Source of the DNA: Seleniivibrio woodruffii
Lineage (GTDB): Bacteria; Chrysiogenota; Deferribacteres; Deferribacterales; Geovibrionaceae
Direction: 5' to 3'
Assembly: GCF_029267515.1 (NCBI RefSeq)
Contig: NZ_JAJUIS010000003.1
Location: forward strand, 124,001 to 188,000
Length of the DNA stretch: 64,000 nucleotides
The notes beneath the pieces were generated by a model. The model was not told where the DNA came from. It did no database searches and saw only the letters and a list, made by a program, of their open reading frames with translations. Within the stretch, counting starts at the first letter, position 1. Each line of letters begins with the position of its first letter. The position numbers were made by a program, and so were the translations under genes. This document shows, piece after piece, positions 1 to 64,000 of this stretch.

Positions 1-2
1 AA

Positions 3-1526
3 CAGGTGGAATACGGTATGAAGGACGGACAGATAATGCGCGCAACAGCGGTGGGCAGCGGTCAGATATCATCATCCGACAGATTCGCCTACAAATATCT
101 GGACAGTGAATCAAGAGCCCTTCATCCCGCCATCAACGGCAAGGACACTAACTGGGACGAGGCTACGGCGCTTCTGAAAGGCAAAATTGCCGGACTGAAA
201 GGCTCCGAAGTCGCTCTCATCGCATCAGCATCCCTTACAAACGAAGCATACGCGGCTTATAAGAAACTTATGACCTCTATCGGTTCTTCAAACTATACAT
301 GCGAAACCGACCTGTATTACGGCGATTTCTACGCAAAGTATGCAGAAAAGTTCGGCACTATGGAGAATATCGGCACTCTGGACGACGTTGCAGACAGCGA
401 CATGGTATTCGTTATAGGTGCTGATTTCCGCAGAGAGTGCGTCGGCGTTAAACATAAGGTCATGAGCGCGGTAATCAAAAACGGCGCTCTGCTCTATACC
501 GCCGGAACAAGAAAATATGAATACGAAACATTTGTCGCCAAGTCATTCATGGCTGAATACGGTGATTTCGCAGGCGCTCTTGAAGAGATGAAACAGGACG
601 CATCTGCTCCTAAGCCCTCGTCAAACAAGAACGTTATCGAAGTCGAAAACGATCCGAACAGATATATTCCCGCACACCTTGCGAAAGCGAAAAAGGTTTC
701 AGTGATTATAGGCAACGAATACATGCTCTCAGGTACACCCGCCGAGGCTGTGCTTGCCTTCTGCGACTTCATCGGTCAGGAAAAACTGAAATCAGTTATT
801 GTTCTGAACGATCAGGTGAACCATATGGGCGCCATCGTCGCCGGGTTCATGGGCGGATACTCAGCAAAACAGCTTGAAAGCGACCTGAACGCCGGAAAGA
901 TAAAACTGCTTATCAGCGCAGGGTTTAACGGCGTTAAGAGCTGCCCCCATGCCAAAAACCTTGAGGCTGCTTTCAGCAAAGCCGGAACTTTCGTTGCGGT
1001 TGATCTGTTCAAAGACGGTTCTGCGAAAAACGCACACGTTCTGCTGGGCGTCAAGGACAGCCTTGAAACAGTTGGAACCTTCACCACTCTGGACGGCAGG
1101 CTTGTTCCCGTTAACCGCGTTGTAATGGCGAAGGGCACACAGAAGACACACGTTCAGACTGCGGCATATCTTGGCGAGATAATCGGCTCGGAAGTATGCG
1201 CATGTGCATATGACACATTCAAATGTGAAGTTGCACCCATCTTCGGTGCTCAGGACATGGATATGGGCGAGGTTGACGGACACATCGCAAAAGTTAAAAC
1301 AAACAAATGGGAAAAGACGGCGTACACATATGCGAAACCCTCTCAGAAAGAGTGCATTATGCCAATCAACCCCAGATATCATACCAATATAATGACGGCG
1401 AAATCCTATGTTCCCGCAACCGGCGAGCACAGAGAATATCATTTCCCCGTTGTCGTTGAAAAGGTTACCTCCGCAGAATGTGCCGATATCGCTAAGGGCG
1501 TTGTCTGCGTGACAAAAGAATTCTGA
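3..1526 (+). CDS. nuoG: NADH-quinone oxidoreductase subunit G-like protein (5' part outside window)
   Basis: The reading frame is open to the left edge, so this is the C-terminal part (about 507 residues) of a longer protein; the GTG at 6 is an internal valine codon. The sequence has the fold pattern of a molybdopterin-oxidoreductase domain. It contains a motif near residue 360 reading GTFTTLDGRLVPVNR, typical of NuoG ('GTF.N.EGR'), where the domain has lost cofactor chemistry and is structural in the peripheral arm of complex I. The Fe-S-binding N-terminus is not visible. A strong terminator follows, so it ends an operon. A formate dehydrogenase alpha-like subunit is the main alternative; no selenocysteine or cofactor-ligand context can be seen here. 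Confidence 0.7.
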   Translation, partial: QVEYGMKDGQIMRATAVGSGQISSSDRFAYKYLDSESRALHPAINGKDTNWDEATALLKGKIAGLKGSEVALIASASLTNEAYAAYKKLMTSIGSSNYTCETDLYYGDFYAKYAEKFGTMENIGTLDDVADSDMVFVIGADFRRECVGVKHKVMSAVIKNGALLYTAGTRKYEYETFVAKSFMAEYGDFAGALEEMKQDASAPKPSSNKNVIEVENDPNRYIPAHLAKAKKVSVIIGNEYMLSGTPAEAVLAFCDFIGQEKLKSVIVLNDQVNHMGAIVAGFMGGYSAKQLESDLNAGKIKLLISAGFNGVKSCPHAKNLEAAFSKAGTFVAVDLFKDGSAKNAHVLLGVKDSLETVGTFTTLDGRLVPVNRVVMAKGTQKTHVQTAAYLGEIIGSEVCACAYDTFKCEVAPIFGAQDMDMGEVDGHIAKVKTNKWEKTAYTYAKPSQKECIMPINPRYHTNIMTAKSYVPATGEHREYHFPVVVEKVTSAECADIAKGVVCVTKEF

Positions 1527-1550
1527 TAATCAAGAATAATTGATAAAAAA

Positions 1551-1576
1551 AGCCGACCTTGTGTCGGCTTTTTTTG
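1551..1576 (+). terminator. Intrinsic terminator after nuoG-like gene
   Basis: Perfect 7-bp stem AGCCGAC/GTCGGCT with a 5-base loop, then seven T residues, 24 bases after the stop codon. Confidence 0.9.
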
Positions 1577-1598
1577 TTGAGTCGCAGCTTCAAATTTA

Positions 1599-1690
1599 AT
1601 GAGATTGCTTCGTCAGCTTACAGTTTTTCGCATTGACACTGATTTACATCTTCGCGAAGAGCACAGACCGAAGGCTGAATAAGTCTGCTC
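1599..1690. repeat. Degenerate dispersed-repeat copy
   Basis: Positions 1599-1614 match 14 of 16 bases of the left arm of the palindromic element at 60241-60324. Further similar pieces follow (a TGAC segment, then a GAAGGCTGA segment near 1672). The right arm is not complementary any more, so this looks like a decayed member of the same dispersed family. It fills most of the gap between the terminator and the convergent signalling operon. Confidence 0.45.
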
Positions 1691-1732
1691 TTTACTAATT
1701 GTCGAATACAGCGCCGCGGCGATCTGGTATTT

Positions 1733-2632
1733 TCATAAGTCTGTTATCACGCGGGATTTTCCGCCGTCTTTTTTCGCTTCATACATGAGACGGTCTGCTC
1801 TTTCAATAACTGCTTCGGCAGGAACGTCCGCATTGCTGAAAAGAGTTACTCCTATGCTGGCACCCACACTGCACTCGATACCAGTGCTTGAGATTATCGG
1901 TTTCTCCATGTTTCTCAGCAGTTTTTCTGCCAGCGCTGCCGCATCCTGAGGCTCTTTTATATCCTGAAGAAGTATAACAAATTCGTCTCCGCCTATTCGT
2001 GCCACTGTGTCTGCGCTTCTCAGCCCGTTTTTAAGTCTGTGTGCGACCTCGCACAGCACTTCGTCGCCGACTTTGTGACCGAATGTATCGTTTATAGGCT
2101 TGAATTTGTTAAGGTCTATAAAGAGCAGCGCGCAGATTGTCAGCTCTCTGGTGCAGCGGTGCATTGCAACTTCAATTCGGTCTGCAAGCATCGTACGGTT
2201 CGGAAGTCCTGTGAGTGCATCGTGCATGGACTGGTGCAGATATTCCTGCGTTCTGGTTTGCTGTTCGCTGGTCTGTCTGTAGAGTTCAAGAGCATCTTCA
2301 AGAACACATGCCAGATTATTTATGTCGAACGGCTTTGTGAGGAAGCGGTGAACACTCGCTTTGTTGATGGCGTCCATAGTGTTGTTCAGATTAGCGTAAC
2401 CTGTAAGCATTATTCTTATAGTCTGCGGTGAAACGGTTTTTACGTGTTCAAGGAAATCCACGCCGTTAAGTCCGGGCATCTGCATATCGGAAAGAGCTAC
2501 GGCAAAAGTACCGCTGTCCAGCGCCGCTATTGCCTCGTGCGGGTTGCTGAAGAGTGATATATCGAAACGTCTGAGGTTCCTTTTCATGGAGGCGAGGATA
2601 TTAACGTCGTCGTCGAGAATGAGTATTTTCAT
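1733..2632 (-). CDS. Response regulator with diguanylate cyclase (REC-GGDEF)
   Basis: Residues 1-120 are a receiver domain with an acidic triad near the N-terminus (LDDD), the phospho-acceptor Asp in SDMQMPG and the conserved KPF lysine. Residues about 130-299 are a GGDEF domain. The active-site signature is intact (RIGGDEFVIL) and a classic inhibitory site RSAD lies five residues before it, so the protein should make cyclic di-GMP under product inhibition when phosphorylated. It is the last gene of a four-gene operon, 8 bases after the previous one, and is probably phosphorylated by the kinase encoded at 4955-7519. Cytoplasmic; no membrane segment seen. Confidence 0.92.
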   Translation of the reverse strand: MKILILDDDVNILASMKRNLRRFDISLFSNPHEAIAALDSGTFAVALSDMQMPGLNGVDFLEHVKTVSPQTIRIMLTGYANLNNTMDAINKASVHRFLTKPFDINNLACVLEDALELYRQTSEQQTRTQEYLHQSMHDALTGLPNRTMLADRIEVAMHRCTRELTICALLFIDLNKFKPINDTFGHKVGDEVLCEVAHRLKNGLRSADTVARIGGDEFVILLQDIKEPQDAAALAEKLLRNMEKPIISSTGIECSVGASIGVTLFSNADVPAEAVIERADRLMYEAKKDGGKSRVITDL

Positions 2633-2640
2633 ATCTGCAC

Positions 2641-3750
2641 CTATACGAGCACTTTAATAGGCTCTTTAACACCGCATGATTTTCCGTAGTTCACGAGCCG
2701 CATTATAAGGACGTCGTTAAGTTCCTGCCCCTTTTTACAGAGCAGAAGGTTGTCTACGGTAAGCACATCCTCATCAAGCACCATCTGTTCACGCAGTTCG
2801 GAGATATTCAGCGAGCGCAGAACGTGTCCGGATCTGGTGCCGACTATATCCTGCAAGGCGTTTATGAGGTCTATGCCGTAAACGTTCGCCTTATTCTTTA
2901 TGGTTGTGAGTGCGCTGTGTATGCCCGCCTGTTTCTCAAGGTCAAGAAACTCCATGACCATATTGAGAATACGCACAGCCACAGGCTGTCTGGATGCTGA
3001 ATCGGCAAGAATACGCTGCTTTCTGATGAGTTCCGCGACACCTCCCAGTCTTGGGATGTTGGCCACAAGTCCGGCACCGTTTTCAGGATATGCTTCATAT
3101 ATCTGCTGTTCGGTCGGGGTAAGTTCCTTTGCGTCAGTCACCTTTTTAAGGATATCAGATGGGAGGGCGATATATCCGAGATATACCAGCATAGACGCGA
3201 CCTCAAGCTGCCACTGTTTTTCCACCTTTATTTTTTTGAGAAGACTGTTAACCAGCTTTTTCACATCCTCGCTTCTGCCGAAAATTTCGGGGCTGTGCAT
3301 GGAAAGGACGTTGACCAGCATTTTGACACTGCCCTGAAGAGTGTCCCTTAATAGCTCTTTCTCCGCCATTACCAGTGAGTATTGCTCAATGCAGGTTTTC
3401 AGCGTCTGTTTGAGTGATTCTATGGAGCAGGGTTTTGTGAGAAAGCGGAAGATATTTCCTTCGTTGACGGCGTTCATTGCCGTGTCTATGTCCGCATAGC
3501 CTGTGAGCATTATGCGCACTGTGTTTGGGTTTATGCGTTTTGCACTGCGCAGAACATCGATACCGCTTATTTTCGGCATTTTCAGATCGCTTACAACAAC
3601 TGAGAAGGGATTCTGCGCTGAAGATTTCAGCATTGTCAGACCCTCTTCCGGTGATGCCGCGGTCTCTATCTCGAAATCCCTGCGAAGATTACGCCTGAAA
3701 GATGCCAGTATGTTCTCGTCGTCGTCGATGAATAGTATTCTGTTGTTCAT
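2641..3750 (-). CDS. Response regulator with degenerate HD-GYP-like domain
   Basis: Residues 1-120 form a receiver domain (IDDD, phospho-acceptor in SDLKMPK, KPC lysine). The next 200 residues align by pattern with an RpfG-type HD-GYP domain, but the key residues are lost: the HDIGK segment reads VYLGYIALP and the HHE..DG.GYP segment is replaced by IRKQRI. A cyclic-di-GMP phosphodiesterase is therefore unlikely; a binding or scaffold role is more plausible. A C-terminal segment of about 60 residues resembles the end of similar regulators but I cannot name it. It overlaps the upstream REC-HDOD gene by 4 bases and precedes the GGDEF regulator, so a c-di-GMP producer and a decayed degrader-like protein are made together. 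Confidence 0.8.
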   Translation of the reverse strand: MNNRILFIDDDENILASFRRNLRRDFEIETAASPEEGLTMLKSSAQNPFSVVVSDLKMPKISGIDVLRSAKRINPNTVRIMLTGYADIDTAMNAVNEGNIFRFLTKPCSIESLKQTLKTCIEQYSLVMAEKELLRDTLQGSVKMLVNVLSMHSPEIFGRSEDVKKLVNSLLKKIKVEKQWQLEVASMLVYLGYIALPSDILKKVTDAKELTPTEQQIYEAYPENGAGLVANIPRLGGVAELIRKQRILADSASRQPVAVRILNMVMEFLDLEKQAGIHSALTTIKNKANVYGIDLINALQDIVGTRSGHVLRSLNISELREQMVLDEDVLTVDNLLLCKKGQELNDVLIMRLVNYGKSCGVKEPIKVLV

Positions 3751-4958
3751 GATATTGTCTCGTCACATATATTTTTGCCGAGAGCTTCAAGCTCCGCTAT
3801 GGACTCTGTCAGACCGATTCTGTTGATATATTCCATGTCGAGGGTGTGCTCTTCATAGTTTTCGTGAAGAACAACGTGTCTGTGCTCGAAAACGTTTGCA
3901 AGGTGAACGGCGGTAAGGGGAGATATGTCACCGTTTATACTGAGATTCGGCGTGTGGTGCAGGGCGACTGCCTCCACTATGCTGTTCGGCATACCCCAGA
4001 GACCGAGAAGATATGCGCCAATCTCCGAATGGGTTACACCGAGTATATCCTTTTCTGAGACCCACAGGGATTTGTTCTCCTGTTTGGAGTTGTCTATTAT
4101 GACGTTGTATGTGACCTTGAAGTTGGCTAGCATTATGAGTTTGCCTATGTCGTGGAGTATTCCTGCGATGAAACAGTCATCCACTGTTTTTCTGTCCATT
4201 TTGCAGTGCAGGGCGATAGCCTTTGCTATTCGCGCCACGAGTATGCTGTGGGACATCATCTTTTCCAGTGAGAAGTTGCGTGTGTTTTCGTCTTTGAACG
4301 AGTGGAAAAGGTGAGATGTGAGCAGAACGCCCTTGACCACGTCCAGCCCTAGAAGACTGACAGCCTGCATCGGGCTTGAAATGTGATTTGAGAATCCGAA
4401 GAAGGATGAATTCACCAGTTTGAGCACGTTGGCACTCATGCCTACGTCGCTGGAAATAAGTGCGCCTACTTTTGCAACTGAGCAGTCTTCGCTGTTCATT
4501 TCGTCAACGACCTTGAGATAGGTGTCAGGAAGAGAGGGCAGGGAGTCTATTCTGGACACCATGCTTTTAACGTCTTCGTTTTTCAGTATTTTGAGCATAC
4601 TGTATGCTGAGTTGATGGTATCTTTTATCTTTTCAGCCGGACAGGGTTTTGTGAGGAACTGGTGGGCGAGCTTCACGGACTTCATTATCATCGTTTTGTC
4701 GGAGTGACCGGAGAGTATTATCCGTATCACTCCGGGGAATTTTGACTGAACCTGCGTAAGCAGCTCAACTCCGTCCATCTCAGGCATCCGCATGTCGGTT
4801 ACGATGATATCCACATGCTTTTTCGAAAGAAACTCCAGAGCCGCAGAGCCGCTGTTCACAAAAGTCATGTCCCATTCGCTTTTCATAGTGATGAGCATCC
4901 TGCGAAGCCCGTCGAGTATATTTGTTTCGTCGTCTACGAAAAGAACGCTTTTTTTCAT
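3747..4958 (-). CDS. Response regulator with HDOD domain
   Basis: Receiver domain at residues 1-120 (VDDE, phospho-acceptor in TDMRMPE, KPC lysine) followed by an HDOD domain from about residue 130 (SLPSLPD start typical of the family) to 350. The HDIGK motif is retained near residue 265, so metal binding is possible, although HDOD proteins usually have no known enzyme activity and act in signalling. Start overlaps the kinase stop by 4 bases, which implies translational coupling. Likely receives phosphate from the kinase upstream. Confidence 0.9.
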   Translation of the reverse strand: MKKSVLFVDDETNILDGLRRMLITMKSEWDMTFVNSGSAALEFLSKKHVDIIVTDMRMPEMDGVELLTQVQSKFPGVIRIILSGHSDKTMIMKSVKLAHQFLTKPCPAEKIKDTINSAYSMLKILKNEDVKSMVSRIDSLPSLPDTYLKVVDEMNSEDCSVAKVGALISSDVGMSANVLKLVNSSFFGFSNHISSPMQAVSLLGLDVVKGVLLTSHLFHSFKDENTRNFSLEKMMSHSILVARIAKAIALHCKMDRKTVDDCFIAGILHDIGKLIMLANFKVTYNVIIDNSKQENKSLWVSEKDILGVTHSEIGAYLLGLWGMPNSIVEAVALHHTPNLSINGDISPLTAVHLANVFEHRHVVLHENYEEHTLDMEYINRIGLTESIAELEALGKNICDETIS

Positions 4959-7519
4959 CCGATACGCTCCGCTGAATCAGAATGTGCTTTTGAAGGTTCG
5001 TTTTCCGTTTCTATGGGTATTTCGATGATGAAAGAGGTGCCGATTCCGTTTTCAACCTCGAAATATATTCGTCCGGAGTGTTTTTTAACGATTATCTGAT
5101 GGGAGATGGCAAGTCCCTGTCCGGTGCCTTTTCCAATCTCCTTTGTTGTGAAAAAAGGATCGAAAACTTTGTGCCGTATTGGTTCGGGTATGCCTCCGCC
5201 CGTATCTTTTATAACCACACGCACAGTGTTTCCCATGTTATGTGTGGAGATGCGTATCTGTCCTTTGCCGCCTGAATCCTTCATTTTTGATTCCACAGCC
5301 TGCGCCGCGTTGACCAGAATATTCAGTATGACCTGATTGAAATCACCGGGGTAGCATGGGACATATGGGAGTGTTTCGTCAAAATCCGTTGCTATTTCGG
5401 AATAATATTTCCATTCGTTGCGGGTGATGGTGATTGTGTTCTCTATTGCGCTGTTGATGTCCACAGGCTGTTTGTCCTCTCTGTCGGGATGGGAGAATTT
5501 TTTCATTGCCCGCACGATGGACGCGACTCTGTCCACCCCTTCGATTGACTGGTTTATTGCGGCGGGAACCTCTTCTCTGATAAAACTGAGGTCTGAGTCC
5601 TTCACTATTTCGGTGAACAGGTTGAAAACGTCATCGAAACCCGCCTCCCCCGGTTTTTTTTCGGAGAGCGACCTTGCAGCGTCTATCATTTCCATAAACG
5701 ATTCGAAAGTGTGCATGAGAAAGCGGGCATTGTCGCCGATATACTGTATGGGCGTGTTTATTTCGTGTGCTATCCCTGCGGCGAGTGAGCCTATGGATTC
5801 AAGTTTCTGGGCTATGCTGAGCTGGCGCTCAAGTGTCTTTTGCTCGGTAATATCGAAAAGAATGAGTGCCTGATGGGGTTTTCCCTGCCATGTGACATCC
5901 AGAACTGTCTTTCCGGCTGGTATCTTCGTACCGTCTCCGTGCTGGATAAGCACTTCGGAGGAGCTGTTCTGCTCGGCTGCCGCGAAAACCTCCTCAAGGT
6001 TCAGAAATTCATCAAACGGCTGGTCGGCATAGTCTGTGTTTTGAAATCCGAGCAGTCTCACCGCCTCATCGTTCATTGCTTTTATATGTCTGCTCGCCGG
6101 GTCTGTGATGATTATTGCCGCTTTTATACCTTTAAGTACGGTGTCCATGAACGCTTCGTTCTCTTTAAGCACCATTGTTGCCGTAACCTGATTTGTAACG
6201 TCAACCATTACTCCCTGATAGTTGTCTCCTGAATTTTCCCCCTCCTCTTTCCAGAGGTAGTCATCAACCCATCTGTATTCTTCTTTGCTGTTGCGGATGC
6301 GATATGTCAGCACTTTAATATCCTTATCTGAAATATTCATGGTATCGTTGCATTTTATGAGATTGTCCGCATCTTCCGGATGGACGAGGCTGCAAAGCTG
6401 TATTTTGCCGCTGTAAAAGTCTTCCGGCGTATATCCAAGCCCTTCGATACTCTTTGAAACGAAAAGAGGTCGCCGCAGATTGCTGTTTATCTCCCAGTTG
6501 AACGTGACAACAGGACTTTTGTTAACTATCTGATCAAGTTTGCTCAGTTGGGTATACGCCTGTTTCAGTTTATACTGTGTGCTGTTTCTGGAAAGCGTTA
6601 CGCTGATGCTTGCACTGATACGCTCATAGAATACTATGTCTTCGTATGTAAATTCGCTGTTTTTGCTGCTGAACAGTTTCAGTATCCCTATCATATTGCT
6701 GTCAGCGTGCAGGGGGATAAGCGCCACCGCATCGTAACCTCTGTCCAGCATTTCGTAATCAATTTTTGCGGAAGGATTTATGCTGAAAAGCAAAGGGGCG
6801 TCTTCAGGCAGATTGTTTGTCCAGAAAGCACCGCGCGGGGTGAAAAACGGCATCGACGGGTCGGTGTTGCCGTCTGTTATGAATCCTGAGATAATCTCTA
6901 TGATGTCGTACCATCCGGCTGGTTTTGTTTCCTTTGGTGCAGAGATGTCCGAAGTGCTGTAAGAGACGTTTTCGGTGAACTGCACCTCTTTTATGAAAGA
7001 GATGGATATTTCGTCTATGCCTGTCATGGACTTTATGATGAAAAGAATATCGCTGACCGCCTGTTCGCCGTTTTCGGCTATGTTGAGAAGCTCCAGAACC
7101 TGTGTGGAAAGACGCAGTTTGCCCTGACTTTTCAGAAGCATCCGTTCGGTTTCTTTCCTTTGCAGAGCGATTTCTATTATGGCGTTGAGCATGGACATCC
7201 TATAGGGTTTCTGTATGAAACCGTAAGGTGTTTTTGAGAGCATCTCCCTCACGATGCCGTCGTCGTCGGCACCTGTAAGGAAGATAACGGGTATGTCCTG
7301 GTGCGCTGTTATTATCTCTGCCGCCTCAATGCCGTTCATACCGTTTTTCAGAACGATATCCATAAGGATCAGATCGGGCGGGTTTTCCGCAGCAGAGCGG
7401 ATTGCCTCATCACCTGAATGGCATATTTCCGTTATTTCATATCCCGCTTCAAGTAAAGCAAGTTTAAGAATAAGCGCAGTGCTGGATGAATCATCCACAA
7501 TCAATATTGTTCTGGACAT
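4955..7519 (-). CDS. Multi-sensor hybrid histidine kinase (REC-GAF-PAS-PAS-HisKA-HATPase)
   Basis: An 854-residue protein. Order: receiver domain (1-125; VDD, phospho-acceptor in LMDIVLKNG, KPY lysine), GAF-like domain (about 140-310), PAS with PAC (about 325-450), second PAS (about 455-570), dimerisation/phospho-acceptor helix with AAGIAHEINTP (H-box histidine, about 595), and an ATPase domain with N box (NILVNAAQAV), DTGGGIP and the GTGQGLA glycine loop. No membrane segments, so it senses a cytoplasmic signal. The receiver is N-terminal, so another kinase could feed in. It is first in an operon with three single-output regulators. The start codon has TTGGAGC upstream. Confidence 0.93.
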   Translation of the reverse strand: MSRTILIVDDSSSTALILKLALLEAGYEITEICHSGDEAIRSAAENPPDLILMDIVLKNGMNGIEAAEIITAHQDIPVIFLTGADDDGIVREMLSKTPYGFIQKPYRMSMLNAIIEIALQRKETERMLLKSQGKLRLSTQVLELLNIAENGEQAVSDILFIIKSMTGIDEISISFIKEVQFTENVSYSTSDISAPKETKPAGWYDIIEIISGFITDGNTDPSMPFFTPRGAFWTNNLPEDAPLLFSINPSAKIDYEMLDRGYDAVALIPLHADSNMIGILKLFSSKNSEFTYEDIVFYERISASISVTLSRNSTQYKLKQAYTQLSKLDQIVNKSPVVTFNWEINSNLRRPLFVSKSIEGLGYTPEDFYSGKIQLCSLVHPEDADNLIKCNDTMNISDKDIKVLTYRIRNSKEEYRWVDDYLWKEEGENSGDNYQGVMVDVTNQVTATMVLKENEAFMDTVLKGIKAAIIITDPASRHIKAMNDEAVRLLGFQNTDYADQPFDEFLNLEEVFAAAEQNSSSEVLIQHGDGTKIPAGKTVLDVTWQGKPHQALILFDITEQKTLERQLSIAQKLESIGSLAAGIAHEINTPIQYIGDNARFLMHTFESFMEMIDAARSLSEKKPGEAGFDDVFNLFTEIVKDSDLSFIREEVPAAINQSIEGVDRVASIVRAMKKFSHPDREDKQPVDINSAIENTITITRNEWKYYSEIATDFDETLPYVPCYPGDFNQVILNILVNAAQAVESKMKDSGGKGQIRISTHNMGNTVRVVIKDTGGGIPEPIRHKVFDPFFTTKEIGKGTGQGLAISHQIIVKKHSGRIYFEVENGIGTSFIIEIPIETENEPSKAHSDSAERIG

Positions 7520-7788
7520 AAATGCTCCAAATATAAAAGATTTCGAATTGTGTCTTTTTAGATATACCTAAAGTAGTAGTTTATAAAAGTCCGTCAATAT
7601 TGATTTCAAAGATATTTATGAAATTACAGGTTAAAAAAATATTAGCGCAGAAAGCAAAAAATTACGTAACGTCAAAAAAACATTTGATTACTGAAAATTA
7701 CATCAACGGAAAGATTAAACATACCTTTTCACTGTTTTTTATTGCTTAGCTGACAATGAAATATTATACTTTCGACAGCGGGGTACGG
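7520..7788. other. Divergent intergenic region, signalling operon / ankyrin gene
   Basis: About 270 AT-rich bases between two divergent transcription units. On the minus strand a TTGACG hexamer is visible upstream of the kinase gene but no good -10 at standard spacing, so no promoter is called. No repeats or hairpins of note. Confidence 0.5.
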
Positions 7789-8814
7789 ATGAACAAAAAG
7801 ATTTTAAGCATATCTGCCGTTTTGCTTGCCTTTGTGATTGTTCTTCTCATTATTGATTCAACACTTGAAAGACCGCTTGTGACCAATAAAATCATCAAAG
7901 CCATATATCCGGACTGGGATCCTGAAAAAAAGAAGGGTGAAAAAGATGCGGAACCTGAGGCGGAAACCACAGCGGATGATTTGAGTGCAGAACCTGCCGG
8001 TGAACCCGCACCTGCGGAGGCAAACGTTCCCTCCTATGCTGAAAGCCGGACGCCGATGATGCAGGCGGTTCTGAAAGCAGATGAAAAGAGGCTCAGGGAG
8101 CTGATAACAGCGGACGGTTCGGATATCAATAAACAGGACACGCTGGGTTTTACAGCACTTAATCTTGCTGTTTACATGGGAAAGGGACAGGCTGTTTCCG
8201 CACTGCTTATGGGCGGGGCGAATCCCAATATTTCCGACGTTGACGGCATGACCCCCACTGCCCACGCATCCAGACAGAAACAGCTCAGCATCGCAAAGAT
8301 ACTCCTTGAAAGAGGGGCAAACCCCAATAAACCGAACAACGAAGGGCAGACGCCCCTTATGATAGCTGCACACTATGGACACGACGACATTGCGGAACTG
8401 CTGCTGCACAATAAAGCCAATGTAAACGCCAAAGACAAACTGGGGCGCACTGCGCTTATGGAAGCGTCTGCAAACGGTTATTCAGGTATTGTGCTCTCCC
8501 TGCTCAGTCTCGGCGCGGACAAAACAGCAAGGGACAAAGCAGGGCAGACTGCACAGGACTACGCCTTTCGCTTCGGGCACGAAGACATAGCGGAGATTCT
8601 CTCCGGCGAACAGGCACAGGAGGGCACCGTAATCGGCGAGCCCCTGCCTGAGACACCGGCACCGCCTGCCGGAACTCAGCCGGCGGGGACACCGTTGAAT
8701 CAGCCTGTTCCGGTTCTTCCGGCACAGCCCGGACAGCCACAGACTCAGCCCATGCAGACACAGCCTGTCCCGCAGCAGGCACAGCCCGGACAGTTCAGAA
8801 GCAACCTGAAATGA
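7789..8814 (+). CDS. Membrane-anchored ankyrin-repeat protein
   Basis: The ATG at 7789 is chosen over the one at 7756 because it has CGGGG five bases upstream and starts a clean signal anchor (MNKKI followed by about 20 hydrophobic residues). After an acidic/alanine-rich linker come about five ankyrin repeats (residues about 80-275 from this start; phrases such as GFTALNLAVYMG, GQTPLMIAAHYGH, GRTALMEASANGY). The C-terminal 70 residues are very rich in Pro and Gln. It is probably anchored in the inner membrane with repeats in the periplasm. The stop overlaps the start of the glycosylase gene (ATGA), so they are co-translated; the ligand is unknown. Confidence 0.85.
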   Translation: MNKKILSISAVLLAFVIVLLIIDSTLERPLVTNKIIKAIYPDWDPEKKKGEKDAEPEAETTADDLSAEPAGEPAPAEANVPSYAESRTPMMQAVLKADEKRLRELITADGSDINKQDTLGFTALNLAVYMGKGQAVSALLMGGANPNISDVDGMTPTAHASRQKQLSIAKILLERGANPNKPNNEGQTPLMIAAHYGHDDIAELLLHNKANVNAKDKLGRTALMEASANGYSGIVLSLLSLGADKTARDKAGQTAQDYAFRFGHEDIAEILSGEQAQEGTVIGEPLPETPAPPAGTQPAGTPLNQPVPVLPAQPGQPQTQPMQTQPVPQQAQPGQFRSNLK

Positions 8815-9461
8815 TTCTCTCTTCCGTCTTTTTCAACAGAAACGCAATGCTGGTTGCCATAGAGCTTCTTGGCAAGGTTATAACCCGCGGCGCCATGCGC
8901 CTTCGCATAATAGAGACTGAATGTTATTTTCTCACCGACAAAGGGAGCCACGCTTCTCTGGGTTACACTGAAAAACGAAAAGCCCTGTTTATGGATGGCG
9001 GTACAATATACATGTATTACGCACGCGGCAAACCCTCGCTCAATTTTTCAGCGCACGGTGAAGGAAACGCGGTGCTCATAAAATCGGCGATTGCCGACTG
9101 CAAGGGCGAACCGCTTATAATGATGCAGAGGAACAACCTTATGCCCGACGGAAGGATGCGTGATGTGGAAAGACTTGCATCCGGTCAGACACTGGTTTGC
9201 AGGTCGCTGGGCATAGACGTGAAGGATTACGACGGAAAACAGATAGATGAAACTGACATCCGCGTTACAGACGACGGATACAGACCGGAGCTGTTTGTTC
9301 AGACCGTGCGGCTGGGGATTCCGGTTGGAAGAGACGCACATCTTCCCTTCCGCTTTATAGATGAAAAATATCTTGAAAGATGCACCGTAAAGCCGAAAAA
9401 GGGCAGCTATGAGGTGTGCGGATACAATGAAACTGTTTCGAAAAATCAGAAATTTCTTTAG
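8811..9461 (+). CDS. mpg: DNA-3-methyladenine glycosylase, AAG/MPG family
   Basis: Removes alkylated purines in base-excision repair. The family signature is visible: LLGKVI near residue 20, the IETECY motif that holds the catalytic glutamate, the G-T-hydrophobic-Y-M-Y segment, and VLIKSA, as in AAG enzymes. Length (216 residues) is normal for bacterial members. The usual YG before the N.V segment reads YARGKPSLN, a local divergence. Translationally coupled to the ankyrin gene, and its end overlaps the Sel1-repeat gene. Confidence 0.88.
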   Translation: MILSSVFFNRNAMLVAIELLGKVITRGAMRLRIIETECYFLTDKGSHASLGYTEKRKALFMDGGTIYMYYARGKPSLNFSAHGEGNAVLIKSAIADCKGEPLIMMQRNNLMPDGRMRDVERLASGQTLVCRSLGIDVKDYDGKQIDETDIRVTDDGYRPELFVQTVRLGIPVGRDAHLPFRFIDEKYLERCTVKPKKGSYEVCGYNETVSKNQKFL

Positions 9462-10089
9462 TCCGACGCTGGAATACGCCGGAATCCTGTATGAGGCTGG
9501 TCAATTCCGCAAGGCGGCTAAGATACTCCGCAGACACGCGACAAATCCGGCGGCCTGCCTTACACTTGCCACCATGTACGAGAACGGACAGGGTGTTAAG
9601 AAGAACGTGCGTGCGGCGGTCAACCTCTATTTTCTCAGTGCTAAACTCGGTTCTCCCCACGCGATGCTCATCCTTGGAAACTACATGCGCCACGGAATAT
9701 ATATGGAACAGAGAGCGGACGGCGCACTCGCCATGTTTGAGGCGGCGGCGCGGAAAGGGCTTGCGGAGGCACAGTATAAAGCCGGACTTTACTATCTTCG
9801 CGGGCACACAGGGAAAAAAGACCCGGAAAAGGCGTTCGAATATTTTGAGATGGCTGCGGAACAGGGCTTTGCCGCCGCACAGAACAAGCTGGGGCTGCTC
9901 TTTGCCGGAGGCAGAGGAACCATACAGAGCGATGAGGACGCGGTATACTGGTATAAACTGGCTGCGGAACAGGGGCACGGCGAGGCGATGTATAACCTCG
10001 GCTGTATGCTGAGCGCCGGACGAGGCACGAAGAGAAACAACAAAGAGGCGCTGCGCTGGTTCAGGGAGGCTGCGAAACAGTACCGATGA
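9427..10089 (+). CDS. Sel1-repeat (TPR-like) protein
   Basis: The start at 9427 is preferred (GAGGTG ten bases upstream); an in-frame ATG at 9409 also exists. At least five Sel1-like repeats of about 36 residues fill the protein, with typical phrases such as ATMYENGQGVKKN, AAEQGFAAAQNKLGLLFAGGRG and AAEQGHGEAMYNLGCMLSAGRG. No signal peptide is evident, so it is probably cytosolic. Such proteins are protein-interaction scaffolds; no specific partner is indicated. Overlaps the 3' end of the glycosylase gene by 35 bases. Confidence 0.85.
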   Translation: MKLFRKIRNFFSPTLEYAGILYEAGQFRKAAKILRRHATNPAACLTLATMYENGQGVKKNVRAAVNLYFLSAKLGSPHAMLILGNYMRHGIYMEQRADGALAMFEAAARKGLAEAQYKAGLYYLRGHTGKKDPEKAFEYFEMAAEQGFAAAQNKLGLLFAGGRGTIQSDEDAVYWYKLAAEQGHGEAMYNLGCMLSAGRGTKRNNKEALRWFREAAKQYR

Positions 10090-10156
10090 AACGGTTTTTT
10101 TGTGATTTTATTAAAATCGGTTGAAAATCTTTAAGCACTTCTGTAACAATATCCCA

Positions 10157-11890
10157 ATGAACAGCAGATTCAAACGCATATACAAATATTTTCAACCCAA
10201 CAAAAAGAAGATCATATTCGCTCTGGTAGCGTCCGCTTTTGTCTCGGCGACGGACGGCGCTACTGCATACATAGTGAAACACGTTCTGGACGATATCTTT
10301 ATCGCTAAGAAAGAGGATATGCTCCGGCTTATCCCGATAGTTATCGTCGTTATGTACTCTTTCCGCTGCGCCGCGCGCTTTATACAGGTTCATCAGATGC
10401 AGTATGCCGCCCAGATGGCAGTGAAAAAGCTGCGGGAAGAGCTTTATGCAAAGATGATATACCTGCCCATGCGCTATTACGACAGCAACGAGACCGGAAC
10501 AATGATGGCGCGCATCATCAGTGATGCAAACAACATGCAGAACGCAATCCCTGCCGCCGTTAAGATATTCCGCGATTCCCTTTCGGTGTTCTTCCTTATC
10601 GGCGTCGTGCTCTATCAGGACTTTAAACTTGGTTCAACTATTTTCATAGCGCTCCCTTTCATGCTGATACTCATAAAGAAATCCGGCAAAATGATAAAAC
10701 GCTACAGCCGCAAGGAACAGGAGCAGGTGGGCATAGTGTCCTCCGCGCTGCAGGAGAGCTTCACAGGGGTTAAGGTGGTCAAGGCGTTTGCATCCGAAGA
10801 CCGTGAGATAGATAAATTTGTCCGCCTGAACAATCAGGAAGTGCACTATAAACTGAAAAAACTTGCCGTTTCCGCTCTCAGTTCCCCCATGATGGAGACC
10901 ATCGCAGGGTTTGCCGTGGCGGGTATCATCTTCTACGGCGGTTTCGAGGTTATAAATGGCAACACCACGCCAGGAACCTTCTTTTCGTTCGTGACGGCGT
11001 TCGGACTCATGTTCGAACCCTTTAAAAAGATAATCAGCGACAACACTACTGTGCAGACCGCGCTTGCGTCTGCCGACAGGATTTTCGAGCTGCTGGACGA
11101 GCAGAACGAGATGCTGGACAACGATGGCACGCTCATTTGTCAGGCGGAAGGTAAAGAGATACGTTTCGAGGACGTATTCTTCAAATATCAGACGGGTGAG
11201 GACATAGTGCTCAACGGGGTCAGCCTGGACGTTAAACCAGGTATGACAGTGGCTCTGGTTGGTGCCAGCGGTGCCGGAAAAAGCACCATAGCGGCGCTGA
11301 TACCCAGATTTTACGACGTTACCGGAGGGCGTATCACCATAGGCGGAACCGACATAAGGGAGTTCAGCGTAAATTCTCTCCGCCGCAACATCGGTATAGT
11401 TTCTCAGGAACCCTTTCTTTTTAACGACACTGTGAAAAATAATATAGCCTACGGCGTTGAAGACGCCGACATGGACAGGATAATATCCGCTGCCGACAGC
11501 GCTTATGCCACAGGATTTATAAACGATCTTACCGACGGTTTCGACACCGTAATCGGAGAGCGTGGAGACAGGCTTTCCGGCGGTCAGAAACAGAGGCTTA
11601 CGATAGCGCGCGCACTTCTGATGAACCCTCCCATACTTATACTGGACGAGGCGACAAGCGCTCTGGACACGGAGTCGGAGCGTATCGTTCAGCAGGCGCT
11701 GACCAATCTTATGAAGGGCAGAACCAGCTTTGTAATAGCTCACAGGCTTTCAACAATTGTCAATGCGGACATGATAGTCGTGCTTGAAAAAGGACGTGTT
11801 GCCGCCACAGGAAAACACAGCGAGCTCATTAAAAACAGCGATATTTATTCAAATCTCTGCCGTCTCCAGTTCGGAAGCGGAGGGGATTAA
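10157..11890 (+). CDS. msbA: ABC exporter, MsbA/lipid flippase-like (fused membrane and ATPase domains)
   Basis: About 577 residues. Six membrane helices (residues about 15-300), then an ATPase domain with Walker A GASGAGKST, Q-loop SQEPFLFND, signature LSGGQKQR, Walker B ILILDEATSALD and H-loop histidine IAHRLS. This is the architecture of MsbA, which flips lipid A-core across the inner membrane. The ATG at 10157 gives a usual N-terminus (charged, then helix 1); a TTG at 10121 would add 12 residues. Neither has a good ribosome site. A drug or peptide exporter of the same family cannot be excluded. It is followed by lysA after 84 bases. Confidence 0.85.
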   Translation: MNSRFKRIYKYFQPNKKKIIFALVASAFVSATDGATAYIVKHVLDDIFIAKKEDMLRLIPIVIVVMYSFRCAARFIQVHQMQYAAQMAVKKLREELYAKMIYLPMRYYDSNETGTMMARIISDANNMQNAIPAAVKIFRDSLSVFFLIGVVLYQDFKLGSTIFIALPFMLILIKKSGKMIKRYSRKEQEQVGIVSSALQESFTGVKVVKAFASEDREIDKFVRLNNQEVHYKLKKLAVSALSSPMMETIAGFAVAGIIFYGGFEVINGNTTPGTFFSFVTAFGLMFEPFKKIISDNTTVQTALASADRIFELLDEQNEMLDNDGTLICQAEGKEIRFEDVFFKYQTGEDIVLNGVSLDVKPGMTVALVGASGAGKSTIAALIPRFYDVTGGRITIGGTDIREFSVNSLRRNIGIVSQEPFLFNDTVKNNIAYGVEDADMDRIISAADSAYATGFINDLTDGFDTVIGERGDRLSGGQKQRLTIARALLMNPPILILDEATSALDTESERIVQQALTNLMKGRTSFVIAHRLSTIVNADMIVVLEKGRVAATGKHSELIKNSDIYSNLCRLQFGSGGD

Positions 11891-11974
11891 TCACTTTGAC
11901 AAAAGCATGTTGCGGTGGTAGCGTTAGTCAGACTTTTGCAGGATTCTGATTGAGTGGGTTTTTCGGGAGCCTCA

Positions 11975-13234
11975 ATGGATTATTTTTCATATGAAAACGG
12001 AACAATGTACTGCGAAGGGGTGTCTCTGGAACAGATAGCCTCTGAAATCGGTACGCCTTTTTATGTCTATAGCGCTAAATCATTCTCAGACAGTTTTAAT
12101 ACGTTCAGCAATGCCTTTAAAGGGCGCGAAAAGATAATCTGTTTCGCGGTAAAGTCCTGCCCCAATATCGGCATACTGAGCCTTCTCGGTTCTCTCGGTG
12201 CAGGGGCTGACATAGTGTCCGGCGGCGAGCTTCACAGGGCGCTCAGGGCGGGCATAAACCCTGAAAAGATTGTTTATGCCGGAGTGGGCAAAACGAGACA
12301 GGAGATACGCGAAGCTCTTGATGCGGGGATACTGATGTTCAACGCGGAATCTGCACAGGAGCTTGATGTTCTGAACGAAGAGGCTAAAAAAGCGGGCAAA
12401 CGTGCACGCATCGCCATCCGTGTGAATCCGAACGTCGATCCTAAGACACATCCCTATATCTCCACAGGGCTGAAAAAGAATAAATTCGGAATTTCCGTTG
12501 AAACAGTGCGTGAGCAGTTCCGGTATGCGGCGGGGCTTGACAGTCTTGATGTTGAGGGTGTTCACTGCCATATCGGCTCGCAGCTTACGGACGTTTCTCC
12601 CTTTGCGGATGCCGCAAAGATTATGGTAAGTCTTATTAAAGACTTGCGGGCTGACGGAATTGATATAAAATATCTGGACATGGGCGGAGGTCTCGGCATA
12701 ACATATAACGACGAGACTGCACCTGAACATGAAGATTACGCCAAAGCGATTCTGGAAGCTGCGGGAAATCTTGATATAACCCTGATTTTCGAGCCGGGCA
12801 GGAATCTTTCCGGCAATGCAGGAGTTCTTGTTACCCGCGTTCTTTATACGAAGGACAGCGGAACGAAGCATTTCAAGATTGTCGATGCGGCGATGAACGA
12901 TCTGGCAAGACCCTCTCTTTATGATGCGTACCACGGTATTCTGCCTGTGTGTGAAACAGCGGAAACCATCACATGCGACGTTGTGGGACCCGTATGCGAA
13001 ACGGGAGACTTTCTGGCAAAGGACAGAATAGCGGCAGACGTACCCGTCGGAGGGCTTTTCGCCGTTATGAGCGCGGGCGCATACGGTATGAGCATGGCGA
13101 GCAACTATAATTCCCGTCCGAGAGCTGCGGAAGTTCTTGTGAGCGGCGGAAATTACTATATAATAAGACGAAGAGAAACCTATGCGGATCTGACCGGACC
13201 GGAATCGGTTCCGTCATTTCTCAGGAACAGGTAA
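11975..13234 (+). CDS. lysA: Diaminopimelate decarboxylase
   Basis: Last step of lysine synthesis: meso-diaminopimelate to L-lysine, PLP-dependent. Seen: the PLP lysine in FAVKSCPN, HIGSQ, MGGGLGITY, EPGRNLSGNAG (phosphate binding), and VCETGDFLAKDR with the cysteine of the substrate site. Length about 420 residues is normal. The ATG at 11975 has GGGAG five bases upstream; a GTG at 11954 would add seven residues without a ribosome site. First of the lysA-dapF-dapA-dapB cluster. Confidence 0.96.
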   Translation: MDYFSYENGTMYCEGVSLEQIASEIGTPFYVYSAKSFSDSFNTFSNAFKGREKIICFAVKSCPNIGILSLLGSLGAGADIVSGGELHRALRAGINPEKIVYAGVGKTRQEIREALDAGILMFNAESAQELDVLNEEAKKAGKRARIAIRVNPNVDPKTHPYISTGLKKNKFGISVETVREQFRYAAGLDSLDVEGVHCHIGSQLTDVSPFADAAKIMVSLIKDLRADGIDIKYLDMGGGLGITYNDETAPEHEDYAKAILEAAGNLDITLIFEPGRNLSGNAGVLVTRVLYTKDSGTKHFKIVDAAMNDLARPSLYDAYHGILPVCETAETITCDVVGPVCETGDFLAKDRIAADVPVGGLFAVMSAGAYGMSMASNYNSRPRAAEVLVSGGNYYIIRRRETYADLTGPESVPSFLRNR

Positions 13235-13240
13235 AAATAT

Positions 13241-14059
13241 ATGAGAAAAATTCCTTTCTACAAAATGAGCGGCTCCGGAAACGACTTTATCATCATCGAC
13301 AACAGAGACGGAAAGATGAACGGCATCAACGTAGTTGACTTCGTTGTGAAGACTTGCGCAAGATGCGTTTCCGTCGGTGCGGACGGTCTTTTTCTGATAG
13401 AGGCGCCGAAGCAGGGAGCGGATTTTTCATGGCAGTTCTATAATTCCGACGGCTCCGTTGCGGAGATGTGCGGAAACGGTTCCCGCTGTGCTGCGCGCTT
13501 TGCCTATCTTAACGGCATTGCAGGCGAAAAAATGTCATTCGAAACACTGGCGGGGATCATCGAAGCGGAGATCAAAGCTGAGCCGGACGTGAAAGTGCGT
13601 ATGACTCAGCCTTTTGACTATAAAGAGTCTTACACCCTTGACGTTAAGGGTGAAAAACTTGAAGTGAACAGCGTCAACACGGGGGTTCCCCACTGCGTTG
13701 TCTTCACGGACGATGTTGAAGGCGCGGACATAATGAAATACGGTCCCGCTCTGCGCTACCACGAATATTACGCGCCCAAAGGCACAAACGTGAACTTCTG
13801 CGGCGTGGACAACAACGGACATCTCAGGGTGAGAACCTATGAGAGAGGGGTTGAAGGCGAAACTATGGCTTGCGGAACGGGTTCCGTTGCATGTGCCATG
13901 TTCGCCGTTTCTAAAGGTCTGTTAAAAAGCCCGGTCGCCATAAAGACAACCAGCGGCAAACTGCTGAAGGTTTATCTTGAAGGTGACAAGGTGTATCTGG
14001 AGGGCGAAGCCCGCGTCATTTACACCGGAGAACTGACAGACGAAGCTGTAAATTACTGA
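13241..14059 (+). CDS. dapF: Diaminopimelate epimerase
   Basis: Converts LL- to meso-diaminopimelate for lysine and peptidoglycan. Both catalytic cysteines are in their motifs: MCGNGSRC in the N-terminal half and GETMACGTGS in the C-terminal half. The start SGSGNDF is typical. 272 residues, normal length. Six bases after lysA, 29 before dapA. Confidence 0.97.
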   Translation: MRKIPFYKMSGSGNDFIIIDNRDGKMNGINVVDFVVKTCARCVSVGADGLFLIEAPKQGADFSWQFYNSDGSVAEMCGNGSRCAARFAYLNGIAGEKMSFETLAGIIEAEIKAEPDVKVRMTQPFDYKESYTLDVKGEKLEVNSVNTGVPHCVVFTDDVEGADIMKYGPALRYHEYYAPKGTNVNFCGVDNNGHLRVRTYERGVEGETMACGTGSVACAMFAVSKGLLKSPVAIKTTSGKLLKVYLEGDKVYLEGEARVIYTGELTDEAVNY

Positions 14060-14088
14060 AAATTAAAAAATATATCGGAGGATATCCA

Positions 14089-14961
14089 ATGTTTGAAGGC
14101 AGTATCGTTGCCATTGCCACACCCTTTAAAAATAACGCTGTCGATGAGGAAGCTCTCAGAAATCTGGTTGAATATCAGATAGCCAGAGGCACGGACGGCA
14201 TAGTACCCTGTGGAACCACAGGCGAATCCGCAACCCTGACACACGAAGAGCATTGCAGAGTTATCGACATTGTTATAGACCAGACTAAAAAACGCGTTCC
14301 CGTTATCGCGGGTTCCGGTTCAAATTCCACACACGAGACAGTATATCTTACTGAACACGCTAAAAAAGCAGGTGCTGACGGCGCGCTTATCATCACTCCG
14401 TACTACAACAAACCCACTCAGGAGGGTCTGTATCAGCACTTTAAACACGTTGCAGAGCGCGTGGATATTCCGATAGTTATGTACAACGTTCCCGGCAGAA
14501 CATCCGTAAATATGCTGCCGGACACCGTTGTGCGCCTTTCAAAGATACCTAATATCGTCGCCATTAAAGAGGCGAGCGGTTCAATGGATCAGGCAGGTGC
14601 AATCCTCGGCAACGCCGAGAAAGGTTTCGGACTGCTGGCCGGCGAAGATTCACTCTATTATCCGCTGATGTGCATCGGCGCAAGCGGCGTTATCTCCGCT
14701 TCTGTTAACGTTTGCCCTGCGGATGCCGCCGCCCTTTACGACGCTTTTGTCGCAGGCGATATGAAAACCGCAAGAGAACTGCACTTCAAACTGCTGCCCC
14801 TGTTCAACGCCCTGTTTCTTGAAACGAATCCCATACCGGTTAAAAAAGCGCTGGAACTTATGGGACTCATCGGACCTGAGATACGTCTTCCCCTCATCCC
14901 CATGACAGAGGCTGGCACGGCGAAACTCACCGCCGTTATGAAACAGGTCGGCGTTATATGA
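14089..14961 (+). CDS. dapA: 4-hydroxy-tetrahydrodipicolinate synthase
   Basis: Condenses pyruvate with aspartate semialdehyde. Schiff-base lysine in VAIKEASG; the GTTGESATLTHEEH motif and YNVPGRT (catalytic tyrosine region) are intact. 290 residues, normal. A good ribosome site (GGAGGAT) lies before the ATG. Overlaps dapB by four bases. Confidence 0.97.
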   Translation: MFEGSIVAIATPFKNNAVDEEALRNLVEYQIARGTDGIVPCGTTGESATLTHEEHCRVIDIVIDQTKKRVPVIAGSGSNSTHETVYLTEHAKKAGADGALIITPYYNKPTQEGLYQHFKHVAERVDIPIVMYNVPGRTSVNMLPDTVVRLSKIPNIVAIKEASGSMDQAGAILGNAEKGFGLLAGEDSLYYPLMCIGASGVISASVNVCPADAAALYDAFVAGDMKTARELHFKLLPLFNALFLETNPIPVKKALELMGLIGPEIRLPLIPMTEAGTAKLTAVMKQVGVI

Positions 14962-15758
14962 CGAAAATAGCGATGGTAGGTGCGGCGGGAAAAATGGGTC
15001 GCCGCATCATAGCTCTTATAAACGATGACGACAGATGCACCGTTTCCGGTGCGCTGGAACACTCCGCGTGTCCCTTTCTGGGGCATGACGCTGGTGAGGT
15101 GGCAGGCATCGGGAAAATCGGCGTTAAGATAACTTCCGATATGCAGGAGGCTCTGGGGGGCTGTGACGCTTTCATAGACTTCACAGGCGCTGAACCCACA
15201 ATGAAGAACCTCGAAGCATATGCGAAAATAGGCAGACCTGTCGTTATCGGCAGCACGGGACTCAGCGCGGCACAGACTGAAGAGATAAAAAAACTGGCTG
15301 AAAAGATACCCGTACTGTTCTCGCCCAACATGAGCCTCGGCGTAAATCTCACCTTTAAGGTGCTTGAGATGGTCACCAAAGCCATAGGCGAAAGGTATGA
15401 CATTGAGATAGTCGAATCCCACCACAGGCTGAAAAAGGACGCACCCAGCGGCACAGCCATGAAGATGGGCGAAGTTATCGCAAACGTTCTCGGCAGGGAT
15501 ATCGAAAAGGACGGCGCTTTCTGCCGCCACGGCATCATCGGACCCAGAACAGACAGAGAGATAGGTATGCAGACCCTGCGCGCGGGTGACATCGTGGGCG
15601 AACACACAGTGATGTTCTGCGGACAGGGCGAACGCATAGAGATAACCCACAGGGCGCACACCAGAGACACTTTCGCAAACGGAGCCATATCCGCTGCAGT
15701 GTGGCTGGCTGGAAAACCTGTCGGTTTCTACAACATGTTCGACGTTTTAGGACTGTAA
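14958..15758 (+). CDS. dapB: 4-hydroxy-tetrahydrodipicolinate reductase
   Basis: NAD(P)H-dependent reduction to tetrahydrodipicolinate. N-terminal nucleotide-binding GAAGKMGR and the catalytic ESHHRLKKDAPSGTA motif (His-His and Lys) are seen. 266 residues, normal. Translationally coupled to dapA (ATGA overlap). Ends seven bases before the next frame's ATG. Confidence 0.97.
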   Translation: MTKIAMVGAAGKMGRRIIALINDDDRCTVSGALEHSACPFLGHDAGEVAGIGKIGVKITSDMQEALGGCDAFIDFTGAEPTMKNLEAYAKIGRPVVIGSTGLSAAQTEEIKKLAEKIPVLFSPNMSLGVNLTFKVLEMVTKAIGERYDIEIVESHHRLKKDAPSGTAMKMGEVIANVLGRDIEKDGAFCRHGIIGPRTDREIGMQTLRAGDIVGEHTVMFCGQGERIEITHRAHTRDTFANGAISAAVWLAGKPVGFYNMFDVLGL

Positions 15759-15764
15759 AATAAA

Positions 15765-16775
15765 ATGAGACCGCTTCGCACTCTGCAAACAGGAGTAGGA
15801 GCGGTCTTTTATGTTCCCGCTGTCTCATTCATGCTCTTTTTCATCTCACTCTCAGCCTTGGCTTTCAATGCCGGAATCAGATATTATCCCCTTTCTTACC
15901 ACGGGCATGACTTTGAATACGCTCTCTGGTACCCCACAGACAAGACCGAACGCAAACAGGAGAAGGGGCTTTATGAGATATCCGCGGCGGAAAATGCGCC
16001 TGTTGCCGCGACGGTGAAGGGTGTGGTCATCCTCGCCCACGGTTTCGGCGGAAATATGTACGGGCAGCACGACACGGCGGAGTATCTGGCGCGGGGCGGA
16101 TATGCCGTGATAACGGTTACATATCCGGACATGTGGAGTCTGAAACAGAACGATGCGGTGTTCCATCCTGTGCATCTTCGTCCGAAACTTTCTGCGCTTG
16201 CTCTTGAAAACCTGCGCTCTGTGCGCGGTATTAAAGCCGATGCGTTTAAAAACGTTTATGCAGCGGGCTTCTCAATGGGCGGCTATACGGCGGCCGTTCT
16301 TGCGGGAGGAAAGGCTGATCTTGGCATATTGAAAGACTACTGCGGAAAGGACGATGCGCAGATACTCCTCTGTCTGCCTGCAAACCGCAGAAAGCTGGAA
16401 AAGCTCACAAACTCAGATATAAATATCACTTTGCCGGATCTTCGAGCTGCTGTGCTCATGGCTCCCGCATACGGTATTCTTTTCGGAAAAGATGCGTTTG
16501 ATAACGTAAAAATCCCCGTCTCGGTCTATGCCGCGGAGTTCGATTCGATGGTGACAGGCGACCGCGATTCTCTTTATGTTGCGTCTCTCATTTCCGGCAT
16601 GAAGCTGACCGTAATAAAAAATGCAGACCATTCTGTCTTCATCTCCCCCTGCGCCGGAAACAAGCGGGAAAAATTCTATAACCTGTGTGAAGATGATGAG
16701 GGAGTGGACAGAATTTCCGTTCACAGAAAGATGAATATTGAGTTACTACATCTCTTTGACAATTCACGTCAATAA
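15765..16775 (+). CDS. Secreted alpha/beta hydrolase, dienelactone-hydrolase-like
   Basis: Alpha/beta hydrolase fold: oxyanion segment LAHGFGGN, nucleophile elbow GFSMGG (serine), late acidic residue near AAEFDSMV and the histidine in NADHSVF. Similar in outline to predicted dienelactone hydrolases / PAF-acetylhydrolase-like enzymes; substrate unknown. The N-terminus from 15765 gives an Arg-containing n-region and a hydrophobic stretch ending ALAFNA, a plausible signal peptide. However, the ATG at 15765 lies just before a terminator-like hairpin and has no ribosome site; ATG 15831 is the alternative. AGGAG at 15797-15801 is well placed only for an out-of-frame ATG at 15811. Confidence 0.75.
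   Translation: MRPLRTLQTGVGAVFYVPAVSFMLFFISLSALAFNAGIRYYPLSYHGHDFEYALWYPTDKTERKQEKGLYEISAAENAPVAATVKGVVILAHGFGGNMYGQHDTAEYLARGGYAVITVTYPDMWSLKQNDAVFHPVHLRPKLSALALENLRSVRGIKADAFKNVYAAGFSMGGYTAAVLAGGKADLGILKDYCGKDDAQILLCLPANRRKLEKLTNSDINITLPDLRAAVLMAPAYGILFGKDAFDNVKIPVSVYAAEFDSMVTGDRDSLYVASLISGMKLTVIKNADHSVFISPCAGNKREKFYNLCEDDEGVDRISVHRKMNIELLHLFDNSRQ
15769..15810 (+). terminator. Terminator-like hairpin at end of dap operon
   Basis: GACCGCT (15769-15775) pairs with AGCGGTC (15800-15806), followed by TTTT; an inner ACTCT/GGAGT stem extends it. It lies inside the first codons of the hydrolase frame if that frame begins at 15765. Confidence 0.65.
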
Positions 16776-16903
16776 CGCAGTTATACGTGTTAAATTAATC
16801 TATCAATTTAAAAACCCTTTTAAATCAATTCGTTATGTAGCTGAAAAATAATGATGTAAACAATATTTACATATTGAATTAACAACGTTCTGTAATATGT
16901 TAG
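16776..16903. other. AT-rich intergenic stretch with perfect inverted repeat
   Basis: Very AT-rich. Contains ATGTAAA (16854-16860), CAATA, TTTACAT (16866-16872): a perfect 7-bp inverted repeat about 32 bases upstream of the -35 element of the candidate RNA promoter, in a position suited to a regulator site. Confidence 0.4.
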
Positions 16904-16932
16904 TTGTCAGAGGATGAAATTAGTCCGATTAT
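16904..16932 (+). promoter_or_regulatory. Sigma-70-type promoter for candidate small RNA
   Basis: TTGTCA (16904-16909), 17-base spacer, GATTAT (16927-16932). Transcription would start near 16940, with no coding frame downstream before the terminator. Confidence 0.5.
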
Positions 16933-16939
16933 AAAGCCA

Positions 16940-17142
16940 AAAAAAGGAAGTAATTCCGGGACGAAATCATCTGAAATATACACCCTGAAGGTTGTGATTT
17001 GCTGTCTTAATTTCAAAGACATGGGAGGAAGCAAAAGTGATTTGCAGTGCAGCTGAGGGTGCCTGTGATCGCAGGAGATTCTGCCCGATTATGGGCAAAA
17101 CAAAAGGCGGAGGACCTGAAACCTCCGCCAAATTTTTGTAAA
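16940..17142 (+). ncRNA. Candidate structured small RNA, about 200 nt
   Basis: No credible frame is present. The stretch runs from a sigma-70-like promoter to a strong terminator and contains several short hairpins: TGTCTT/AAGACA (near 17010-17030), CCTG/CAGG, and TGCCC/GGGCA (near 17082-17097). A GTGATTTGC word occurs twice. It does not match cobalamin, TPP, glycine, c-di-GMP-I, SRP or tmRNA consensus that I know. Length would fit 6S RNA, but the long closing stem is not obvious. The minus-strand gene next door also uses this terminator, so the evidence is structural only. Confidence 0.35.
17106..17137. terminator. Bidirectional intrinsic terminator
   Basis: GGCGGAGG (17106-17113) and CCTCCGCC (17122-17129) form an 8-bp stem, with AAAA before and TTTTT after, so it works in both directions: for the candidate RNA (+) and for the TPR-glycosyltransferase gene (-). 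Confidence 0.85.
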
Positions 17143-17143
17143 T

Positions 17144-18670
17144 CTACAGAATAACTTTTTTAACCAGCTCTTCCCATCTGATATCATCATCCTTCACATA
17201 GCCTGTAACGCTGTCGTACCAGACGGTTTTCTGTCCTGTTGCTATGCTGAACCAGCGCCAGTCGTGGAGCCTGTTCAGAAGCAGCGCAGTCTTTTTTCCC
17301 ATTGCTCCGGCAAGGTGCGCAACGGCTGTGTCCGCGCTTATCACCATGTCCAGATTGGCGATTATGTCCGCCGTGTCAGCAAAGTCGTTTATATGAGGGC
17401 GCAGGTCTGTGATTGTCCGTTCAAGCGGTGCGTCGGGTTCCTGTTTTGATATATAGAACAGTTTAACTCCTTCCGATGCGGCAAGCTGTGTGAAAGCCTC
17501 CTGCGGGACGGTGCGTGTTTCGTGCTTAACGTGTGATTTATCCGTGGCGAATGCGATACCTATATTTTTAACTGTTTTATCAAAAAGGTCAGCTCTTCTC
17601 TCGCCGCCCGCCTTCAGATATCCGTTTGCGCCTGACATTGTTTTTGCTCTGACGTTCAGGACAAGAGGAAGGCTTAAAAGCGGTGAATGTACATCGAAAG
17701 GTTCATGGTTTTCGGAAACTACGTCCACCTTTTCAGACATATTTGCAGCAATGAGGGAAACCAGTTCCGGCTGAACCCGCAGAACTATCCTTTCAGGACT
17801 GTATTTTTCAAGTTCTGTGACGAACCGGACGAACATAATTGTGTCGCCGAAACCGCCCAGACCGTCTTTTTCGTCGTAAACGTATATAGTCTTTCCTTTA
17901 AGGTCTGTTCCGCGCCAGAGTGTTTTCTCGTCGCCCTGCATTATGTGGGGCAGGTGTTTCAGCCTTGATTCAAGGAGTTGGAAACCTTTGCGGAAATCCT
18001 TATTTCTAAGGGTTATGAGGGCGAGATCAACCTTTTCCCTGTGCATATCAGGCTTGCCCGCTGTCAGTTTGCTGAGCATTGCTGCCGCCGTGTTGTATTC
18101 ACCTTTTTCATAAAAGCTCTGCGCACAGCCACGCAGGGCGGCAGGGTTGTCCGGTGAAATTCCAAGCGCCGCCACGAAACATTCGCCTGCGTCGTCATAC
18201 TCTCCAAGGGTTAGGAACAGGTTGCCAACGTTTATTATAGTGTTGATGTTTTTAGGGTTGAGATCCAGAGAGCGGGAGAAATACAGTTTCGCATGGTCAT
18301 AATCGCCATGCGCTTTGCATATAAGCGCCAGATTGCAGAAGGCATCCGCCTGATTCGGGTTCATGATTATGGCGTTGCGTATGTAATATTCCGCCTGATC
18401 CAGCATCCCGTCCTGTCTGTACATTTCGCCAAGATTGTTGCTGTAATCCGCATTTTTAGGATCCAGCTCCAATGCCCTTTTAAGGCATGTTTCAGCATCA
18501 AAATGGTTTTTTTTCGCATAATATATCATCCCCAGATAAAACCACGCCTCCGCCGAATGAGGCCTAACCTCTATAACTGTTTTGTAAAGTTTTTCGGCGG
18601 CGTCCAGATTGCCCTCTTTGTGGTATTGGGTGGCAACGCGCAGTATCTGTTCGGGAGTTGCGTTCTGCAT
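17144..18670 (-). CDS. TPR protein fused to glycosyltransferase-9-like domain
   Basis: Start at 18670 is chosen: the frame from 18814 adds 48 residues unlike the family, while MQNATPEQILRVA starts the first repeat. Residues 1 to about 265 hold seven or so TPR units (HSAEAWFYLGMIYY, NADYSNNLGEMYR and similar). Residues about 290-508 look like an ADP-heptose:LPS glycosyltransferase-type domain: GGFGDTIMFVRF near its start and DTAVAHLAGAMGK near its end, the latter being the usual donor-site motif. Such TPR-GT fusions are common in bacteria with glycosylated surface proteins. Acceptor unknown. Monocistronic, with its own terminator. Confidence 0.82.
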   Translation of the reverse strand: MQNATPEQILRVATQYHKEGNLDAAEKLYKTVIEVRPHSAEAWFYLGMIYYAKKNHFDAETCLKRALELDPKNADYSNNLGEMYRQDGMLDQAEYYIRNAIIMNPNQADAFCNLALICKAHGDYDHAKLYFSRSLDLNPKNINTIINVGNLFLTLGEYDDAGECFVAALGISPDNPAALRGCAQSFYEKGEYNTAAAMLSKLTAGKPDMHREKVDLALITLRNKDFRKGFQLLESRLKHLPHIMQGDEKTLWRGTDLKGKTIYVYDEKDGLGGFGDTIMFVRFVTELEKYSPERIVLRVQPELVSLIAANMSEKVDVVSENHEPFDVHSPLLSLPLVLNVRAKTMSGANGYLKAGGERRADLFDKTVKNIGIAFATDKSHVKHETRTVPQEAFTQLAASEGVKLFYISKQEPDAPLERTITDLRPHINDFADTADIIANLDMVISADTAVAHLAGAMGKKTALLLNRLHDWRWFSIATGQKTVWYDSVTGYVKDDDIRWEELVKKVIL

Positions 18671-18803
18671 TTTCACGTCCGTTATGTTTTTTTCAAAGAT
18701 AACACATCGCGGCGGCGAAGACAAACGGTAGAAACGGCAATGCTTATTTATAATGATTAGCGTATAACAAAATTTTGACAATTGCATGAATTTGAAATCT
18801 TTA

Positions 18804-18832
18804 TTTACGGACATATGTTCAGATGGTATAAT
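18804..18832 (+). promoter_or_regulatory. Sigma-70-type promoter for lipoprotein gene
   Basis: TTTACG (18804-18809), 17-base spacer, consensus TATAAT (18827-18832), 28 bases before the start codon. Confidence 0.7.
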
Positions 18833-18860
18833 TTAATACATAAACAAAAGGAGGCAGGCT

Positions 18861-20582
18861 ATGTTTAAGAAATTTTTTCTTTTTGCACTGGTCGCGCTGT
18901 TTGTTTCGGCTCTTTTCGGATGCGGAGGCGGAGGAAGCAGTTCTTCCGAGCCGGCATCTGAAATTACTGTCAAAACAACTGTTGAAATGGACGGTGCCAA
19001 AGCGGCGGCAAAAGATGCGGTTGACATGGTTGTCACACTCACCCTTCCCGATGGAACAGAGGTGCGTATGACCAGCACGGGTAACGGAAATGAGTATGCC
19101 TGTTCGGTTGCATACACAGAGGGCGACCCTGTGTTCATCAGAGCGGTATACGGAGATCTGGTTCTTAAAAACTTTTTTGAATCCATTGACGTTTCAGGCA
19201 CAAGCGCAGATCTGGGCGCGACAACACCTATAACAACCCTTTTCGTGGACGTTCTTGAATCCATGGTTGCGGCTGTGGACAGCAGTGTCGGCACACAGGA
19301 CATGGTTTCCTATCTGCTTGAGGGTGTAAAGGAAGCGACTCTTGCCATAGACGTAACAACTGTTAAAGAGGCTGTTACGGACACAGGCAACAGTACATAC
19401 ACGACACTTCAGCAGGCGTATTCCGCAGCCATAACATGGGACAATGCGGGCAATGCGCAGGCGTATGAAACTGCCATGACTCAGGTTCAGACAACTGTCG
19501 AGGCCGGCGGCATTGAGATCCCTGTAAGCGAAAACGAACAGGCAACAATAGAGCAGACAGCACAGAATATGGTAAATTCCTATTTCGGCGGTGATGTTGC
19601 GGCTCTCACAGCTATGATATATTCAGACGGATTTCTTGACAGAGGCTACGGTGCGGCAACTTTCATAGCTGATATGACCGCCGATCGCGAAGAGATACCC
19701 GTCGGCGTGACAATGAACGTTGTTTCAAACGCTGCCACAGCGGTTAAAATGACTGCCGACGATCCGGCATATGCGTCGCTTTCAGGACACGGTACTCTTA
19801 TGTACCGGATATATATGGACAACCACATTCAGGGTGTCATGAACAGCCAGGTGGTTTATGAAGAGGCATACAGCGACACGAAAGCGGGCGACGCAGGTAT
19901 GGTTCTCCAGAAGATAAACGGGGCATGGTATCTGCTCGGAAATCAGGAGAAGGTCGAGTTCTGGACAACGCTCAGCACCGATGCCAACTGGCAGTACAGA
20001 TATGCCTATGCAGAGGTTTGTCAGGGCGCATCTGCTGTCACATCTGCAACAGTGACATCGAACGCCTTTTCCGGCACCGTAAGTCTGTCTGTTAACCCTT
20101 ACGACACTGAGTGCAAAAGTGTTCAGATATTTGAAAACGGTCAGGTATGGAGTTGGAGCTCGTCTCAGTTCATACAGACAGGAACAGTGACATTTTCCGC
20201 ACAGAACCTTTGCGGAAGTACCCTTACTTACAACGTAACTCTGGCAGACAGCACAACAGCCACAAAAACAGTTACGCTTCCGTCATGTGTTTCCAAATCT
20301 GTGACAGCATCTGCCGTCAAGAACGGCGACGGAACTGTCACAGTCACCTATACGCTCCCCACAGACGAGGATGTCAGCGATATCGATATCCATGTTGACA
20401 AAAAACAGGGCGTAAACTATATGGGCACTGTTATCGATAAAGAGAATCTGCCTTTTGCTGCAAGAAGTTATACTTTTGAGGCAGGGCTGTTCGAAACAGG
20501 TTACACCTATGAGTTCAGGCTCAACTACACAGACAAATATGCAAGGCAGTATGTCACTCAGGCAGCGGAGGTTGCATACTAG
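18861..20582 (+). CDS. Putative lipoprotein of unknown function
   Basis: AAGGAGG precedes the ATG at good spacing. The signal peptide ends in a lipobox (SALFGCGGGGSSSS; lipidated Cys about 21), followed by a Gly/Ser linker. The rest (573 residues in total) has no motif I recognise. A C-terminal 100 residues reads like a fibronectin type III or Ig-like beta domain (alternating V-T-Y-T segments, KNGDGTVTVTYTLP). The middle (about 240-350) resembles a nuclear-transport-factor-2-like region in pattern only. Probably exposed on a membrane surface. Single gene with its own promoter and terminator. Confidence 0.75.
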   Translation: MFKKFFLFALVALFVSALFGCGGGGSSSSEPASEITVKTTVEMDGAKAAAKDAVDMVVTLTLPDGTEVRMTSTGNGNEYACSVAYTEGDPVFIRAVYGDLVLKNFFESIDVSGTSADLGATTPITTLFVDVLESMVAAVDSSVGTQDMVSYLLEGVKEATLAIDVTTVKEAVTDTGNSTYTTLQQAYSAAITWDNAGNAQAYETAMTQVQTTVEAGGIEIPVSENEQATIEQTAQNMVNSYFGGDVAALTAMIYSDGFLDRGYGAATFIADMTADREEIPVGVTMNVVSNAATAVKMTADDPAYASLSGHGTLMYRIYMDNHIQGVMNSQVVYEEAYSDTKAGDAGMVLQKINGAWYLLGNQEKVEFWTTLSTDANWQYRYAYAEVCQGASAVTSATVTSNAFSGTVSLSVNPYDTECKSVQIFENGQVWSWSSSQFIQTGTVTFSAQNLCGSTLTYNVTLADSTTATKTVTLPSCVSKSVTASAVKNGDGTVTVTYTLPTDEDVSDIDIHVDKKQGVNYMGTVIDKENLPFAARSYTFEAGLFETGYTYEFRLNYTDKYARQYVTQAAEVAY

Positions 20583-20592
20583 GTTTATCATT

Positions 20593-20618
20593 AAAGGGCG
20601 GGCAACCGCCCTTTTTTT
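20593..20618 (+). terminator. Intrinsic terminator with GCAA tetraloop
   Basis: AAAGGGCGG/CCGCCCTTT 9-bp stem closed by GCAA, then a T tract. Confidence 0.93.
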
Positions 20619-20653
20619 GTTCACATGCACAAAAAATGTGCAGTAAATATGTG

Positions 20654-20682
20654 TTGCTATTCATAATTTATTTTAATACAAT
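20654..20682 (+). promoter_or_regulatory. Sigma-70-type promoter
   Basis: TTGCTA (20654-20659), 17-base spacer, TACAAT (20677-20682), about 30 bases before the start of the HD-like protein. Confidence 0.55.
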
Positions 20683-20713
20683 TGTTTTATTCATCTGATT
20701 AATGAGGCTGCAC

Positions 20714-22003
20714 ATGCAGACTATAGCCCATTCAAACGTTTTTGAAATGCTTGCTGCCGATCTTGATATGTCTGAAGGCGCGCTCCGCGGCAGACTGGCG
20801 CTTCAGGGTGCGTCCGAATTCGTTAAATATCTGAGATATCATAATATCAGCATTTTCAGCCACAATATGCCCATGGCTTCGGAGCTCCGTGATATGGGCG
20901 GGAACATACTTATAAACAAAGACGTTCCTGTTGAAAAATATATAGAATCCCTCCTTGAGCGTTATGTTGTCAATCCAGCGTTTATGACCACCTCCTTCTC
21001 TGTTCAGGTTTCCGACGAAGTTCTGGAACTGTACAGGCTCCGTGTTGACGGGCGCATAGGCAGAGCGCTTGAAAAGGTTAAAAACTCAGGCGGAAAGTTT
21101 AAAGCGTTCCATGAATATGTGGACGGCAAAACAAAGGTAGGCAAAAGTCTGGAAGGCTTCCTTGCAAAGGTTATGGACAATGCAAAGGGCACCGCTGTCA
21201 TGCTTAAAATGGTGCGCAACATCGACAGCCACATGGACATGTTTTCAAACTCGGTGTATACGACTTTTCTGGGACTGATAATCTCATCCATGCACCTCAA
21301 CCGGCTTTCTAACCTCACGGATAAAGAATATTTCATCCATAACATGACCTTCACCACCTTCATGCAGTATTCCGGCATCTTCTCCGGTTATGCCATGGAG
21401 GATTCAGACGCGGCGCTTAAAAGCCACCAGTCCGCACAGATAGCGGCAGACCTCTGCCGGGACCCGCAGGTTTACAGAGCTATACTGAACAGATACTGCT
21501 ATAAGGATGAGAACGGTATACCCGTTTTCAATATTCAGGAGAACGCGGAGAATCCTTTCATGCGCATCCTTATGACCGTGAACCTGTTTGTGGATATAGT
21601 TAAAAAGAATAAATACACTACCGGAAGCATTGAGATACATAAGATAATGTACGAGCTCGCCTATGCCGGATACGCTGATATTGATTCAGTTAAGCTGCTG
21701 GGCAGGCTTTTTCTTCCGGCGATGAAGCAGCAGCTTCTGGAATACGCGTTCAAGCTGCGTCAGGCATGTCCGCAGAAACCTCTTGTGTGGGGAATCACCG
21801 GCGATATGATGCCCGTAAGACTGATATGCGACAAAGAGTGCGCCTACTCAGGTCTGCACAAGACATTTATCCCTGAAAGACAGAGCATCGTAACCGATGA
21901 GGGTGATTTCGGGGTGGGAAACGCCGCCGGAATATATTATCCGTGCGAATTTCTGACAGATAAGATGCGCATATACTATAACAACCTCCAGAAAAAGGAC
22001 TGA
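20714..22003 (+). CDS. Unrecognised protein with decayed HD-GYP-like region
   Basis: ATG 20714 is preferred over 20702 because GAGG lies six bases upstream. I do not recognise the family by name. The first 100 residues are mixed, then residues about 130-270 follow the helical spacing of an HD-GYP domain: the first His helix (SHMDMFSNSVYTTFLG), the place of HDIGK (FTTFMQYSGIF), the place of the second helix (LKSHQSAQIAADL), and YKDENGIPVF where DG.GYP would be. Metal ligands are not conserved. The C-terminal 130 residues have no assignment. No signal or membrane segment. Converges with the DUF389 gene with no gap. Confidence 0.6.
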   Translation: MQTIAHSNVFEMLAADLDMSEGALRGRLALQGASEFVKYLRYHNISIFSHNMPMASELRDMGGNILINKDVPVEKYIESLLERYVVNPAFMTTSFSVQVSDEVLELYRLRVDGRIGRALEKVKNSGGKFKAFHEYVDGKTKVGKSLEGFLAKVMDNAKGTAVMLKMVRNIDSHMDMFSNSVYTTFLGLIISSMHLNRLSNLTDKEYFIHNMTFTTFMQYSGIFSGYAMEDSDAALKSHQSAQIAADLCRDPQVYRAILNRYCYKDENGIPVFNIQENAENPFMRILMTVNLFVDIVKKNKYTTGSIEIHKIMYELAYAGYADIDSVKLLGRLFLPAMKQQLLEYAFKLRQACPQKPLVWGITGDMMPVRLICDKECAYSGLHKTFIPERQSIVTDEGDFGVGNAAGIYYPCEFLTDKMRIYYNNLQKKD

Positions 22004-23365
22004 TTATTTCTTTTCAGCCTTTGGCAGCTCTTCCTGTTTCTCTGTTGTCTGCTGTCCGGTCTGTTCCCCAGTTTCCTCCTCTGTAACGGGGGCTTTGGTC
22101 TCCGCGGTCACAGACATGTCGTATTTAAATTTTGAGGCTATGAATTTGGTCAGCATTGCGAGTTCCTCCGGAGAAACGGGTGTATCTCTTATTACGTTCA
22201 GATTGAGGACAGACGACCCGTCGGATTTCAATATGACCGCGTAATCAGCAATCTCTGCCGGGGCGAGCAGTTTTTCTATCTCCCGCAAAATATCCCCTGT
22301 CTTTTTTCGGAAGCCTTCGGAAGAGGTTCTTACAGTTTCTTCAGGAATAATCTGTTTCTCAGCTTTAACGACTGTTCTGGTGTTGCTGACGATATCCTCT
22401 TTCAGAGCCACCTGCGTGATGTTTATCTCGCTCTTCTTGCCCAGTCTGTTTTCAATTTCAGATTTCAGCAGAAGGGTTTCGTCGTGAGTCAGAGGTTTAC
22501 TTGAGGCGAGGGCAAGGTTAATCTTCAGCTTATCTTTGTCCATGCTGTAGCTGACGTTGAACACGGTGGCGTTCTTTATGCTTCCCACCGCAGTGTTAAC
22601 GATTCTTCGTATTTTAAGGTTCTCCACTGACTGTTTCAGTGTGAAAGAGAGAGGCAGACAGGTGAGAAGTATCAGCAGAACTATCATAACCAGGCGTTTC
22701 TTAACGTAGTTGAAATCTTTAAGATGCTGGAAATACTGGTTGCCGAAAAGGATGCCGCTGAGTGCAGTCGTTGCCACTATTGCCGTGAAGTTGGTGAAAA
22801 AAAGCAGGAACGAACCGACGGAGACCGCCCAGTTTCCGGTTCCTATGCCGAATCCGACAACGCTCAGAGGCGGAATTATGGATGTTGCTATTGCCACACC
22901 GGTTATGATGGAAAAGGAGCTTGCGCGTTTTGAAAGGTAGCTTACGGCGACTGCCAGACCGGAGAAAACCGCGATGAAAAGGTCGTAAAGGTTCGGTTTT
23001 GTCCTCGCCATAATCTGTTCGTTCAGCTCGTTAAGCGGTGAGATGAACGACAGTATAGCTGCGGACAGGATAACGTATACAAGGCTGAGACCGATTGTGC
23101 GCAAAGACTGCGTCATCAGCATACTTTCCGATGTTATGTATGCGAAACCGAAGCTGATTATTGGACCCATCAGTGGCGATATAAGCATTGCGCCGATTAT
23201 CACCGCAACACTGTTGGTGATAAGTCCGAAAAGAGCTATAAAGTTTGCCAGAAGCAGAAGAACCGTGTATGTTTTAGTCATTTCAGACTGGAGATACAGG
23301 TCTTCGAAGAACTGAGGTTCGGTTTCTATATTGAAAAACTGGAGAAATTTCTCAAATTTTGTCAT
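22004..23365 (-). CDS. DUF389 (TIGR00341-type) multi-pass membrane protein
   Basis: The family core is clear: YTVLLLLANFIALFGLITNS, VIIGAMLISPLMGPI, SGLAVAVSYLSKR and GVAIATSIIPPLSVVGFGIG, giving about six or seven membrane helices in residues 30-240. A periplasmic or cytoplasmic C-terminal half of about 200 residues ends in a Glu/Gln-rich tail. DUF389 proteins are uncharacterised membrane proteins. Starts 68 bases from the divergent transglutaminase-like gene. Confidence 0.88.
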   Translation of the reverse strand: MTKFEKFLQFFNIETEPQFFEDLYLQSEMTKTYTVLLLLANFIALFGLITNSVAVIIGAMLISPLMGPIISFGFAYITSESMLMTQSLRTIGLSLVYVILSAAILSFISPLNELNEQIMARTKPNLYDLFIAVFSGLAVAVSYLSKRASSFSIITGVAIATSIIPPLSVVGFGIGTGNWAVSVGSFLLFFTNFTAIVATTALSGILFGNQYFQHLKDFNYVKKRLVMIVLLILLTCLPLSFTLKQSVENLKIRRIVNTAVGSIKNATVFNVSYSMDKDKLKINLALASSKPLTHDETLLLKSEIENRLGKKSEINITQVALKEDIVSNTRTVVKAEKQIIPEETVRTSSEGFRKKTGDILREIEKLLAPAEIADYAVILKSDGSSVLNLNVIRDTPVSPEELAMLTKFIASKFKYDMSVTAETKAPVTEEETGEQTGQQTTEKQEELPKAEKK

Positions 23366-23433
23366 ATTATACTCCTATGCTATAAATTGTATCAGTTAAA
23401 TATATATGCTGACAATAAATATGAAGAACGGTT

Positions 23434-24444
23434 ATGAAATTTAAAATATTCTCACTCATAGCTATTGCGCTCCTGCTTTATGCCGCGTTTTTTCCGGACA
23501 CGTATGTTTCGTTTCTGAACAACAGCACGGCGCTGAAAAAAGTCGTTAACGCAGGACACGAGCCTGTGCAGACAGTTGTGGAATCGGTTGAGGAACCGGA
23601 AGCGGAGACCCTGCCCATTAAAACCTTTCTGGAACCGCCAAGCCGCACTTCGCCCTTTTATGCCTACAGTTCAAAGGTGTATAAGGACGACCCCGCTCTG
23701 GAGGCGCTTGTTGCAAACATAACCGCACCCTGCGGCGATGACGCATACTGCAAGATTCAGAGCGTTTTTGAATACGTCCGCAGAAACGTACCCTATGTCG
23801 GGGAACCCAACGGCATAAACAACATTCTTCCGCCTTACGAAACACTGGGGAAAGGCGGGGACTGTGAAGACCTTTCAATTCTGCTCGCGTCCATGCTTAA
23901 CTGCATAACAGGGATTAAGCCCTATCTCGTGGCAGTTCCCCGTCACATGTATGTCATGGCGTGCGGACTTGAGGGCGGGCATGTGTTCAAGCCCGCCTAT
24001 AACGTTGTATACGATAAAAGCACATTTGTTGATGAAAGGCGCTATATGCTCATGGATCTGGGGAAAAATAAACATGTGCGGATAATGGCACAGTCGGACG
24101 AGCGGTTCGGCATAATGGTGTTCCCTAATAAATTTGATCAGCAGAAACATATGGAGAAGAGACCTTCCAGCTATTTTCCTGACTGTTCCGCGGATGGAGT
24201 TACGGTTTTCAGCAAAGAGTGCGTGTTCCCTGCCGGGGGAGCTGTGCTGATGATTTCGGCGGAACGACCAGCAGGCGTCAGTATGCAGATAGAATCGGTG
24301 CACGTTCCGAACACCCGCCAATATTCTTTCGACAATATGCCCTGCGTAATGCTGGATCCTTCATACAGAGGTTCGGGTGCGGATATAGGAGAGGAGATGC
24401 CGAAATTTGTTCACGGGAAGAAAGAGGTTGTCAGGGCGTGGTGA
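23434..24444 (+). CDS. Exported transglutaminase-like cysteine protease-fold protein
   Basis: Signal anchor at the N-terminus (about residues 4-20, MKFKIF start). The transglutaminase-like core carries GKGGDCEDLSILLASML (likely catalytic Cys near residue 147) and VPRHMYVM with the matching histidine. Upstream helix FEYVRRNVPYV is usual for this fold. The C-terminal 100 residues are unassigned. Could be a protease or cross-linking enzyme acting outside the cytoplasm. Its 3' end overlaps the convergent rseC-like gene by 14 bases. Confidence 0.75.
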   Translation: MKFKIFSLIAIALLLYAAFFPDTYVSFLNNSTALKKVVNAGHEPVQTVVESVEEPEAETLPIKTFLEPPSRTSPFYAYSSKVYKDDPALEALVANITAPCGDDAYCKIQSVFEYVRRNVPYVGEPNGINNILPPYETLGKGGDCEDLSILLASMLNCITGIKPYLVAVPRHMYVMACGLEGGHVFKPAYNVVYDKSTFVDERRYMLMDLGKNKHVRIMAQSDERFGIMVFPNKFDQQKHMEKRPSSYFPDCSADGVTVFSKECVFPAGGAVLMISAERPAGVSMQIESVHVPNTRQYSFDNMPCVMLDPSYRGSGADIGEEMPKFVHGKKEVVRAW

Positions 24445-24844
24445 TTTTTCTATAGGTCTGGGATGTTCTGCCACGTCTGAAAAGTTTCAGCAGCAGAAAA
24501 TATACCGCGGGAGCGGTCAGTGCCGATGCGGCTGTCACAAGCTGGCTCTGTTGCACAGCATCAGCAGCAATAGCAGAAATAAGCATGAAAAGGAGCGGAA
24601 CGACATAGACTGTTAACAGCGAGCGGAAAAAGTTTCTGCTGTCGATAGATATCTCAACACGGTCGCCCTTTGAAAGGTCACGGGCGTTTCTGAATGTTAT
24701 GCGTACGTTGTTCCCGTCGGACATGGTGCATGATGATTTTTCACCGCAGCCTGTGCAGGCGTGCTCACGCATAACCTCAACAGTTGCCGTGTGATCCCCG
24801 TCAACGTTTACAACGACACCTGTGTGTCTTAAAATTTCTGCCAT
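24431..24844 (-). CDS. RseC/MucC-family membrane protein
   Basis: Pattern of the family: N-terminal beta region with cysteine cluster ACTGCGEKSSC, a short GDRVEI segment, then two membrane helices (about residues 75-120) and a basic tail. In enteric bacteria RseC modulates sigma-E, and family members are also linked to SoxR reduction or electron-transfer complexes. Here it ends an operon behind a flippase gene (three-base gap), so its role is not fixed by context. Confidence 0.8.
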   Translation of the reverse strand: MAEILRHTGVVVNVDGDHTATVEVMREHACTGCGEKSSCTMSDGNNVRITFRNARDLSKGDRVEISIDSRNFFRSLLTVYVVPLLFMLISAIAADAVQQSQLVTAASALTAPAVYFLLLKLFRRGRTSQTYRKITTP

Positions 24845-24847
24845 CTC

Positions 24848-26146
24848 TTAAAATCTGCTCCGTATTACTCTGAATATGACAAACGCCATCAGCGCATAGT
24901 TTAAAGCAAGCACAAAGCTGTAGATAAGAATTACGCCGTCGGCATGAAGCCCGAACAGCCCGCATACTGAAAACAGCGCGACTATGCTTACTGTGCGTAC
25001 TATGTTGAACATCAGAAACATCCTCTGTTTTCCGAGTACGCTCAGTACGTTTACGATAGGCACAACGACAAACTGTGCAAGGAGGGATACGGAAAGCATT
25101 GACGCGAAAGTGCCGGACTGGTGCCACGCCTTGCCGAAGACAAGAACGAACAGCGGCTCTCCCGCAAACTGTAAGACTGCAAACGGCAGCAGGCTTACGA
25201 TGAAAAGTTTTTTAGCTATCTTTTTGGAAAGATCGTATATTTCGCGGGGATTGTTCGCTCCGATGCGCGCCGCTTCGGCATAATATGCCTGTCCGGCGGA
25301 AACGCCGAACAGAATTACGGGTAGCGAGAGAACGGAGGTTGCAAGTCCGAGCTGACCGACGGTCGCCATGCCGAAAAGTTTTCCTGTCATGAGCAGCGGC
25401 GCCTGTATGGAGAAGGTCAGCAGAAACTGCGAAGGCAGTCTGTACATGGGGAAATCCCTGTATATCTTCGCGGTTCTTATCACCCTTTTCAGACTGACCC
25501 TGTGCATGGATTCTTTCAGTTTTTCCTTAAACGCCCTGTAGTATACAAAACTTCCGCCCGCCTGCGAATACGCCTGACCTATGACAAGCCCTGTTACGCC
25601 GAAATGGGCGAAACCTGAAACTATCTTTACAATGGCTCCGAAAAACGCCTGAATCATCTTCGTGCGGGCAATAGGTCTGAAAGCGCGCTCGCGGGTGGCA
25701 AAGCCGCTAAGTGTCTCGTATATCCCGCCGAAAAACTGGGTTATGATAATGAGCCAGATGTAAGGCTGCAGCCCGTCAGCATTTGCCGCGCGGAAGATAT
25801 AGTCTCCGGCGAAGATGAAGGCGAGTGCCGTAAGCATCGTCATGACGGCGGTTATGCCGAAGTTCATCAGGATTATGTTAACCGCCAGATGTCTGTTTCT
25901 GGGCAGCGGAATGGCGTATGAGTAGCAGAGTGTAGAAAGGGGCGCTATCAGCGATGTGAATGCTATGAAAAGGGACATTATGCCGAAACTTTCCGGTGTG
26001 AACAGCCTTGTGACCACCAGCGAAGCCAGAAAGCCTATCGCTTTCGCTGCGCCTGTCCCTGTGGCAAGGATCAGCATGTTGCGGAAAACCCCCGCAGCTC
26101 CGTCGCCCTGCAACCTTTGTTTCAGTTTATCAATATATCTTTTCAC
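24848..26146 (-). CDS. Oligosaccharide flippase / polysaccharide biosynthesis protein (Wzx-like)
   Basis: A 432-residue protein with about 12 hydrophobic helices. The N-terminal half has GTGAAKAIGFLASLVVTRLFTPE, a hallmark of the Wzx/MATE-like polysaccharide flippase family, and GLVIGQAYSQA in the middle. It probably moves lipid-linked sugars across the inner membrane. It abuts the FapA-like gene (stop and start adjacent). No polymerase or other polysaccharide genes lie next to it, except the TPR-glycosyltransferase 7 kb away. Confidence 0.85.
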   Translation of the reverse strand: MKRYIDKLKQRLQGDGAAGVFRNMLILATGTGAAKAIGFLASLVVTRLFTPESFGIMSLFIAFTSLIAPLSTLCYSYAIPLPRNRHLAVNIILMNFGITAVMTMLTALAFIFAGDYIFRAANADGLQPYIWLIIITQFFGGIYETLSGFATRERAFRPIARTKMIQAFFGAIVKIVSGFAHFGVTGLVIGQAYSQAGGSFVYYRAFKEKLKESMHRVSLKRVIRTAKIYRDFPMYRLPSQFLLTFSIQAPLLMTGKLFGMATVGQLGLATSVLSLPVILFGVSAGQAYYAEAARIGANNPREIYDLSKKIAKKLFIVSLLPFAVLQFAGEPLFVLVFGKAWHQSGTFASMLSVSLLAQFVVVPIVNVLSVLGKQRMFLMFNIVRTVSIVALFSVCGLFGLHADGVILIYSFVLALNYALMAFVIFRVIRSRF

Positions 26147-27718
26147 TCAGTCCAGCTTAACTTCGGTCACAACCGCTTCAAGCACAGCGTCGGTTTTGAG
26201 TTTTTCTATTTTTCCGGTGGCTTTGTTGTAAACGAACTTTCCGGCTCCTTCGGTTTCAGCAAAGTTCTTTTCGGTTCCGTAAAAAACCATGATGACACCG
26301 TCGTGCACCGACTGGTCAACGCGTATGAACGGCATGGGGTGCATGGATGATTTTATCATCTGCTCAACCCGTTCGTCCATAGTCTGAAATTTTTTCATCA
26401 GAAGGGTTCTGGAGGTTATGATGGATTTCAGCTTTGGGTTTTTCTTTATGTCAGGATTCATTTTAGCCAGTTTGCGTATCTTTTCGTCGGCATCCCTGAT
26501 TATCTGCTCCAGCTTGTCTTTGTCCGCCATTGCCGCTTCCAGTTTGTCCTGAAGGCTGTGTTTCACACCGACGAAAACCCTGAACTGAGGTCCCTGATCA
26601 AGTCCCAGCCTGCGGGCATGTATGGATGAAAATGCTCTTATCTCCCCGCCGCTTATAATGCCGTCGCCCGCTGTGGCGTTTATCTCGCCTTCGCTGCGTA
26701 GTTTTGAGTTCAGACAGTAGTTTTTTATCATGATGGACGAACCCGCTTCAACTTCCGAATTTTCTATGAATCCGGCGGTGATGTTTCTTCCTGCCTTCAG
26801 GATACATTTACCGGTGGATTTCACACCCGTCTTAACTGTGATGTCGTCAACGGCGGTGAGCAGAGCGTCACGCACAACGCCCCAGACAACGATGCTCTTC
26901 GCTTTTATCTCAAATCCGCTGAGGACGTCGCCGGAAACGGAGACTGTGCCGTCGAATTTTATATTGCCCACGGAATAGTCAACGTCGCCGTATACGGAGT
27001 ATATGGGGTTGACGCTGAGCCTGTTGTTTTCAAATATGACGTAACCGCCGTCCTTTGCGGCGTATCCCTGCCGCTCGTCGTCGAAATAGACGCCTCTGCC
27101 CTTGTGTATCACAAGTTTTTTGCCGCGGCGTGCCTGTATTCTCTCACCTGTGACCTTAATGCCTTCCCTTCCGGCGGTTTCCGGATGAAAGGATATGAGA
27201 AGCTGATTCTCCTCTACGGTCACAATGTGGTTGATATCCCTGAAATCGACACTGCCGTCGTCAAGCTCACGGGGGCGTCTGTCGTCCAGCTCGAAATGGA
27301 GGGTCATCCAGGCATCCTGTCCGTCCTCTGCGGGCATACCCTCAGCAACGACGACTCTTTCAACTATATAGCCGGCAAGGTAATACTGTATTGAATGTTT
27401 TATACTGTCCCAGTGGAAAAGCTCCGTATAAAGACGTTTTTCTTTTATCAGATAATTTTCGATGGCATCGTTGTCCAGAACCTTGCCTTTGTTTATGGCC
27501 GGAAAGAGTGAGAACTCAGCCTTCATTCCGCCGTCGTTTATGCCGACGGATACGCGGGAATCTATGTCCATCTCAGTTTCAATTTCGATGGTTGCCAGCC
27601 GCTCTTCGTCAAAGGTTATCTTTATCCATTCGGGCTGGATGCCGTAAACATGTTCGAGCAGCTTTCTAAGCTCGTGGTCGTTGTGGGGTGAAAGTGTTTT
27701 AAGGGTTGTGACTGGCAT
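26147..27718 (-). CDS. FapA family (DUF342) polymer-forming-like protein
   Basis: ATG 27718 is chosen: it follows the upstream stop by ten bases, whereas 27787 would overlap that gene by 59. The central region (about 220-380) is a right-handed beta-helix-like series with family phrases VYGDVDYSVGNIKFDGTVSVSGDV, GFEIKAKSIVVWGVV, AGRNITAGFIENSEVEAGS. A coiled coil (about 400-455) follows. FapA-like proteins are tied to flagellar pole placement in Vibrio, but here no flagellar gene is adjacent. Cytoplasmic. Residues about 1-120 form an extra N-terminal domain. Confidence 0.85.
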   Translation of the reverse strand: MPVTTLKTLSPHNDHELRKLLEHVYGIQPEWIKITFDEERLATIEIETEMDIDSRVSVGINDGGMKAEFSLFPAINKGKVLDNDAIENYLIKEKRLYTELFHWDSIKHSIQYYLAGYIVERVVVAEGMPAEDGQDAWMTLHFELDDRRPRELDDGSVDFRDINHIVTVEENQLLISFHPETAGREGIKVTGERIQARRGKKLVIHKGRGVYFDDERQGYAAKDGGYVIFENNRLSVNPIYSVYGDVDYSVGNIKFDGTVSVSGDVLSGFEIKAKSIVVWGVVRDALLTAVDDITVKTGVKSTGKCILKAGRNITAGFIENSEVEAGSSIMIKNYCLNSKLRSEGEINATAGDGIISGGEIRAFSSIHARRLGLDQGPQFRVFVGVKHSLQDKLEAAMADKDKLEQIIRDADEKIRKLAKMNPDIKKNPKLKSIITSRTLLMKKFQTMDERVEQMIKSSMHPMPFIRVDQSVHDGVIMVFYGTEKNFAETEGAGKFVYNKATGKIEKLKTDAVLEAVVTEVKLD

Positions 27719-27728
27719 GGCGCGGTCT

Positions 27729-28997
27729 CTAATTGAGTTTGTTGAGCGCTTCCATGAGTTTCTGCGCTCTCTGATGTCCTGGGGCAAGTTTCATACAGGT
27801 TTCAAGCTGCTTTTTAGCGCTTGAAACGTATCCTGTGAGTGCCAGTGTCTCCGCCAGAACGTACCTGTATTCGGCATCTTCCGGATGTATCACCGATGCG
27901 CACGCAAAAAGTCTTTTCGCTTCTTCAATGCGCTCCTCTTTCTGAAGTTTCAGCCCGTCTTCGAAAAGTTTCTGTGCGTCGCTTTCCGGTTCGCGGTTTT
28001 TCAGTGTTGAGAATATCTCGTTGTAAAGTCCTGTGTCGTTCATGGATATTGAGAGGATGTTCACCTCTCCCAGAAGATCCCGCCCGCGGAATATGTGGGC
28101 TATGGAGTTGTCGCCGTCGGATTTTTCCAGCAGAAGCGACATGCCGCCGACATCCACTCTGTCATATTCCTTAACGTTCATGCTGGTCATTGCCTTGCGC
28201 AGATAGAGCGGTATGAGACCTGTCGTCTCTCTGAAAAACCTCTGTGTGAAGTCCAGTTCGTCCTGAAAACCAAGTATGCGCATCCGTTTGAAAACGGGTG
28301 TGATGGCGGAAAAGTTGCTGAGTATTATGTATCCGTAATCCGGGTTATGGAATGTAACGGAGAGACTGCCCGTTTCGTTTTCTATTGATGAGAGATGAAA
28401 ATTCGGAGGAACGCGCAGACCGAAGCTGAAAGGCAGAGGCGTAAGCTCCACGTTGTAGGGTGCTTCGTCGAATGTTATTTTGTTTATGGCGGGTATGGCA
28501 TATCCGTCTTTAAGCCTCATGTACGCATAGCCTGCAGACATCATTACCATTACCCATGTGAAAAATACCGTAACACCCAGTATGCTGCGTTTATATTCGA
28601 ACCGCACGCGGAACTGTTTCTGACCGAGATAAAGGAGCGCACCGGCAAGGAACGCCGCCTCTGTGTATATTTTCCACGGCGCAGGCTCTATGCCCAGAAG
28701 AAAAACGCGCACAAGAACCGCCGTCAGGCAGGCGTAAATAACAATACTTGCGTAGTATCTGCTGTAAACCATCCCGCTGTAAAGCAGATATCCGGCGTGC
28801 ATGAGCAGGAAGCTGAAAAAAGCGGTGGCTGTGAAATAGGCGACAGCGAAGTTCCGGCTCATTTCGTCCAGCACCATGTCCGGATTCAGGGCATAGGTAA
28901 GTCCCGTGTCCGAAGCGGAGAGCATCCCGGCAAATATAAGAATGGGTCCCAGAAATGTGAATCCGGGGACTTTTTTTATATAACTTCTGTACGCCAT
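27729..28997 (-). CDS. Membrane protein with C-terminal TPR repeats
   Basis: Four to five hydrophobic helices in residues 12-190, then a soluble region of about 100 residues without recognised motif, and three TPR-like units from about 340 to the end (AQKLFEDGLKLQKEERIEEAKRLF, AEYRYVLAETLALTG, AKKQLETCMKLAPGHQRA). No clear ribosome site. I do not recognise the family. Operon position (before fapA-like, flippase and rseC-like) suggests an envelope role. Confidence 0.7.
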   Translation of the reverse strand: MAYRSYIKKVPGFTFLGPILIFAGMLSASDTGLTYALNPDMVLDEMSRNFAVAYFTATAFFSFLLMHAGYLLYSGMVYSRYYASIVIYACLTAVLVRVFLLGIEPAPWKIYTEAAFLAGALLYLGQKQFRVRFEYKRSILGVTVFFTWVMVMMSAGYAYMRLKDGYAIPAINKITFDEAPYNVELTPLPFSFGLRVPPNFHLSSIENETGSLSVTFHNPDYGYIILSNFSAITPVFKRMRILGFQDELDFTQRFFRETTGLIPLYLRKAMTSMNVKEYDRVDVGGMSLLLEKSDGDNSIAHIFRGRDLLGEVNILSISMNDTGLYNEIFSTLKNREPESDAQKLFEDGLKLQKEERIEEAKRLFACASVIHPEDAEYRYVLAETLALTGYVSSAKKQLETCMKLAPGHQRAQKLMEALNKLN

Positions 28998-29035
28998 ACT
29001 TTATTTTATCAAGAAAAGACAAATTTTAAAAGCAC

Positions 29036-29482
29036 TTAATCTTTATTGAGATCGTCGAGGTACCTCTGCCACTGTTCCATCTTTGGTCTGTGCATGAAAA
29101 GATGCACAAGGGAGAGCACAAAGAAGAGATAGAAAAAGCGCGTATCAGCGGATACGATATAAATGACAAGTCCGAACAGAGCGATCGTTTCCGCCATTGC
29201 CGCGGTTATGACTGCGGCTATCATCAGCTTTTTGCCCAGATCGCAGGATCTGCCGCATTTCCTGCTGAGCATTGGCAGAAGCATGTTTGAAAGCGGAAAA
29301 AATATCACAGAGATAACAATGAAAGCGATGCCCATATGCTCCACAGTGGGTCTGGGCAGATAATAGTGCAGGTTCATGTCTAAAGTTTCGCAGAGCGCAA
29401 CGAACAGCGGATAGAGAAAAAGCCCTATCGCCATTGATTTGAATGTCTTTACCGCCATATCGAAATAATTTTCAAACGTCAT
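29036..29482 (-). CDS. Small membrane protein of unknown function
   Basis: ATG 29482 has GGGGGA upstream; the frame from 29533 has none. About 148 residues with four predicted membrane helices (GLFLYPLFVALCETL, IAFIVISVIFFPLS, IAAVITAAMAETIALFGL, FFYLFFVLSLVHLF) and a charged C-terminus. Unrecognised. Lies 38 bases before the membrane TPR gene, so it may be the first gene of that operon. Confidence 0.7.
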   Translation of the reverse strand: MTFENYFDMAVKTFKSMAIGLFLYPLFVALCETLDMNLHYYLPRPTVEHMGIAFIVISVIFFPLSNMLLPMLSRKCGRSCDLGKKLMIAAVITAAMAETIALFGLVIYIVSADTRFFYLFFVLSLVHLFMHRPKMEQWQRYLDDLNKD

Positions 29483-29758
29483 ATTTCCCCCGTAAATATA
29501 CATCTTTATATCATGCGGGAGATGGTAAGACAATTGATATTAGATTTTTCCGCTGAGACCTTATAAACAGCCTCCGATACCGAATATGTAAAAAAACATA
29601 TTTGCGGCACTGTTTTTTAACATTTTGGTAAGATGGAGAAAAAAAGTGACCGACTATACTTTTTGTTAAAATTCACATACGTGCGATATTGACAACCAAA
29701 TATAACAATGTTTTCCTTGTTGAGATGATTCTTATTATTTGATATGCGGAGGCAGATC
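29483..29758. other. Divergent intergenic region
   Basis: About 275 AT-rich bases between the small membrane protein and the large lipoprotein. A TTGACA occurs near 29688 without a matching -10 at normal spacing. No repeat seen. Confidence 0.4.
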
Positions 29759-32700
29759 ATGCGCTTGGTTTACTATCTTGTTTTCTCGTGCTTTCTTGTG
29801 CTGTCAGGCTGTTTCGGTTCAGACAGCTCTTCATCGGATGAAAATCTGAGTTCCGAGGTTACATACAGCGGAGACAACGTGTCCGCCGTTACGGACAGCT
29901 CCGGAAAATCCTACATAACAAGCAGTTCTTTGGGTATTGTTTATGAAGTTGCCGCTCTGAACGAGGACGGGCAGCCGGTCAGCGGCATTAAGCTGACTTA
30001 CACTGAAAGCGGCGGCAAATCCATTGTTTATCTGTCGGACGACAGCGGGAATTACGATGATATAGTGCTGATAGGCACCCCTTCCGAACTGGCGGCGCAA
30101 TATCCCAGAAGTAAAAAGACCACTTATCGCTCCGAAAGTGCAACATCTTATAATCTCGGTGTCATTTTGAAGTCCGGCAGCGGTTATCCCACAGGCTTCA
30201 ATTCCGATGCGCGGAATCTTAACAGTGCATATATGGGTTCATCAGAGCGCACCGGCGCGGGCTGGACGACAGACTGTTACACCGCAGCGGAAATATCCGG
30301 CACAATATCAGCCGTCGGACGGTCAAAAATATTTATCTTCGGCGGTCTGACAGTTGACAGCAATATTTATATGAAGATAGGCAGTTCATGGAGCGGTGAT
30401 GCTCTTGAGACCGCCATGACAACAAAGCTGGCGGAAGTCTACGGAATGACCTATGCCAACGCTGCTCTTGCGAGCTATCAGATGACCTGTTATATCCCGT
30501 CCGGCGGGTTGGGCAGTCTTGGTGCGGTATGCGAGATAGTAAAAAGCAATGAAGTCTGTCAGACGACGCCCGGTGACGACGAGCCTGTCAACACTGCGCC
30601 GACCATCGGCGGAACGCCCGCGTATACCATAGGCGACGGTGAAAGCTACAGCTTCACCCCAACTGCGAGTGATGACGACGGCGATACTCTGATATTCAGC
30701 ATAGAGAACAAACCTGACTGGGCGAGTTTTGATACGACAACCGGAGCATTAACCGGAACGGCTGTTACAGGCACTTATACAGGAATAGCCATAAGCGTAT
30801 CGGACGGCACGGCGACGACAAGCCTTGCACCGTTCACCATCACCGTGGCGGATGTCGTTCCCCCGAACACTGCACCGACCATAGGCGGCACGCCGACGAC
30901 AGCGGTTTACCGTAACGCTTCGTACAGTTTTATCCCCACGGCAGGCGATGCTGACGACGATACACTCACATTTGATATACAGAACAAGCCTGACTGGGCA
31001 ACGTTCAACCAGTCAACAGGCGCTCTCTCAGGCACGGCGGAAGTTGGAACTTTTAGTAATATAGTTATCACAGTTTCAGACGGAACGGACACCGCGAGCC
31101 TTACGGCATTTACAATCACAGTGACAAACCGTGCGCCTTCAATAAGCGGCACTCCGTCGACATCGGCGGATACAGGGACATCGTACAGCTTCACCCCTGC
31201 GGGAAGCGATGCAGACGACGACACCCTGACCTACAGCATACAGAACAAACCGAGCTGGGCGACTTTCAGCACAACAACAGGTGCGCTGACAGGAACGACC
31301 ACGGCGGGAACGTTCACCAATATAATAATAACCGTAAGCGACGGCATAGCCACGATAGACCTTGCGGCGTTCAGCATAACGGTTGAAGATCCGAATAACG
31401 CTCCGACCATAGGCGGGACACCGACGACATCCCTGTATGTCAATACGGCATACAGCTTTACGCCGACGTCCGGTGATGCGGACGGAGACACTCTTACTTT
31501 CAGCATTGAGAACAAGCCCGACTGGGCTGCGTTCAGCGAAACCACGGGAGCGTTGACAGGCACCCCCACGGTGAGCGGTACATACAGCGATATAGTTATC
31601 AGCGTTTCAGACGGCACGGCGAGCGTATCCCTTGCATCGTTTGATATAGAGGTTCAGAACCATGCGCCGAGTATCAGCGGAACGCCCGTAACTGTAAAGA
31701 ACGGCGAGGCTTTCAGCTTTACGCCTACAGCAAGTGATGATGACGGCGATACTTTGACGTTCAGCATATCCGGCAACCCGTCATGGATGAGTATAGATAC
31801 TTCCACCGGAGAGGTTTCCGGAACAGCGGAAGCAGGTGTATATGAAGATATCGTCATAACAGTATCCGATGGCAGAACAGGCGGTGTAAATACGCTTACA
31901 TTTGACCTGACAATAGTTTCATGGGTAATGACAAAGACAGGGCAGGCGAGCTGCTGGGACAGCGCAGGAACTCTTCTTGATGCTGCGGCATGTCTGTTAA
32001 GCGGGCAGGACGGAGCATATCAGGCGGGTGCTGATCCCGATTTCACCGTAGACAGTGTCGCCGGCATAATAACGGACAATGTTAACGGTCTTATGTGGCA
32101 GGATAACGGGGATGATTATTCGGATACGTGGGATAATGCGGTAACTATCTGTTCAGACCTTACCATCGGCAGCTACAGCGACTGGAGGCTTCCGTCAATC
32201 GAAGAACTGGAGACCATTGTGAATTACGACGGGTTCAGTCCGGCGTTAAATTCTGCCTTTGTAAATATCGAACAGTCATATTACTGGTCGTCAACAGCAG
32301 AAGGCGATGGTACGTACGGAAATTACTGGGGAATGTATTTCCGTGACGGTCTTTCGCAGACTTATATCGGAACTGATTTGCATCATGTCTTATGTGTCCG
32401 CGGTAATTCATATCCCGCTGCAGATTTCGTGAGGAATGATACGAAAGAGATAGTGACTGACAATAACACAGGACTTATGTGGCAGGACGATGCAGAAGCC
32501 GCATCAGTTTCGGATGTGTGGGCAGACGCAATAAGCTATTGCGAAAATAAAGAACTTGGCGGCTATACTGACTGGAGAATGCCCAACATCAGAGAGCTTT
32601 TGTCTGTCAGGGACGAAAGCGTTCACGAACCTGCAATAAGCTCAGTGTTCCAGAACACCGCTTTTAGCGGCTACTGGTCTTCATCCACATATAAGGTTTA

Positions 32701-32809
32701 CGGCGCAGTTGAGGCTGCATGGACAATCTGGTTTGATTATCCCGGTATGTATTTCGGTGTCAAAGCTAGCGAAAGTTATAATGTCCGGTGTGTCCGGGGC
32801 GGACTGTAA
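29759..32809 (+). CDS. Large lipoprotein with Ig-like repeats and two DUF1566 domains
   Basis: ATG 29759 is chosen because GGAGG lies six bases upstream. Signal peptide with lipobox LVLSGC (lipidated Cys about residue 18). Residues about 20-280 are unassigned. Then five tandem putative Ig (He_PIG-type) repeats of about 90 residues, each with A/S-P-(T/S)-I-(G/S)-GTP, YSFTP, PDWA and the TGALTGT segment. The C-terminus has two DUF1566 domains (about 705-1016), recognised by GLMWQD, WRLPSIEEL / WRMPNIREL, YYWSST and VLCVRG. DUF1566 proteins are usually surface or fibre proteins. Repeats 1-5 are also similar at DNA level, which suggests recent duplication. Single gene with promoter gap and terminator. 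Confidence 0.87.
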   Translation: MRLVYYLVFSCFLVLSGCFGSDSSSSDENLSSEVTYSGDNVSAVTDSSGKSYITSSSLGIVYEVAALNEDGQPVSGIKLTYTESGGKSIVYLSDDSGNYDDIVLIGTPSELAAQYPRSKKTTYRSESATSYNLGVILKSGSGYPTGFNSDARNLNSAYMGSSERTGAGWTTDCYTAAEISGTISAVGRSKIFIFGGLTVDSNIYMKIGSSWSGDALETAMTTKLAEVYGMTYANAALASYQMTCYIPSGGLGSLGAVCEIVKSNEVCQTTPGDDEPVNTAPTIGGTPAYTIGDGESYSFTPTASDDDGDTLIFSIENKPDWASFDTTTGALTGTAVTGTYTGIAISVSDGTATTSLAPFTITVADVVPPNTAPTIGGTPTTAVYRNASYSFIPTAGDADDDTLTFDIQNKPDWATFNQSTGALSGTAEVGTFSNIVITVSDGTDTASLTAFTITVTNRAPSISGTPSTSADTGTSYSFTPAGSDADDDTLTYSIQNKPSWATFSTTTGALTGTTTAGTFTNIIITVSDGIATIDLAAFSITVEDPNNAPTIGGTPTTSLYVNTAYSFTPTSGDADGDTLTFSIENKPDWAAFSETTGALTGTPTVSGTYSDIVISVSDGTASVSLASFDIEVQNHAPSISGTPVTVKNGEAFSFTPTASDDDGDTLTFSISGNPSWMSIDTSTGEVSGTAEAGVYEDIVITVSDGRTGGVNTLTFDLTIVSWVMTKTGQASCWDSAGTLLDAAACLLSGQDGAYQAGADPDFTVDSVAGIITDNVNGLMWQDNGDDYSDTWDNAVTICSDLTIGSYSDWRLPSIEELETIVNYDGFSPALNSAFVNIEQSYYWSSTAEGDGTYGNYWGMYFRDGLSQTYIGTDLHHVLCVRGNSYPAADFVRNDTKEIVTDNNTGLMWQDDAEAASVSDVWADAISYCENKELGGYTDWRMPNIRELLSVRDESVHEPAISSVFQNTAFSGYWSSSTYKVYGAVEAAWTIWFDYPGMYFGVKASESYNVRCVRGGL

Positions 32810-32820
32810 AAATCAATTCA

Positions 32821-32847
32821 GGGGTGCAGAAATGCGCCCCTTTTTTT
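32821..32847 (+). terminator. Intrinsic terminator with GAAA tetraloop
   Basis: 8-bp stem GGGGTGCA/TGCGCCCC (one G-T pair) closed by GAAA, then seven T. Confidence 0.92.
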
Positions 32848-32870
32848 CGCTAAAAAGATGATTTTAGTGT

Positions 32871-32899
32871 TTGATATACTCCCCATGCTGTGATAAATT
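32871..32899 (+). promoter_or_regulatory. Sigma-70-type promoter of ilvD with long leader
   Basis: TTGATA (32871-32876), 17-base spacer, TAAATT (32894-32899). Predicted start near 32906, giving about 345 nt of untranslated leader before ilvD. Confidence 0.6.
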
Positions 32900-32903
32900 A
32901 TAT

Positions 32904-32968
32904 GACTTAAATTTTTTAAGTCGCCCTGAACTTTTCGGGGCGTATTCAGCACCGAGGTGAAAGTCTCG
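32904..32968 (+). promoter_or_regulatory. Hairpin series at 5' end of ilvD leader
   Basis: Three successive hairpins: GACTTAA/TTAAGTC (32904-32922, perfect), CGCCC with GGGCG (32922-32943 region), and CCGAG/CTCGG (32952-32968). They start at the predicted transcript 5' end and precede the two tandem repeat units. Confidence 0.5.
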
Positions 32969-33106
32969 GAGGCGCAGGACGCGCCGACACGGAGTGCTGG
33001 TTGAGCCGCCTTGCGGTGAAACCAAGCGGAGTGTGAGCGTACACAGGCTTCTGCCTGTGTTAAGCGTTTGATAAAAAACTGCACGACGCAGTTTTTTATA
33101 AGAGGT
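32968..33106 (+). repeat. Four-hairpin repeat element, copy 1 (ilvD leader)
   Basis: About 139 bases with four hairpins: A, GGCGC-AGGAC-GCGCC; B, TGGTT, GA, GCCGC, CTT, GCGGT, GA, AACCA (symmetric GA/GA internal loop, 32998-33024); C, CACAGGC/GCCTGTG; D, AAAAAACTGC-ACGAC-GCAGTTTTTT (terminator-like). It ends in AGAGGT. Confidence 0.85.
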
Positions 33107-33111
33107 AAATA

Positions 33112-33249
33112 GGAGGCGCAGGACGCGCCGACACGGAGTGCTGGTTGAGCCGCTTTGCGGTGAAACCAAGCGGAGTGTGAGCGTACACAGGCTTTGCCTG
33201 TGTTAAGCGTTAAATAAAAAACTGCACGATGCAGTTTTTTATAAGAGGT
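33112..33249 (+). repeat. Four-hairpin repeat element, copy 2 (ilvD leader)
   Basis: Tandem copy of the previous unit with a period of 144 bases and only a few changes (a three-base deletion in the loop of hairpin C, ACGAT for ACGAC in loop D). Its terminal AGAGGTG is the ribosome-binding site of ilvD, four bases before the ATG at 33254. Confidence 0.85.
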
Positions 33250-33253
33250 GAAT

Positions 33254-34915
33254 ATGAGAAGTGACAGAACAAAAGTCGGCATAGACAGAGCACCCGCCAG
33301 AGCACTGATGTACGGCACGGGTATGCCGGAAAGCAGCATGGGCAGAGCACACATAGGCATCTGTTCCAGTTTCACCGATCTCATCCCCGGACACGTGGGC
33401 ATGAGAGACCTTGAAAGATACATTGAAAAAGGCGTTCACACAGGCGGCGGTCACTCGTCCATCTTCTGTGTGCCCGGCATCTGCGACGGAATCGCGATGG
33501 GGCATATCGGTATGCACTATTCGCTCCCCTCAAGAGACGCCATCGCCGATATGATAGAATGTGTTGTGGAGGCGCACGCACTTGACGGCGTGGTGTTCCT
33601 CACCAACTGCGACAAGATTACCCCCGGTATGCTCATGGCGGCTGCACGTCTGAACGTTCCTTCGATAGTCGTTACGGCAGGTCCTATGGCGACAGGAAGC
33701 TACCGCATGCAGAAACGCTCGTTCATCAAGGATACCTTTGAGAACATGGCGAAATGCCGCACAGGCGAGATAAGCGAAGGCGAAATGAAAAATATAGAAC
33801 AGTGCGCCTGCCCCGGACAGGGAGCCTGCCAAGGATTGTTCACTGCGAACACCATGGCGTGCCTCACCGAAGCGATGGGCATGTCACTGCCGGGCTGCGG
33901 AATGGCGCTTGCAGGTTCGGGCAAAAAACGCCGCATAGCTTTCGATTCAGGCGTTGCCATCTGCGAACTGGTGGAAAAGGACATCAAAGCCCGCGACATC
34001 ATGAACGAAAACGCATTCAGAAACGCAGTGATGCTGGATATGGCGCTTGGCGGCTCAACAAACACCGCACTGCACCTTCCGGCGATAGCTTATGAGGCGA
34101 AAGTTCCTTTCAGCCTTGCGCTTTTTGACGAATACAGCAAGACCACTCCCCACATCACAAGCATCAACCCCGGCGGCGAGTTCTTTATGGAGGACGTTGA
34201 CGCGGCAGGGGGTATTCCCGCTTTTCAGTACAGGCTGCGCGACAGGCTGTATGACAACCCCACGGTGTGCGGCAGAACGGTTAAAGAGATTGCAAACTCT
34301 GCAATAGTTTACGATGATGATATAATCAGACCGCTGGAAAATCCCTACCACAAAGAGGGCGGAATAGCGGTTCTCCACGGAAACATAGCGCAGGACGGCG
34401 CGGTTGTTAAACAGTCTGCCGTCAATGCGGACATGCTCCAGTTCACAGGCACAGCCGTATGTTTCGACAGTGAAGAGGCGGCTATGGAAGCAATCAAAAC
34501 CCGCCAGATTGTGAACGGACAGGTTGTTGTTATCCGCTATGAAGGACCCAAAGGCGGTCCCGGTATGCGCGAGATGCTCGCTCCCACTGCGGAGATTATG
34601 GGGCAGGGACTTAACAAGGTAGCTCTCATCACCGACGGAAGATTTTCCGGCGGCACAAGGGGACCCTGCATAGGTCATATCTCCCCCGAAGCGGCTGAGG
34701 GCGGCGACATAGGGCTTATCAAGGATGGCGACAAAATAGTTATTGACATTCCCGGCAGGACGATTAATCTTGATGTTCCCGCTGAGGAGCTGAAAAAACG
34801 CAGAGCCGAGTGGGTTAAGCCGGAGCCGAAGATTAAAAAAGGTTATCTGGCAAAATACGCTTCCCGCGTTTCAAACGCGGCACAGGGCGCAATCTGCAGG
34901 ATTGAAGACCTTTAG
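33254..34915 (+). CDS. ilvD: Dihydroxy-acid dehydratase
   Basis: Third step of valine/isoleucine synthesis; Fe-S-dependent dehydration. Cluster and Mg motifs are seen: [63 protein letters not shown] with the catalytic serine region. Length (553 residues) is normal. ATG 33254 is used; GTG 33248 upstream falls in the ribosome site. It is transcribed through the structured leader and is followed by another copy of the repeat element before ilvB. Confidence 0.97.
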
Positions 34916-34919
34916 TCCA

Positions 34920-35049
34920 CAAACGCAGGATGCGTTTGCACGGAGCGAGGCTGAGGTGTTTTCCACCGAAGCCGAACAGAGTGTGAGCGTGTACAGGCTT
35001 TGCCTGTGCTAAGCGTTGCGAAAGAATGACACGACGTCATTCTTGAGGT
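34920..35049 (+). repeat. Four-hairpin repeat element, copy 3 (diverged, after ilvD)
   Basis: Same architecture with different stems: A, CAAACGC-AGGAT-GCGTTTG (34920-34938); B, GGCT, GA, GGTG, TTTTC, CACC, GA, AGCC (34949-34973); C, ACAGGC-TTT-GCCTGT; D, AAGAATGAC-ACGAC-GTCATTCTT (35022-35044). Loops AGGAT and ACGAC and the GA/GA internal loop are kept while stem bases changed on both sides. Confidence 0.85.
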
Positions 35050-35070
35050 GGTAGTTGTTACACAATTTAT

Positions 35071-35094
35071 AGCCCCGTCTCGGCGGGGCTTTAT
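35071..35094 (+). terminator. Weak terminator between ilvD and ilvB
   Basis: AGCCCCG/CGGGGCT 7-bp stem followed by only TTTAT; termination may be partial. Confidence 0.5.
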
Positions 35095-35273
35095 GAGACA
35101 TTTAAAAGAAATATGCCGGAGCACAATTCCGGTGCCGACAGCGCTGTCCGTGACAGAGCGATAGGGGTTTCTTTTGGATATAAAAAGGCTGTCGTACCGG
35201 AGTAGGTGGGCAGGGGTATTTGACCCTCTGTTTGCACAAGTCGGCGGTCAAATATCTTTTATGGAGTTACATT
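35095..35273 (+). promoter_or_regulatory. ilvB: ilvB leader with stem-loop at the ribosome site
   Basis: 180 bases without a gene. GTATTTGACC (35216-35225) pairs with GGTCAAATAT (35246-35255) around a 20-base loop, ending eight bases before the GGAG ribosome site of ilvB. It could regulate translation or transcription of ilvBN. No T-box signature and no leader peptide rich in Ile/Leu/Val was found. Confidence 0.4.
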
Positions 35274-36968
35274 ATGATGACAGGTGCTCAGATTCTCATC
35301 GAATCACTGAAGAGAGAAGGTGTCGATCTCATCTTCGGTTATCCGGGCGGCGTTCTGCTCGGTGTCTACGACACTCTTTATGATTCAGACATCACACACA
35401 TTCTCCCCAGACACGAACAGGGCGGTATCCACGCAGCGGAAGGCTATGCCAGAGCAACAGGCAAGGTCGGCGTTTGCTTCGGTACGTCAGGTCCCGGCGC
35501 AACGAACCTTGTTACAGGTATCGCAAACGCGCATATGGACTCTATCCCTATGGTCGTGTTCACCGGTCAGGTCGCAACAAGCCTTATCGGCGGCGACGCA
35601 TTTCAGGAAGCTGATATCATAGGCATCACAAGACCGATAGTTAAACACAGCTATATGCTGACAAACGTTGAAGAGACGGCTTCGGTTATTAAAGAAGCCT
35701 TTCACATAGCAAGAACGGGCAGACCCGGTCCCGTTGTAATTGACCTGCCGAAAGACATTATGGCGGCGAAAGCAAAATTTGAATGGCCTGAAAAGGTCAA
35801 TCTGACAGGGTATAACCCCACTGTCAAAGGTCACCTCGGACAGATTAAAAAGATGCTGCGTCTGCTTGAATCGGCTAAAAAGCCCGTTATCTATATGGGC
35901 GGAGGCGTGGTTCTTTCAGAAGCGAACGAGGAACTTGTTAAGTTCAGCGAAATTACGGGCGTTCCCGTTGTTTCATCGTTCCTCGGTCTCGGCGGTTTCC
36001 CCGGAACTCATGAAAATTTCGTCGGCTGGCTGGGAATGCACGGAAACTACGCATCAAACATGGCTGTTTCAGATCCCGACTTCATCCTTGCGATAGGAAC
36101 ACGCTTCTCAGACCGTTCCACCGGACGTCTGGACGGTTTCGCTCCCAACGCGAAGATTGCCCATATCGACGTAGACCCCGCGAGCATAAGCAAGAACGTA
36201 CAGATTGAAGTGCCTATAGTAGGTGACTGCAAAGCCGTTCTTAAACAGGCTCTTGGCGAAATAGACAAATTCAACTGGGATAAGAACGCTTCCGCCAGAA
36301 AAGAATGGCGCGAGCAGATAAAGGCATGGGACAGGGAACATCCCTTCGACTATGACCGCACGGCAGATATCATCAAGCCTCAGTATGTTGTTGAAACAAT
36401 ATACAAAGTTACGGAGGGTGACGCCATCATTACCACCGAGGTGGGACAGAACCAGATGTGGGCAGGACAGTTCTATAAGTTCAAACGTCCCCATCAGTTC
36501 ATCTCCTCCGGAGGCTTAGGCACCATGGGCTACGGTTTTCCCGCGGCAATCGGCGCAAAGCTCGGCTGCCCTGATAAGGAAGTTTTCGACATCGCAGGCG
36601 ACGGCTCATTCATGATGAACATGCAGGAAATATGCACCGCCGTACAGAACAAGGTAGCAGTTAAGGTTGCCATACTGAACAACAGATACCTCGGCATGAT
36701 ACGCCAGTGGCAGAACATGTTTTTCAACGACAGATTCAGCCATTGCGATCTGAACTGTCAGCCTGATTTCGTTAAACTGGCAGAGGCATTCGGTGCGGTC
36801 GGAATGCGCATCGACAGGAAAGAGGATGTTGAGGCGGCTATCAGAGAATCCCTCAAAGTTAAGGATAAACCCGTTATTATGGACTTCACTGTTGACAGAA
36901 ACGAGAACGTTTTCCCCATGATACCAGCGGGTGCGTCCGTCAGCGAAATGCTGCTGATGCAGAAATAA
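35274..36968 (+). CDS. ilvB: Acetolactate synthase, large subunit
   Basis: ThDP-dependent synthesis of acetolactate/acetohydroxybutyrate. ATG 35274 has GGAG seven bases before; the frame from 35220 has no start signal. Motifs: FGYPGGVLLG, the ThDP glutamate in ILPRHEQGG, GPGATNLVTG, FTGQVATSLIGGDAFQE, and the C-terminal ThDP-Mg motif GDGSFMMNMQEI with NNRYLGMIRQWQ. 565 residues. Forms a complex with IlvN, 15 bases downstream. Confidence 0.97.
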   Translation: MMTGAQILIESLKREGVDLIFGYPGGVLLGVYDTLYDSDITHILPRHEQGGIHAAEGYARATGKVGVCFGTSGPGATNLVTGIANAHMDSIPMVVFTGQVATSLIGGDAFQEADIIGITRPIVKHSYMLTNVEETASVIKEAFHIARTGRPGPVVIDLPKDIMAAKAKFEWPEKVNLTGYNPTVKGHLGQIKKMLRLLESAKKPVIYMGGGVVLSEANEELVKFSEITGVPVVSSFLGLGGFPGTHENFVGWLGMHGNYASNMAVSDPDFILAIGTRFSDRSTGRLDGFAPNAKIAHIDVDPASISKNVQIEVPIVGDCKAVLKQALGEIDKFNWDKNASARKEWREQIKAWDREHPFDYDRTADIIKPQYVVETIYKVTEGDAIITTEVGQNQMWAGQFYKFKRPHQFISSGGLGTMGYGFPAAIGAKLGCPDKEVFDIAGDGSFMMNMQEICTAVQNKVAVKVAILNNRYLGMIRQWQNMFFNDRFSHCDLNCQPDFVKLAEAFGAVGMRIDRKEDVEAAIRESLKVKDKPVIMDFTVDRNENVFPMIPAGASVSEMLLMQK

Positions 36969-36983
36969 GGGAGGGATACCGCA

Positions 36984-37484
36984 ATGATGAGACACACTAT
37001 ATCAGTTCTGGTTGAGAACAAATTCGGCGTACTTTCCCGCATTTCGGGACTTTTCAGCGGCAGAGGCTACAACATAGAATCCCTCTCCGTTAACAGAACA
37101 ACGGACGAATCCGTTTCGATTATGACCATAGTCACCATGGGCGACGACAGGGTTGTCGAGCAGATAATCAAACAGTTGCGCAAGCTGGTGAACGTGATCC
37201 GTGTCCGCAACGTTTCCGAAATGGACCACATAGAACGAGAGATGATACTTGTTAAGGTACATGCAACACAGAGAACACGCCCGGACGTATTCAACATCGT
37301 CAGCACCTTCCGCGGGAAAACCGTGGACATAACCAATGAATCGGTTGTTATAGAGCTGACAGGGGCTAACGATAAAATACTCGCTTTCCTTAACGTAATG
37401 GAACCTTACGGTATCATCGAAGTTGTCCGCACGGGCGCAATAGCCATCGGACGCGGCAGCAAAATGACGTCTGAAATGAAATAG
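36984..37484 (+). CDS. ilvN: Acetolactate synthase, regulatory small subunit
   Basis: N-terminal ACT domain (RHTISVLVENKFGVLSRISG, GRGYNIESL) that binds valine for feedback control, and a C-terminal domain typical of 160-170-residue small subunits. GAGGG lies before the ATG. Co-transcribed with ilvB. Confidence 0.96.
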   Translation: MMRHTISVLVENKFGVLSRISGLFSGRGYNIESLSVNRTTDESVSIMTIVTMGDDRVVEQIIKQLRKLVNVIRVRNVSEMDHIEREMILVKVHATQRTRPDVFNIVSTFRGKTVDITNESVVIELTGANDKILAFLNVMEPYGIIEVVRTGAIAIGRGSKMTSEMK

Positions 37485-37554
37485 TTTTGTGGCTGCGACG
37501 TTTATGATACTGCCAGGCGGTGACGCTATTGCTGTAAACGGCGAAGCAATCTGA

Positions 37555-38604
<1,050 letters not shown>

Positions 38605-38611
38605 TCACATG

Positions 38612-38640
38612 GGGGCGGCTTCAACCGCCCCTTACTTTTT
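38612..38640 (+). terminator. ilvC: Terminator after ilvC
   Basis: GGGGCGG/CCGCCCC stem with a CTTCAA loop and T-rich tail that runs into the palindromic element. Confidence 0.8.
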
Positions 38641-38764
38641 GCCTTTTATATGCGGCGCATTACTGTGTCAGCTGCTCTTCGGAACTGCTCACATACTCAG
38701 TTTGTATGCTCGCAGCCCTCTCATCGCCCCTTCCTTGTACTGCTTGCATCTAAAAGGCAAAAAA
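38636..38764. repeat. Palindromic intergenic element
   Basis: 18-base arms TTTTTGCCTTTTATATGC (38636-38653) and its partner at 38746-38763 match with one mismatch. Inside, GCTGC (38671-38675) pairs with GCAGC (38712-38716) and CATAC/GTATG forms a small hairpin, so it folds as a branched structure. No coding frame. Looks like a dispersed REP- or MITE-like unit; no target-site duplication seen. Confidence 0.7.
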
Positions 38765-38816
38765 GAGAACCCACACATTCTTTTCTGTCACAATTACCAT
38801 CCGAAACTAAATCAAA

Positions 38817-38845
38817 TTTACACCGTCACCGTAATATGCTACTTT
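38817..38845 (+). promoter_or_regulatory. Sigma-70-type promoter
   Basis: TTTACA (38817-38822), 17-base spacer, TACTTT (38840-38845), 27 bases before the CsgG-like gene. Confidence 0.5.
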
Positions 38846-38872
38846 TGTTTACCGTTTTAATAAGGGGTCTAT

Positions 38873-39682
38873 ATGAAATTAGGTATAATAATATTGACAT
38901 GCTGCCTCGCGGCGGGCGCTGCATTCGCTTCGGATACGGTGGTCAGCAGAATCGAAGTTCCGGTTCCGAAATGCTATGCACCGGATGCGGAGCATCCTAT
39001 GCTGAATGTCGTCATAAACGATATCGACTGCAAAGCGGCATCGTGCCAGAACGGAACAAACGCCGGTGCACAGATGAAAGGCGGTATCAGCGAGCTTGCC
39101 AAAGTGTTTTCAGGCTCCGGCGGTGTCCAGAACGTTGGAAGCGGTGTTCGGTCAATGCTTTCAAACGCGCTGAAAGAGACTAAATGTTTTAATATAGTTG
39201 ATACTGAACAGGTGGAAAAACTGAGAAAGATAGCCGCAATAACCGGTCAGGAGATAAAAATTCCAAAGATAGACCTTTTTGTCGACGGCTCAATAACATC
39301 CATAGACGTAACCCGCTCCGGCGGTGCTCTGGCTGGCGGATATATCCCCGTCATAGGACTTGTGAGCAAGACGAAAGAGGCGGCGCAGATGGCTTTCGAC
39401 CTCAGTGTGCTTAATCCGTCAACGGCGGAAGTCGTGGATTCCAAATCGTTTCAGGCGGACAGTTCAAAATCCTCATGGGGATTCGGTGCTGCTGCGGTTA
39501 ACGGAGCTGTCGGCGGCGGCGGCTGGAGTATATCCAAATCGCTGGTGCTGGATTCGGTTGTGCGCGACGTGGTTTTCGGGATTGCAAACTATATGACGGA
39601 ATCATTCGCGTCGGCAAGGATAGAGACACGCCCCACACCGCAGGAACCGCAAAATGTTGATAATATGCCAAGTAATGAATAG
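38873..39682 (+). CDS. Exported CsgG-like protein
   Basis: Signal peptide ends AAGAAFASD (cut near residue 20); the Cys at position 11 sits early and does not form a normal lipobox. The region 60-230 follows CsgG-domain pattern: GVRSMLSNALKETKCFNIVDTEQ and VDGSITSID, with a glycine-rich segment after. CsgG forms outer-membrane secretion pores for curli; short family members in other bacteria are periplasmic with unclear function. No curli genes are nearby. Single gene with own promoter and terminator. Confidence 0.72.
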   Translation: MKLGIIILTCCLAAGAAFASDTVVSRIEVPVPKCYAPDAEHPMLNVVINDIDCKAASCQNGTNAGAQMKGGISELAKVFSGSGGVQNVGSGVRSMLSNALKETKCFNIVDTEQVEKLRKIAAITGQEIKIPKIDLFVDGSITSIDVTRSGGALAGGYIPVIGLVSKTKEAAQMAFDLSVLNPSTAEVVDSKSFQADSSKSSWGFGAAAVNGAVGGGGWSISKSLVLDSVVRDVVFGIANYMTESFASARIETRPTPQEPQNVDNMPSNE

Positions 39683-39683
39683 C

Positions 39684-39713
39684 AAAAGGCGGTCTTTCTG
39701 ACCGCCTTTTTAT
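39684..39713 (+). terminator. Intrinsic terminator
   Basis: 11-bp perfect stem AAAAGGCGGTC/GACCGCCTTTT, TTTCT loop, T-rich tail. Confidence 0.93.
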
Positions 39714-39731
39714 TTTTCTTAAATTTCCCGC

Positions 39732-39759
39732 TTGACTTCTGATAAAACATCACTATTAT
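39732..39759 (+). promoter_or_regulatory. Sigma-70-type promoter of rrf2 gene
   Basis: TTGACT (39732-39737), 16-base spacer, TATTAT (39754-39759). Confidence 0.7.
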
Positions 39760-39775
39760 CATGATAAAGGTGATG
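39757..39775 (+). promoter_or_regulatory. Putative Rrf2 operator 1
   Basis: TATCATGATAAAGGTGATG overlaps the -10 end, the start point and the ribosome site of the regulator gene. It agrees at 14 of 19 positions with operator 2 upstream of metY. Confidence 0.6.
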
Positions 39776-39776
39776 A

Positions 39777-40199
39777 ATGAAGATTACAGCAAAATGCTAC
39801 TATGCACTTATCGCGGCGGTTGAGCTTACCGGAAGCTACGGCAAAGGACCTGTCAGGGCAGCAAAAATTGCCGAAATTCACGGTATCCCCGTACGCTTTC
39901 TGGAACTCATTCTGAACGACCTGAAAAGTGCGGAGATAGTGGAATCCAAACGCGGCGCTGACGGCGGATTTTCACTTAAAACTGCACCTTCCGAAATACG
40001 CGTTTACGACATCTTCAAAGCTATAGACGGTGAGCTTGTCATGGTGGACTGCGACAAAGTTACCACCGGCGAATGTATGCTCAAGGAATATATGCACGGT
40101 CTCCGTGCAGTTATATTTAATTACCTCAACAACACAACTTTACTTGAGCTTGCAGAATCCTGCAGAAATGATGCGAAAGTTTTAAACTACATCATTTAA
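39777..40199 (+). CDS. Rrf2-family transcriptional regulator
   Basis: A 140-residue winged-helix protein with the Rrf2 pattern: [12 protein letters not shown], the recognition region [29 protein letters not shown] and a C-terminal dimer helix. Two cysteines ([10 protein letters not shown]) occur in the sensor region, but not the three-Cys IscR cluster, so CymR-like sulfur sensing is plausible. The next gene makes sulfur amino acids, and both carry the same operator-like motif. Confidence 0.88.
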
Positions 40200-40216
40200 A
40201 AATTTTTTATTATATA

Positions 40217-40235
40217 TATCATAAAATCGGTGATA
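40217..40235 (+). promoter_or_regulatory. Putative Rrf2 operator 2 (metY)
   Basis: TATCATAAAATCGGTGATA, an imperfect inverted repeat sharing TATCAT and GGTGAT with operator 1, 17 bases before the metY start. Confidence 0.6.
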
Positions 40236-40252
40236 AAAATAGGAGTATTGAT

Positions 40253-41536
40253 ATGAGCCACACAGACACACAGCTTCTTCATTCAGGTTATACCCCAGGC
40301 GAAGATGGTTCCCGTGCGGTACCCCTTTACCAGACCACAAGCTATGTCTTCAAATCTAACGAGCACGCTGCTAACCTTTTCGGGCTGAAAGAGTTCGGAA
40401 ACATTTACACCCGCATCACAAACCCCACCACGGCGGTTCTTGAGGCGCGTCTCGCGGCTCTCACAGGCGGAACGGCGGCTCTTGCTCTCTCTTCCGGTCA
40501 GGCGGCGATAACCTATTCCATATTAAACATCGCGGAAGCCGGACAGAACATCGTAAGTACGACAAATCTTTACGGCGGAACATACAATCTTTTCAAATAC
40601 ACTCTGAAACGTCTCGGAATCGAAGTTCGTTTCGTCGATTCAGCCGACCCTGAAAACTTCATCAAGGCGGCGGATGAAAACACCAGAGCGTTTTACATCG
40701 AATCAATAGGCAACCCGAAAAACAACGTTGACGATCTCGACAGGATTTCGGAGCTTGCCCACAGCATAAATATACCCCTCATCGTTGACAATACAGTGGC
40801 GCCCCATATTTACGACGTTTTTGCCCGCGGTGCGGATATAGCCGTCTTTTCGCTGACAAAATTCATCAGCGGAAACGGCACCTCCATAGGCGGCGCGATA
40901 GTTGAGAAGGGCGATTTTAACTGGGCGAACGGAAAATTCCCTGAACTGACAGAGCCTGACCCCAGCTACCACGGACTGAGCTACTGGGCGGCGTTCGGAA
41001 ACCATGACGGCGCGGTGGTGAAGGGTATAGCTTATGCCATCAAAGCCCGTGTACAGCTCCTTCGGGACATGGGTTCCTGTATAAGCCCTTTCAACTCCCA
41101 TCAGATAATTCTGGGACTTGAAACTCTGACCCTGCGCATAGCGAAACATTGCGAAAACGCGCTGAAAGTGGCGCAGTATCTTGAAAACCACCCGAAAGTG
41201 GCATGGGTGAACTACCCCGGACTGGAAAGCCACAGAGACCATGAGAGGGCAAAAAAATATCTGCCCAAAGGTTTCGGCGCAATAATCGGTTTCGGTGTTA
41301 AGGGTGGACTTGAAGGCGGCGAGAAGGTGATAAATAACGTTAAACTGTTCTCAAACCTTGCGAACATTGGCGATTCCCGTTCGCTGATAATCCATCCGGC
41401 AAGCACAACCCACCAGCAGCTTACTCCCGAACAGAGGGTTTCCGCAGGTGTGACAGATGATTTTATCCGTCTTTCCATAGGTATAGAGGATGTCGCGGAC
41501 ATCATAGCCGACCTTGAACAGGCTTTAAACGCGTAA
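40253..41536 (+). CDS. metY: O-acetylhomoserine aminocarboxypropyltransferase (sulfhydrylase)
   Basis: PLP enzyme of the Cys/Met metabolism family that joins sulfide to O-acetylhomoserine to give homocysteine. Seen: [31 protein letters not shown], the PLP lysine in [10 protein letters not shown] and C-terminal [14 protein letters not shown]. 427 residues, the longer length typical of MetY. AGGAG lies before the ATG. Downstream of the Rrf2 gene, likely repressed by it. Confidence 0.93.
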
Positions 41537-41659
41537 CACCTCCTGCGTTATGCAGGGATTTTTAATATACTGCGAGTTTGGGCGGAAGAGGGGGACTCTG
41601 ACATGGGATACGCCCGAACTCCGGTATTGTTTCCACCTCCTTATAGTAACAGAAGAGAG

Positions 41660-41692
41660 GCTCGACGGACTCATCCCCGTCGGGCTTTTTTT
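41660..41692 (+). terminator. metY: Terminator after metY
   Basis: GCTCGACGG/CCGTCGGGC 9-bp stem (one wobble), then TTTTTTT. The convergent exporter gene ends five bases on. Confidence 0.88.
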
Positions 41693-41696
41693 CTGT

Positions 41697-42158
41697 CTAA
41701 ACCACAGGTTTGCCTCTGTATATCAGCAGCCCCGGTATGGCGAGTCCGAAGGCGATTGCGCCGAGGATAAAGAACGTCTTCAACCCGTTTTCAACGGCGG
41801 ACTGCATCATTGCCATATCGTAACCGCGGTTGGCAAGCTCCACGATGGCTATCATTGTTTTATACGCGTAAACACCGGGTATCATGGGAATTATGGACGC
41901 AACGCTTATCACCCGCGGGTGCGCCATGCTTTTTTGTGCCCATAAAACGGCATAAAAGCTCACCAGTATGGAAGCGGTGAACGTTGCCAGCGATATCTGC
42001 ACCCCGTATTCCATCATGACAGACCGCACCAGAAACCCCAGTGCGCCGCCGATTGCACAGAATTTCAGGTATTTCGGCGGGACGTTGAACGCGACTGCAA
42101 ATCCGACGGCGGGAACGGCAGCGAAAAGACATTCAGTTATTATCTTAAAAGTGTTCAT
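41697..42158 (-). CDS. Threonine/serine exporter-type small subunit (YjjB/DUF3815)
   Basis: About 153 residues with four or five membrane helices (IITECLFAAVPAVGFAVAFN, FLVRSVMMEYG, MIPGVYAYKTM, AFGLAIPGLLIYRG). It overlaps the YjjP-like gene by four bases and pairs with it; together they correspond to one ThrE-type transporter split in two. E. coli YjjPB exports succinate, others export amino acids. Confidence 0.88.
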   Translation of the reverse strand: MNTFKIITECLFAAVPAVGFAVAFNVPPKYLKFCAIGGALGFLVRSVMMEYGVQISLATFTASILVSFYAVLWAQKSMAHPRVISVASIIPMIPGVYAYKTMIAIVELANRGYDMAMMQSAVENGLKTFFILGAIAFGLAIPGLLIYRGKPVV

Positions 42159-42928
42159 ATGCCCAGTAACCCCATGGCGGAGAGTATCCCCAGCGCCGTT
42201 GCCAGCGTAAGCAGCGTCGCTGAGACCAGCCGTGCCACCCCCATATTTTTAAATCCTTTAAGCATATCCGAAAACGAGTTAACCAGCGGAAACCCCGGAA
42301 CGAGCATGAGTACGGCGGAATAGACTGCGGTTTCCGGTTCAGCGCCGAAATGTTTCAGCATGGCAAATCCCGCCAGAAGCGTGCAGATGAACGCTGCTGC
42401 GAAAGAGCCGATAACCGGATTGAACCTGTCGCGGTTCAGAACAGTGAATACTATCCTCCCGACGGAAGCCGCTATGAAAGTTGTTATGAAAACCGGAATA
42501 TCGCCTCCGGCAAGGAGGCTGAAAAAAGCGCATGAAAGCCCGATGGCGGGTGCAGTTATCCATAGAGGATAGCGCATTGCGCTGACATTTTTAATCCTCT
42601 GTTCCATCTCGTCGCGTGTGATGTTCCCCCGCTCGCAGTGAACCACCGCCTGCTGAAGCTGAGTGACGACGTTCATGTTCACCCCGCGTTCGGGACAGCG
42701 TGAGGTAAGGGTTGTCCATCTGGAATCTTTGTATACGGTCAGTACCATAGAGCTTGACGAAAGTGATATCTCAGTGTCGTCGGCACCCATGATGCGTGAC
42801 GTGCGCAGCATAAGTTCGCGGATGAGGTTGCTCTCCGCTCCGCTTTCAAGGAGCCTGCTGCCAAGAAAGATTACAAGCTGTATGCACCTTTCAAGCTCAG
42901 GGCTGACAGTTGTTTCCGCTGTGTTCAT
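42155..42928 (-). CDS. Threonine/serine exporter-type large subunit (YjjP/DUF1212)
   Basis: N-terminal soluble part with GSRLLESGAESNLIRELMLRTS, which is the family signature, then five membrane helices from residue about 120. 257 residues, normal for YjjP. Upstream partner of the small subunit; divergent from the hydrogenase operon. Confidence 0.9.
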   Translation of the reverse strand: MNTAETTVSPELERCIQLVIFLGSRLLESGAESNLIRELMLRTSRIMGADDTEISLSSSSMVLTVYKDSRWTTLTSRCPERGVNMNVVTQLQQAVVHCERGNITRDEMEQRIKNVSAMRYPLWITAPAIGLSCAFFSLLAGGDIPVFITTFIAASVGRIVFTVLNRDRFNPVIGSFAAAFICTLLAGFAMLKHFGAEPETAVYSAVLMLVPGFPLVNSFSDMLKGFKNMGVARLVSATLLTLATALGILSAMGLLGI

Positions 42929-42956
42929 TACTTCTCCCGCGGGCGTTCATTTCTGT

Positions 42957-42987
42957 GGTTTCATTTGAAACCGCTCTGGTGTATAAT
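42957..42987 (+). promoter_or_regulatory. Promoter and perfect inverted repeat of hydrogenase operon
   Basis: GGTTTCA (42957-42963), TT, TGAAACC (42966-42972): a perfect inverted repeat lying over the -35 position, followed by consensus TATAAT at 42982-42987. It also lies 29 bases upstream of the divergent YjjP-like gene and may control both. The motif differs from FNR/CRP sites. Confidence 0.6.
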
Positions 42988-43012
42988 AATCTAATAATGG
43001 CGAGGCTCATTG

Positions 43013-44053
43013 ATGAAAGACGTACTGCTTAAAAAAGAGCTTTTCGACGGTTTTGTCGAGGCTCTTATGAATTCATATAAGGTTGCGGCACCCACAAGAC
43101 GGGGGGATAAAAGTTTCGCGTTCGATTTTATCACCAATCCGTCCGAGGTCTGCCTTGACCACATCCCCACCATCCTGCCGCCGAAAAAATATTTTCTGCC
43201 GCAACACGAAACCCTTCTGGAATATGATACCACCGAAGGGCAGAACATGCAGGCTTTTGTTGAGATTGAACCGATGGTCATCCTCGGTGTACATTCATGC
43301 GACATAGCGGGCATACAGTGTCTGAACCACGTCTTTATGGACAGACCGAAAGACTACCATTATCAGGCGCGCCACGACAAGATTCTGCTTATCGGCTACG
43401 AATGTCTGAGAAAATGCGACCAGTACGCTTCATGCGGGCTGATGCAGACCCACACGCCCACAGGCGGCTATGACATCTTCATGACGGATATGGGCGACCA
43501 CTACTATTTCAGTATAAACACCTTCGCGGGAAAGGGCATGGTTCAGCTTTTTGAAGGCTTTGAGCCGGCTGACACCGTGGCGGAAAAGACGCTGAAAAAA
43601 CTTCGTTCGGACAAGAAAAAGCTGTTCAAAAACGAAACCGACGTGAGTCTTGCGGAGATACCGTCTATTTTTGAATGGGGATTCGACAGCCACGTTTGGG
43701 ACAGGACGGCGGAAAAATGCCTTTCGTGCGGCAACTGCACGAACGTATGCCCCACCTGCTACTGTTTCGACGTCAACGACGAGCCGGAGCTCAACCTTGC
43801 CAAAGGCAGGCGCGTGCGGGTATGGGATTCCTGCCAGAACGAGACCTTTGCAATAATCGCGGGTGGCGAAAACTTCCGTCCTAAGCGCGCACAGCGCACG
43901 CGGCACAGATTTTTCCGCAAATTCAAATATCCTGTCATGCGCTACGGGAAATTTTTCTGCACGGGCTGCGGAAGATGCAGCAGGCAGTGCATGGCTTCCA
44001 TAAACCTTAAAGAGACCATATCGAACCTGAAAAGATCGTGGGGTGAGATATGA
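43013..44053 (+). CDS. hydB: Group 3b [NiFe]-hydrogenase (sulfhydrogenase) beta subunit
   Basis: Fe-S electron-transfer subunit. Cysteine motifs CLSCGNCTNVCPTCYC (about residue 240) and FFCTGCGRCSRQC (about 320), plus earlier GVHSCDIAG and YECLRKCDQYASC, match HydB/anaerobic sulfite reductase A-type proteins. ATG 43013 has GAGG seven bases before; TTG 43010 is not needed. First gene of a five-gene operon with overlapping ends. Passes electrons between the flavin subunit and the hydrogenase module; cytoplasmic. Confidence 0.9.
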   Translation: MKDVLLKKELFDGFVEALMNSYKVAAPTRRGDKSFAFDFITNPSEVCLDHIPTILPPKKYFLPQHETLLEYDTTEGQNMQAFVEIEPMVILGVHSCDIAGIQCLNHVFMDRPKDYHYQARHDKILLIGYECLRKCDQYASCGLMQTHTPTGGYDIFMTDMGDHYYFSINTFAGKGMVQLFEGFEPADTVAEKTLKKLRSDKKKLFKNETDVSLAEIPSIFEWGFDSHVWDRTAEKCLSCGNCTNVCPTCYCFDVNDEPELNLAKGRRVRVWDSCQNETFAIIAGGENFRPKRAQRTRHRFFRKFKYPVMRYGKFFCTGCGRCSRQCMASINLKETISNLKRSWGEI

Positions 44054-44883
44054 GAATACCGCTGAAAAAATCCGGCTACGAGATAATAAAGGCTGAAGTG
44101 GTTAAGATAACCCCCATGACCGCCACGGAAAAGCTGTATGAGATACGGCTGAAGAACGGCGAAAACCTGGACCACGACCCCGGTCAGTTTGTGGAAGTAT
44201 CCATATTCGGCGCGGGTGAGGCTCCTATATCGGTGTGCTCGTCACCAACCAATCAGGATACCTTTGAGCTTTGCATACGAAAGGTGGGGCGAATGACCTC
44301 GGTTCTGCACAACCTAAAGGTCGGCGACGAGATAGGCATCCGAGGTCCATTCGGGGTGGGATTCCCTGTCAACCTGCTCAAGGGCAGGGATATGATATTC
44401 ATTGCTGGCGGGCTTGGCATTGCGCCTCTGCGTTCGCTGATAAACTACGTTCTGGACGAGCGGCGCGACTTCGGAAAGGTGGATATACTGCTGGGCTGTA
44501 AGACTCCGGACAAGATGCTTTTCGGCAGCGAGGTTGCCGTCTGGGCGGAGCGTATGGACGTGAATTTCTGCTGCACTGTGGATAAATCCGATCCGGAATG
44601 GAAGGGTAACGTGGGACTTATCACAACCCTTATTCCGGGGGTGAACTTCAACCCCGACAACACGTTTGCCGTGGTCTGCGGACCGCCTGAGATGTATATA
44701 TACGTCATTCAGGAGCTTCTGAAAAAGGGGATGCCTGAAAGCAGGATTTACGTTTCGCTGGAAAGACATATGAAATGCGGTATGGGACGCTGCGGACACT
44801 GCCAGATACACCAGTATTACTGCTGTATGGACGGTCCCGTGTTCCCCTATGACAAGGTGAAAGACCTTGAGGGGGCGATATGA
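44050..44883 (+). CDS. hydG: Group 3b [NiFe]-hydrogenase gamma subunit (FAD/NAD(P)-binding)
   Basis: Ferredoxin-NADP reductase-like protein, 277 residues: FAD region PISVCSSPTN, NAD(P)-binding IAGGLGIAPLRSLI and CGPPEMY, and a C-terminal [2Fe-2S]-type motif CGMGRCGHCQ with CC further on. This subunit gives the complex its NAD(P)H activity. Four-base overlaps on both sides. Confidence 0.93.
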   Translation: MRIPLKKSGYEIIKAEVVKITPMTATEKLYEIRLKNGENLDHDPGQFVEVSIFGAGEAPISVCSSPTNQDTFELCIRKVGRMTSVLHNLKVGDEIGIRGPFGVGFPVNLLKGRDMIFIAGGLGIAPLRSLINYVLDERRDFGKVDILLGCKTPDKMLFGSEVAVWAERMDVNFCCTVDKSDPEWKGNVGLITTLIPGVNFNPDNTFAVVCGPPEMYIYVIQELLKKGMPESRIYVSLERHMKCGMGRCGHCQIHQYYCCMDGPVFPYDKVKDLEGAI

Positions 44884-45626
44884 GTGCGCCCAAGGTTGCA
44901 TTTTTCGACCTTGCCTGCTGCGAGGGCTGTCAGCTTCAGGTGGCAAACCTTGGCGAAGAGCTTCTCGACCTTCTGGGACATATCGAGGTTGTGGAGTTCC
45001 GCGAGTTGATGAGTGAGAAATGGGATGGCGAATATGACCTTGCCATAATAGAAGGCAGCGTCACCAATGAAGAAGCGGAAGAGAAGGTTAAAGAGATACG
45101 CCGCCGCTCGAAAATGGTTATGGCATACGGTGCCTGCGCCGTTAACGGCGGCATAAACGGTATAAAGAACAAAACTCCAATGGAGGAGAACGGCAGGATT
45201 GTTTACGGCGACAGGTTCAAAGATTATCCTTCCATGCCAACAAAGGCTGTGGGGGATATTATCGAGGTGGACTACATTGTGCCGGGCTGTCCCATATATC
45301 CGCCGGAGTTTCTGAAAGTGCTCAAAAGCGCGCTGGCAGGGCTGGAATACGTCATTCCCGACCATGCTGTGTGCGTTGAGTGCCGTTTCAACGAGAACGA
45401 GTGCATGTACGAAAAGGGGATAAACTGCATGGGACCCATAACCAGAGCCGGCTGCAACAGTTGGTGTCTGAACAACGGAAACCGCTGCTACGGCTGCCGC
45501 GGACTGCTCAGCAACCCCAACATCCACGGAGCGAGGGACGTTATGAAAAAATACGACCTCGACCCCGACGTGATACTTAAATCCATCGATATGTACAACG
45601 CAGCGGCAGGGGGCAAAGATGAGTAA
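44880..45626 (+). CDS. hydD: Group 3b [NiFe]-hydrogenase small (delta) subunit
   Basis: Proximal-cluster motif DLACCEGCQLQ at the N-terminus, VPGCPIYPPEF in the middle and a cysteine-rich C-terminal region from about residue 165 (ECRFNENEC, NSWCLNNGNRCYGCRG). No twin-arginine signal, so cytoplasmic as expected for group 3. Pairs with the large subunit at 45619. Confidence 0.94.
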   Translation: MSAPKVAFFDLACCEGCQLQVANLGEELLDLLGHIEVVEFRELMSEKWDGEYDLAIIEGSVTNEEAEEKVKEIRRRSKMVMAYGACAVNGGINGIKNKTPMEENGRIVYGDRFKDYPSMPTKAVGDIIEVDYIVPGCPIYPPEFLKVLKSALAGLEYVIPDHAVCVECRFNENECMYEKGINCMGPITRAGCNSWCLNNGNRCYGCRGLLSNPNIHGARDVMKKYDLDPDVILKSIDMYNAAAGGKDE

Positions 45627-46935
45627 AAATCTCTCTGTCAACGTGGAGTTTCTCACACGAGTTGAGGGGCACGGACATATCGTCGTCGATATGAAGAACG
45701 GAAAACTGAACAAATGCGAGCTGAAAATCGTCGAGGCTCCACGTTTTTTCGAGGCTATGGTGCGCGGCAGAAGTATTTTTGAATTGCAGCACATCACCTG
45801 CCGCATATGCGGAATCTGCTCATGCGGGCACAGCCTCGCAAGTATTCAGGCGGCGGAGGATGCCATCGGCTTCACGCCATCCGAGCAGACGACACTTCTG
45901 CGGAGGATAATGCTCCATCTTGAAAACCTCGACAGCCATATTCTGCACATATATATGCTTGCGGCACCGGACATGCTGGGCAAAAAGAGCGCCCTTGCTA
46001 TGACAGCCACCCACGGGGAAGCTGTGCGCCGCGCACTGCGCATGAAAAAATGCTGCAACGACGCCTGTTCAGTTCTGGTGGGGCGGCACGTTCACCCCAT
46101 CTCGTCCACTGTGGGCGGGTTCACGAAGATACCTTCCGAGGCAGACCTGCTTGAGATGAAAAAACATTTCTCGTCCATAAAACAGGATCTTCTGCCCACG
46201 CTGGAGCTTGCAAAGACCTTCGTTTTTCCGGAATTTGAGCGGGAGACCGAATACGTTTCGCTCACAAGCGACGCAGGATATGCCCTTCTGAACGGAAAAG
46301 TTAAATCCAGCAAAGGGATAATAAAAGATAAATCCGAATATAAAAGCCTTACCAACGAGTATCTTGTGCCCCATTCAACGGCGAAGCACTGCAAACTTTC
46401 GGGCGATTCGTACATGGTGGGTGCGCTGGCGAGATTCAACAATAATTACGATATGCTCCATCCTCTGGCGAAATATGCGGCGGATGAGCTGAAACTGAAA
46501 CCCGTCTGCGCGAACGCATACCTTAACACTGCGGCACAGATTGTGGAGTGTTTCCACTTCACGGACGATGCCATACAGATAATAGACAGGCTGCTGGAAA
46601 AAGGCACGGACAAGTCCGAGGCGGTCATAGTGGGGCTGAACGAGAATGAAGTGATAAAGGTGAAGGCGGGCAGGGGTGTCGGCGCGGTCGAGGTTCCCCG
46701 CGGACTGCTCTACCACAGCTATGAGGTGGACGACAAAGGAACCATCCTTTCTGCCGACTGCGTTATTCCCACGGGGCAGAACCTTGCCAATATAGAGCTT
46801 GATATGCGTCAGTTGGCAGGTATGGTCTGCGGCAGACCGCAGGAAGAGGCAACCCTTCTGTTCGAGATGATGGTGCGGGCATATGACCCGTGCATCTCCT
46901 GTTCAACCCACGTTCTGGAGGTGGATTTTGTCTGA
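45619..46935 (+). CDS. hydA: Group 3b [NiFe]-hydrogenase large (alpha) subunit
   Basis: Carries the catalytic Ni-Fe site. L1 motif ITCRICGICSCGHS near residue 60 and L2 motif YDPCISCSTH near the end, with four Ni-ligand cysteines. After the histidine a seven-residue tail (VLEVDFV) remains for removal by the protease encoded by the next, overlapping gene. Length 438 residues is normal for the group. Such enzymes couple H2 with NADP(H) and may reduce sulfur. Confidence 0.95.
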   Translation: MSKNLSVNVEFLTRVEGHGHIVVDMKNGKLNKCELKIVEAPRFFEAMVRGRSIFELQHITCRICGICSCGHSLASIQAAEDAIGFTPSEQTTLLRRIMLHLENLDSHILHIYMLAAPDMLGKKSALAMTATHGEAVRRALRMKKCCNDACSVLVGRHVHPISSTVGGFTKIPSEADLLEMKKHFSSIKQDLLPTLELAKTFVFPEFERETEYVSLTSDAGYALLNGKVKSSKGIIKDKSEYKSLTNEYLVPHSTAKHCKLSGDSYMVGALARFNNNYDMLHPLAKYAADELKLKPVCANAYLNTAAQIVECFHFTDDAIQIIDRLLEKGTDKSEAVIVGLNENEVIKVKAGRGVGAVEVPRGLLYHSYEVDDKGTILSADCVIPTGQNLANIELDMRQLAGMVCGRPQEEATLLFEMMVRAYDPCISCSTHVLEVDFV

Positions 46936-47395
46936 TACCATAAGAGAGATTCTCCCCTCCGCAAAAGGTCTTACACTGTATATCGGGCTTGGAAACTCCA
47001 TGCGCGGCGATGATTTCGCAGGTTCGCTGATCGTTTCGCTAATTTACGAACGGGACGGAATCGCCGTTTTCGATGCGGGAGAAAAACCTGAAACTGCCTA
47101 CGACAAAGCCCTTGAGGTTAAACCCGCAAAGGCAGTGTTCTTTGATGCTGCGGACATGGGTTTTCCGGCGGGCACGATACAGATATTGTATGAAGATACC
47201 CTCTCGGTGCGCTCAGTGAGCACTCATAAAGTTCCTCTGCCCCTCATAACAAAGCTGGTACGCGAGGAGACGGGAGCGGAGATAGTTATCTGCGGCGTGC
47301 AGCCCGCGAGCGTTGAATTTATGCGGAAGATGGACGAATCCGTTAAGGAATCCTGTGAAACTCTGGCGAAGATCATCAACAACAGCCGCTTCTGA
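46928..47395 (+). CDS. Hydrogenase maturation endopeptidase
   Basis: HycI/HyaD-type protease. TTG 46928 is the best start (GGAGGTGG just before), overlapping hydA by eight bases; an ATG at 46883 would add 15 non-family residues. Motif IGLGNSMRGDDFAG provides the metal-site Asp residues. It cleaves the C-terminal tail of the large subunit after nickel insertion. Last gene of the hydrogenase operon; Hyp assembly genes are not in the window. Confidence 0.85.
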   Translation: MSDTIREILPSAKGLTLYIGLGNSMRGDDFAGSLIVSLIYERDGIAVFDAGEKPETAYDKALEVKPAKAVFFDAADMGFPAGTIQILYEDTLSVRSVSTHKVPLPLITKLVREETGAEIVICGVQPASVEFMRKMDESVKESCETLAKIINNSRF

Positions 47396-48080
47396 CAGAG
47401 AGCTGACGGCGGGCGGCATCACATTCACCCATGAGATAAGACCCGAACTTAAACGGGTATACATCCGCATCGGCGCGGACAATCGCGTTGTTCTGCGTTC
47501 CGCACACCTGTCCGAAAAGGACGCTATCTCAATAATTTTATCAAAATCAGCGTGGATTAAGTCGAAATTAGAGGAAAAAAACCGTAAGGTCACATTAGAC
47601 CCCCTTCAAAACATGTATTATCTCGGTGTTGAATACGAAAATCAGTGGATATTCAACGAAAAGATGGGTATTGGTGCCGTAAAAATCGGTTTTAATGCCG
47701 GAAAATGCGTTTTTGAATATAATCCGAACATGATGCGCGACGAAATACTGCTTGATAAGCTGGACGCTTTTTACCGGAAAGAGGTGAAACATATAGTGCC
47801 GCCGCTGGTAGAAAAATGGTCTGAAATTATGGGGCTGAAACCAGCAACTGTGACCTTTCGTAAGGCAAAAAGCCGCTGGGGCAGCTGCTCTTCAAAGGGC
47901 GGTCTTTCGTTTAATATCTATCTGGCAAAGCTCCCAGTTGAGTGCATCGAATATGTTGTAGTGCATGAGCTGGCACATCTTGCCCATCACAACCACGGAA
48001 AGCTCTTCTGGGCGATGGTCGGGCGATATATCCCGAATTACGCCGCCCTGCGCAGGTTACTCAGGCATTATCCGGTATGA
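47355..48080 (+). CDS. YgjP-like M48/DUF45 metallopeptidase
   Basis: Zinc-binding HELAHLAHHNHGKLFW and the family motif SRWGSCSSKGGLSFN are clear. The start is uncertain: GTG 47355 has AAGGAA four bases upstream and overlaps the protease gene by 41 bases; a later start is possible because conserved sequence begins near ELTAGGITF. About 241 residues. UPF/YgjP proteins are predicted soluble metallopeptidases of unknown substrate. Confidence 0.82.
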   Translation: MKLWRRSSTTAASDRELTAGGITFTHEIRPELKRVYIRIGADNRVVLRSAHLSEKDAISIILSKSAWIKSKLEEKNRKVTLDPLQNMYYLGVEYENQWIFNEKMGIGAVKIGFNAGKCVFEYNPNMMRDEILLDKLDAFYRKEVKHIVPPLVEKWSEIMGLKPATVTFRKAKSRWGSCSSKGGLSFNIYLAKLPVECIEYVVVHELAHLAHHNHGKLFWAMVGRYIPNYAALRRLLRHYPV

Positions 48081-48087
48081 TTTTTCA

Positions 48088-48116
48088 TTGTGTTTCAGGT
48101 CTGAATTTAGTATTAT
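48088..48116 (+). promoter_or_regulatory. Promoter of toxin-antitoxin pair
   Basis: TTGTGT (48088-48093), 17-base spacer, TATTAT (48111-48116), 19 bases before the antitoxin start. Confidence 0.5.
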
Positions 48117-48134
48117 ATTAAGACTGGAGGCGAT

Positions 48135-48410
48135 ATGGACATCAAAAACAACATCAAACCGATTTCTTATATTAAGGCGAACGCGGCGGAGGTTCTCAGG
48201 CAGGTTAACGAAACCAGAAGCCCCATTGTGATAACTCAGAACGGTGAATCCAAGGCGGTTCTGATGGATGCAGGGTCATATCAGGAGATGATGGACGCCA
48301 TGGCAATGCTGAAAATAATCGCCATGGGGGAAAAATCTGTTGAGGAAGGCAGAATATACTCACATGAAGAGGTCGGAAAAATGTTAAAGGAACAGCTTGA
48401 TGCCCTTTAA
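48135..48410 (+). CDS. Phd/YefM-family antitoxin
   Basis: 91 residues. N-terminal ribbon/Phd fold pattern: IKPISYIKANAAEVLRQVNETRSPIVITQNGESKAVLM, normal for Phd antitoxins, and a C-terminal helix that would cover the toxin. It probably represses its own operon with the toxin. Ends 11 bases inside the toxin gene. GGAGG before the ATG. Confidence 0.92.
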   Translation: MDIKNNIKPISYIKANAAEVLRQVNETRSPIVITQNGESKAVLMDAGSYQEMMDAMAMLKIIAMGEKSVEEGRIYSHEEVGKMLKEQLDAL

Positions 48411-48720
48411 TATCATATGGACCGAGCCTGCGAAAAATGACCTTAAATCATTGGTCAATTATATTTCTTTTGACGATAAGGAAACTTCACGCAGGATAGG
48501 TGGTGAGATATTTTCGGCGGTCGGGAAACTTTCAGAATTCCCGAAGCGTTCAAGACTTGTGCCTGAGCTGAGAATATATAACAACATTAATTTCAGAGAG
48601 ATTATAGTCTCTGTATGGCGTTTAATATTTACGATTATCAACGATACCATTCTGGTGTATGCTGTTTTGGACAGCAGACAAAATGTCAGTGATATTTTAT
48701 CCAGAAGACTTGTTTTATAG
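48400..48720 (+). CDS. ParE/RelE-family toxin
   Basis: 106 residues with the RelE/ParE outline: IIWTEPAKNDLKSLVNYIS at the N-terminus, PKRSRLVPELR in the middle and a C-terminal FREIIVSVWRLIF strand pair. Can be a gyrase poison or ribosome-linked RNase; sequence cannot decide. Partner is the Phd-type antitoxin that overlaps its start. Confidence 0.87.
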   Translation: MPFNIIWTEPAKNDLKSLVNYISFDDKETSRRIGGEIFSAVGKLSEFPKRSRLVPELRIYNNINFREIIVSVWRLIFTIINDTILVYAVLDSRQNVSDILSRRLVL

Positions 48721-48735
48721 AACTACAGGTGTTTT

Positions 48736-49248
48736 ATGCCAAATAAAGAACAGCCGGTACTGGCGGCGGTTTGCGGGTTATACTGCGGCGGATGCGCGGT
48801 GTATATCGCAACTGAAAATAACGATATCGAAAAATTACAGCATTTCGCGGAGATGTTCGGTACTGACATCGAGGACGTAAAGTGCGAAGGTTGCCGTTCA
48901 GGCAGAGTTACGGGTTTCTGCCGCAACTGCGAGATGGTGAAATGCGCAAAGTCAAAAGGGATAAGCTCATGCGGTGAATGTCCTGATGTGCCCTGCGAAC
49001 TGTTCGCCACCTTTCAGGTGTCAAAACCCCACAGAAAAGATATCTACAAAGACTTTGCCCGTATCGCAGAAGTCGGTTCGCACCAGTGGGTGCTTGAGAT
49101 GCGCCAGCGCTACGCTTGCCCTGCCTGCGGATATCCAAACTCTGCGTATGACCTGAAATGCCGCAGATGCGGACATGAACCGTCGAACGCATACGTTGCG
49201 GAGCATATGGACGAGATTAAAAAGTATCTTGCTCTGAAAAACGGCTGA
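48736..49248 (+). CDS. DUF3795 cysteine-rich protein
   Basis: 170 residues rich in cysteine: CGLYCGGCAVYIA at the start (DUF3795 signature), CEGCRSG, FCRNCEMVKCAKSKG, CGECPDVPC, and an added C-terminal zinc-ribbon (CPACGYPNS...CRRCGHEP). Probably metal-binding, function unknown. Its 3' end overlaps the convergent pseudouridine synthase gene by 32 bases. Confidence 0.85.
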   Translation: MPNKEQPVLAAVCGLYCGGCAVYIATENNDIEKLQHFAEMFGTDIEDVKCEGCRSGRVTGFCRNCEMVKCAKSKGISSCGECPDVPCELFATFQVSKPHRKDIYKDFARIAEVGSHQWVLEMRQRYACPACGYPNSAYDLKCRRCGHEPSNAYVAEHMDEIKKYLALKNG

Positions 49249-49891
49249 AAGGGAACGCGTCCGGCAGGGGCGCGGTCACTGTTATAAATTCTTTCGATAC
49301 CGGATGGACGAACGCCATTCTGTAGTGGTGCAGTGCTATTGCACCGTTATCCATGCGGTTTCTGCTGCCGTATTTTTCATCACCGAATATGGGATGTCCG
49401 ATATGCGCGAGCTGGGCGCGTATCTGGTGATATCTGCCCGTGTCAAGTGTCACCTCTACAAGCGACCTTCCGCCATCAACCGCCTTCACCTCATAGCTTA
49501 AAACCGCCTCTTTTGATCCTTCATGGGGCTTGTCGGTTATCCTTGCCATAAACCGCATGTGTGAGTGGTGATGGCTCAGAGTACCTTTCGTATTTTTAAA
49601 AACACCTTCGACAACAGCCAGATATATTTTTTTATGTTTTTTGTCCCGCATGGACGCGTTAAGGCGAGAGAGTGCCTTGTCGGTCTTTGCAAAGAGCACG
49701 GCGCCGCTGACGGGGGTATCGAGCCTGTGCAGGGCGTGGAGGAAGACGTTGCCCGTTTTTCCGTCCTTTTCACGCAGCCATTGTTTCACTCTGCCCTCAA
49801 AGCTGTCCTTGTGCCCGTCGGATGGCTGTGTGGGTATGCCTGCGGGTTTGGACGCAGCTATGACGTGGTTGTCGGCAAAGAGTATTTCCAT
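49217..49891 (-). CDS. RluA-family pseudouridine synthase
   Basis: ATG 49891 is chosen because it overlaps the upstream stop (TGATG). Family motif HRLDTPVSGAVLFAKT with the catalytic Asp; also DNHVIAASKPAGIP and YHQIRAQLAHIGHPIFGDEKYG. 224 residues, no S4 domain. RNA target not assignable by sequence. Co-transcribed with the methyltransferase upstream. Confidence 0.92.
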   Translation of the reverse strand: MEILFADNHVIAASKPAGIPTQPSDGHKDSFEGRVKQWLREKDGKTGNVFLHALHRLDTPVSGAVLFAKTDKALSRLNASMRDKKHKKIYLAVVEGVFKNTKGTLSHHHSHMRFMARITDKPHEGSKEAVLSYEVKAVDGGRSLVEVTLDTGRYHQIRAQLAHIGHPIFGDEKYGSRNRMDNGAIALHHYRMAFVHPVSKEFITVTAPLPDAFPFSRFSEQDTF

Positions 49892-50745
49892 CAAAGCCCC
49901 TGCTGTTTCCATGCGGCGAAGAACCCCGCCGGAACGGGTATCTCCGTTTCGCCACGATCCAGAGTCAGTTCCGAGGTCTCTATGTCGCCGTTCACTCCCG
50001 CCATCATTTGCGTGAGGAGGTTTTTAAGCGTCATTGGAGTGTATCCGGGTGTATGGCATGTGAGCACCACGAACGAAGGGTTCGGGTTGAGCACTTTTTT
50101 TATCAGTTTCAGTATTTCGGGGAGATGTGTATCTATCTTGAACACCTCACCCTTGCTGCCCCTGCCGAAGCTGGGCGGGTCGAGTATCACGCCGTCGTAT
50201 TTAGAGCCGCGTTTCTCTTCCCGTTTAAGGTATTTTATAACGTCGTCGGTGATGAACCGCACCTTCTGCGGATTGATTTCGTTGAGTTTCATGTTGCGCT
50301 TTGCGAGGTCGTTAATCTTCTGAGACGCGTCAACGTGGGTCACGTCCGCGCCCTCTTTTGCGGCGGCAAGCGTTGCCGCGCCGGAGTATGAGAAGAGGTT
50401 CAGTACGCGCAGGGGTTTCTTTGCGTTCTGTATGCGTTCGCGCACCCATCCCCACGAATATCTGTGTTCAGGGAATACGCCGAGGTGTCCGAAATCGGTG
50501 GGTGAAATATAAAATTTCAGTCCGTCGAGGTCGATTATCCATTCCGCAGGCATATTTTTTCTGTACGACCAGCTGCTTCCGCCCTCGCGGGAGAATATGG
50601 CGTGCACTTCCTGCCATCTGCCGTCTTTAAGGGTTTTCTCCCAGACAGCCTGCCCGCAGGGTCTGTCTATGATAAATCCGCCCACGTCCTCAAGTTTTCT
50701 GCCCAGTCCGCTGTCCAGCAGACGGTATGATCCTGACTTCGACAT
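49891..50745 (-). CDS. RlmI-like class I SAM-dependent rRNA methyltransferase
   Basis: SAM-binding NLFSYSGAATLAAAKEGA, acidic end of strand 2 (HVDAS), catalytic/substrate motif ILDPPSFGRG and LTCHTPGYT. Upstream region RYSWGWVRE is typical of RlmI/YccW-type enzymes, but the N-terminal PUA domain is absent (284 residues in total). Likely methylates rRNA; position unknown. Overlaps the RluA gene by one base. Confidence 0.88.
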   Translation of the reverse strand: MSKSGSYRLLDSGLGRKLEDVGGFIIDRPCGQAVWEKTLKDGRWQEVHAIFSREGGSSWSYRKNMPAEWIIDLDGLKFYISPTDFGHLGVFPEHRYSWGWVRERIQNAKKPLRVLNLFSYSGAATLAAAKEGADVTHVDASQKINDLAKRNMKLNEINPQKVRFITDDVIKYLKREEKRGSKYDGVILDPPSFGRGSKGEVFKIDTHLPEILKLIKKVLNPNPSFVVLTCHTPGYTPMTLKNLLTQMMAGVNGDIETSELTLDRGETEIPVPAGFFAAWKQQGL

Positions 50746-50835
50746 TTCATCCTCCGAAAAAAATAAAGTAGCACATTACGTATTTAACTCAACAAGTTTA
50801 ATTCGGCGGGTGTAGAATGGTTCAGACACGGTCAG

Positions 50836-50864
50836 TTGACAATAATTTTTCTTAGGATTAAAAT
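50836..50864 (+). promoter_or_regulatory. Sigma-70-type promoter of ATP-grasp operon
   Basis: TTGACA (50836-50841), 17-base spacer, TAAAAT (50859-50864), 27 bases before the start codon. Confidence 0.75.
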
Positions 50865-50890
50865 TGTCGCGTAAATGTTTGGAGGCAAAT

Positions 50891-52345
50891 ATGTCTATCA
50901 ACTGGAACGAATATGAACCCGGAAGATTTTACGACGAGCTTTTCCAGTCCAAAGGGGTGCCGAGAGAGGCGAGCCGCGATGTTTTCCGCCACCTGCAAAA
51001 CCTTTCCACGCAGGACATCTATAAGAGAAAAAAGACGGCGGATGCCGCCATTGTGGAGCTTGGCATAACCTTCACGGTGTACAGCGACGGCACGAACATA
51101 GACCGCGCGTGGCCGTTTGATATTATCCCCAGAGTGATATGCGGTATGGAGTGGAAACGTGCCGAAGAGGGGCTTAAACAGAGGCTGAAAGCCCTGAATA
51201 TGTTCATCAATGACCTTTACAACTCTCAGGAGATAATCAAAAGCGGCATAGTGCCTGCGGATGTGATAATGACGTCCAGAAATTTCCGTAAGGAATGTAT
51301 CGGAATGACCCCCGCCCACGGAGCATGGGCGAATATCTGCGGAAGCGACATAGTGCGCGACGGCGACGGAACACTTTATGTTCTGGAGGACAACCTCCGC
51401 GTCCCCTCCGGTGTTTCCTATATGCTGGAGAACCGCAAGATAACCAAGAGGGTGTTCCCCGAACTCTTCAAGGACATCAACATCATACCCGTTGACGATT
51501 ACCCCGCGAAACTTTTTGATATGCTGACCTCAATTGCACCCGCCTGTGACAAAGAGCCGGAAATAGTGGTGCTCACCCCCGGAATATTCAACTCTGCGTA
51601 TTTCGAGCACGCTTTCCTCGCTCAACAGATGGGAGCGGAACTTGTGGAGGGCGCAGACCTTTTTGTTGATACCGACGACAAGGTGTACATGAAGACCATC
51701 TCCGGTCTGACACAGGTGGACGTTATCTATCGCAGGATAGACGACGATTTTATCGATCCGGAAGTTTTCAGGGCTGATTCCGCTCTCGGGGTGCCGGGGC
51801 TTATGCGGGCATGGAAAAAAGGGAACGTCGCCATTGCAAATGCACCCGGAACAGGCGTTGCCGACGACAAGGTGGTATACGCATACGTTCCGCAGATGAT
51901 AGAATTTTATCTGGGCGAAAAACCGCTCATTCCCAACGTTGAGACCTATCTCTGCCGCGAAGAAGACCAGAGACTGTTTGTCCTTGATAACCTTGAGAAA
52001 CTGGTGGTAAAACCCGCTAACGAATCCGGCGGTTACGGTATGCTTGTGGGACCCCACTCGACGGAGGAACAGATTGAGCAGTTCCGGTATCTCATCAATG
52101 AAAATCCCAGAAACTATATAGCACAGCCCACCCTCGCCCTGTCGGTCACGCCGACGCTCACGGACAAGGGCACCCTTGCCGGACGGCACGTTGATCTGCG
52201 TCCGTTCATCCTTCAGGGCGAAAGCTCATACTGCACGGCGGGCGGTCTCACCCGTGTTGCCCTGCGCGAAGGTTCCCTGGTGGTGAACTCATCACAGGGC
52301 GGCGGAAGCAAGGACACTTGGATAATCGATCCGGAGGAGGCGTAA
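50891..52345 (+). CDS. Circularly permuted ATP-grasp protein
   Basis: ATG 50891 has GGAGG before; the TTG frame from 50864 is in the promoter. 484 residues with the family phrases MTPAHGAWANICGSD, YVLEDNLRVPSGVSYMLENR, RRIDDDF, VVKPANESGGYGMLVG and RVALREGSLVVNSSQGG. ATP-grasp enzymes form peptide-like bonds. This type co-occurs with an alpha-E protein and peptidases in predicted peptide-synthesis or tagging systems. First of a three-gene operon; product and substrate unknown. Confidence 0.9.
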   Translation: MSINWNEYEPGRFYDELFQSKGVPREASRDVFRHLQNLSTQDIYKRKKTADAAIVELGITFTVYSDGTNIDRAWPFDIIPRVICGMEWKRAEEGLKQRLKALNMFINDLYNSQEIIKSGIVPADVIMTSRNFRKECIGMTPAHGAWANICGSDIVRDGDGTLYVLEDNLRVPSGVSYMLENRKITKRVFPELFKDINIIPVDDYPAKLFDMLTSIAPACDKEPEIVVLTPGIFNSAYFEHAFLAQQMGAELVEGADLFVDTDDKVYMKTISGLTQVDVIYRRIDDDFIDPEVFRADSALGVPGLMRAWKKGNVAIANAPGTGVADDKVVYAYVPQMIEFYLGEKPLIPNVETYLCREEDQRLFVLDNLEKLVVKPANESGGYGMLVGPHSTEEQIEQFRYLINENPRNYIAQPTLALSVTPTLTDKGTLAGRHVDLRPFILQGESSYCTAGGLTRVALREGSLVVNSSQGGGSKDTWIIDPEEA

Positions 52346-52346
52346 G

Positions 52347-53273
52347 ATGCTGTCAAGAGTTGCAAACAGAGTATACTGGCTGGCGCGCTATATGGAGCGT
52401 GCGGAAGATATGGCAAAGCTGGCAAATGTTTATGCCAACCTTATGCTGGATATGCCCAAGGGCACGGACATAGTTTGGTATAACCTTATAACCATCATGG
52501 ATGCGGAGGAATCCTTCGCGGAGCTTTATGATGACAGGTCGGAAACCAGCGTAATGAGCTATCTCATAAGTGACGAGCGCAACCCGTGTTCGCTGTTCTG
52601 TTCCCTCGCCTTTGCACGGGAAAACGCCAGAACCACCAGAGACATGCTGCCCAGCGAGGCGTGGGAGGTGGTGAACGAGCTTTATCTTCTGGCGAAGAAG
52701 GAAAAGGAACACATCGGCACCAGAACCAAAAGATATCAGTTTCTCACGCAGATAATAAGGGGCGGGCAGAGACTTGAGGGGATGCTTGTGAGCGGACTTT
52801 CGAGGAACTCAACATATAACTTTTTACAGATCGGCAGACTCCTTGAGCGGGCGGATACCACCACCCGTATTCTGGATGCGGGTTCTCTTCTTTTGCGGAG
52901 CAGTAAGCTGAAAGGCACAGAGGGGATAGTATGGATGAACCTGCTGAAAGCTATGAACGCTTACCAGATGTACCGTCAGGCTGTGCGCCGGAAGGTCGCC
53001 AGCGCTGATGTCATTGACTTTCTTCTGAAAGATGCTATGTTTCCCAGAGCGGTTGCCTACTGTGCGGAGAGCATTGCCATTCTCGCCGGAAGGCTGCCGA
53101 ACTGCGCACCTGTCGCCGAAAAAGCGAAGGCAGTAAACTGCCTTTTGGAGGGGTTCACGGCGAAACAGGCGGACGTTAAGGATATACATGATTTTATGGA
53201 TAAGACTCAGATAGCATTATACGAAATAGACGCTGCCGTTGCTGACGCATGGTTTAATGCGGCGATAGGCTGA
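52347..53273 (+). CDS. Alpha-E (DUF403) domain protein
   Basis: All-helical protein of 308 residues starting MLSRVANRVYWLARYMERAEDMA, which is the family hallmark; second half has NFLQIGRLLERADTTTRIL and RMPNC-like ends. Always linked to the ATP-grasp partner in other genomes; role not proven. One-base gap from it; stop overlaps the next start. Confidence 0.93.
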   Translation: MLSRVANRVYWLARYMERAEDMAKLANVYANLMLDMPKGTDIVWYNLITIMDAEESFAELYDDRSETSVMSYLISDERNPCSLFCSLAFARENARTTRDMLPSEAWEVVNELYLLAKKEKEHIGTRTKRYQFLTQIIRGGQRLEGMLVSGLSRNSTYNFLQIGRLLERADTTTRILDAGSLLLRSSKLKGTEGIVWMNLLKAMNAYQMYRQAVRRKVASADVIDFLLKDAMFPRAVAYCAESIAILAGRLPNCAPVAEKAKAVNCLLEGFTAKQADVKDIHDFMDKTQIALYEIDAAVADAWFNAAIG

Positions 53274-54301
53274 TGAAAAGATTTTTCTGCTCCTGCGGTG
53301 CGGAGATTTTTTTTGATAATACAATATGCGTTGCCTGCGGGAAGCTGGTCGGAATTGACGTTGTCGGTGCGGAGATGTTTACCCTGAGACACAAGGGAAA
53401 GGGTCTCCTCGCCGCCACCGTGGGTTCAAACACCCGTTATTACCGCTTCTGCGAGCACCGTTCACCCGATATTCTCGGCTGTAATCTGCTCATTCGTGAG
53501 GACGACCCTCACGATCAGTGCGTTTCGTGCAGGCTCACAAGAACAATTCCCGTTCAGGACATACCGAGAAACGTTAAACGCTGGCGTACCCTTGAGGAAG
53601 CGAAAAGACGCATGGTCTTCAATATGTTCCGTCATCACCTGCCGTTTAAGGGCAGGGAGGATGACCCTGTGCGGGGGCTGTGTTTCGACTTTCTTGAGGA
53701 CAGACGCTCAAACCCCAACGTCGCGCATGAAGTTGTTTATACCGGTCACAGCAGCGGCGTAATAACGATCAACGCGGCGGAAGCCGACCCGGAATACCGC
53801 GTTTCCATGCGGGAGGAGATGAACGAACGGTACAGAACCACACTCGGACATTTCCGCCACGAGATAGGGCATTATTTCTTTATGACACTGGTGGAGGGCA
53901 CGAAGTGGGAACGACAGTTCGACGTGCTTTTCGGCAATCATAAAATTGACTACGATGCCGCTCTGAAAGAGTATTACGCAAACGGTCCATCACCTGACTG
54001 GCAGGAACACCACATAAGTGCGTATGCCTCCATGCACCCGCTGGAGGACTGGGCGGAAACGTGGGCGCACTATCTGCACATGATGGACACGCTTGAAACC
54101 GCCATTTCGTTCGATGTCTTCAATATTGATATTGAGCACAGCGATTTCAGATCCGTAATAGGAAAATGGGTGGAACTGACCATAATAATGAACTCGCTCA
54201 ACCGCAGCGTCGGCAAGCCGGATGCCTATCCCTTTGTTCTCAGCAGTGAAGTTTACGATAAGCTGATATTTGTCAGGAACGTTATTCTCTCCGTAAGATG
54301 A
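53273..54301 (+). CDS. Zinc-binding metallopeptidase (Peptidase_Mx family)
   Basis: N-terminal zinc-ribbon (CSCGAEIFF...CVACGKLVG and CRLTRTIP region with further Cys) and a metallopeptidase centre GHFRHEIGHYFF with a downstream Glu in a DWAETWAHYLHMM helix. 342 residues. Overlaps the alpha-E gene. The classical triad partner transglutaminase is missing; this peptidase takes its place in the operon. Confidence 0.88.
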   Translation: MKRFFCSCGAEIFFDNTICVACGKLVGIDVVGAEMFTLRHKGKGLLAATVGSNTRYYRFCEHRSPDILGCNLLIREDDPHDQCVSCRLTRTIPVQDIPRNVKRWRTLEEAKRRMVFNMFRHHLPFKGREDDPVRGLCFDFLEDRRSNPNVAHEVVYTGHSSGVITINAAEADPEYRVSMREEMNERYRTTLGHFRHEIGHYFFMTLVEGTKWERQFDVLFGNHKIDYDAALKEYYANGPSPDWQEHHISAYASMHPLEDWAETWAHYLHMMDTLETAISFDVFNIDIEHSDFRSVIGKWVELTIIMNSLNRSVGKPDAYPFVLSSEVYDKLIFVRNVILSVR

Positions 54302-54616
54302 TGATTAATAATTAGTCAAACGATTAATTATTGACCGATTATTTCATTATTAGCTGAAAAGTTTTATATGTGGCTATAGAAAATATCAATAGCATAATAT
54401 TTGCATGTTTTTGAAAAAACTGATGAACTCCCGACGGATAAATATTAGCCCGAAATTGTAACTCTTTTTTATTTTTAGCCTAAAAATAATTTAATTGCTA
54501 AATTATACTTATCCCCTGATCAATGTGATTAGCTGCCGAATCTGTTTAAAGTTAAATATTTGAGTTAAATTTAACATTTCCGGCTTAATTGAATGATGCT
54601 ATTGGTATTAACGATG
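54302..54616. other. AT-rich intergenic region upstream of sensor-CheW gene
   Basis: 315 bases without a gene. Near 54303-54340 the words GATTAATAATTAGTCAAA and GATTAATTATTGACC form an imperfect repeat/inverted repeat (GTCAA...TTGAC), about 290 bases upstream of the sigma-54-like promoter, which could be an activator site. Another symmetric word GAGTTAAATTTAAC lies near 54562. Nothing else recognised. Confidence 0.4.
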
Positions 54617-54632
54617 TGGCACGTTTCTAGCT
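54617..54632 (+). promoter_or_regulatory. Sigma-54-type promoter
   Basis: TGGCACG (54617-54623), four bases, TAGCT (54628-54632); fits the -24/-12 consensus TGGCACG-N4-TTGCW except one base. Start would be near 54643, 20 bases before the ATG with GGGGG in between. Confidence 0.6.
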
Positions 54633-54661
54633 AGTTCACCTTCTCGAAACGGGGGTAATTT

Positions 54662-57289
54662 ATGTCTGCTGAAGAAATAGTCACATATAAGGATATCGAA
54701 ATACCTAAATCGCTGCTTGGTGTAATCAACCACATGGACAGTGTTGACGAATACCGCGAAGAGCTGCTGCGGCTTGGCGCGCAGTGGGATCTGCTGACGA
54801 TTCTGGGACAGATGGTGGGTACCGGAACCGATATGACAGGCACCCGCAGGGGTTTTCTTGATTTAACGAACAGGCTGCTCTGTCAGCTTGCCATGGAAAA
54901 TATCAGGAAGACCGTTCAGGAGATAGCTTCAAAGGCACAGGTTGCCGTTGATATTATGATCCGCAACCTTTTCGAGCGTACAGCAGACATTGGTTTTCTT
55001 GCCACCGACGATGATATCCGCGATTTTATAATTAAAAACGAAGAGCTTGACGCACTTTGCAGAAACGGCAGCAACGAACCCGTATGTGACACGCTGAACC
55101 GCACACAGCTTCGCGATGAGATGAAACAGGCTCTCATTGAGCGTTTCCGTGAATACGTTGCGAAATATTCAGTGTATTTCAACATCATTCTTCTGGACAC
55201 GGAAGGGAACGTTCTGGTGCAGATGGATCAGGAGAACAGGGTTACAAAAACTTCCGACCCTCTGGTTCAGGAGGCTGTGAACATTAATGGCGAATATCTT
55301 GAGGTGTACAGATATACAGATCTGATTCCTGATAACGATAAATCACTTATATACGCATACAGAGTGACGCGGAGCAACGAGGAGAAGGAGGACGTTCTCG
55401 GAGTTCTCTGTCTCTGTTTCCGGTTCCGCAACGAGCTTGAGGGTATTTTCCGCAATCTTACTTCCAAAGGCGACTGGTCCGTTAAGCTCATTCTGGATTC
55501 GGACGGGCATGTCATAGCCAGTTCAGACAAATATCACGTTCCCGTGGGTGCTGAGATGGAAATGGCGCTCAATAAGGAATACGGGATAACGGTTTTCGCG
55601 GGTAAAAAATACATTGCAAAAACCTGTCCGACGAAGGGCTATCAGGGTTTTTTCGGTCTTGGCTGGTACGGGCACGTTATGATCCCTATAGAGAGCGCTT
55701 TTGAGATATCCGAGGACAGCGCGGCGAAAAAGAGCATTGACGATAAGATACTGGAAGCCGTTATGAGCGACCCGCGGCTGTTTTCCGGCGAACTGCGGAG
55801 CATTCCGGTTCAGGCGGAAAAGATTCAGAGCGACCTTGAGCGCACAGTATGGAACGGCAACGTGAAAGAGAGCGACCCAGCTTCCAAGGTTCTTTTGTGG
55901 AGCATTTCCGGCACAGGCGCCAAGACCAAAAAGATATTCGAACAGTCCATAGGCAATCTGCACAAGACAGTTATAGATTCGATACTGTCGAACGTCTGGT
56001 TCTGGGCGGCGCTTGCCGTGGACATTATGGACAGAAACCTTTACGAGCGGGCGAACGACTGCCGGTGGTGGGCGCTCACATCCGCCTTTAAGCGCATACT
56101 GGACAAGCCTAAGATAGACGCTGAAGACAAGGAGAAGATAACCGGCATCCTGCAATATATAAACGGGCTTTACACCGTATACACCAACCTGTTCGTATAC
56201 GATTCATACGGAAGGGTTGTGGCGGTTTCGAACCCCACGGAGGAACATATTGTCGGCAGTGTTCTGAGCAAGGACTTTGTTCGCACCACTCTCGCTCTGA
56301 AAGAGAGCTGTCAGTACAGTGTTTCAAAGTTTGAAACAAGCGAACTTTACGGCGGCAGGCATACCTATATTTACGGGGCGGGTATCACCTCTTTCAGACA
56401 GGGAAAGAACGTTCTTGGAGGAATAGGCATAGTTTTCGACAGCGAGCCGCAGTTTGAAGCCATGCTCCATGATGCACTCCCGCGGAATGAGCGCGGTGAG
56501 GTTGAAGAGGGAGTTTTCGGCGTCTTTGCCGACAGAAAAGGAAACGTGATAAGCGCAACCTGCCCTGAGCTTAAAGCCGGAGCCTGTATCGCTGTTGACA
56601 GGGAATTTCTGAACCTTAAAAACGGGAAAGGCATATCTAAAATAATCGAATACAACGGATATTACTACGCTGTGGGCGGGCACGCCAGCAGCGGGTACAG
56701 GGAATATAAGCAGGGTGACGGGTATGAGAACGATGTGATAGCGCTTATTTTTACCCCTCTGGCAAAGGTTTCCGCTGAAAAAGCGTATAACGTGCGCAGG
56801 CGGGGAGACAACGTACGGGTTAAAGCAAATGCTGACGGCAGAAAGACCATAGAGGCGGCAACATTTTACATCGGCACAAAGTGGCTTGGTATAAAAACGG
56901 AAAACGTAGTTGAGGCTATCAATCCCGAAGGTCTAACAACCGTCCCCGGAAGTCATAAATTTGTGAAGGGAAGGCGTATATACAAGGATATGCCGCTGCT
57001 GGTGGTGGACATCCGATCCGTGCTGGACCTGCCTGAAAAAGAGGTGGACAACGACAGTCAGATAATTGTTCTGCGGTATAAAGACGACCAGCTCTTCGGA
57101 CTTATCGCGGACGCTCTGGGTGAAATTCCCCAGATACCTCTGGACAGGGTGGAGTGTTCCGACCATATTCTTGACAACAGCAAATATACCGAGTGTATAG
57201 TTAAACCGGATCCAAGTCAGCCGAACGGTGAGATGCTGATGGTTCTCCGTCCGGAAGGAATAATCGGAAAACTCAGGGAAATGATTTAG
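54662..57289 (+). CDS. Double-sensor (Cache-like) protein with C-terminal CheW domain
   Basis: 875 residues, no membrane segment or signal peptide seen. Two related sensor modules: residues about 90-400 and 440-690, each beginning with a helix of the form VDIM-RNL(F/Y)ER-(A)D (residues near 99 and 455) and holding Cache/PAS-like segments (IILLDTEGNVLVQMDQ, NLFVYDSYGRVVAVSNPTEE). Residues about 730-875 are a CheW domain (FYIGTKWLGIKTENVVEAI, MPLLVVDIRSVL, QIIVLRYKDDQLFGLIADALGEI). There is no MCP signalling domain, so it could dock to CheA or receptors through CheW and carry a cytoplasmic sensor. Followed by no chemotaxis gene. Sigma-54-like promoter. Confidence 0.85.
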   Translation: MSAEEIVTYKDIEIPKSLLGVINHMDSVDEYREELLRLGAQWDLLTILGQMVGTGTDMTGTRRGFLDLTNRLLCQLAMENIRKTVQEIASKAQVAVDIMIRNLFERTADIGFLATDDDIRDFIIKNEELDALCRNGSNEPVCDTLNRTQLRDEMKQALIERFREYVAKYSVYFNIILLDTEGNVLVQMDQENRVTKTSDPLVQEAVNINGEYLEVYRYTDLIPDNDKSLIYAYRVTRSNEEKEDVLGVLCLCFRFRNELEGIFRNLTSKGDWSVKLILDSDGHVIASSDKYHVPVGAEMEMALNKEYGITVFAGKKYIAKTCPTKGYQGFFGLGWYGHVMIPIESAFEISEDSAAKKSIDDKILEAVMSDPRLFSGELRSIPVQAEKIQSDLERTVWNGNVKESDPASKVLLWSISGTGAKTKKIFEQSIGNLHKTVIDSILSNVWFWAALAVDIMDRNLYERANDCRWWALTSAFKRILDKPKIDAEDKEKITGILQYINGLYTVYTNLFVYDSYGRVVAVSNPTEEHIVGSVLSKDFVRTTLALKESCQYSVSKFETSELYGGRHTYIYGAGITSFRQGKNVLGGIGIVFDSEPQFEAMLHDALPRNERGEVEEGVFGVFADRKGNVISATCPELKAGACIAVDREFLNLKNGKGISKIIEYNGYYYAVGGHASSGYREYKQGDGYENDVIALIFTPLAKVSAEKAYNVRRRGDNVRVKANADGRKTIEAATFYIGTKWLGIKTENVVEAINPEGLTTVPGSHKFVKGRRIYKDMPLLVVDIRSVLDLPEKEVDNDSQIIVLRYKDDQLFGLIADALGEIPQIPLDRVECSDHILDNSKYTECIVKPDPSQPNGEMLMVLRPEGIIGKLREMI

Positions 57290-57311
57290 TATTATATTCC
57301 TAGAAATGTAA

Positions 57312-57340
57312 TTGACATCTCCTGCGGATAGTATTATATT
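57312..57340 (+). promoter_or_regulatory. Sigma-70-type promoter of permease-arsC operon
   Basis: TTGACA (57312-57317), 17-base spacer, TATATT (57335-57340), about 20 bases before the permease start. Confidence 0.78.
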
Positions 57341-57359
57341 TTTCTGCAGGAGTTGTTTT

Positions 57360-58511
57360 ATGAAAGAGATAAACAGGTTTTTTTTACTGGTGGCTGTTTT
57401 TGCCGCTTTGTATTTCACGCCTTTTGAATCTGTGCGTGTTTCCTCCGCCATTCTGGAGGGGTTTTATCTGCTGTCGGAATACGTCCGCCAGCACACGCTG
57501 ACCTGTCTTATCCCTGCACTTTTCATTGCAGGGGCGGTGAGCGTTCTGGTTTCTCAGGCTTCGGTAATAAAATATTTCGGTGCGGACGCGAAGCGCGTTG
57601 CGGCATACGGGGTAGCTTCGGTTTCCGGCGCCGTGCTGGCGGTCTGCTCATGTACTATACTGCCCCTTTTCGCAGGTATCTATAAGCGTGGAGCGGGGCT
57701 TGGTCCCGCCATTGCGTTCGTCTATTCGGGGCCTGCGATAAATATTCTGGCAATTGTGCTCACCGCGCGCATACTCGGTTTTGAAATGGGTGTCGCACGC
57801 GGGGTTCTGGCTGTTCTTTTTTCAATAGTCATAGGACTTGTGATGGCTTTCCTCTTCCGTAAGGAGGAGGCGGAGAGACAGGCGCTTGCCATGCGTGATG
57901 TCAAAGCTGAAAATCTTCTGCCAAAAATCCTATTTTTCGTTGGGATGACCGCTGTTCTCATCTTTGCAACATGGGCGAAACCTCAGACGGATGGAACACT
58001 GTTCTCCGTTATATACGGCACAAAGTGGTACCTTACGTTTTTAAGCCTGTGTGCGGTTGTTCTGATGGCTTTCACCGTTCTGGATGCCGACCAGCGCAAA
58101 ATGTGGATGGAGGAGACGTGGGGCTATGCGAAACAGATAATCCCTCTTCTTTTCATCGGCGTTCTGGCTTCCGGTTTTCTTCTCGGACGTCCCGGACACG
58201 AGGGGATAATCCCTTCGCGATATATAGAGATGTTAGTGGGGGGGAACGGCTTCGAAGCTAATCTTTTCGCTTCTGTAGCCGGCGCTCTGATGTATTTCGC
58301 CACCCTGACCGAGATACCGATATTGCAGGGGCTTATGGGCTCCGGAATGGGCAAGGGACCCGCGCTTGCTCTTCTGCTTTCAGGTCCGGCGCTCAGTCTG
58401 CCCAGTATGCTGGTTCTGCGGAGCATCATGGGAACCAAAAAAACTGTGGCATATGTTCTTCTTGTGATTATTATGTCTTGTACGGCAGGAATGATATTCG
58501 GAAATATGTGA
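57360..58511 (+). CDS. Permease of YraQ/ArsP (DUF318) family
   Basis: ATG 57360 has GCAGGAG upstream; earlier start 57312 is inside the promoter. About nine or ten membrane helices. Motif AVCSCTILPLFAGIYKRGAGLGPAIAF (two cysteines near residue 98) and a second half repeat SGPALSLPSMLV are typical of ArsP/YraQ permeases, which export organoarsenicals or metal ions. Followed by a mini-thioredoxin and ArsC, so arsenic is the likely substrate; Cu/Zn export cannot be excluded. Confidence 0.88.
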   Translation: MKEINRFFLLVAVFAALYFTPFESVRVSSAILEGFYLLSEYVRQHTLTCLIPALFIAGAVSVLVSQASVIKYFGADAKRVAAYGVASVSGAVLAVCSCTILPLFAGIYKRGAGLGPAIAFVYSGPAINILAIVLTARILGFEMGVARGVLAVLFSIVIGLVMAFLFRKEEAERQALAMRDVKAENLLPKILFFVGMTAVLIFATWAKPQTDGTLFSVIYGTKWYLTFLSLCAVVLMAFTVLDADQRKMWMEETWGYAKQIIPLLFIGVLASGFLLGRPGHEGIIPSRYIEMLVGGNGFEANLFASVAGALMYFATLTEIPILQGLMGSGMGKGPALALLLSGPALSLPSMLVLRSIMGTKKTVAYVLLVIIMSCTAGMIFGNM

Positions 58512-58519
58512 GGTTAATC

Positions 58520-58804
58520 ATGAAGATAAAAGTTTTGGGACCAGGATGTGTCAACTGTAAGAAAATGCACGAGATGACCCTTCAGGCGGTGAACGAACTG
58601 GGTATTGATACCGATATAGAATATGTGAACGATATGACTGAGATATCCAACTATATCATGGTGACCCCCGGTCTGGTGGTTGACGAGGTTGTTGTGCACG
58701 AGGGCAAACCCCTGCCCACTGTCAACGAGATAAAGATACTCATCAAACAGAAGATGGCAGCCAAAGGCGGAAGCAGTTGCGGCTGTTCCGGCTGCTGCGG
58801 ATAA
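58520..58804 (+). CDS. Small thioredoxin/glutaredoxin-like protein
   Basis: About 94 residues. ATG 58520 has GAGG upstream. Active site [10 protein letters not shown] (Cys10, Cys13) in the MTH895/TM0996 small redox-protein pattern, with cis-proline segment VTPGLVVD, and a C-terminal metal-like tail CGCSGCCG. These are commonly linked to YraQ permeases. May reduce ArsC or bind metal. Nine bases after the permease, one base before arsC. Confidence 0.88.
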
Positions 58805-58805
58805 T

Positions 58806-59222
58806 ATGAAAAGGGTTCTTTTCGTCTGTGTGCACAACAGTGCAAGAAGCCAGATTGCGGAAAGTTTTCTGAACAGGTTGTCCGGTTTTTCCGCGGAAAG
58901 CGCGGGTCTTGAGCCGGGCAGTCTGAATCCTTTCGTCGTGCGCGCCATGTCGGAGCTGGGTTTTGATATCTCAGCGAACAGAACAAAGAGTGTCAAGGAG
59001 TTCGCCGGACAGGATTTCGACTACGTTGTGGCGGTCTGTGACAAAGAGGCGGCAGACAGATGCCCCGTCGTTCCCCTCAATGGTGAAAAGCTCCACTGGG
59101 AGTTCCCGGATCCGTCGTCGTTTCAGGGGACGGACGAGGAGAAGCTAGCCTTTGCCAGAAGGGTGCGCGACTCCATACTTCAGAAGATTCAGGAGTGGGT
59201 CGTTTTACAAAATTTAACATGA
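58806..59222 (+). CDS. arsC: Arsenate reductase (thioredoxin-coupled, LMW-phosphatase fold)
   Basis: 138 residues. Catalytic loop [10 protein letters not shown] (CX5R; Cys8-Arg14), and redox cysteines 78 and 86 in [14 protein letters not shown], the pattern of thioredoxin-type ArsC. Reduces arsenate to arsenite for export. Third gene of the permease operon; no arsR regulator seen. Confidence 0.93.
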
Positions 59223-59276
59223 CAATCTGAAAAATCGGTATATATTGGTTTTTGAATAAATATTACCGAGGTTCAG

Positions 59277-60236
59277 ATGGAAGAAACAGAAGAGAGTCGA
59301 TTAAGGAACTTTCCCATAACGCTTTTTTCAACGGTTATGGGGCTTTCGGGACTTGCCGTGGCATACATGCGCTACGGAGCCGTGATGAAGGTTGACACGG
59401 GTTTTTCAAAATATTTTCTATACGCGGTAACGGTCTGGTTTCTTGTTCTGGTCTTTGTCTACGCGTTAAAGCTCATTAAGTATCCCCATGAAGTGAAACA
59501 CGAATTTCTGCATCCGGTCAGGATGAATTTTTTTCCGACGATATCGATATCCCTGCTGCTGCTCAGCATCGGATATGAAAGTGTGTGCCACCCTTTTTCC
59601 GCCGGACTCTGGTGGGCGGGAACACTGATACATATCACCTTTACGTTCGTTATCATCAATATGTGGTTTTTCAGGGAATATAAGATTCATGCCATGAATC
59701 CGGCTTGGTTTATCCCTGTTGTGGGCAATATCCTTGTTCCTGTGGTGGGGGCGAATTTCGGCGGCACTGAAATTTCGTGGTTCTTCTTCTCCATAGGGCT
59801 TGTGCTGTGGATAATGCTTTGTACGATAGTTATTTACAGGGTTATTTTTCACGACGTTCTGGTGCAGAAGTTCATGCCCACGCTGTTCATCATGATAGCT
59901 CCTCCGGCTGTGGGTTTTATATCATATTCAAAGCTGACCGGCGGGCTTGACTCGTTCGGCAGGATACTTTTCTATTTCGCGGTATTTACCACCCTCATGC
60001 TGGTTTCAATGTTTCCGCGTCTTAGAAAGACCCCTTTTTATATGTCTTGGTGGGCGTATACCTTTCCCATGGATGCTATAACCATTGCGACGATACTTAT
60101 GTATAAAATGACGGGCGCGATGTTCTTTAAGTCAATGGCGGTGATTCTGCTGGTGATTACTACCTGTGTGGTGGTGCTGGTGCTGGTGAGAACTGTTTAT
60201 GCAATGACGAAAAAGGATGTCTGTATTCCGGAATAA
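59277..60236 (+). CDS. SLAC1/TehA (TDT) family anion channel or transporter
   Basis: 319 residues with about ten helices. Family-like segments: FPITLFSTVMGLSGLAVAY, PAWFIPVVGNILVPVVGA, APPAVGFISY and FYMSWWAYTFPMDA. Members carry anions or have tellurite-related roles (TehA). Follows arsC by 54 bases with its own short gap and may be co-transcribed; link to arsenic is only by position. Confidence 0.88.
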   Translation: MEETEESRLRNFPITLFSTVMGLSGLAVAYMRYGAVMKVDTGFSKYFLYAVTVWFLVLVFVYALKLIKYPHEVKHEFLHPVRMNFFPTISISLLLLSIGYESVCHPFSAGLWWAGTLIHITFTFVIINMWFFREYKIHAMNPAWFIPVVGNILVPVVGANFGGTEISWFFFSIGLVLWIMLCTIVIYRVIFHDVLVQKFMPTLFIMIAPPAVGFISYSKLTGGLDSFGRILFYFAVFTTLMLVSMFPRLRKTPFYMSWWAYTFPMDAITIATILMYKMTGAMFFKSMAVILLVITTCVVVLVLVRTVYAMTKKDVCIPE

Positions 60237-60240
60237 ATAA

Positions 60241-60324
60241 ATGAGATTGCCGCGTCGCTCTGCTTCTCGTGATGACAAACAATCGTCTCTGCGAGGAAGC
60301 CTTCGGCTGACGCGGCAGTCTCAT
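60241..60324. repeat. Palindromic dispersed element between convergent genes
   Basis: Arms ATGAGATTGCCGCGTC (60241-60256) and GACGCGGCAGTCTCAT (60309-60324) are complementary except one position, enclosing 52 bases with further hairpin potential. It lies between the convergent SLAC1 and Fe-S genes and could act as a terminator. A decayed relative lies at 1599-1690. Confidence 0.75.
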
Positions 60325-60332
60325 ATTAATTC

Positions 60333-62258
60333 TTACAGAAGGACGGCTTCCGCCAGAACCTCTGCAACGTCTTTAACAAATATACTTTTGGTATTAAGGT
60401 CTTTCATACCGTCGGACATCATCGTCATGCAATAGGGACAGGCTGTGCAGAGCGTTCCCGCGTTGGTATCCAGCGCCTGCTGTGCGCGGTTGACGTTGAT
60501 GCGCTCGCCCATATTCTCTTCCATCCACATGCGTCCGCCGCCCGCTCCGCAGCAGAAGGCTGTGTCCTTCGTGCGTTCCATCTCAACGGGTGCCTTGCCT
60601 GTGATGGCTTTGATGATGTTTCTGGGCTGTTCGTAGACACCGTTGTGTCTGCCCAGATAACATGAATCGTGGTATGTCATTACGGATTTCTTATGGTTGT
60701 TGTTCACTTTCAGTCTGCCGTCGCGCACCAGCTCGTCCAGAAGCTGTGCGTGGTGGATGACCTCAACCTCAAGTCCGTACTGTTTATAGTCGTTTTTCAG
60801 TGTGGTAAAGCAGTGGGGGCACTGTGTCACTATCTTTTTTACCCCGCGGGCTTTGAACATCTCCACGTTTTTAAGAGCCATCTGCTCGAAGACGTATTCG
60901 TTGCCCAGTCTGCGCAGACTGTCGCCGCAGCAGAGTTCGTCTTTTCCGAGTGTTCCCCACGTTACTTTCGCCTCGTCCATAAGCATTGCCACGGCAAGGG
61001 TTATCTGTTTGCTGCGTGAGTCGAAAGCTCCGGCACAGCCGACAAAGAACAGATATTCGGTCTCTTCGGGGTTAAAGTCTTTCGCTTTGACGCTTGAGAA
61101 CACTTTAGTACGTTCGGAGGGTGCTATGCCCCACGGGTTGCTGCGCTGTTCCATGTTTTCGAACAGGTTGAGCAGCTCTTCCGGGAAATCCGAGTTCATC
61201 TGCACCATGTTTCTGCGCATTTTGATTATCTTTGGAGCATGTTCGATGAATACGGGGCAGACCTCCATGCAGGCTCCACAGGTTACGCATGACCATACGG
61301 CGTCTTTTGATATCTGATGTTCGCCTTCACCCACAAGTGCGGTTTCTCCGGCGTTCATGTTCTCCTTTATCTTGTGGATAAGTGTTCTGGGGTTCAGCGG
61401 TTTACCTGTGAGCGTGGCGGGGCAGTTCACCTGACATCTTCCGCACTCCGTGCAGGTAAGGCTGTCCAGAAGGTCTTTCCATGTGAGATCCTGATATTTT
61501 TCAGCGCCGAGAACCTTAACGGATTCAAAGTTTTCACGCTGGGGAATAGCCGGTTTGTCCAGCAGTTTGAAGAACACGTTAGGGATAGCGGTGAGAATGT
61601 GCATGTGCTTGCTGTAGGGCAGGAAGTTGATGAAGCCCAGAAGCAGCACAGCATGTGACCACCAGAAGAACACCGCTAGTTTGTGCACTCCGTCAGGGGT
61701 AAGCCCTATGTATACATACGAGAAGAGGGCGGAGAAGGGGGCATACTGCCACGGAACCCAGCCCATCATTATTTCAAATGCGGTAAGACCGAAATACGCA
61801 AGCATGAGAGCGCCGATAACACCGAGTATTATGAACGCCTCCGCGGTGCGCGATTCTTTGTAAAGCGGATGGAACAGTTTTCTGAGTGCCGCCGCAATGA
61901 CCGCGATAAGCACCAGCACGGAAACTATATCGAAAATGAGTTTCAGCCAGTGGTGAACCGGAGCGGGGAGCATGATGAACGCCGCACGGGGGATAAGTCC
62001 GTGGAGCAGAAATTCACCGTTCGCCAGAAGCAGAACGAGGAACGACCAGAACAGAAGCGCGTGGTTGAAACCGAAACTGCCCCTGATAACGCTTTTCTGG
62101 AAAATCGCGTTTATGAGTGTTGCCGCGGTTCTGATACCGCCTCTGTCGGTTCTGTTCAGCGGTCTTCCCTGCCTGACCAGTCCTATCTTTTTCGTTAAGC
62201 TGTAGGCAAAGAAGCCCATTGAAACAGCAAATAATATGATAAAAGGTATATTAACCAT
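60333..62258 (-). CDS. Membrane HdrD/GlpC-like Fe-S oxidoreductase (ETF partner)
   Basis: ATG 62258 follows GGTGG; GTG 62267 is not needed. About 641 residues: N-terminal five to six membrane helices (about 1-225, heme b/NarI-like), two 4Fe-4S motifs (CTECGRCQVNCP and CVTCGACMEVCP, about 270-345) and two CCG domains (CCGDSLRR near 470; CCGAGGGRMWMEE near 585). Proteins of this type sit next to EtfAB and move electrons between ETF and the quinone pool. Overlaps etfA stop by eight bases. Confidence 0.88.
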   Translation of the reverse strand: MVNIPFIILFAVSMGFFAYSLTKKIGLVRQGRPLNRTDRGGIRTAATLINAIFQKSVIRGSFGFNHALLFWSFLVLLLANGEFLLHGLIPRAAFIMLPAPVHHWLKLIFDIVSVLVLIAVIAAALRKLFHPLYKESRTAEAFIILGVIGALMLAYFGLTAFEIMMGWVPWQYAPFSALFSYVYIGLTPDGVHKLAVFFWWSHAVLLLGFINFLPYSKHMHILTAIPNVFFKLLDKPAIPQRENFESVKVLGAEKYQDLTWKDLLDSLTCTECGRCQVNCPATLTGKPLNPRTLIHKIKENMNAGETALVGEGEHQISKDAVWSCVTCGACMEVCPVFIEHAPKIIKMRRNMVQMNSDFPEELLNLFENMEQRSNPWGIAPSERTKVFSSVKAKDFNPEETEYLFFVGCAGAFDSRSKQITLAVAMLMDEAKVTWGTLGKDELCCGDSLRRLGNEYVFEQMALKNVEMFKARGVKKIVTQCPHCFTTLKNDYKQYGLEVEVIHHAQLLDELVRDGRLKVNNNHKKSVMTYHDSCYLGRHNGVYEQPRNIIKAITGKAPVEMERTKDTAFCCGAGGGRMWMEENMGERINVNRAQQALDTNAGTLCTACPYCMTMMSDGMKDLNTKSIFVKDVAEVLAEAVLL

Positions 62259-63579
62259 TTCTGCCACCTTTTTCAGCCCTTCTTCTTCTTATCTCTTCAG
62301 TGAGAGCGGGAACAATTTCGAACAGGTCGCCGACTATGCCGTAGGTTGCCACCTCAAAAATTGGCGCGTCCTTGTCCTTGTTTATAGCGATGATAACGTC
62401 GGAATCCTGCATACCCACAAGGTGCTGGATAGCGCCGGAGATTCCGCAGGCTATATATATTTTCGGCCGGACTGTCTTTCCTGTCTGTCCCACCTGTCTG
62501 GAGTGCGCCATCCATCCTGCATCCACAGCGGAGCGGGATGCGGACACTGTTCCGCCGAGCTCTTCGGCGAGTTCCTGAAGTATCTTGAAGTTCTGGGGAG
62601 CCATCATACCCCTTCCGCCGGAAACGAGTATTTCGGCGCCGGAGATGTCAACGTCGTCCGCTTTTTTGTCGGAAACGATGCTGAGAACCTTGCTGAGGAT
62701 ATCATCTTCCGCAACAGGGGGCTGCTCGGTGATGACGACGGCTTTGGATGCGTCGGCTTTTTGGGGCATACCCATGACGCGGGGACGTACTGTCGCCATC
62801 TGTGGACGGTATTTGTCGCACATGATGGTAGCCATGATGTTTCCGCCGAAAGCGGGGCGGGTTTGCATAAGGTTGCGCTTGTCGTCGATGTCAAGTCCCG
62901 TACAGTCAGCCGTGAGTCCCGTTGCAACCTCTGTTGCCACAGCACCCGCGAGGTCGCGTCCCATACCGGTTGCTCCCATGAGTATGACTTCGGGTCTGTA
63001 TTTTTCCACGAGCCAGCACATAGCCCTGTGATAGCTCTGTGTCCTGTAGTTTTTTAATACCGGCATATCGGCGAGATATACTTTTTCAGCTCCGTATCTG
63101 CCTGCCTCATCGGCGAGGTGCGACACGTTTTCGCCCATGACCACCGCGCAGAGCTCAACTCCCAGCTTGTCGGCAAGTTTTCTTCCCTCGCCCAGAAGCT
63201 CCCATGAAACGTCTGCGGCAAGCCCTTCGGTCTGCTCCACAAACACCCAAACGCCTCTGTACTGTGCGAGATATTCTTTAAGTTTTTTGTCCTCGTCGGA
63301 AAGTTCCTCTTCCGCGCCGCCTGCAGCTTTCTGTTTCTCCCATGCCTCAAGCTGTGCTTTCTGCTCGTCTGTAAGGAACATGTAGAGCGCTTCGGCGGGA
63401 CATACTTTAACGCATTTGTCGCAGCCGATACATTTCGCTTCGTCTATGATAGGCGAGCCCTCGCCGTCCATCTTAACAGCGTCAACGGGGCAGGCGCTTT
63501 CGCACCTTGCTCCGCAGGCTATGCAGGTGTCGGGTTTAAGCCTCGCTTTGCCTCTCGGTTTTTTGATTTTTTCTGCCAT
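62251..63579 (-). CDS. etfA: Electron transfer flavoprotein alpha subunit with N-terminal ferredoxin
   Basis: 442 residues. Residues about 15-70 hold two 4Fe-4S motifs (CIACGARCESACP, CIGCDKCVKVCP). The EtfA body follows: N-terminal domain and the C-terminal FAD domain with GRGMMAPQNF, SRSAVDAGWMAHSRQVGQTGK and SGAIQHLVGM. The ferredoxin fusion is known from electron-bifurcating-type or Fe-S-linked ETFs. Thirteen bases after etfB. Confidence 0.95.
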   Translation of the reverse strand: MAEKIKKPRGKARLKPDTCIACGARCESACPVDAVKMDGEGSPIIDEAKCIGCDKCVKVCPAEALYMFLTDEQKAQLEAWEKQKAAGGAEEELSDEDKKLKEYLAQYRGVWVFVEQTEGLAADVSWELLGEGRKLADKLGVELCAVVMGENVSHLADEAGRYGAEKVYLADMPVLKNYRTQSYHRAMCWLVEKYRPEVILMGATGMGRDLAGAVATEVATGLTADCTGLDIDDKRNLMQTRPAFGGNIMATIMCDKYRPQMATVRPRVMGMPQKADASKAVVITEQPPVAEDDILSKVLSIVSDKKADDVDISGAEILVSGGRGMMAPQNFKILQELAEELGGTVSASRSAVDAGWMAHSRQVGQTGKTVRPKIYIACGISGAIQHLVGMQDSDVIIAINKDKDAPIFEVATYGIVGDLFEIVPALTEEIRRRRAEKGGRNG

Positions 63580-63592
63580 CTTCTTTAATTCC

Positions 63593-64000
63593 TTATACCG
63601 TGATAATGTCTTTGGCGACCATCTTGTCCAGAAGGAGCGATGCCACCTGCTTTGGATCGTTTATGCCTGTGCCTATCATTTCCCCTTTGTCGCGCTGGGG
63701 CGAGAATATCTTGCTTACCCATGTGGGGGAACCTTTCAGACCTATTTTGTTAACATCAAGCTGAAGAACCTCGTTATTCCACATTTCAACCTGTGCCTCT
63801 TTTGAGCGCAGTCTCATGGGAACTGTGGGGTATCTTGGGCGGTTTATCTCCCGCACGACGGTTATCATCGCCGGAAGTACAGTCTGAACCGTCTCGTATC
63901 TGCCTTCGAGCTTTCTGCGTACAATGAGTTTTTTCGCTTCAACGTCCAGTTCCACGATCCTGTCAACCAGAGTTAGCTGTTCCAGTTCCATGCGGGTTGC
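63593..64000 (-). CDS. etfB: Electron transfer flavoprotein beta subunit (5' part outside window)
   Basis: The frame runs past the right edge, so only about 136 C-terminal residues are seen. The segment VLPAMITVVREINRPRYPTVP is the typical EtfB 'E-I-N-PRYP' motif near the AMP/FAD site. Forms the heterodimer with EtfA encoded next. A methionine at 63991 is internal. Confidence 0.9.
   Translation of the reverse strand, partial: ATRMELEQLTLVDRIVELDVEAKKLIVRRKLEGRYETVQTVLPAMITVVREINRPRYPTVPMRLRSKEAQVEMWNNEVLQLDVNKIGLKGSPTWVSKIFSPQRDKGEMIGTGINDPKQVASLLLDKMVAKDIITV

Follow-up and report, generated by a model that had tools for sequence, protein, structure and literature searches.

A soluble tandem-dCache protein joined to CheW, preceded by a sigma-54-type promoter and associated with nitrogen fixation

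A gene for a soluble 875-residue protein of the domain order dCache-dCache-CheW lies at positions 54662..57289 (+ strand) of the window, by which we mean the whole 64,000-nucleotide stretch of Seleniivibrio woodruffii DNA under analysis; the assignment draws on the open reading frame, Pfam and an AlphaFold2 model. We consider it on balance probable that the product is a cytoplasmic sensor anchored through CheW, of the kind represented by CheWS and the CheW-CZB proteins, that its gene is transcribed by sigma-54, and that it is tied to nitrogen fixation. The initial annotation had described the protein as a pair of double-Cache-like sensors fused to CheW, placed it behind a sigma-54-like promoter and linked it to an activator-controlled regulon. 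The link to nitrogen fixation escaped it, although this link offers a concrete candidate for that regulon.

The open reading frame begins with the ATG at 54662, stops at 57289, and is preceded by a Shine-Dalgarno-like GGGGG (54651..54655); the features of this paragraph lie on the forward strand. In the AlphaFold2 model, module 1 opens with a helical hairpin (helices at residues 26-52 and 59-115; 54737..55006), which runs into a near-invariant motif, DIMIRNLFERTADIGFLATD (residues 97-116; 54950..55009; mean entropy 0.27 bits), and is followed by the first dCache module (residues 117-346; 55010..55699; Pfam dCache_1 and the model). The same order then recurs, with a second hairpin (residues 376-402 and 406-470; 55787..56071; the model and the homology of the modules), a second near-invariant motif, DIMDRNLYERANDCRWWALT (residues 454-473; 56021..56080; 0.23 bits), and a second dCache module (residues 474-703; 56081..56770; VIA-align Z 18-20 against DctB and other dCache sensors). 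The C-terminal CheW domain occupies residues 728-875 (56843..57286). The repeated VDIM-RNL-ER helix described in the initial annotation is found as VDIMIRNLFERTADIGFL at residues ~96-113 and as VDIMDRNLYERANDCRWW at ~453-470, and by profile alignment the two modules are duplicates of each other (hhalign probability 99%, E 4.8e-18).

According to Pfam, residues 733-869 match CheW (PF01584) with an E-value of 3e-15 and 56.4 bits against a cut-off of 23.5. The matches of the window protein to dCache_1 (residues 110-327; 38.7 bits against 45) and to Cache_WalK (residues 496-551) fall slightly below their cut-offs; of five relatives scanned at the outset, four exceeded the dCache_1 cut-off (47.5 to 58.7 bits) and the fifth reached 38.1. 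The initial annotation also held that the protein has no MCP signalling domain, and this agrees with the searches: PF00015 (MCPsignal) gave no hit at E 1 when the window protein was searched, and was absent from the families detected across the 53 members scanned. A CheR-like domain likewise had no match in the window protein or in those 53 members, and no NCBIfam family matches the window protein.

Structure prediction and a search for proteins of the same domain order had both been proposed as checks in the initial annotation. The AlphaFold2 model, built from 53 family members (mean pLDDT 83), contains two modules, each a long N-terminal helix followed by paired PAS-like subdomains, which is the arrangement that defines the dCache fold, and it ends in a CheW fold. 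Module 2 resembles dCache sensors such as DctB (VIA-align Z ~20, rmsd 2.5, 214 residues), and the C-terminal domain resembles the CheW structure 2qdl (Z 17.1, rmsd 2.5, 140 residues), with Z ~17 against CheW structures overall; the list of VIA-align matches was taken up by module 2 and CheW, and module 1 is assigned to dCache through its homology to module 2. At least 559 stretches encoding such proteins emerged from the search, of which 80 loci were kept. These belong to Deferribacterota, Thermodesulfobacteriota, Pseudomonadota, Campylobacterota and Verrucomicrobiota, and their products are alignable along the full length; among the 53 members scanned with Pfam, CheW was detected in all 53 and dCache_1 in 51.

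The evidence for a tie to nitrogen fixation comes from the phyletic profile and from gene neighbourhoods. NifH scored above its curated cut-off in 38 of 50 carrier genomes, with a partial match in one more, and nifH is absent from at least 11 of the 50 (about a fifth), among them isolates of Methylovorus, Methylobacillus, Malaciobacter and Andreprevotia. Because the genomes are related and the counts ignore shared ancestry, the Fisher p-values overstate independence for the enrichments seen in Campylobacterales (nifH in 20/22 carriers vs 26/178 non-carriers, p 6e-13), in a sample of 250 Burkholderiales (17/30 carriers vs 21/220 others, p 1e-8) and in the CheA-positive genomes of that sample (17/29 vs 21/139, p 3e-6). 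In the phylum of the window, nifH is present in 10/10 carriers vs 12/41 non-carriers. It is conceivable, and in our judgement unlikely, that the protein is a general energy or redox taxis sensor feeding the arrays, with the nif link reflecting the lifestyle of its hosts (micro-oxic, motile, metabolically versatile) and the sigma-54 promoter answering to another activator, for instance a flagellar or NtrC-type one. The survival of the nifH association after conditioning on CheA argues against this, as does the family tree, on which nif-negative and nif-positive members are interspersed, with at least six changes.

Gene neighbourhoods in unrelated lineages also speak against a mere effect of lifestyle. 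Genes of the nif or dra type lie within ~8 kb of the family gene in 17 of 81 loci, many of them on short contigs; the neighbouring genes are mechanical picks of open reading frames, and some in GC-rich loci may be spurious. The nifE gene is 27 bp from the family gene in L046, nifS and a nif ferredoxin are at 202 bp and 430 bp in L035, and in five loci draG is no more than 8 kb away, adjoining in three (70-182 bp in L041, L039 and L021). An MCP gene stands directly downstream in L012 and L024 and is followed by nifE. The copy in the window genome is not near nif, which favours the general taxis reading: the family gene is on contig C14, and nif is on C3 and C10. The three consecutive genes upstream (50864-54301) look like genes for circularly permuted ATP-grasp, alpha-E and zinc peptidase-like proteins. 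Of those downstream (57360-59222), one looks like a permease gene and others like genes for a small redox disulfide protein and an ArsC-type phosphatase; the first two hold the same place in three loci. The nif cluster of the window genome (L105 3739-17015, on G000:C3) comprises NifA, a DraT-like gene, DraG and nifHDKEN. A second NifH above the cut-off is encoded at G000:C10:188307-189125 (L106), close to UAS-like sequences and a site of the sigma-54 type, and is possibly part of a second nitrogenase cluster.

A sigma-54-type promoter at the window gene is well supported by sequence comparison. The -24/-12 element TGGCACGTTTCTAGCT (TGGCACG-TTTC-TAGCT) is located at 54617..54632 (+ strand), exactly where the initial annotation had placed its TGGCACG-N4-TAGCT; it departs by one base from the consensus (TTGCW) and is the top-scoring of such sites in the window. 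A GG/GC element with the same spacing lies 42-60 bases 5′ of the start codon in nine Deferribacterota orthologues of three genera, namely the genus of the window and two further genera of its family; L122 is the same gene as L009, and its element is visible when the L009 start is used. Sites scoring at least 5 within 250 bp upstream were found in 27 of 79 members (34%) vs 24 of 854 neighbouring genes (2.8%; p 6e-18) and in 1.3% of shuffled 400-bp upstream regions, the controls being these neighbours and shuffles. The element is missing in many Campylobacterota members despite the strong nif link there. Another sigma-54-like site, TGGCACCCACACTGCA, occurs at 1858-1873 of the window.

The identity of the activator bears on the choice between the two readings. 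NifA is encoded in the window genome (TIGR01817 above cut-off), and the nifH promoter of that genome has the same type of element together with two TGT-N10-ACA sites. NifA is one candidate activator of the window gene, where the 400 bp upstream hold no such upstream activating sequence (UAS); this, and the retention of a -24/-12-like site in the nifH-negative carriers L034, L057 and L058, is in keeping with general energy or redox taxis. The Denitrovibrio orthologue L009 has three TGT-N10-ACA sites upstream. Against the general taxis reading, a UAS precedes the gene in 4 of the 29 members with a sigma-54 site, where 0.8 would be expected.

Docking of the family protein to chemotaxis arrays through its CheW domain is consistent with the comparative data, since carriers nearly always have CheA (the CheA dimerisation domain was detected in 29/30 Burkholderiales carriers vs 139/220 others), an MCP gene adjoins in two loci, relatives with an MCP tip exist, and CheWS provides a precedent. 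It is nevertheless uncertain, because CheW is the least conserved part of the protein (mean entropy 2.34 bits, vs 1.5-1.7 in the well-conserved sensors and 0.23-0.27 in the helix motifs), the N-x-R-G loop is mostly lost, and homologues without CheW exist. Among the CheW residues scored (G57, E38 and N60-G63), the invariant glycine is kept and the loop is lost in most members; the window protein has I-Y-K-D in its place. The Glu38-Arg62 pair (E. coli numbering), which is required for the function of CheW and not for assembly (PMC3828127), corresponds to E751 and K775 in the window protein, so that a charge pair remains, and glutamate is paired with arginine or lysine in 32 of 81 members. An altered signalling geometry is possible for the CheW domain of this family, because E. 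coli CheW R62A has near-normal affinity for its partners and yet impairs chemotaxis (PMC3828127). In the window genome, L112 (G000:C11:371000-384000) contains an open frame of 503 residues in which three CheW domains occur.

These departures from ordinary CheW also suit a reading in which the domain is a generic docking module with no input to chemotaxis, and the sensor controls, for example, nitrogenase or another kinase. The proximity of draG is compatible with such a role, and so are the CheW-less homologues of Campylobacterales (L125-L130; ~625-675 aa). We think this improbable: the CheW domain is kept in every member scanned, and the near-universal CheA of Burkholderiales carriers and the MCP genes directly downstream in two loci point to chemotaxis, as does the position of one CheW-less gene (L127) in a Campylobacterales genome, where a CheV gene stands two genes before it.

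The window protein is predicted to be cytoplasmic, without a transmembrane segment, as the initial annotation had supposed: the AlphaFold2 model of it contains no membrane span, and its peak 19-residue hydropathy is 1.47. That it is instead a receptor spanning the membrane through an overlooked helix is very improbable and was rejected on the hydropathy and the model, because the most hydrophobic stretch, residues 437-455, belongs to the long module 2 helix, stays below the usual threshold and runs straight into the near-invariant charged motif DRNLYER, and the N-terminus lacks signal peptide-like features.

The protein can be compared with several known systems. CheWS of Treponema denticola (PMC10653840) is likewise a cytoplasmic sensor fused to CheW and anchored in arrays, and the window protein shares with it the combination of CheW and a soluble sensor with no membrane segment. 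However, the sensor of CheWS lies on the C-terminal side of CheW and is a CheR-like, SAM-binding domain, for which the window protein has no counterpart, its own two dCache modules being N-terminal; and CheWS is linked to round bodies, whereas the window family is linked to nitrogen fixation. The CheW-CZB proteins (named in PMC10653840) also join a sensor to CheW without an MCP domain, but the sensor is a CZB zinc domain in place of tandem dCache. CheV, a modified adaptor, similarly combines CheW with a second domain, which is a phosphorylatable receiver and not a pair resembling ligand sensors. The periplasmic sensors DctB, PctA, Tlp3 and TlpA have the dCache fold in common with the window protein; however, they lie outside the membrane, whereas the window protein is predicted to be cytoplasmic and is duplicated.

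The sensor module itself has a counterpart in Alphaproteobacteria, in short MCP-dCache proteins that are likewise soluble (Methylobacterium currus L131, Tistrella L132 and Niveispirillum L133) and whose homologous module shares the NLYER-DVRWW motif (hhalign E 1.6e-30). These have one module and an N-terminal MCP tip, whereas the window protein has a C-terminal CheW domain. Plasmid records gave only three partial matches, and it was these that exposed the MCP-tip relatives: the soluble single-module proteins, on three Alphaproteobacterial plasmids, are, within such records, those most closely related to the sensor module. Homologous sensor modules therefore occur with another chemosensory connector. 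The N-terminal hairpin of the window protein can be aligned by eye with the Alphaproteobacterial MCP tips; derivation from such a tip is not claimed, as profile alignment gives no support.

We therefore return to the cytoplasmic, CheW-anchored sensor as the preferred reading. The tandem dCache modules, whose ligands would be one or two small molecules inside the cell, would stand where ordinary receptors have a membrane helix leading into the long sensor helix. The C-terminal CheW domain would anchor the protein in CheA-CheW rings, where changes driven by ligand in the sensor may bias the activity of CheA and thereby swimming. Its gene would be transcribed from the sigma-54 promoter, as the conservation of the element suggests. 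The likeliest signal may be a metabolic state, or the nitrogen or redox state, relevant to an N2-fixing cell, because the phyletic profile and the gene neighbourhood in many genomes place the gene with nitrogen fixation.

A 2023 survey put the number of undescribed CheW architectures at 30, of which 12 have input domains; in the literature searched, outside which the architecture list of that survey (Fig. S10) falls, there was no description of the dCache-dCache-CheW architecture or of its nif link.

Little is understood of how diazotrophs coordinate movement with nitrogen fixation, which is costly and sensitive to oxygen. We propose tentatively, as a possibility that still falls short of probable, that one dedicated sensor, cytoplasmic and under the control of sigma-54, is common to diazotrophs of several phyla; it would read an internal signal related to nitrogen fixation and pass it by way of CheW to the chemotaxis arrays, so that the state of N2 fixation would steer swimming. 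If this is true, a tandem-dCache input would join the short list of CheW-anchored sensors, and the protein would provide a direct molecular link between nitrogen fixation and movement, approachable in the culturable Rhodocyclus, Propionivibrio and Parazoarcus.
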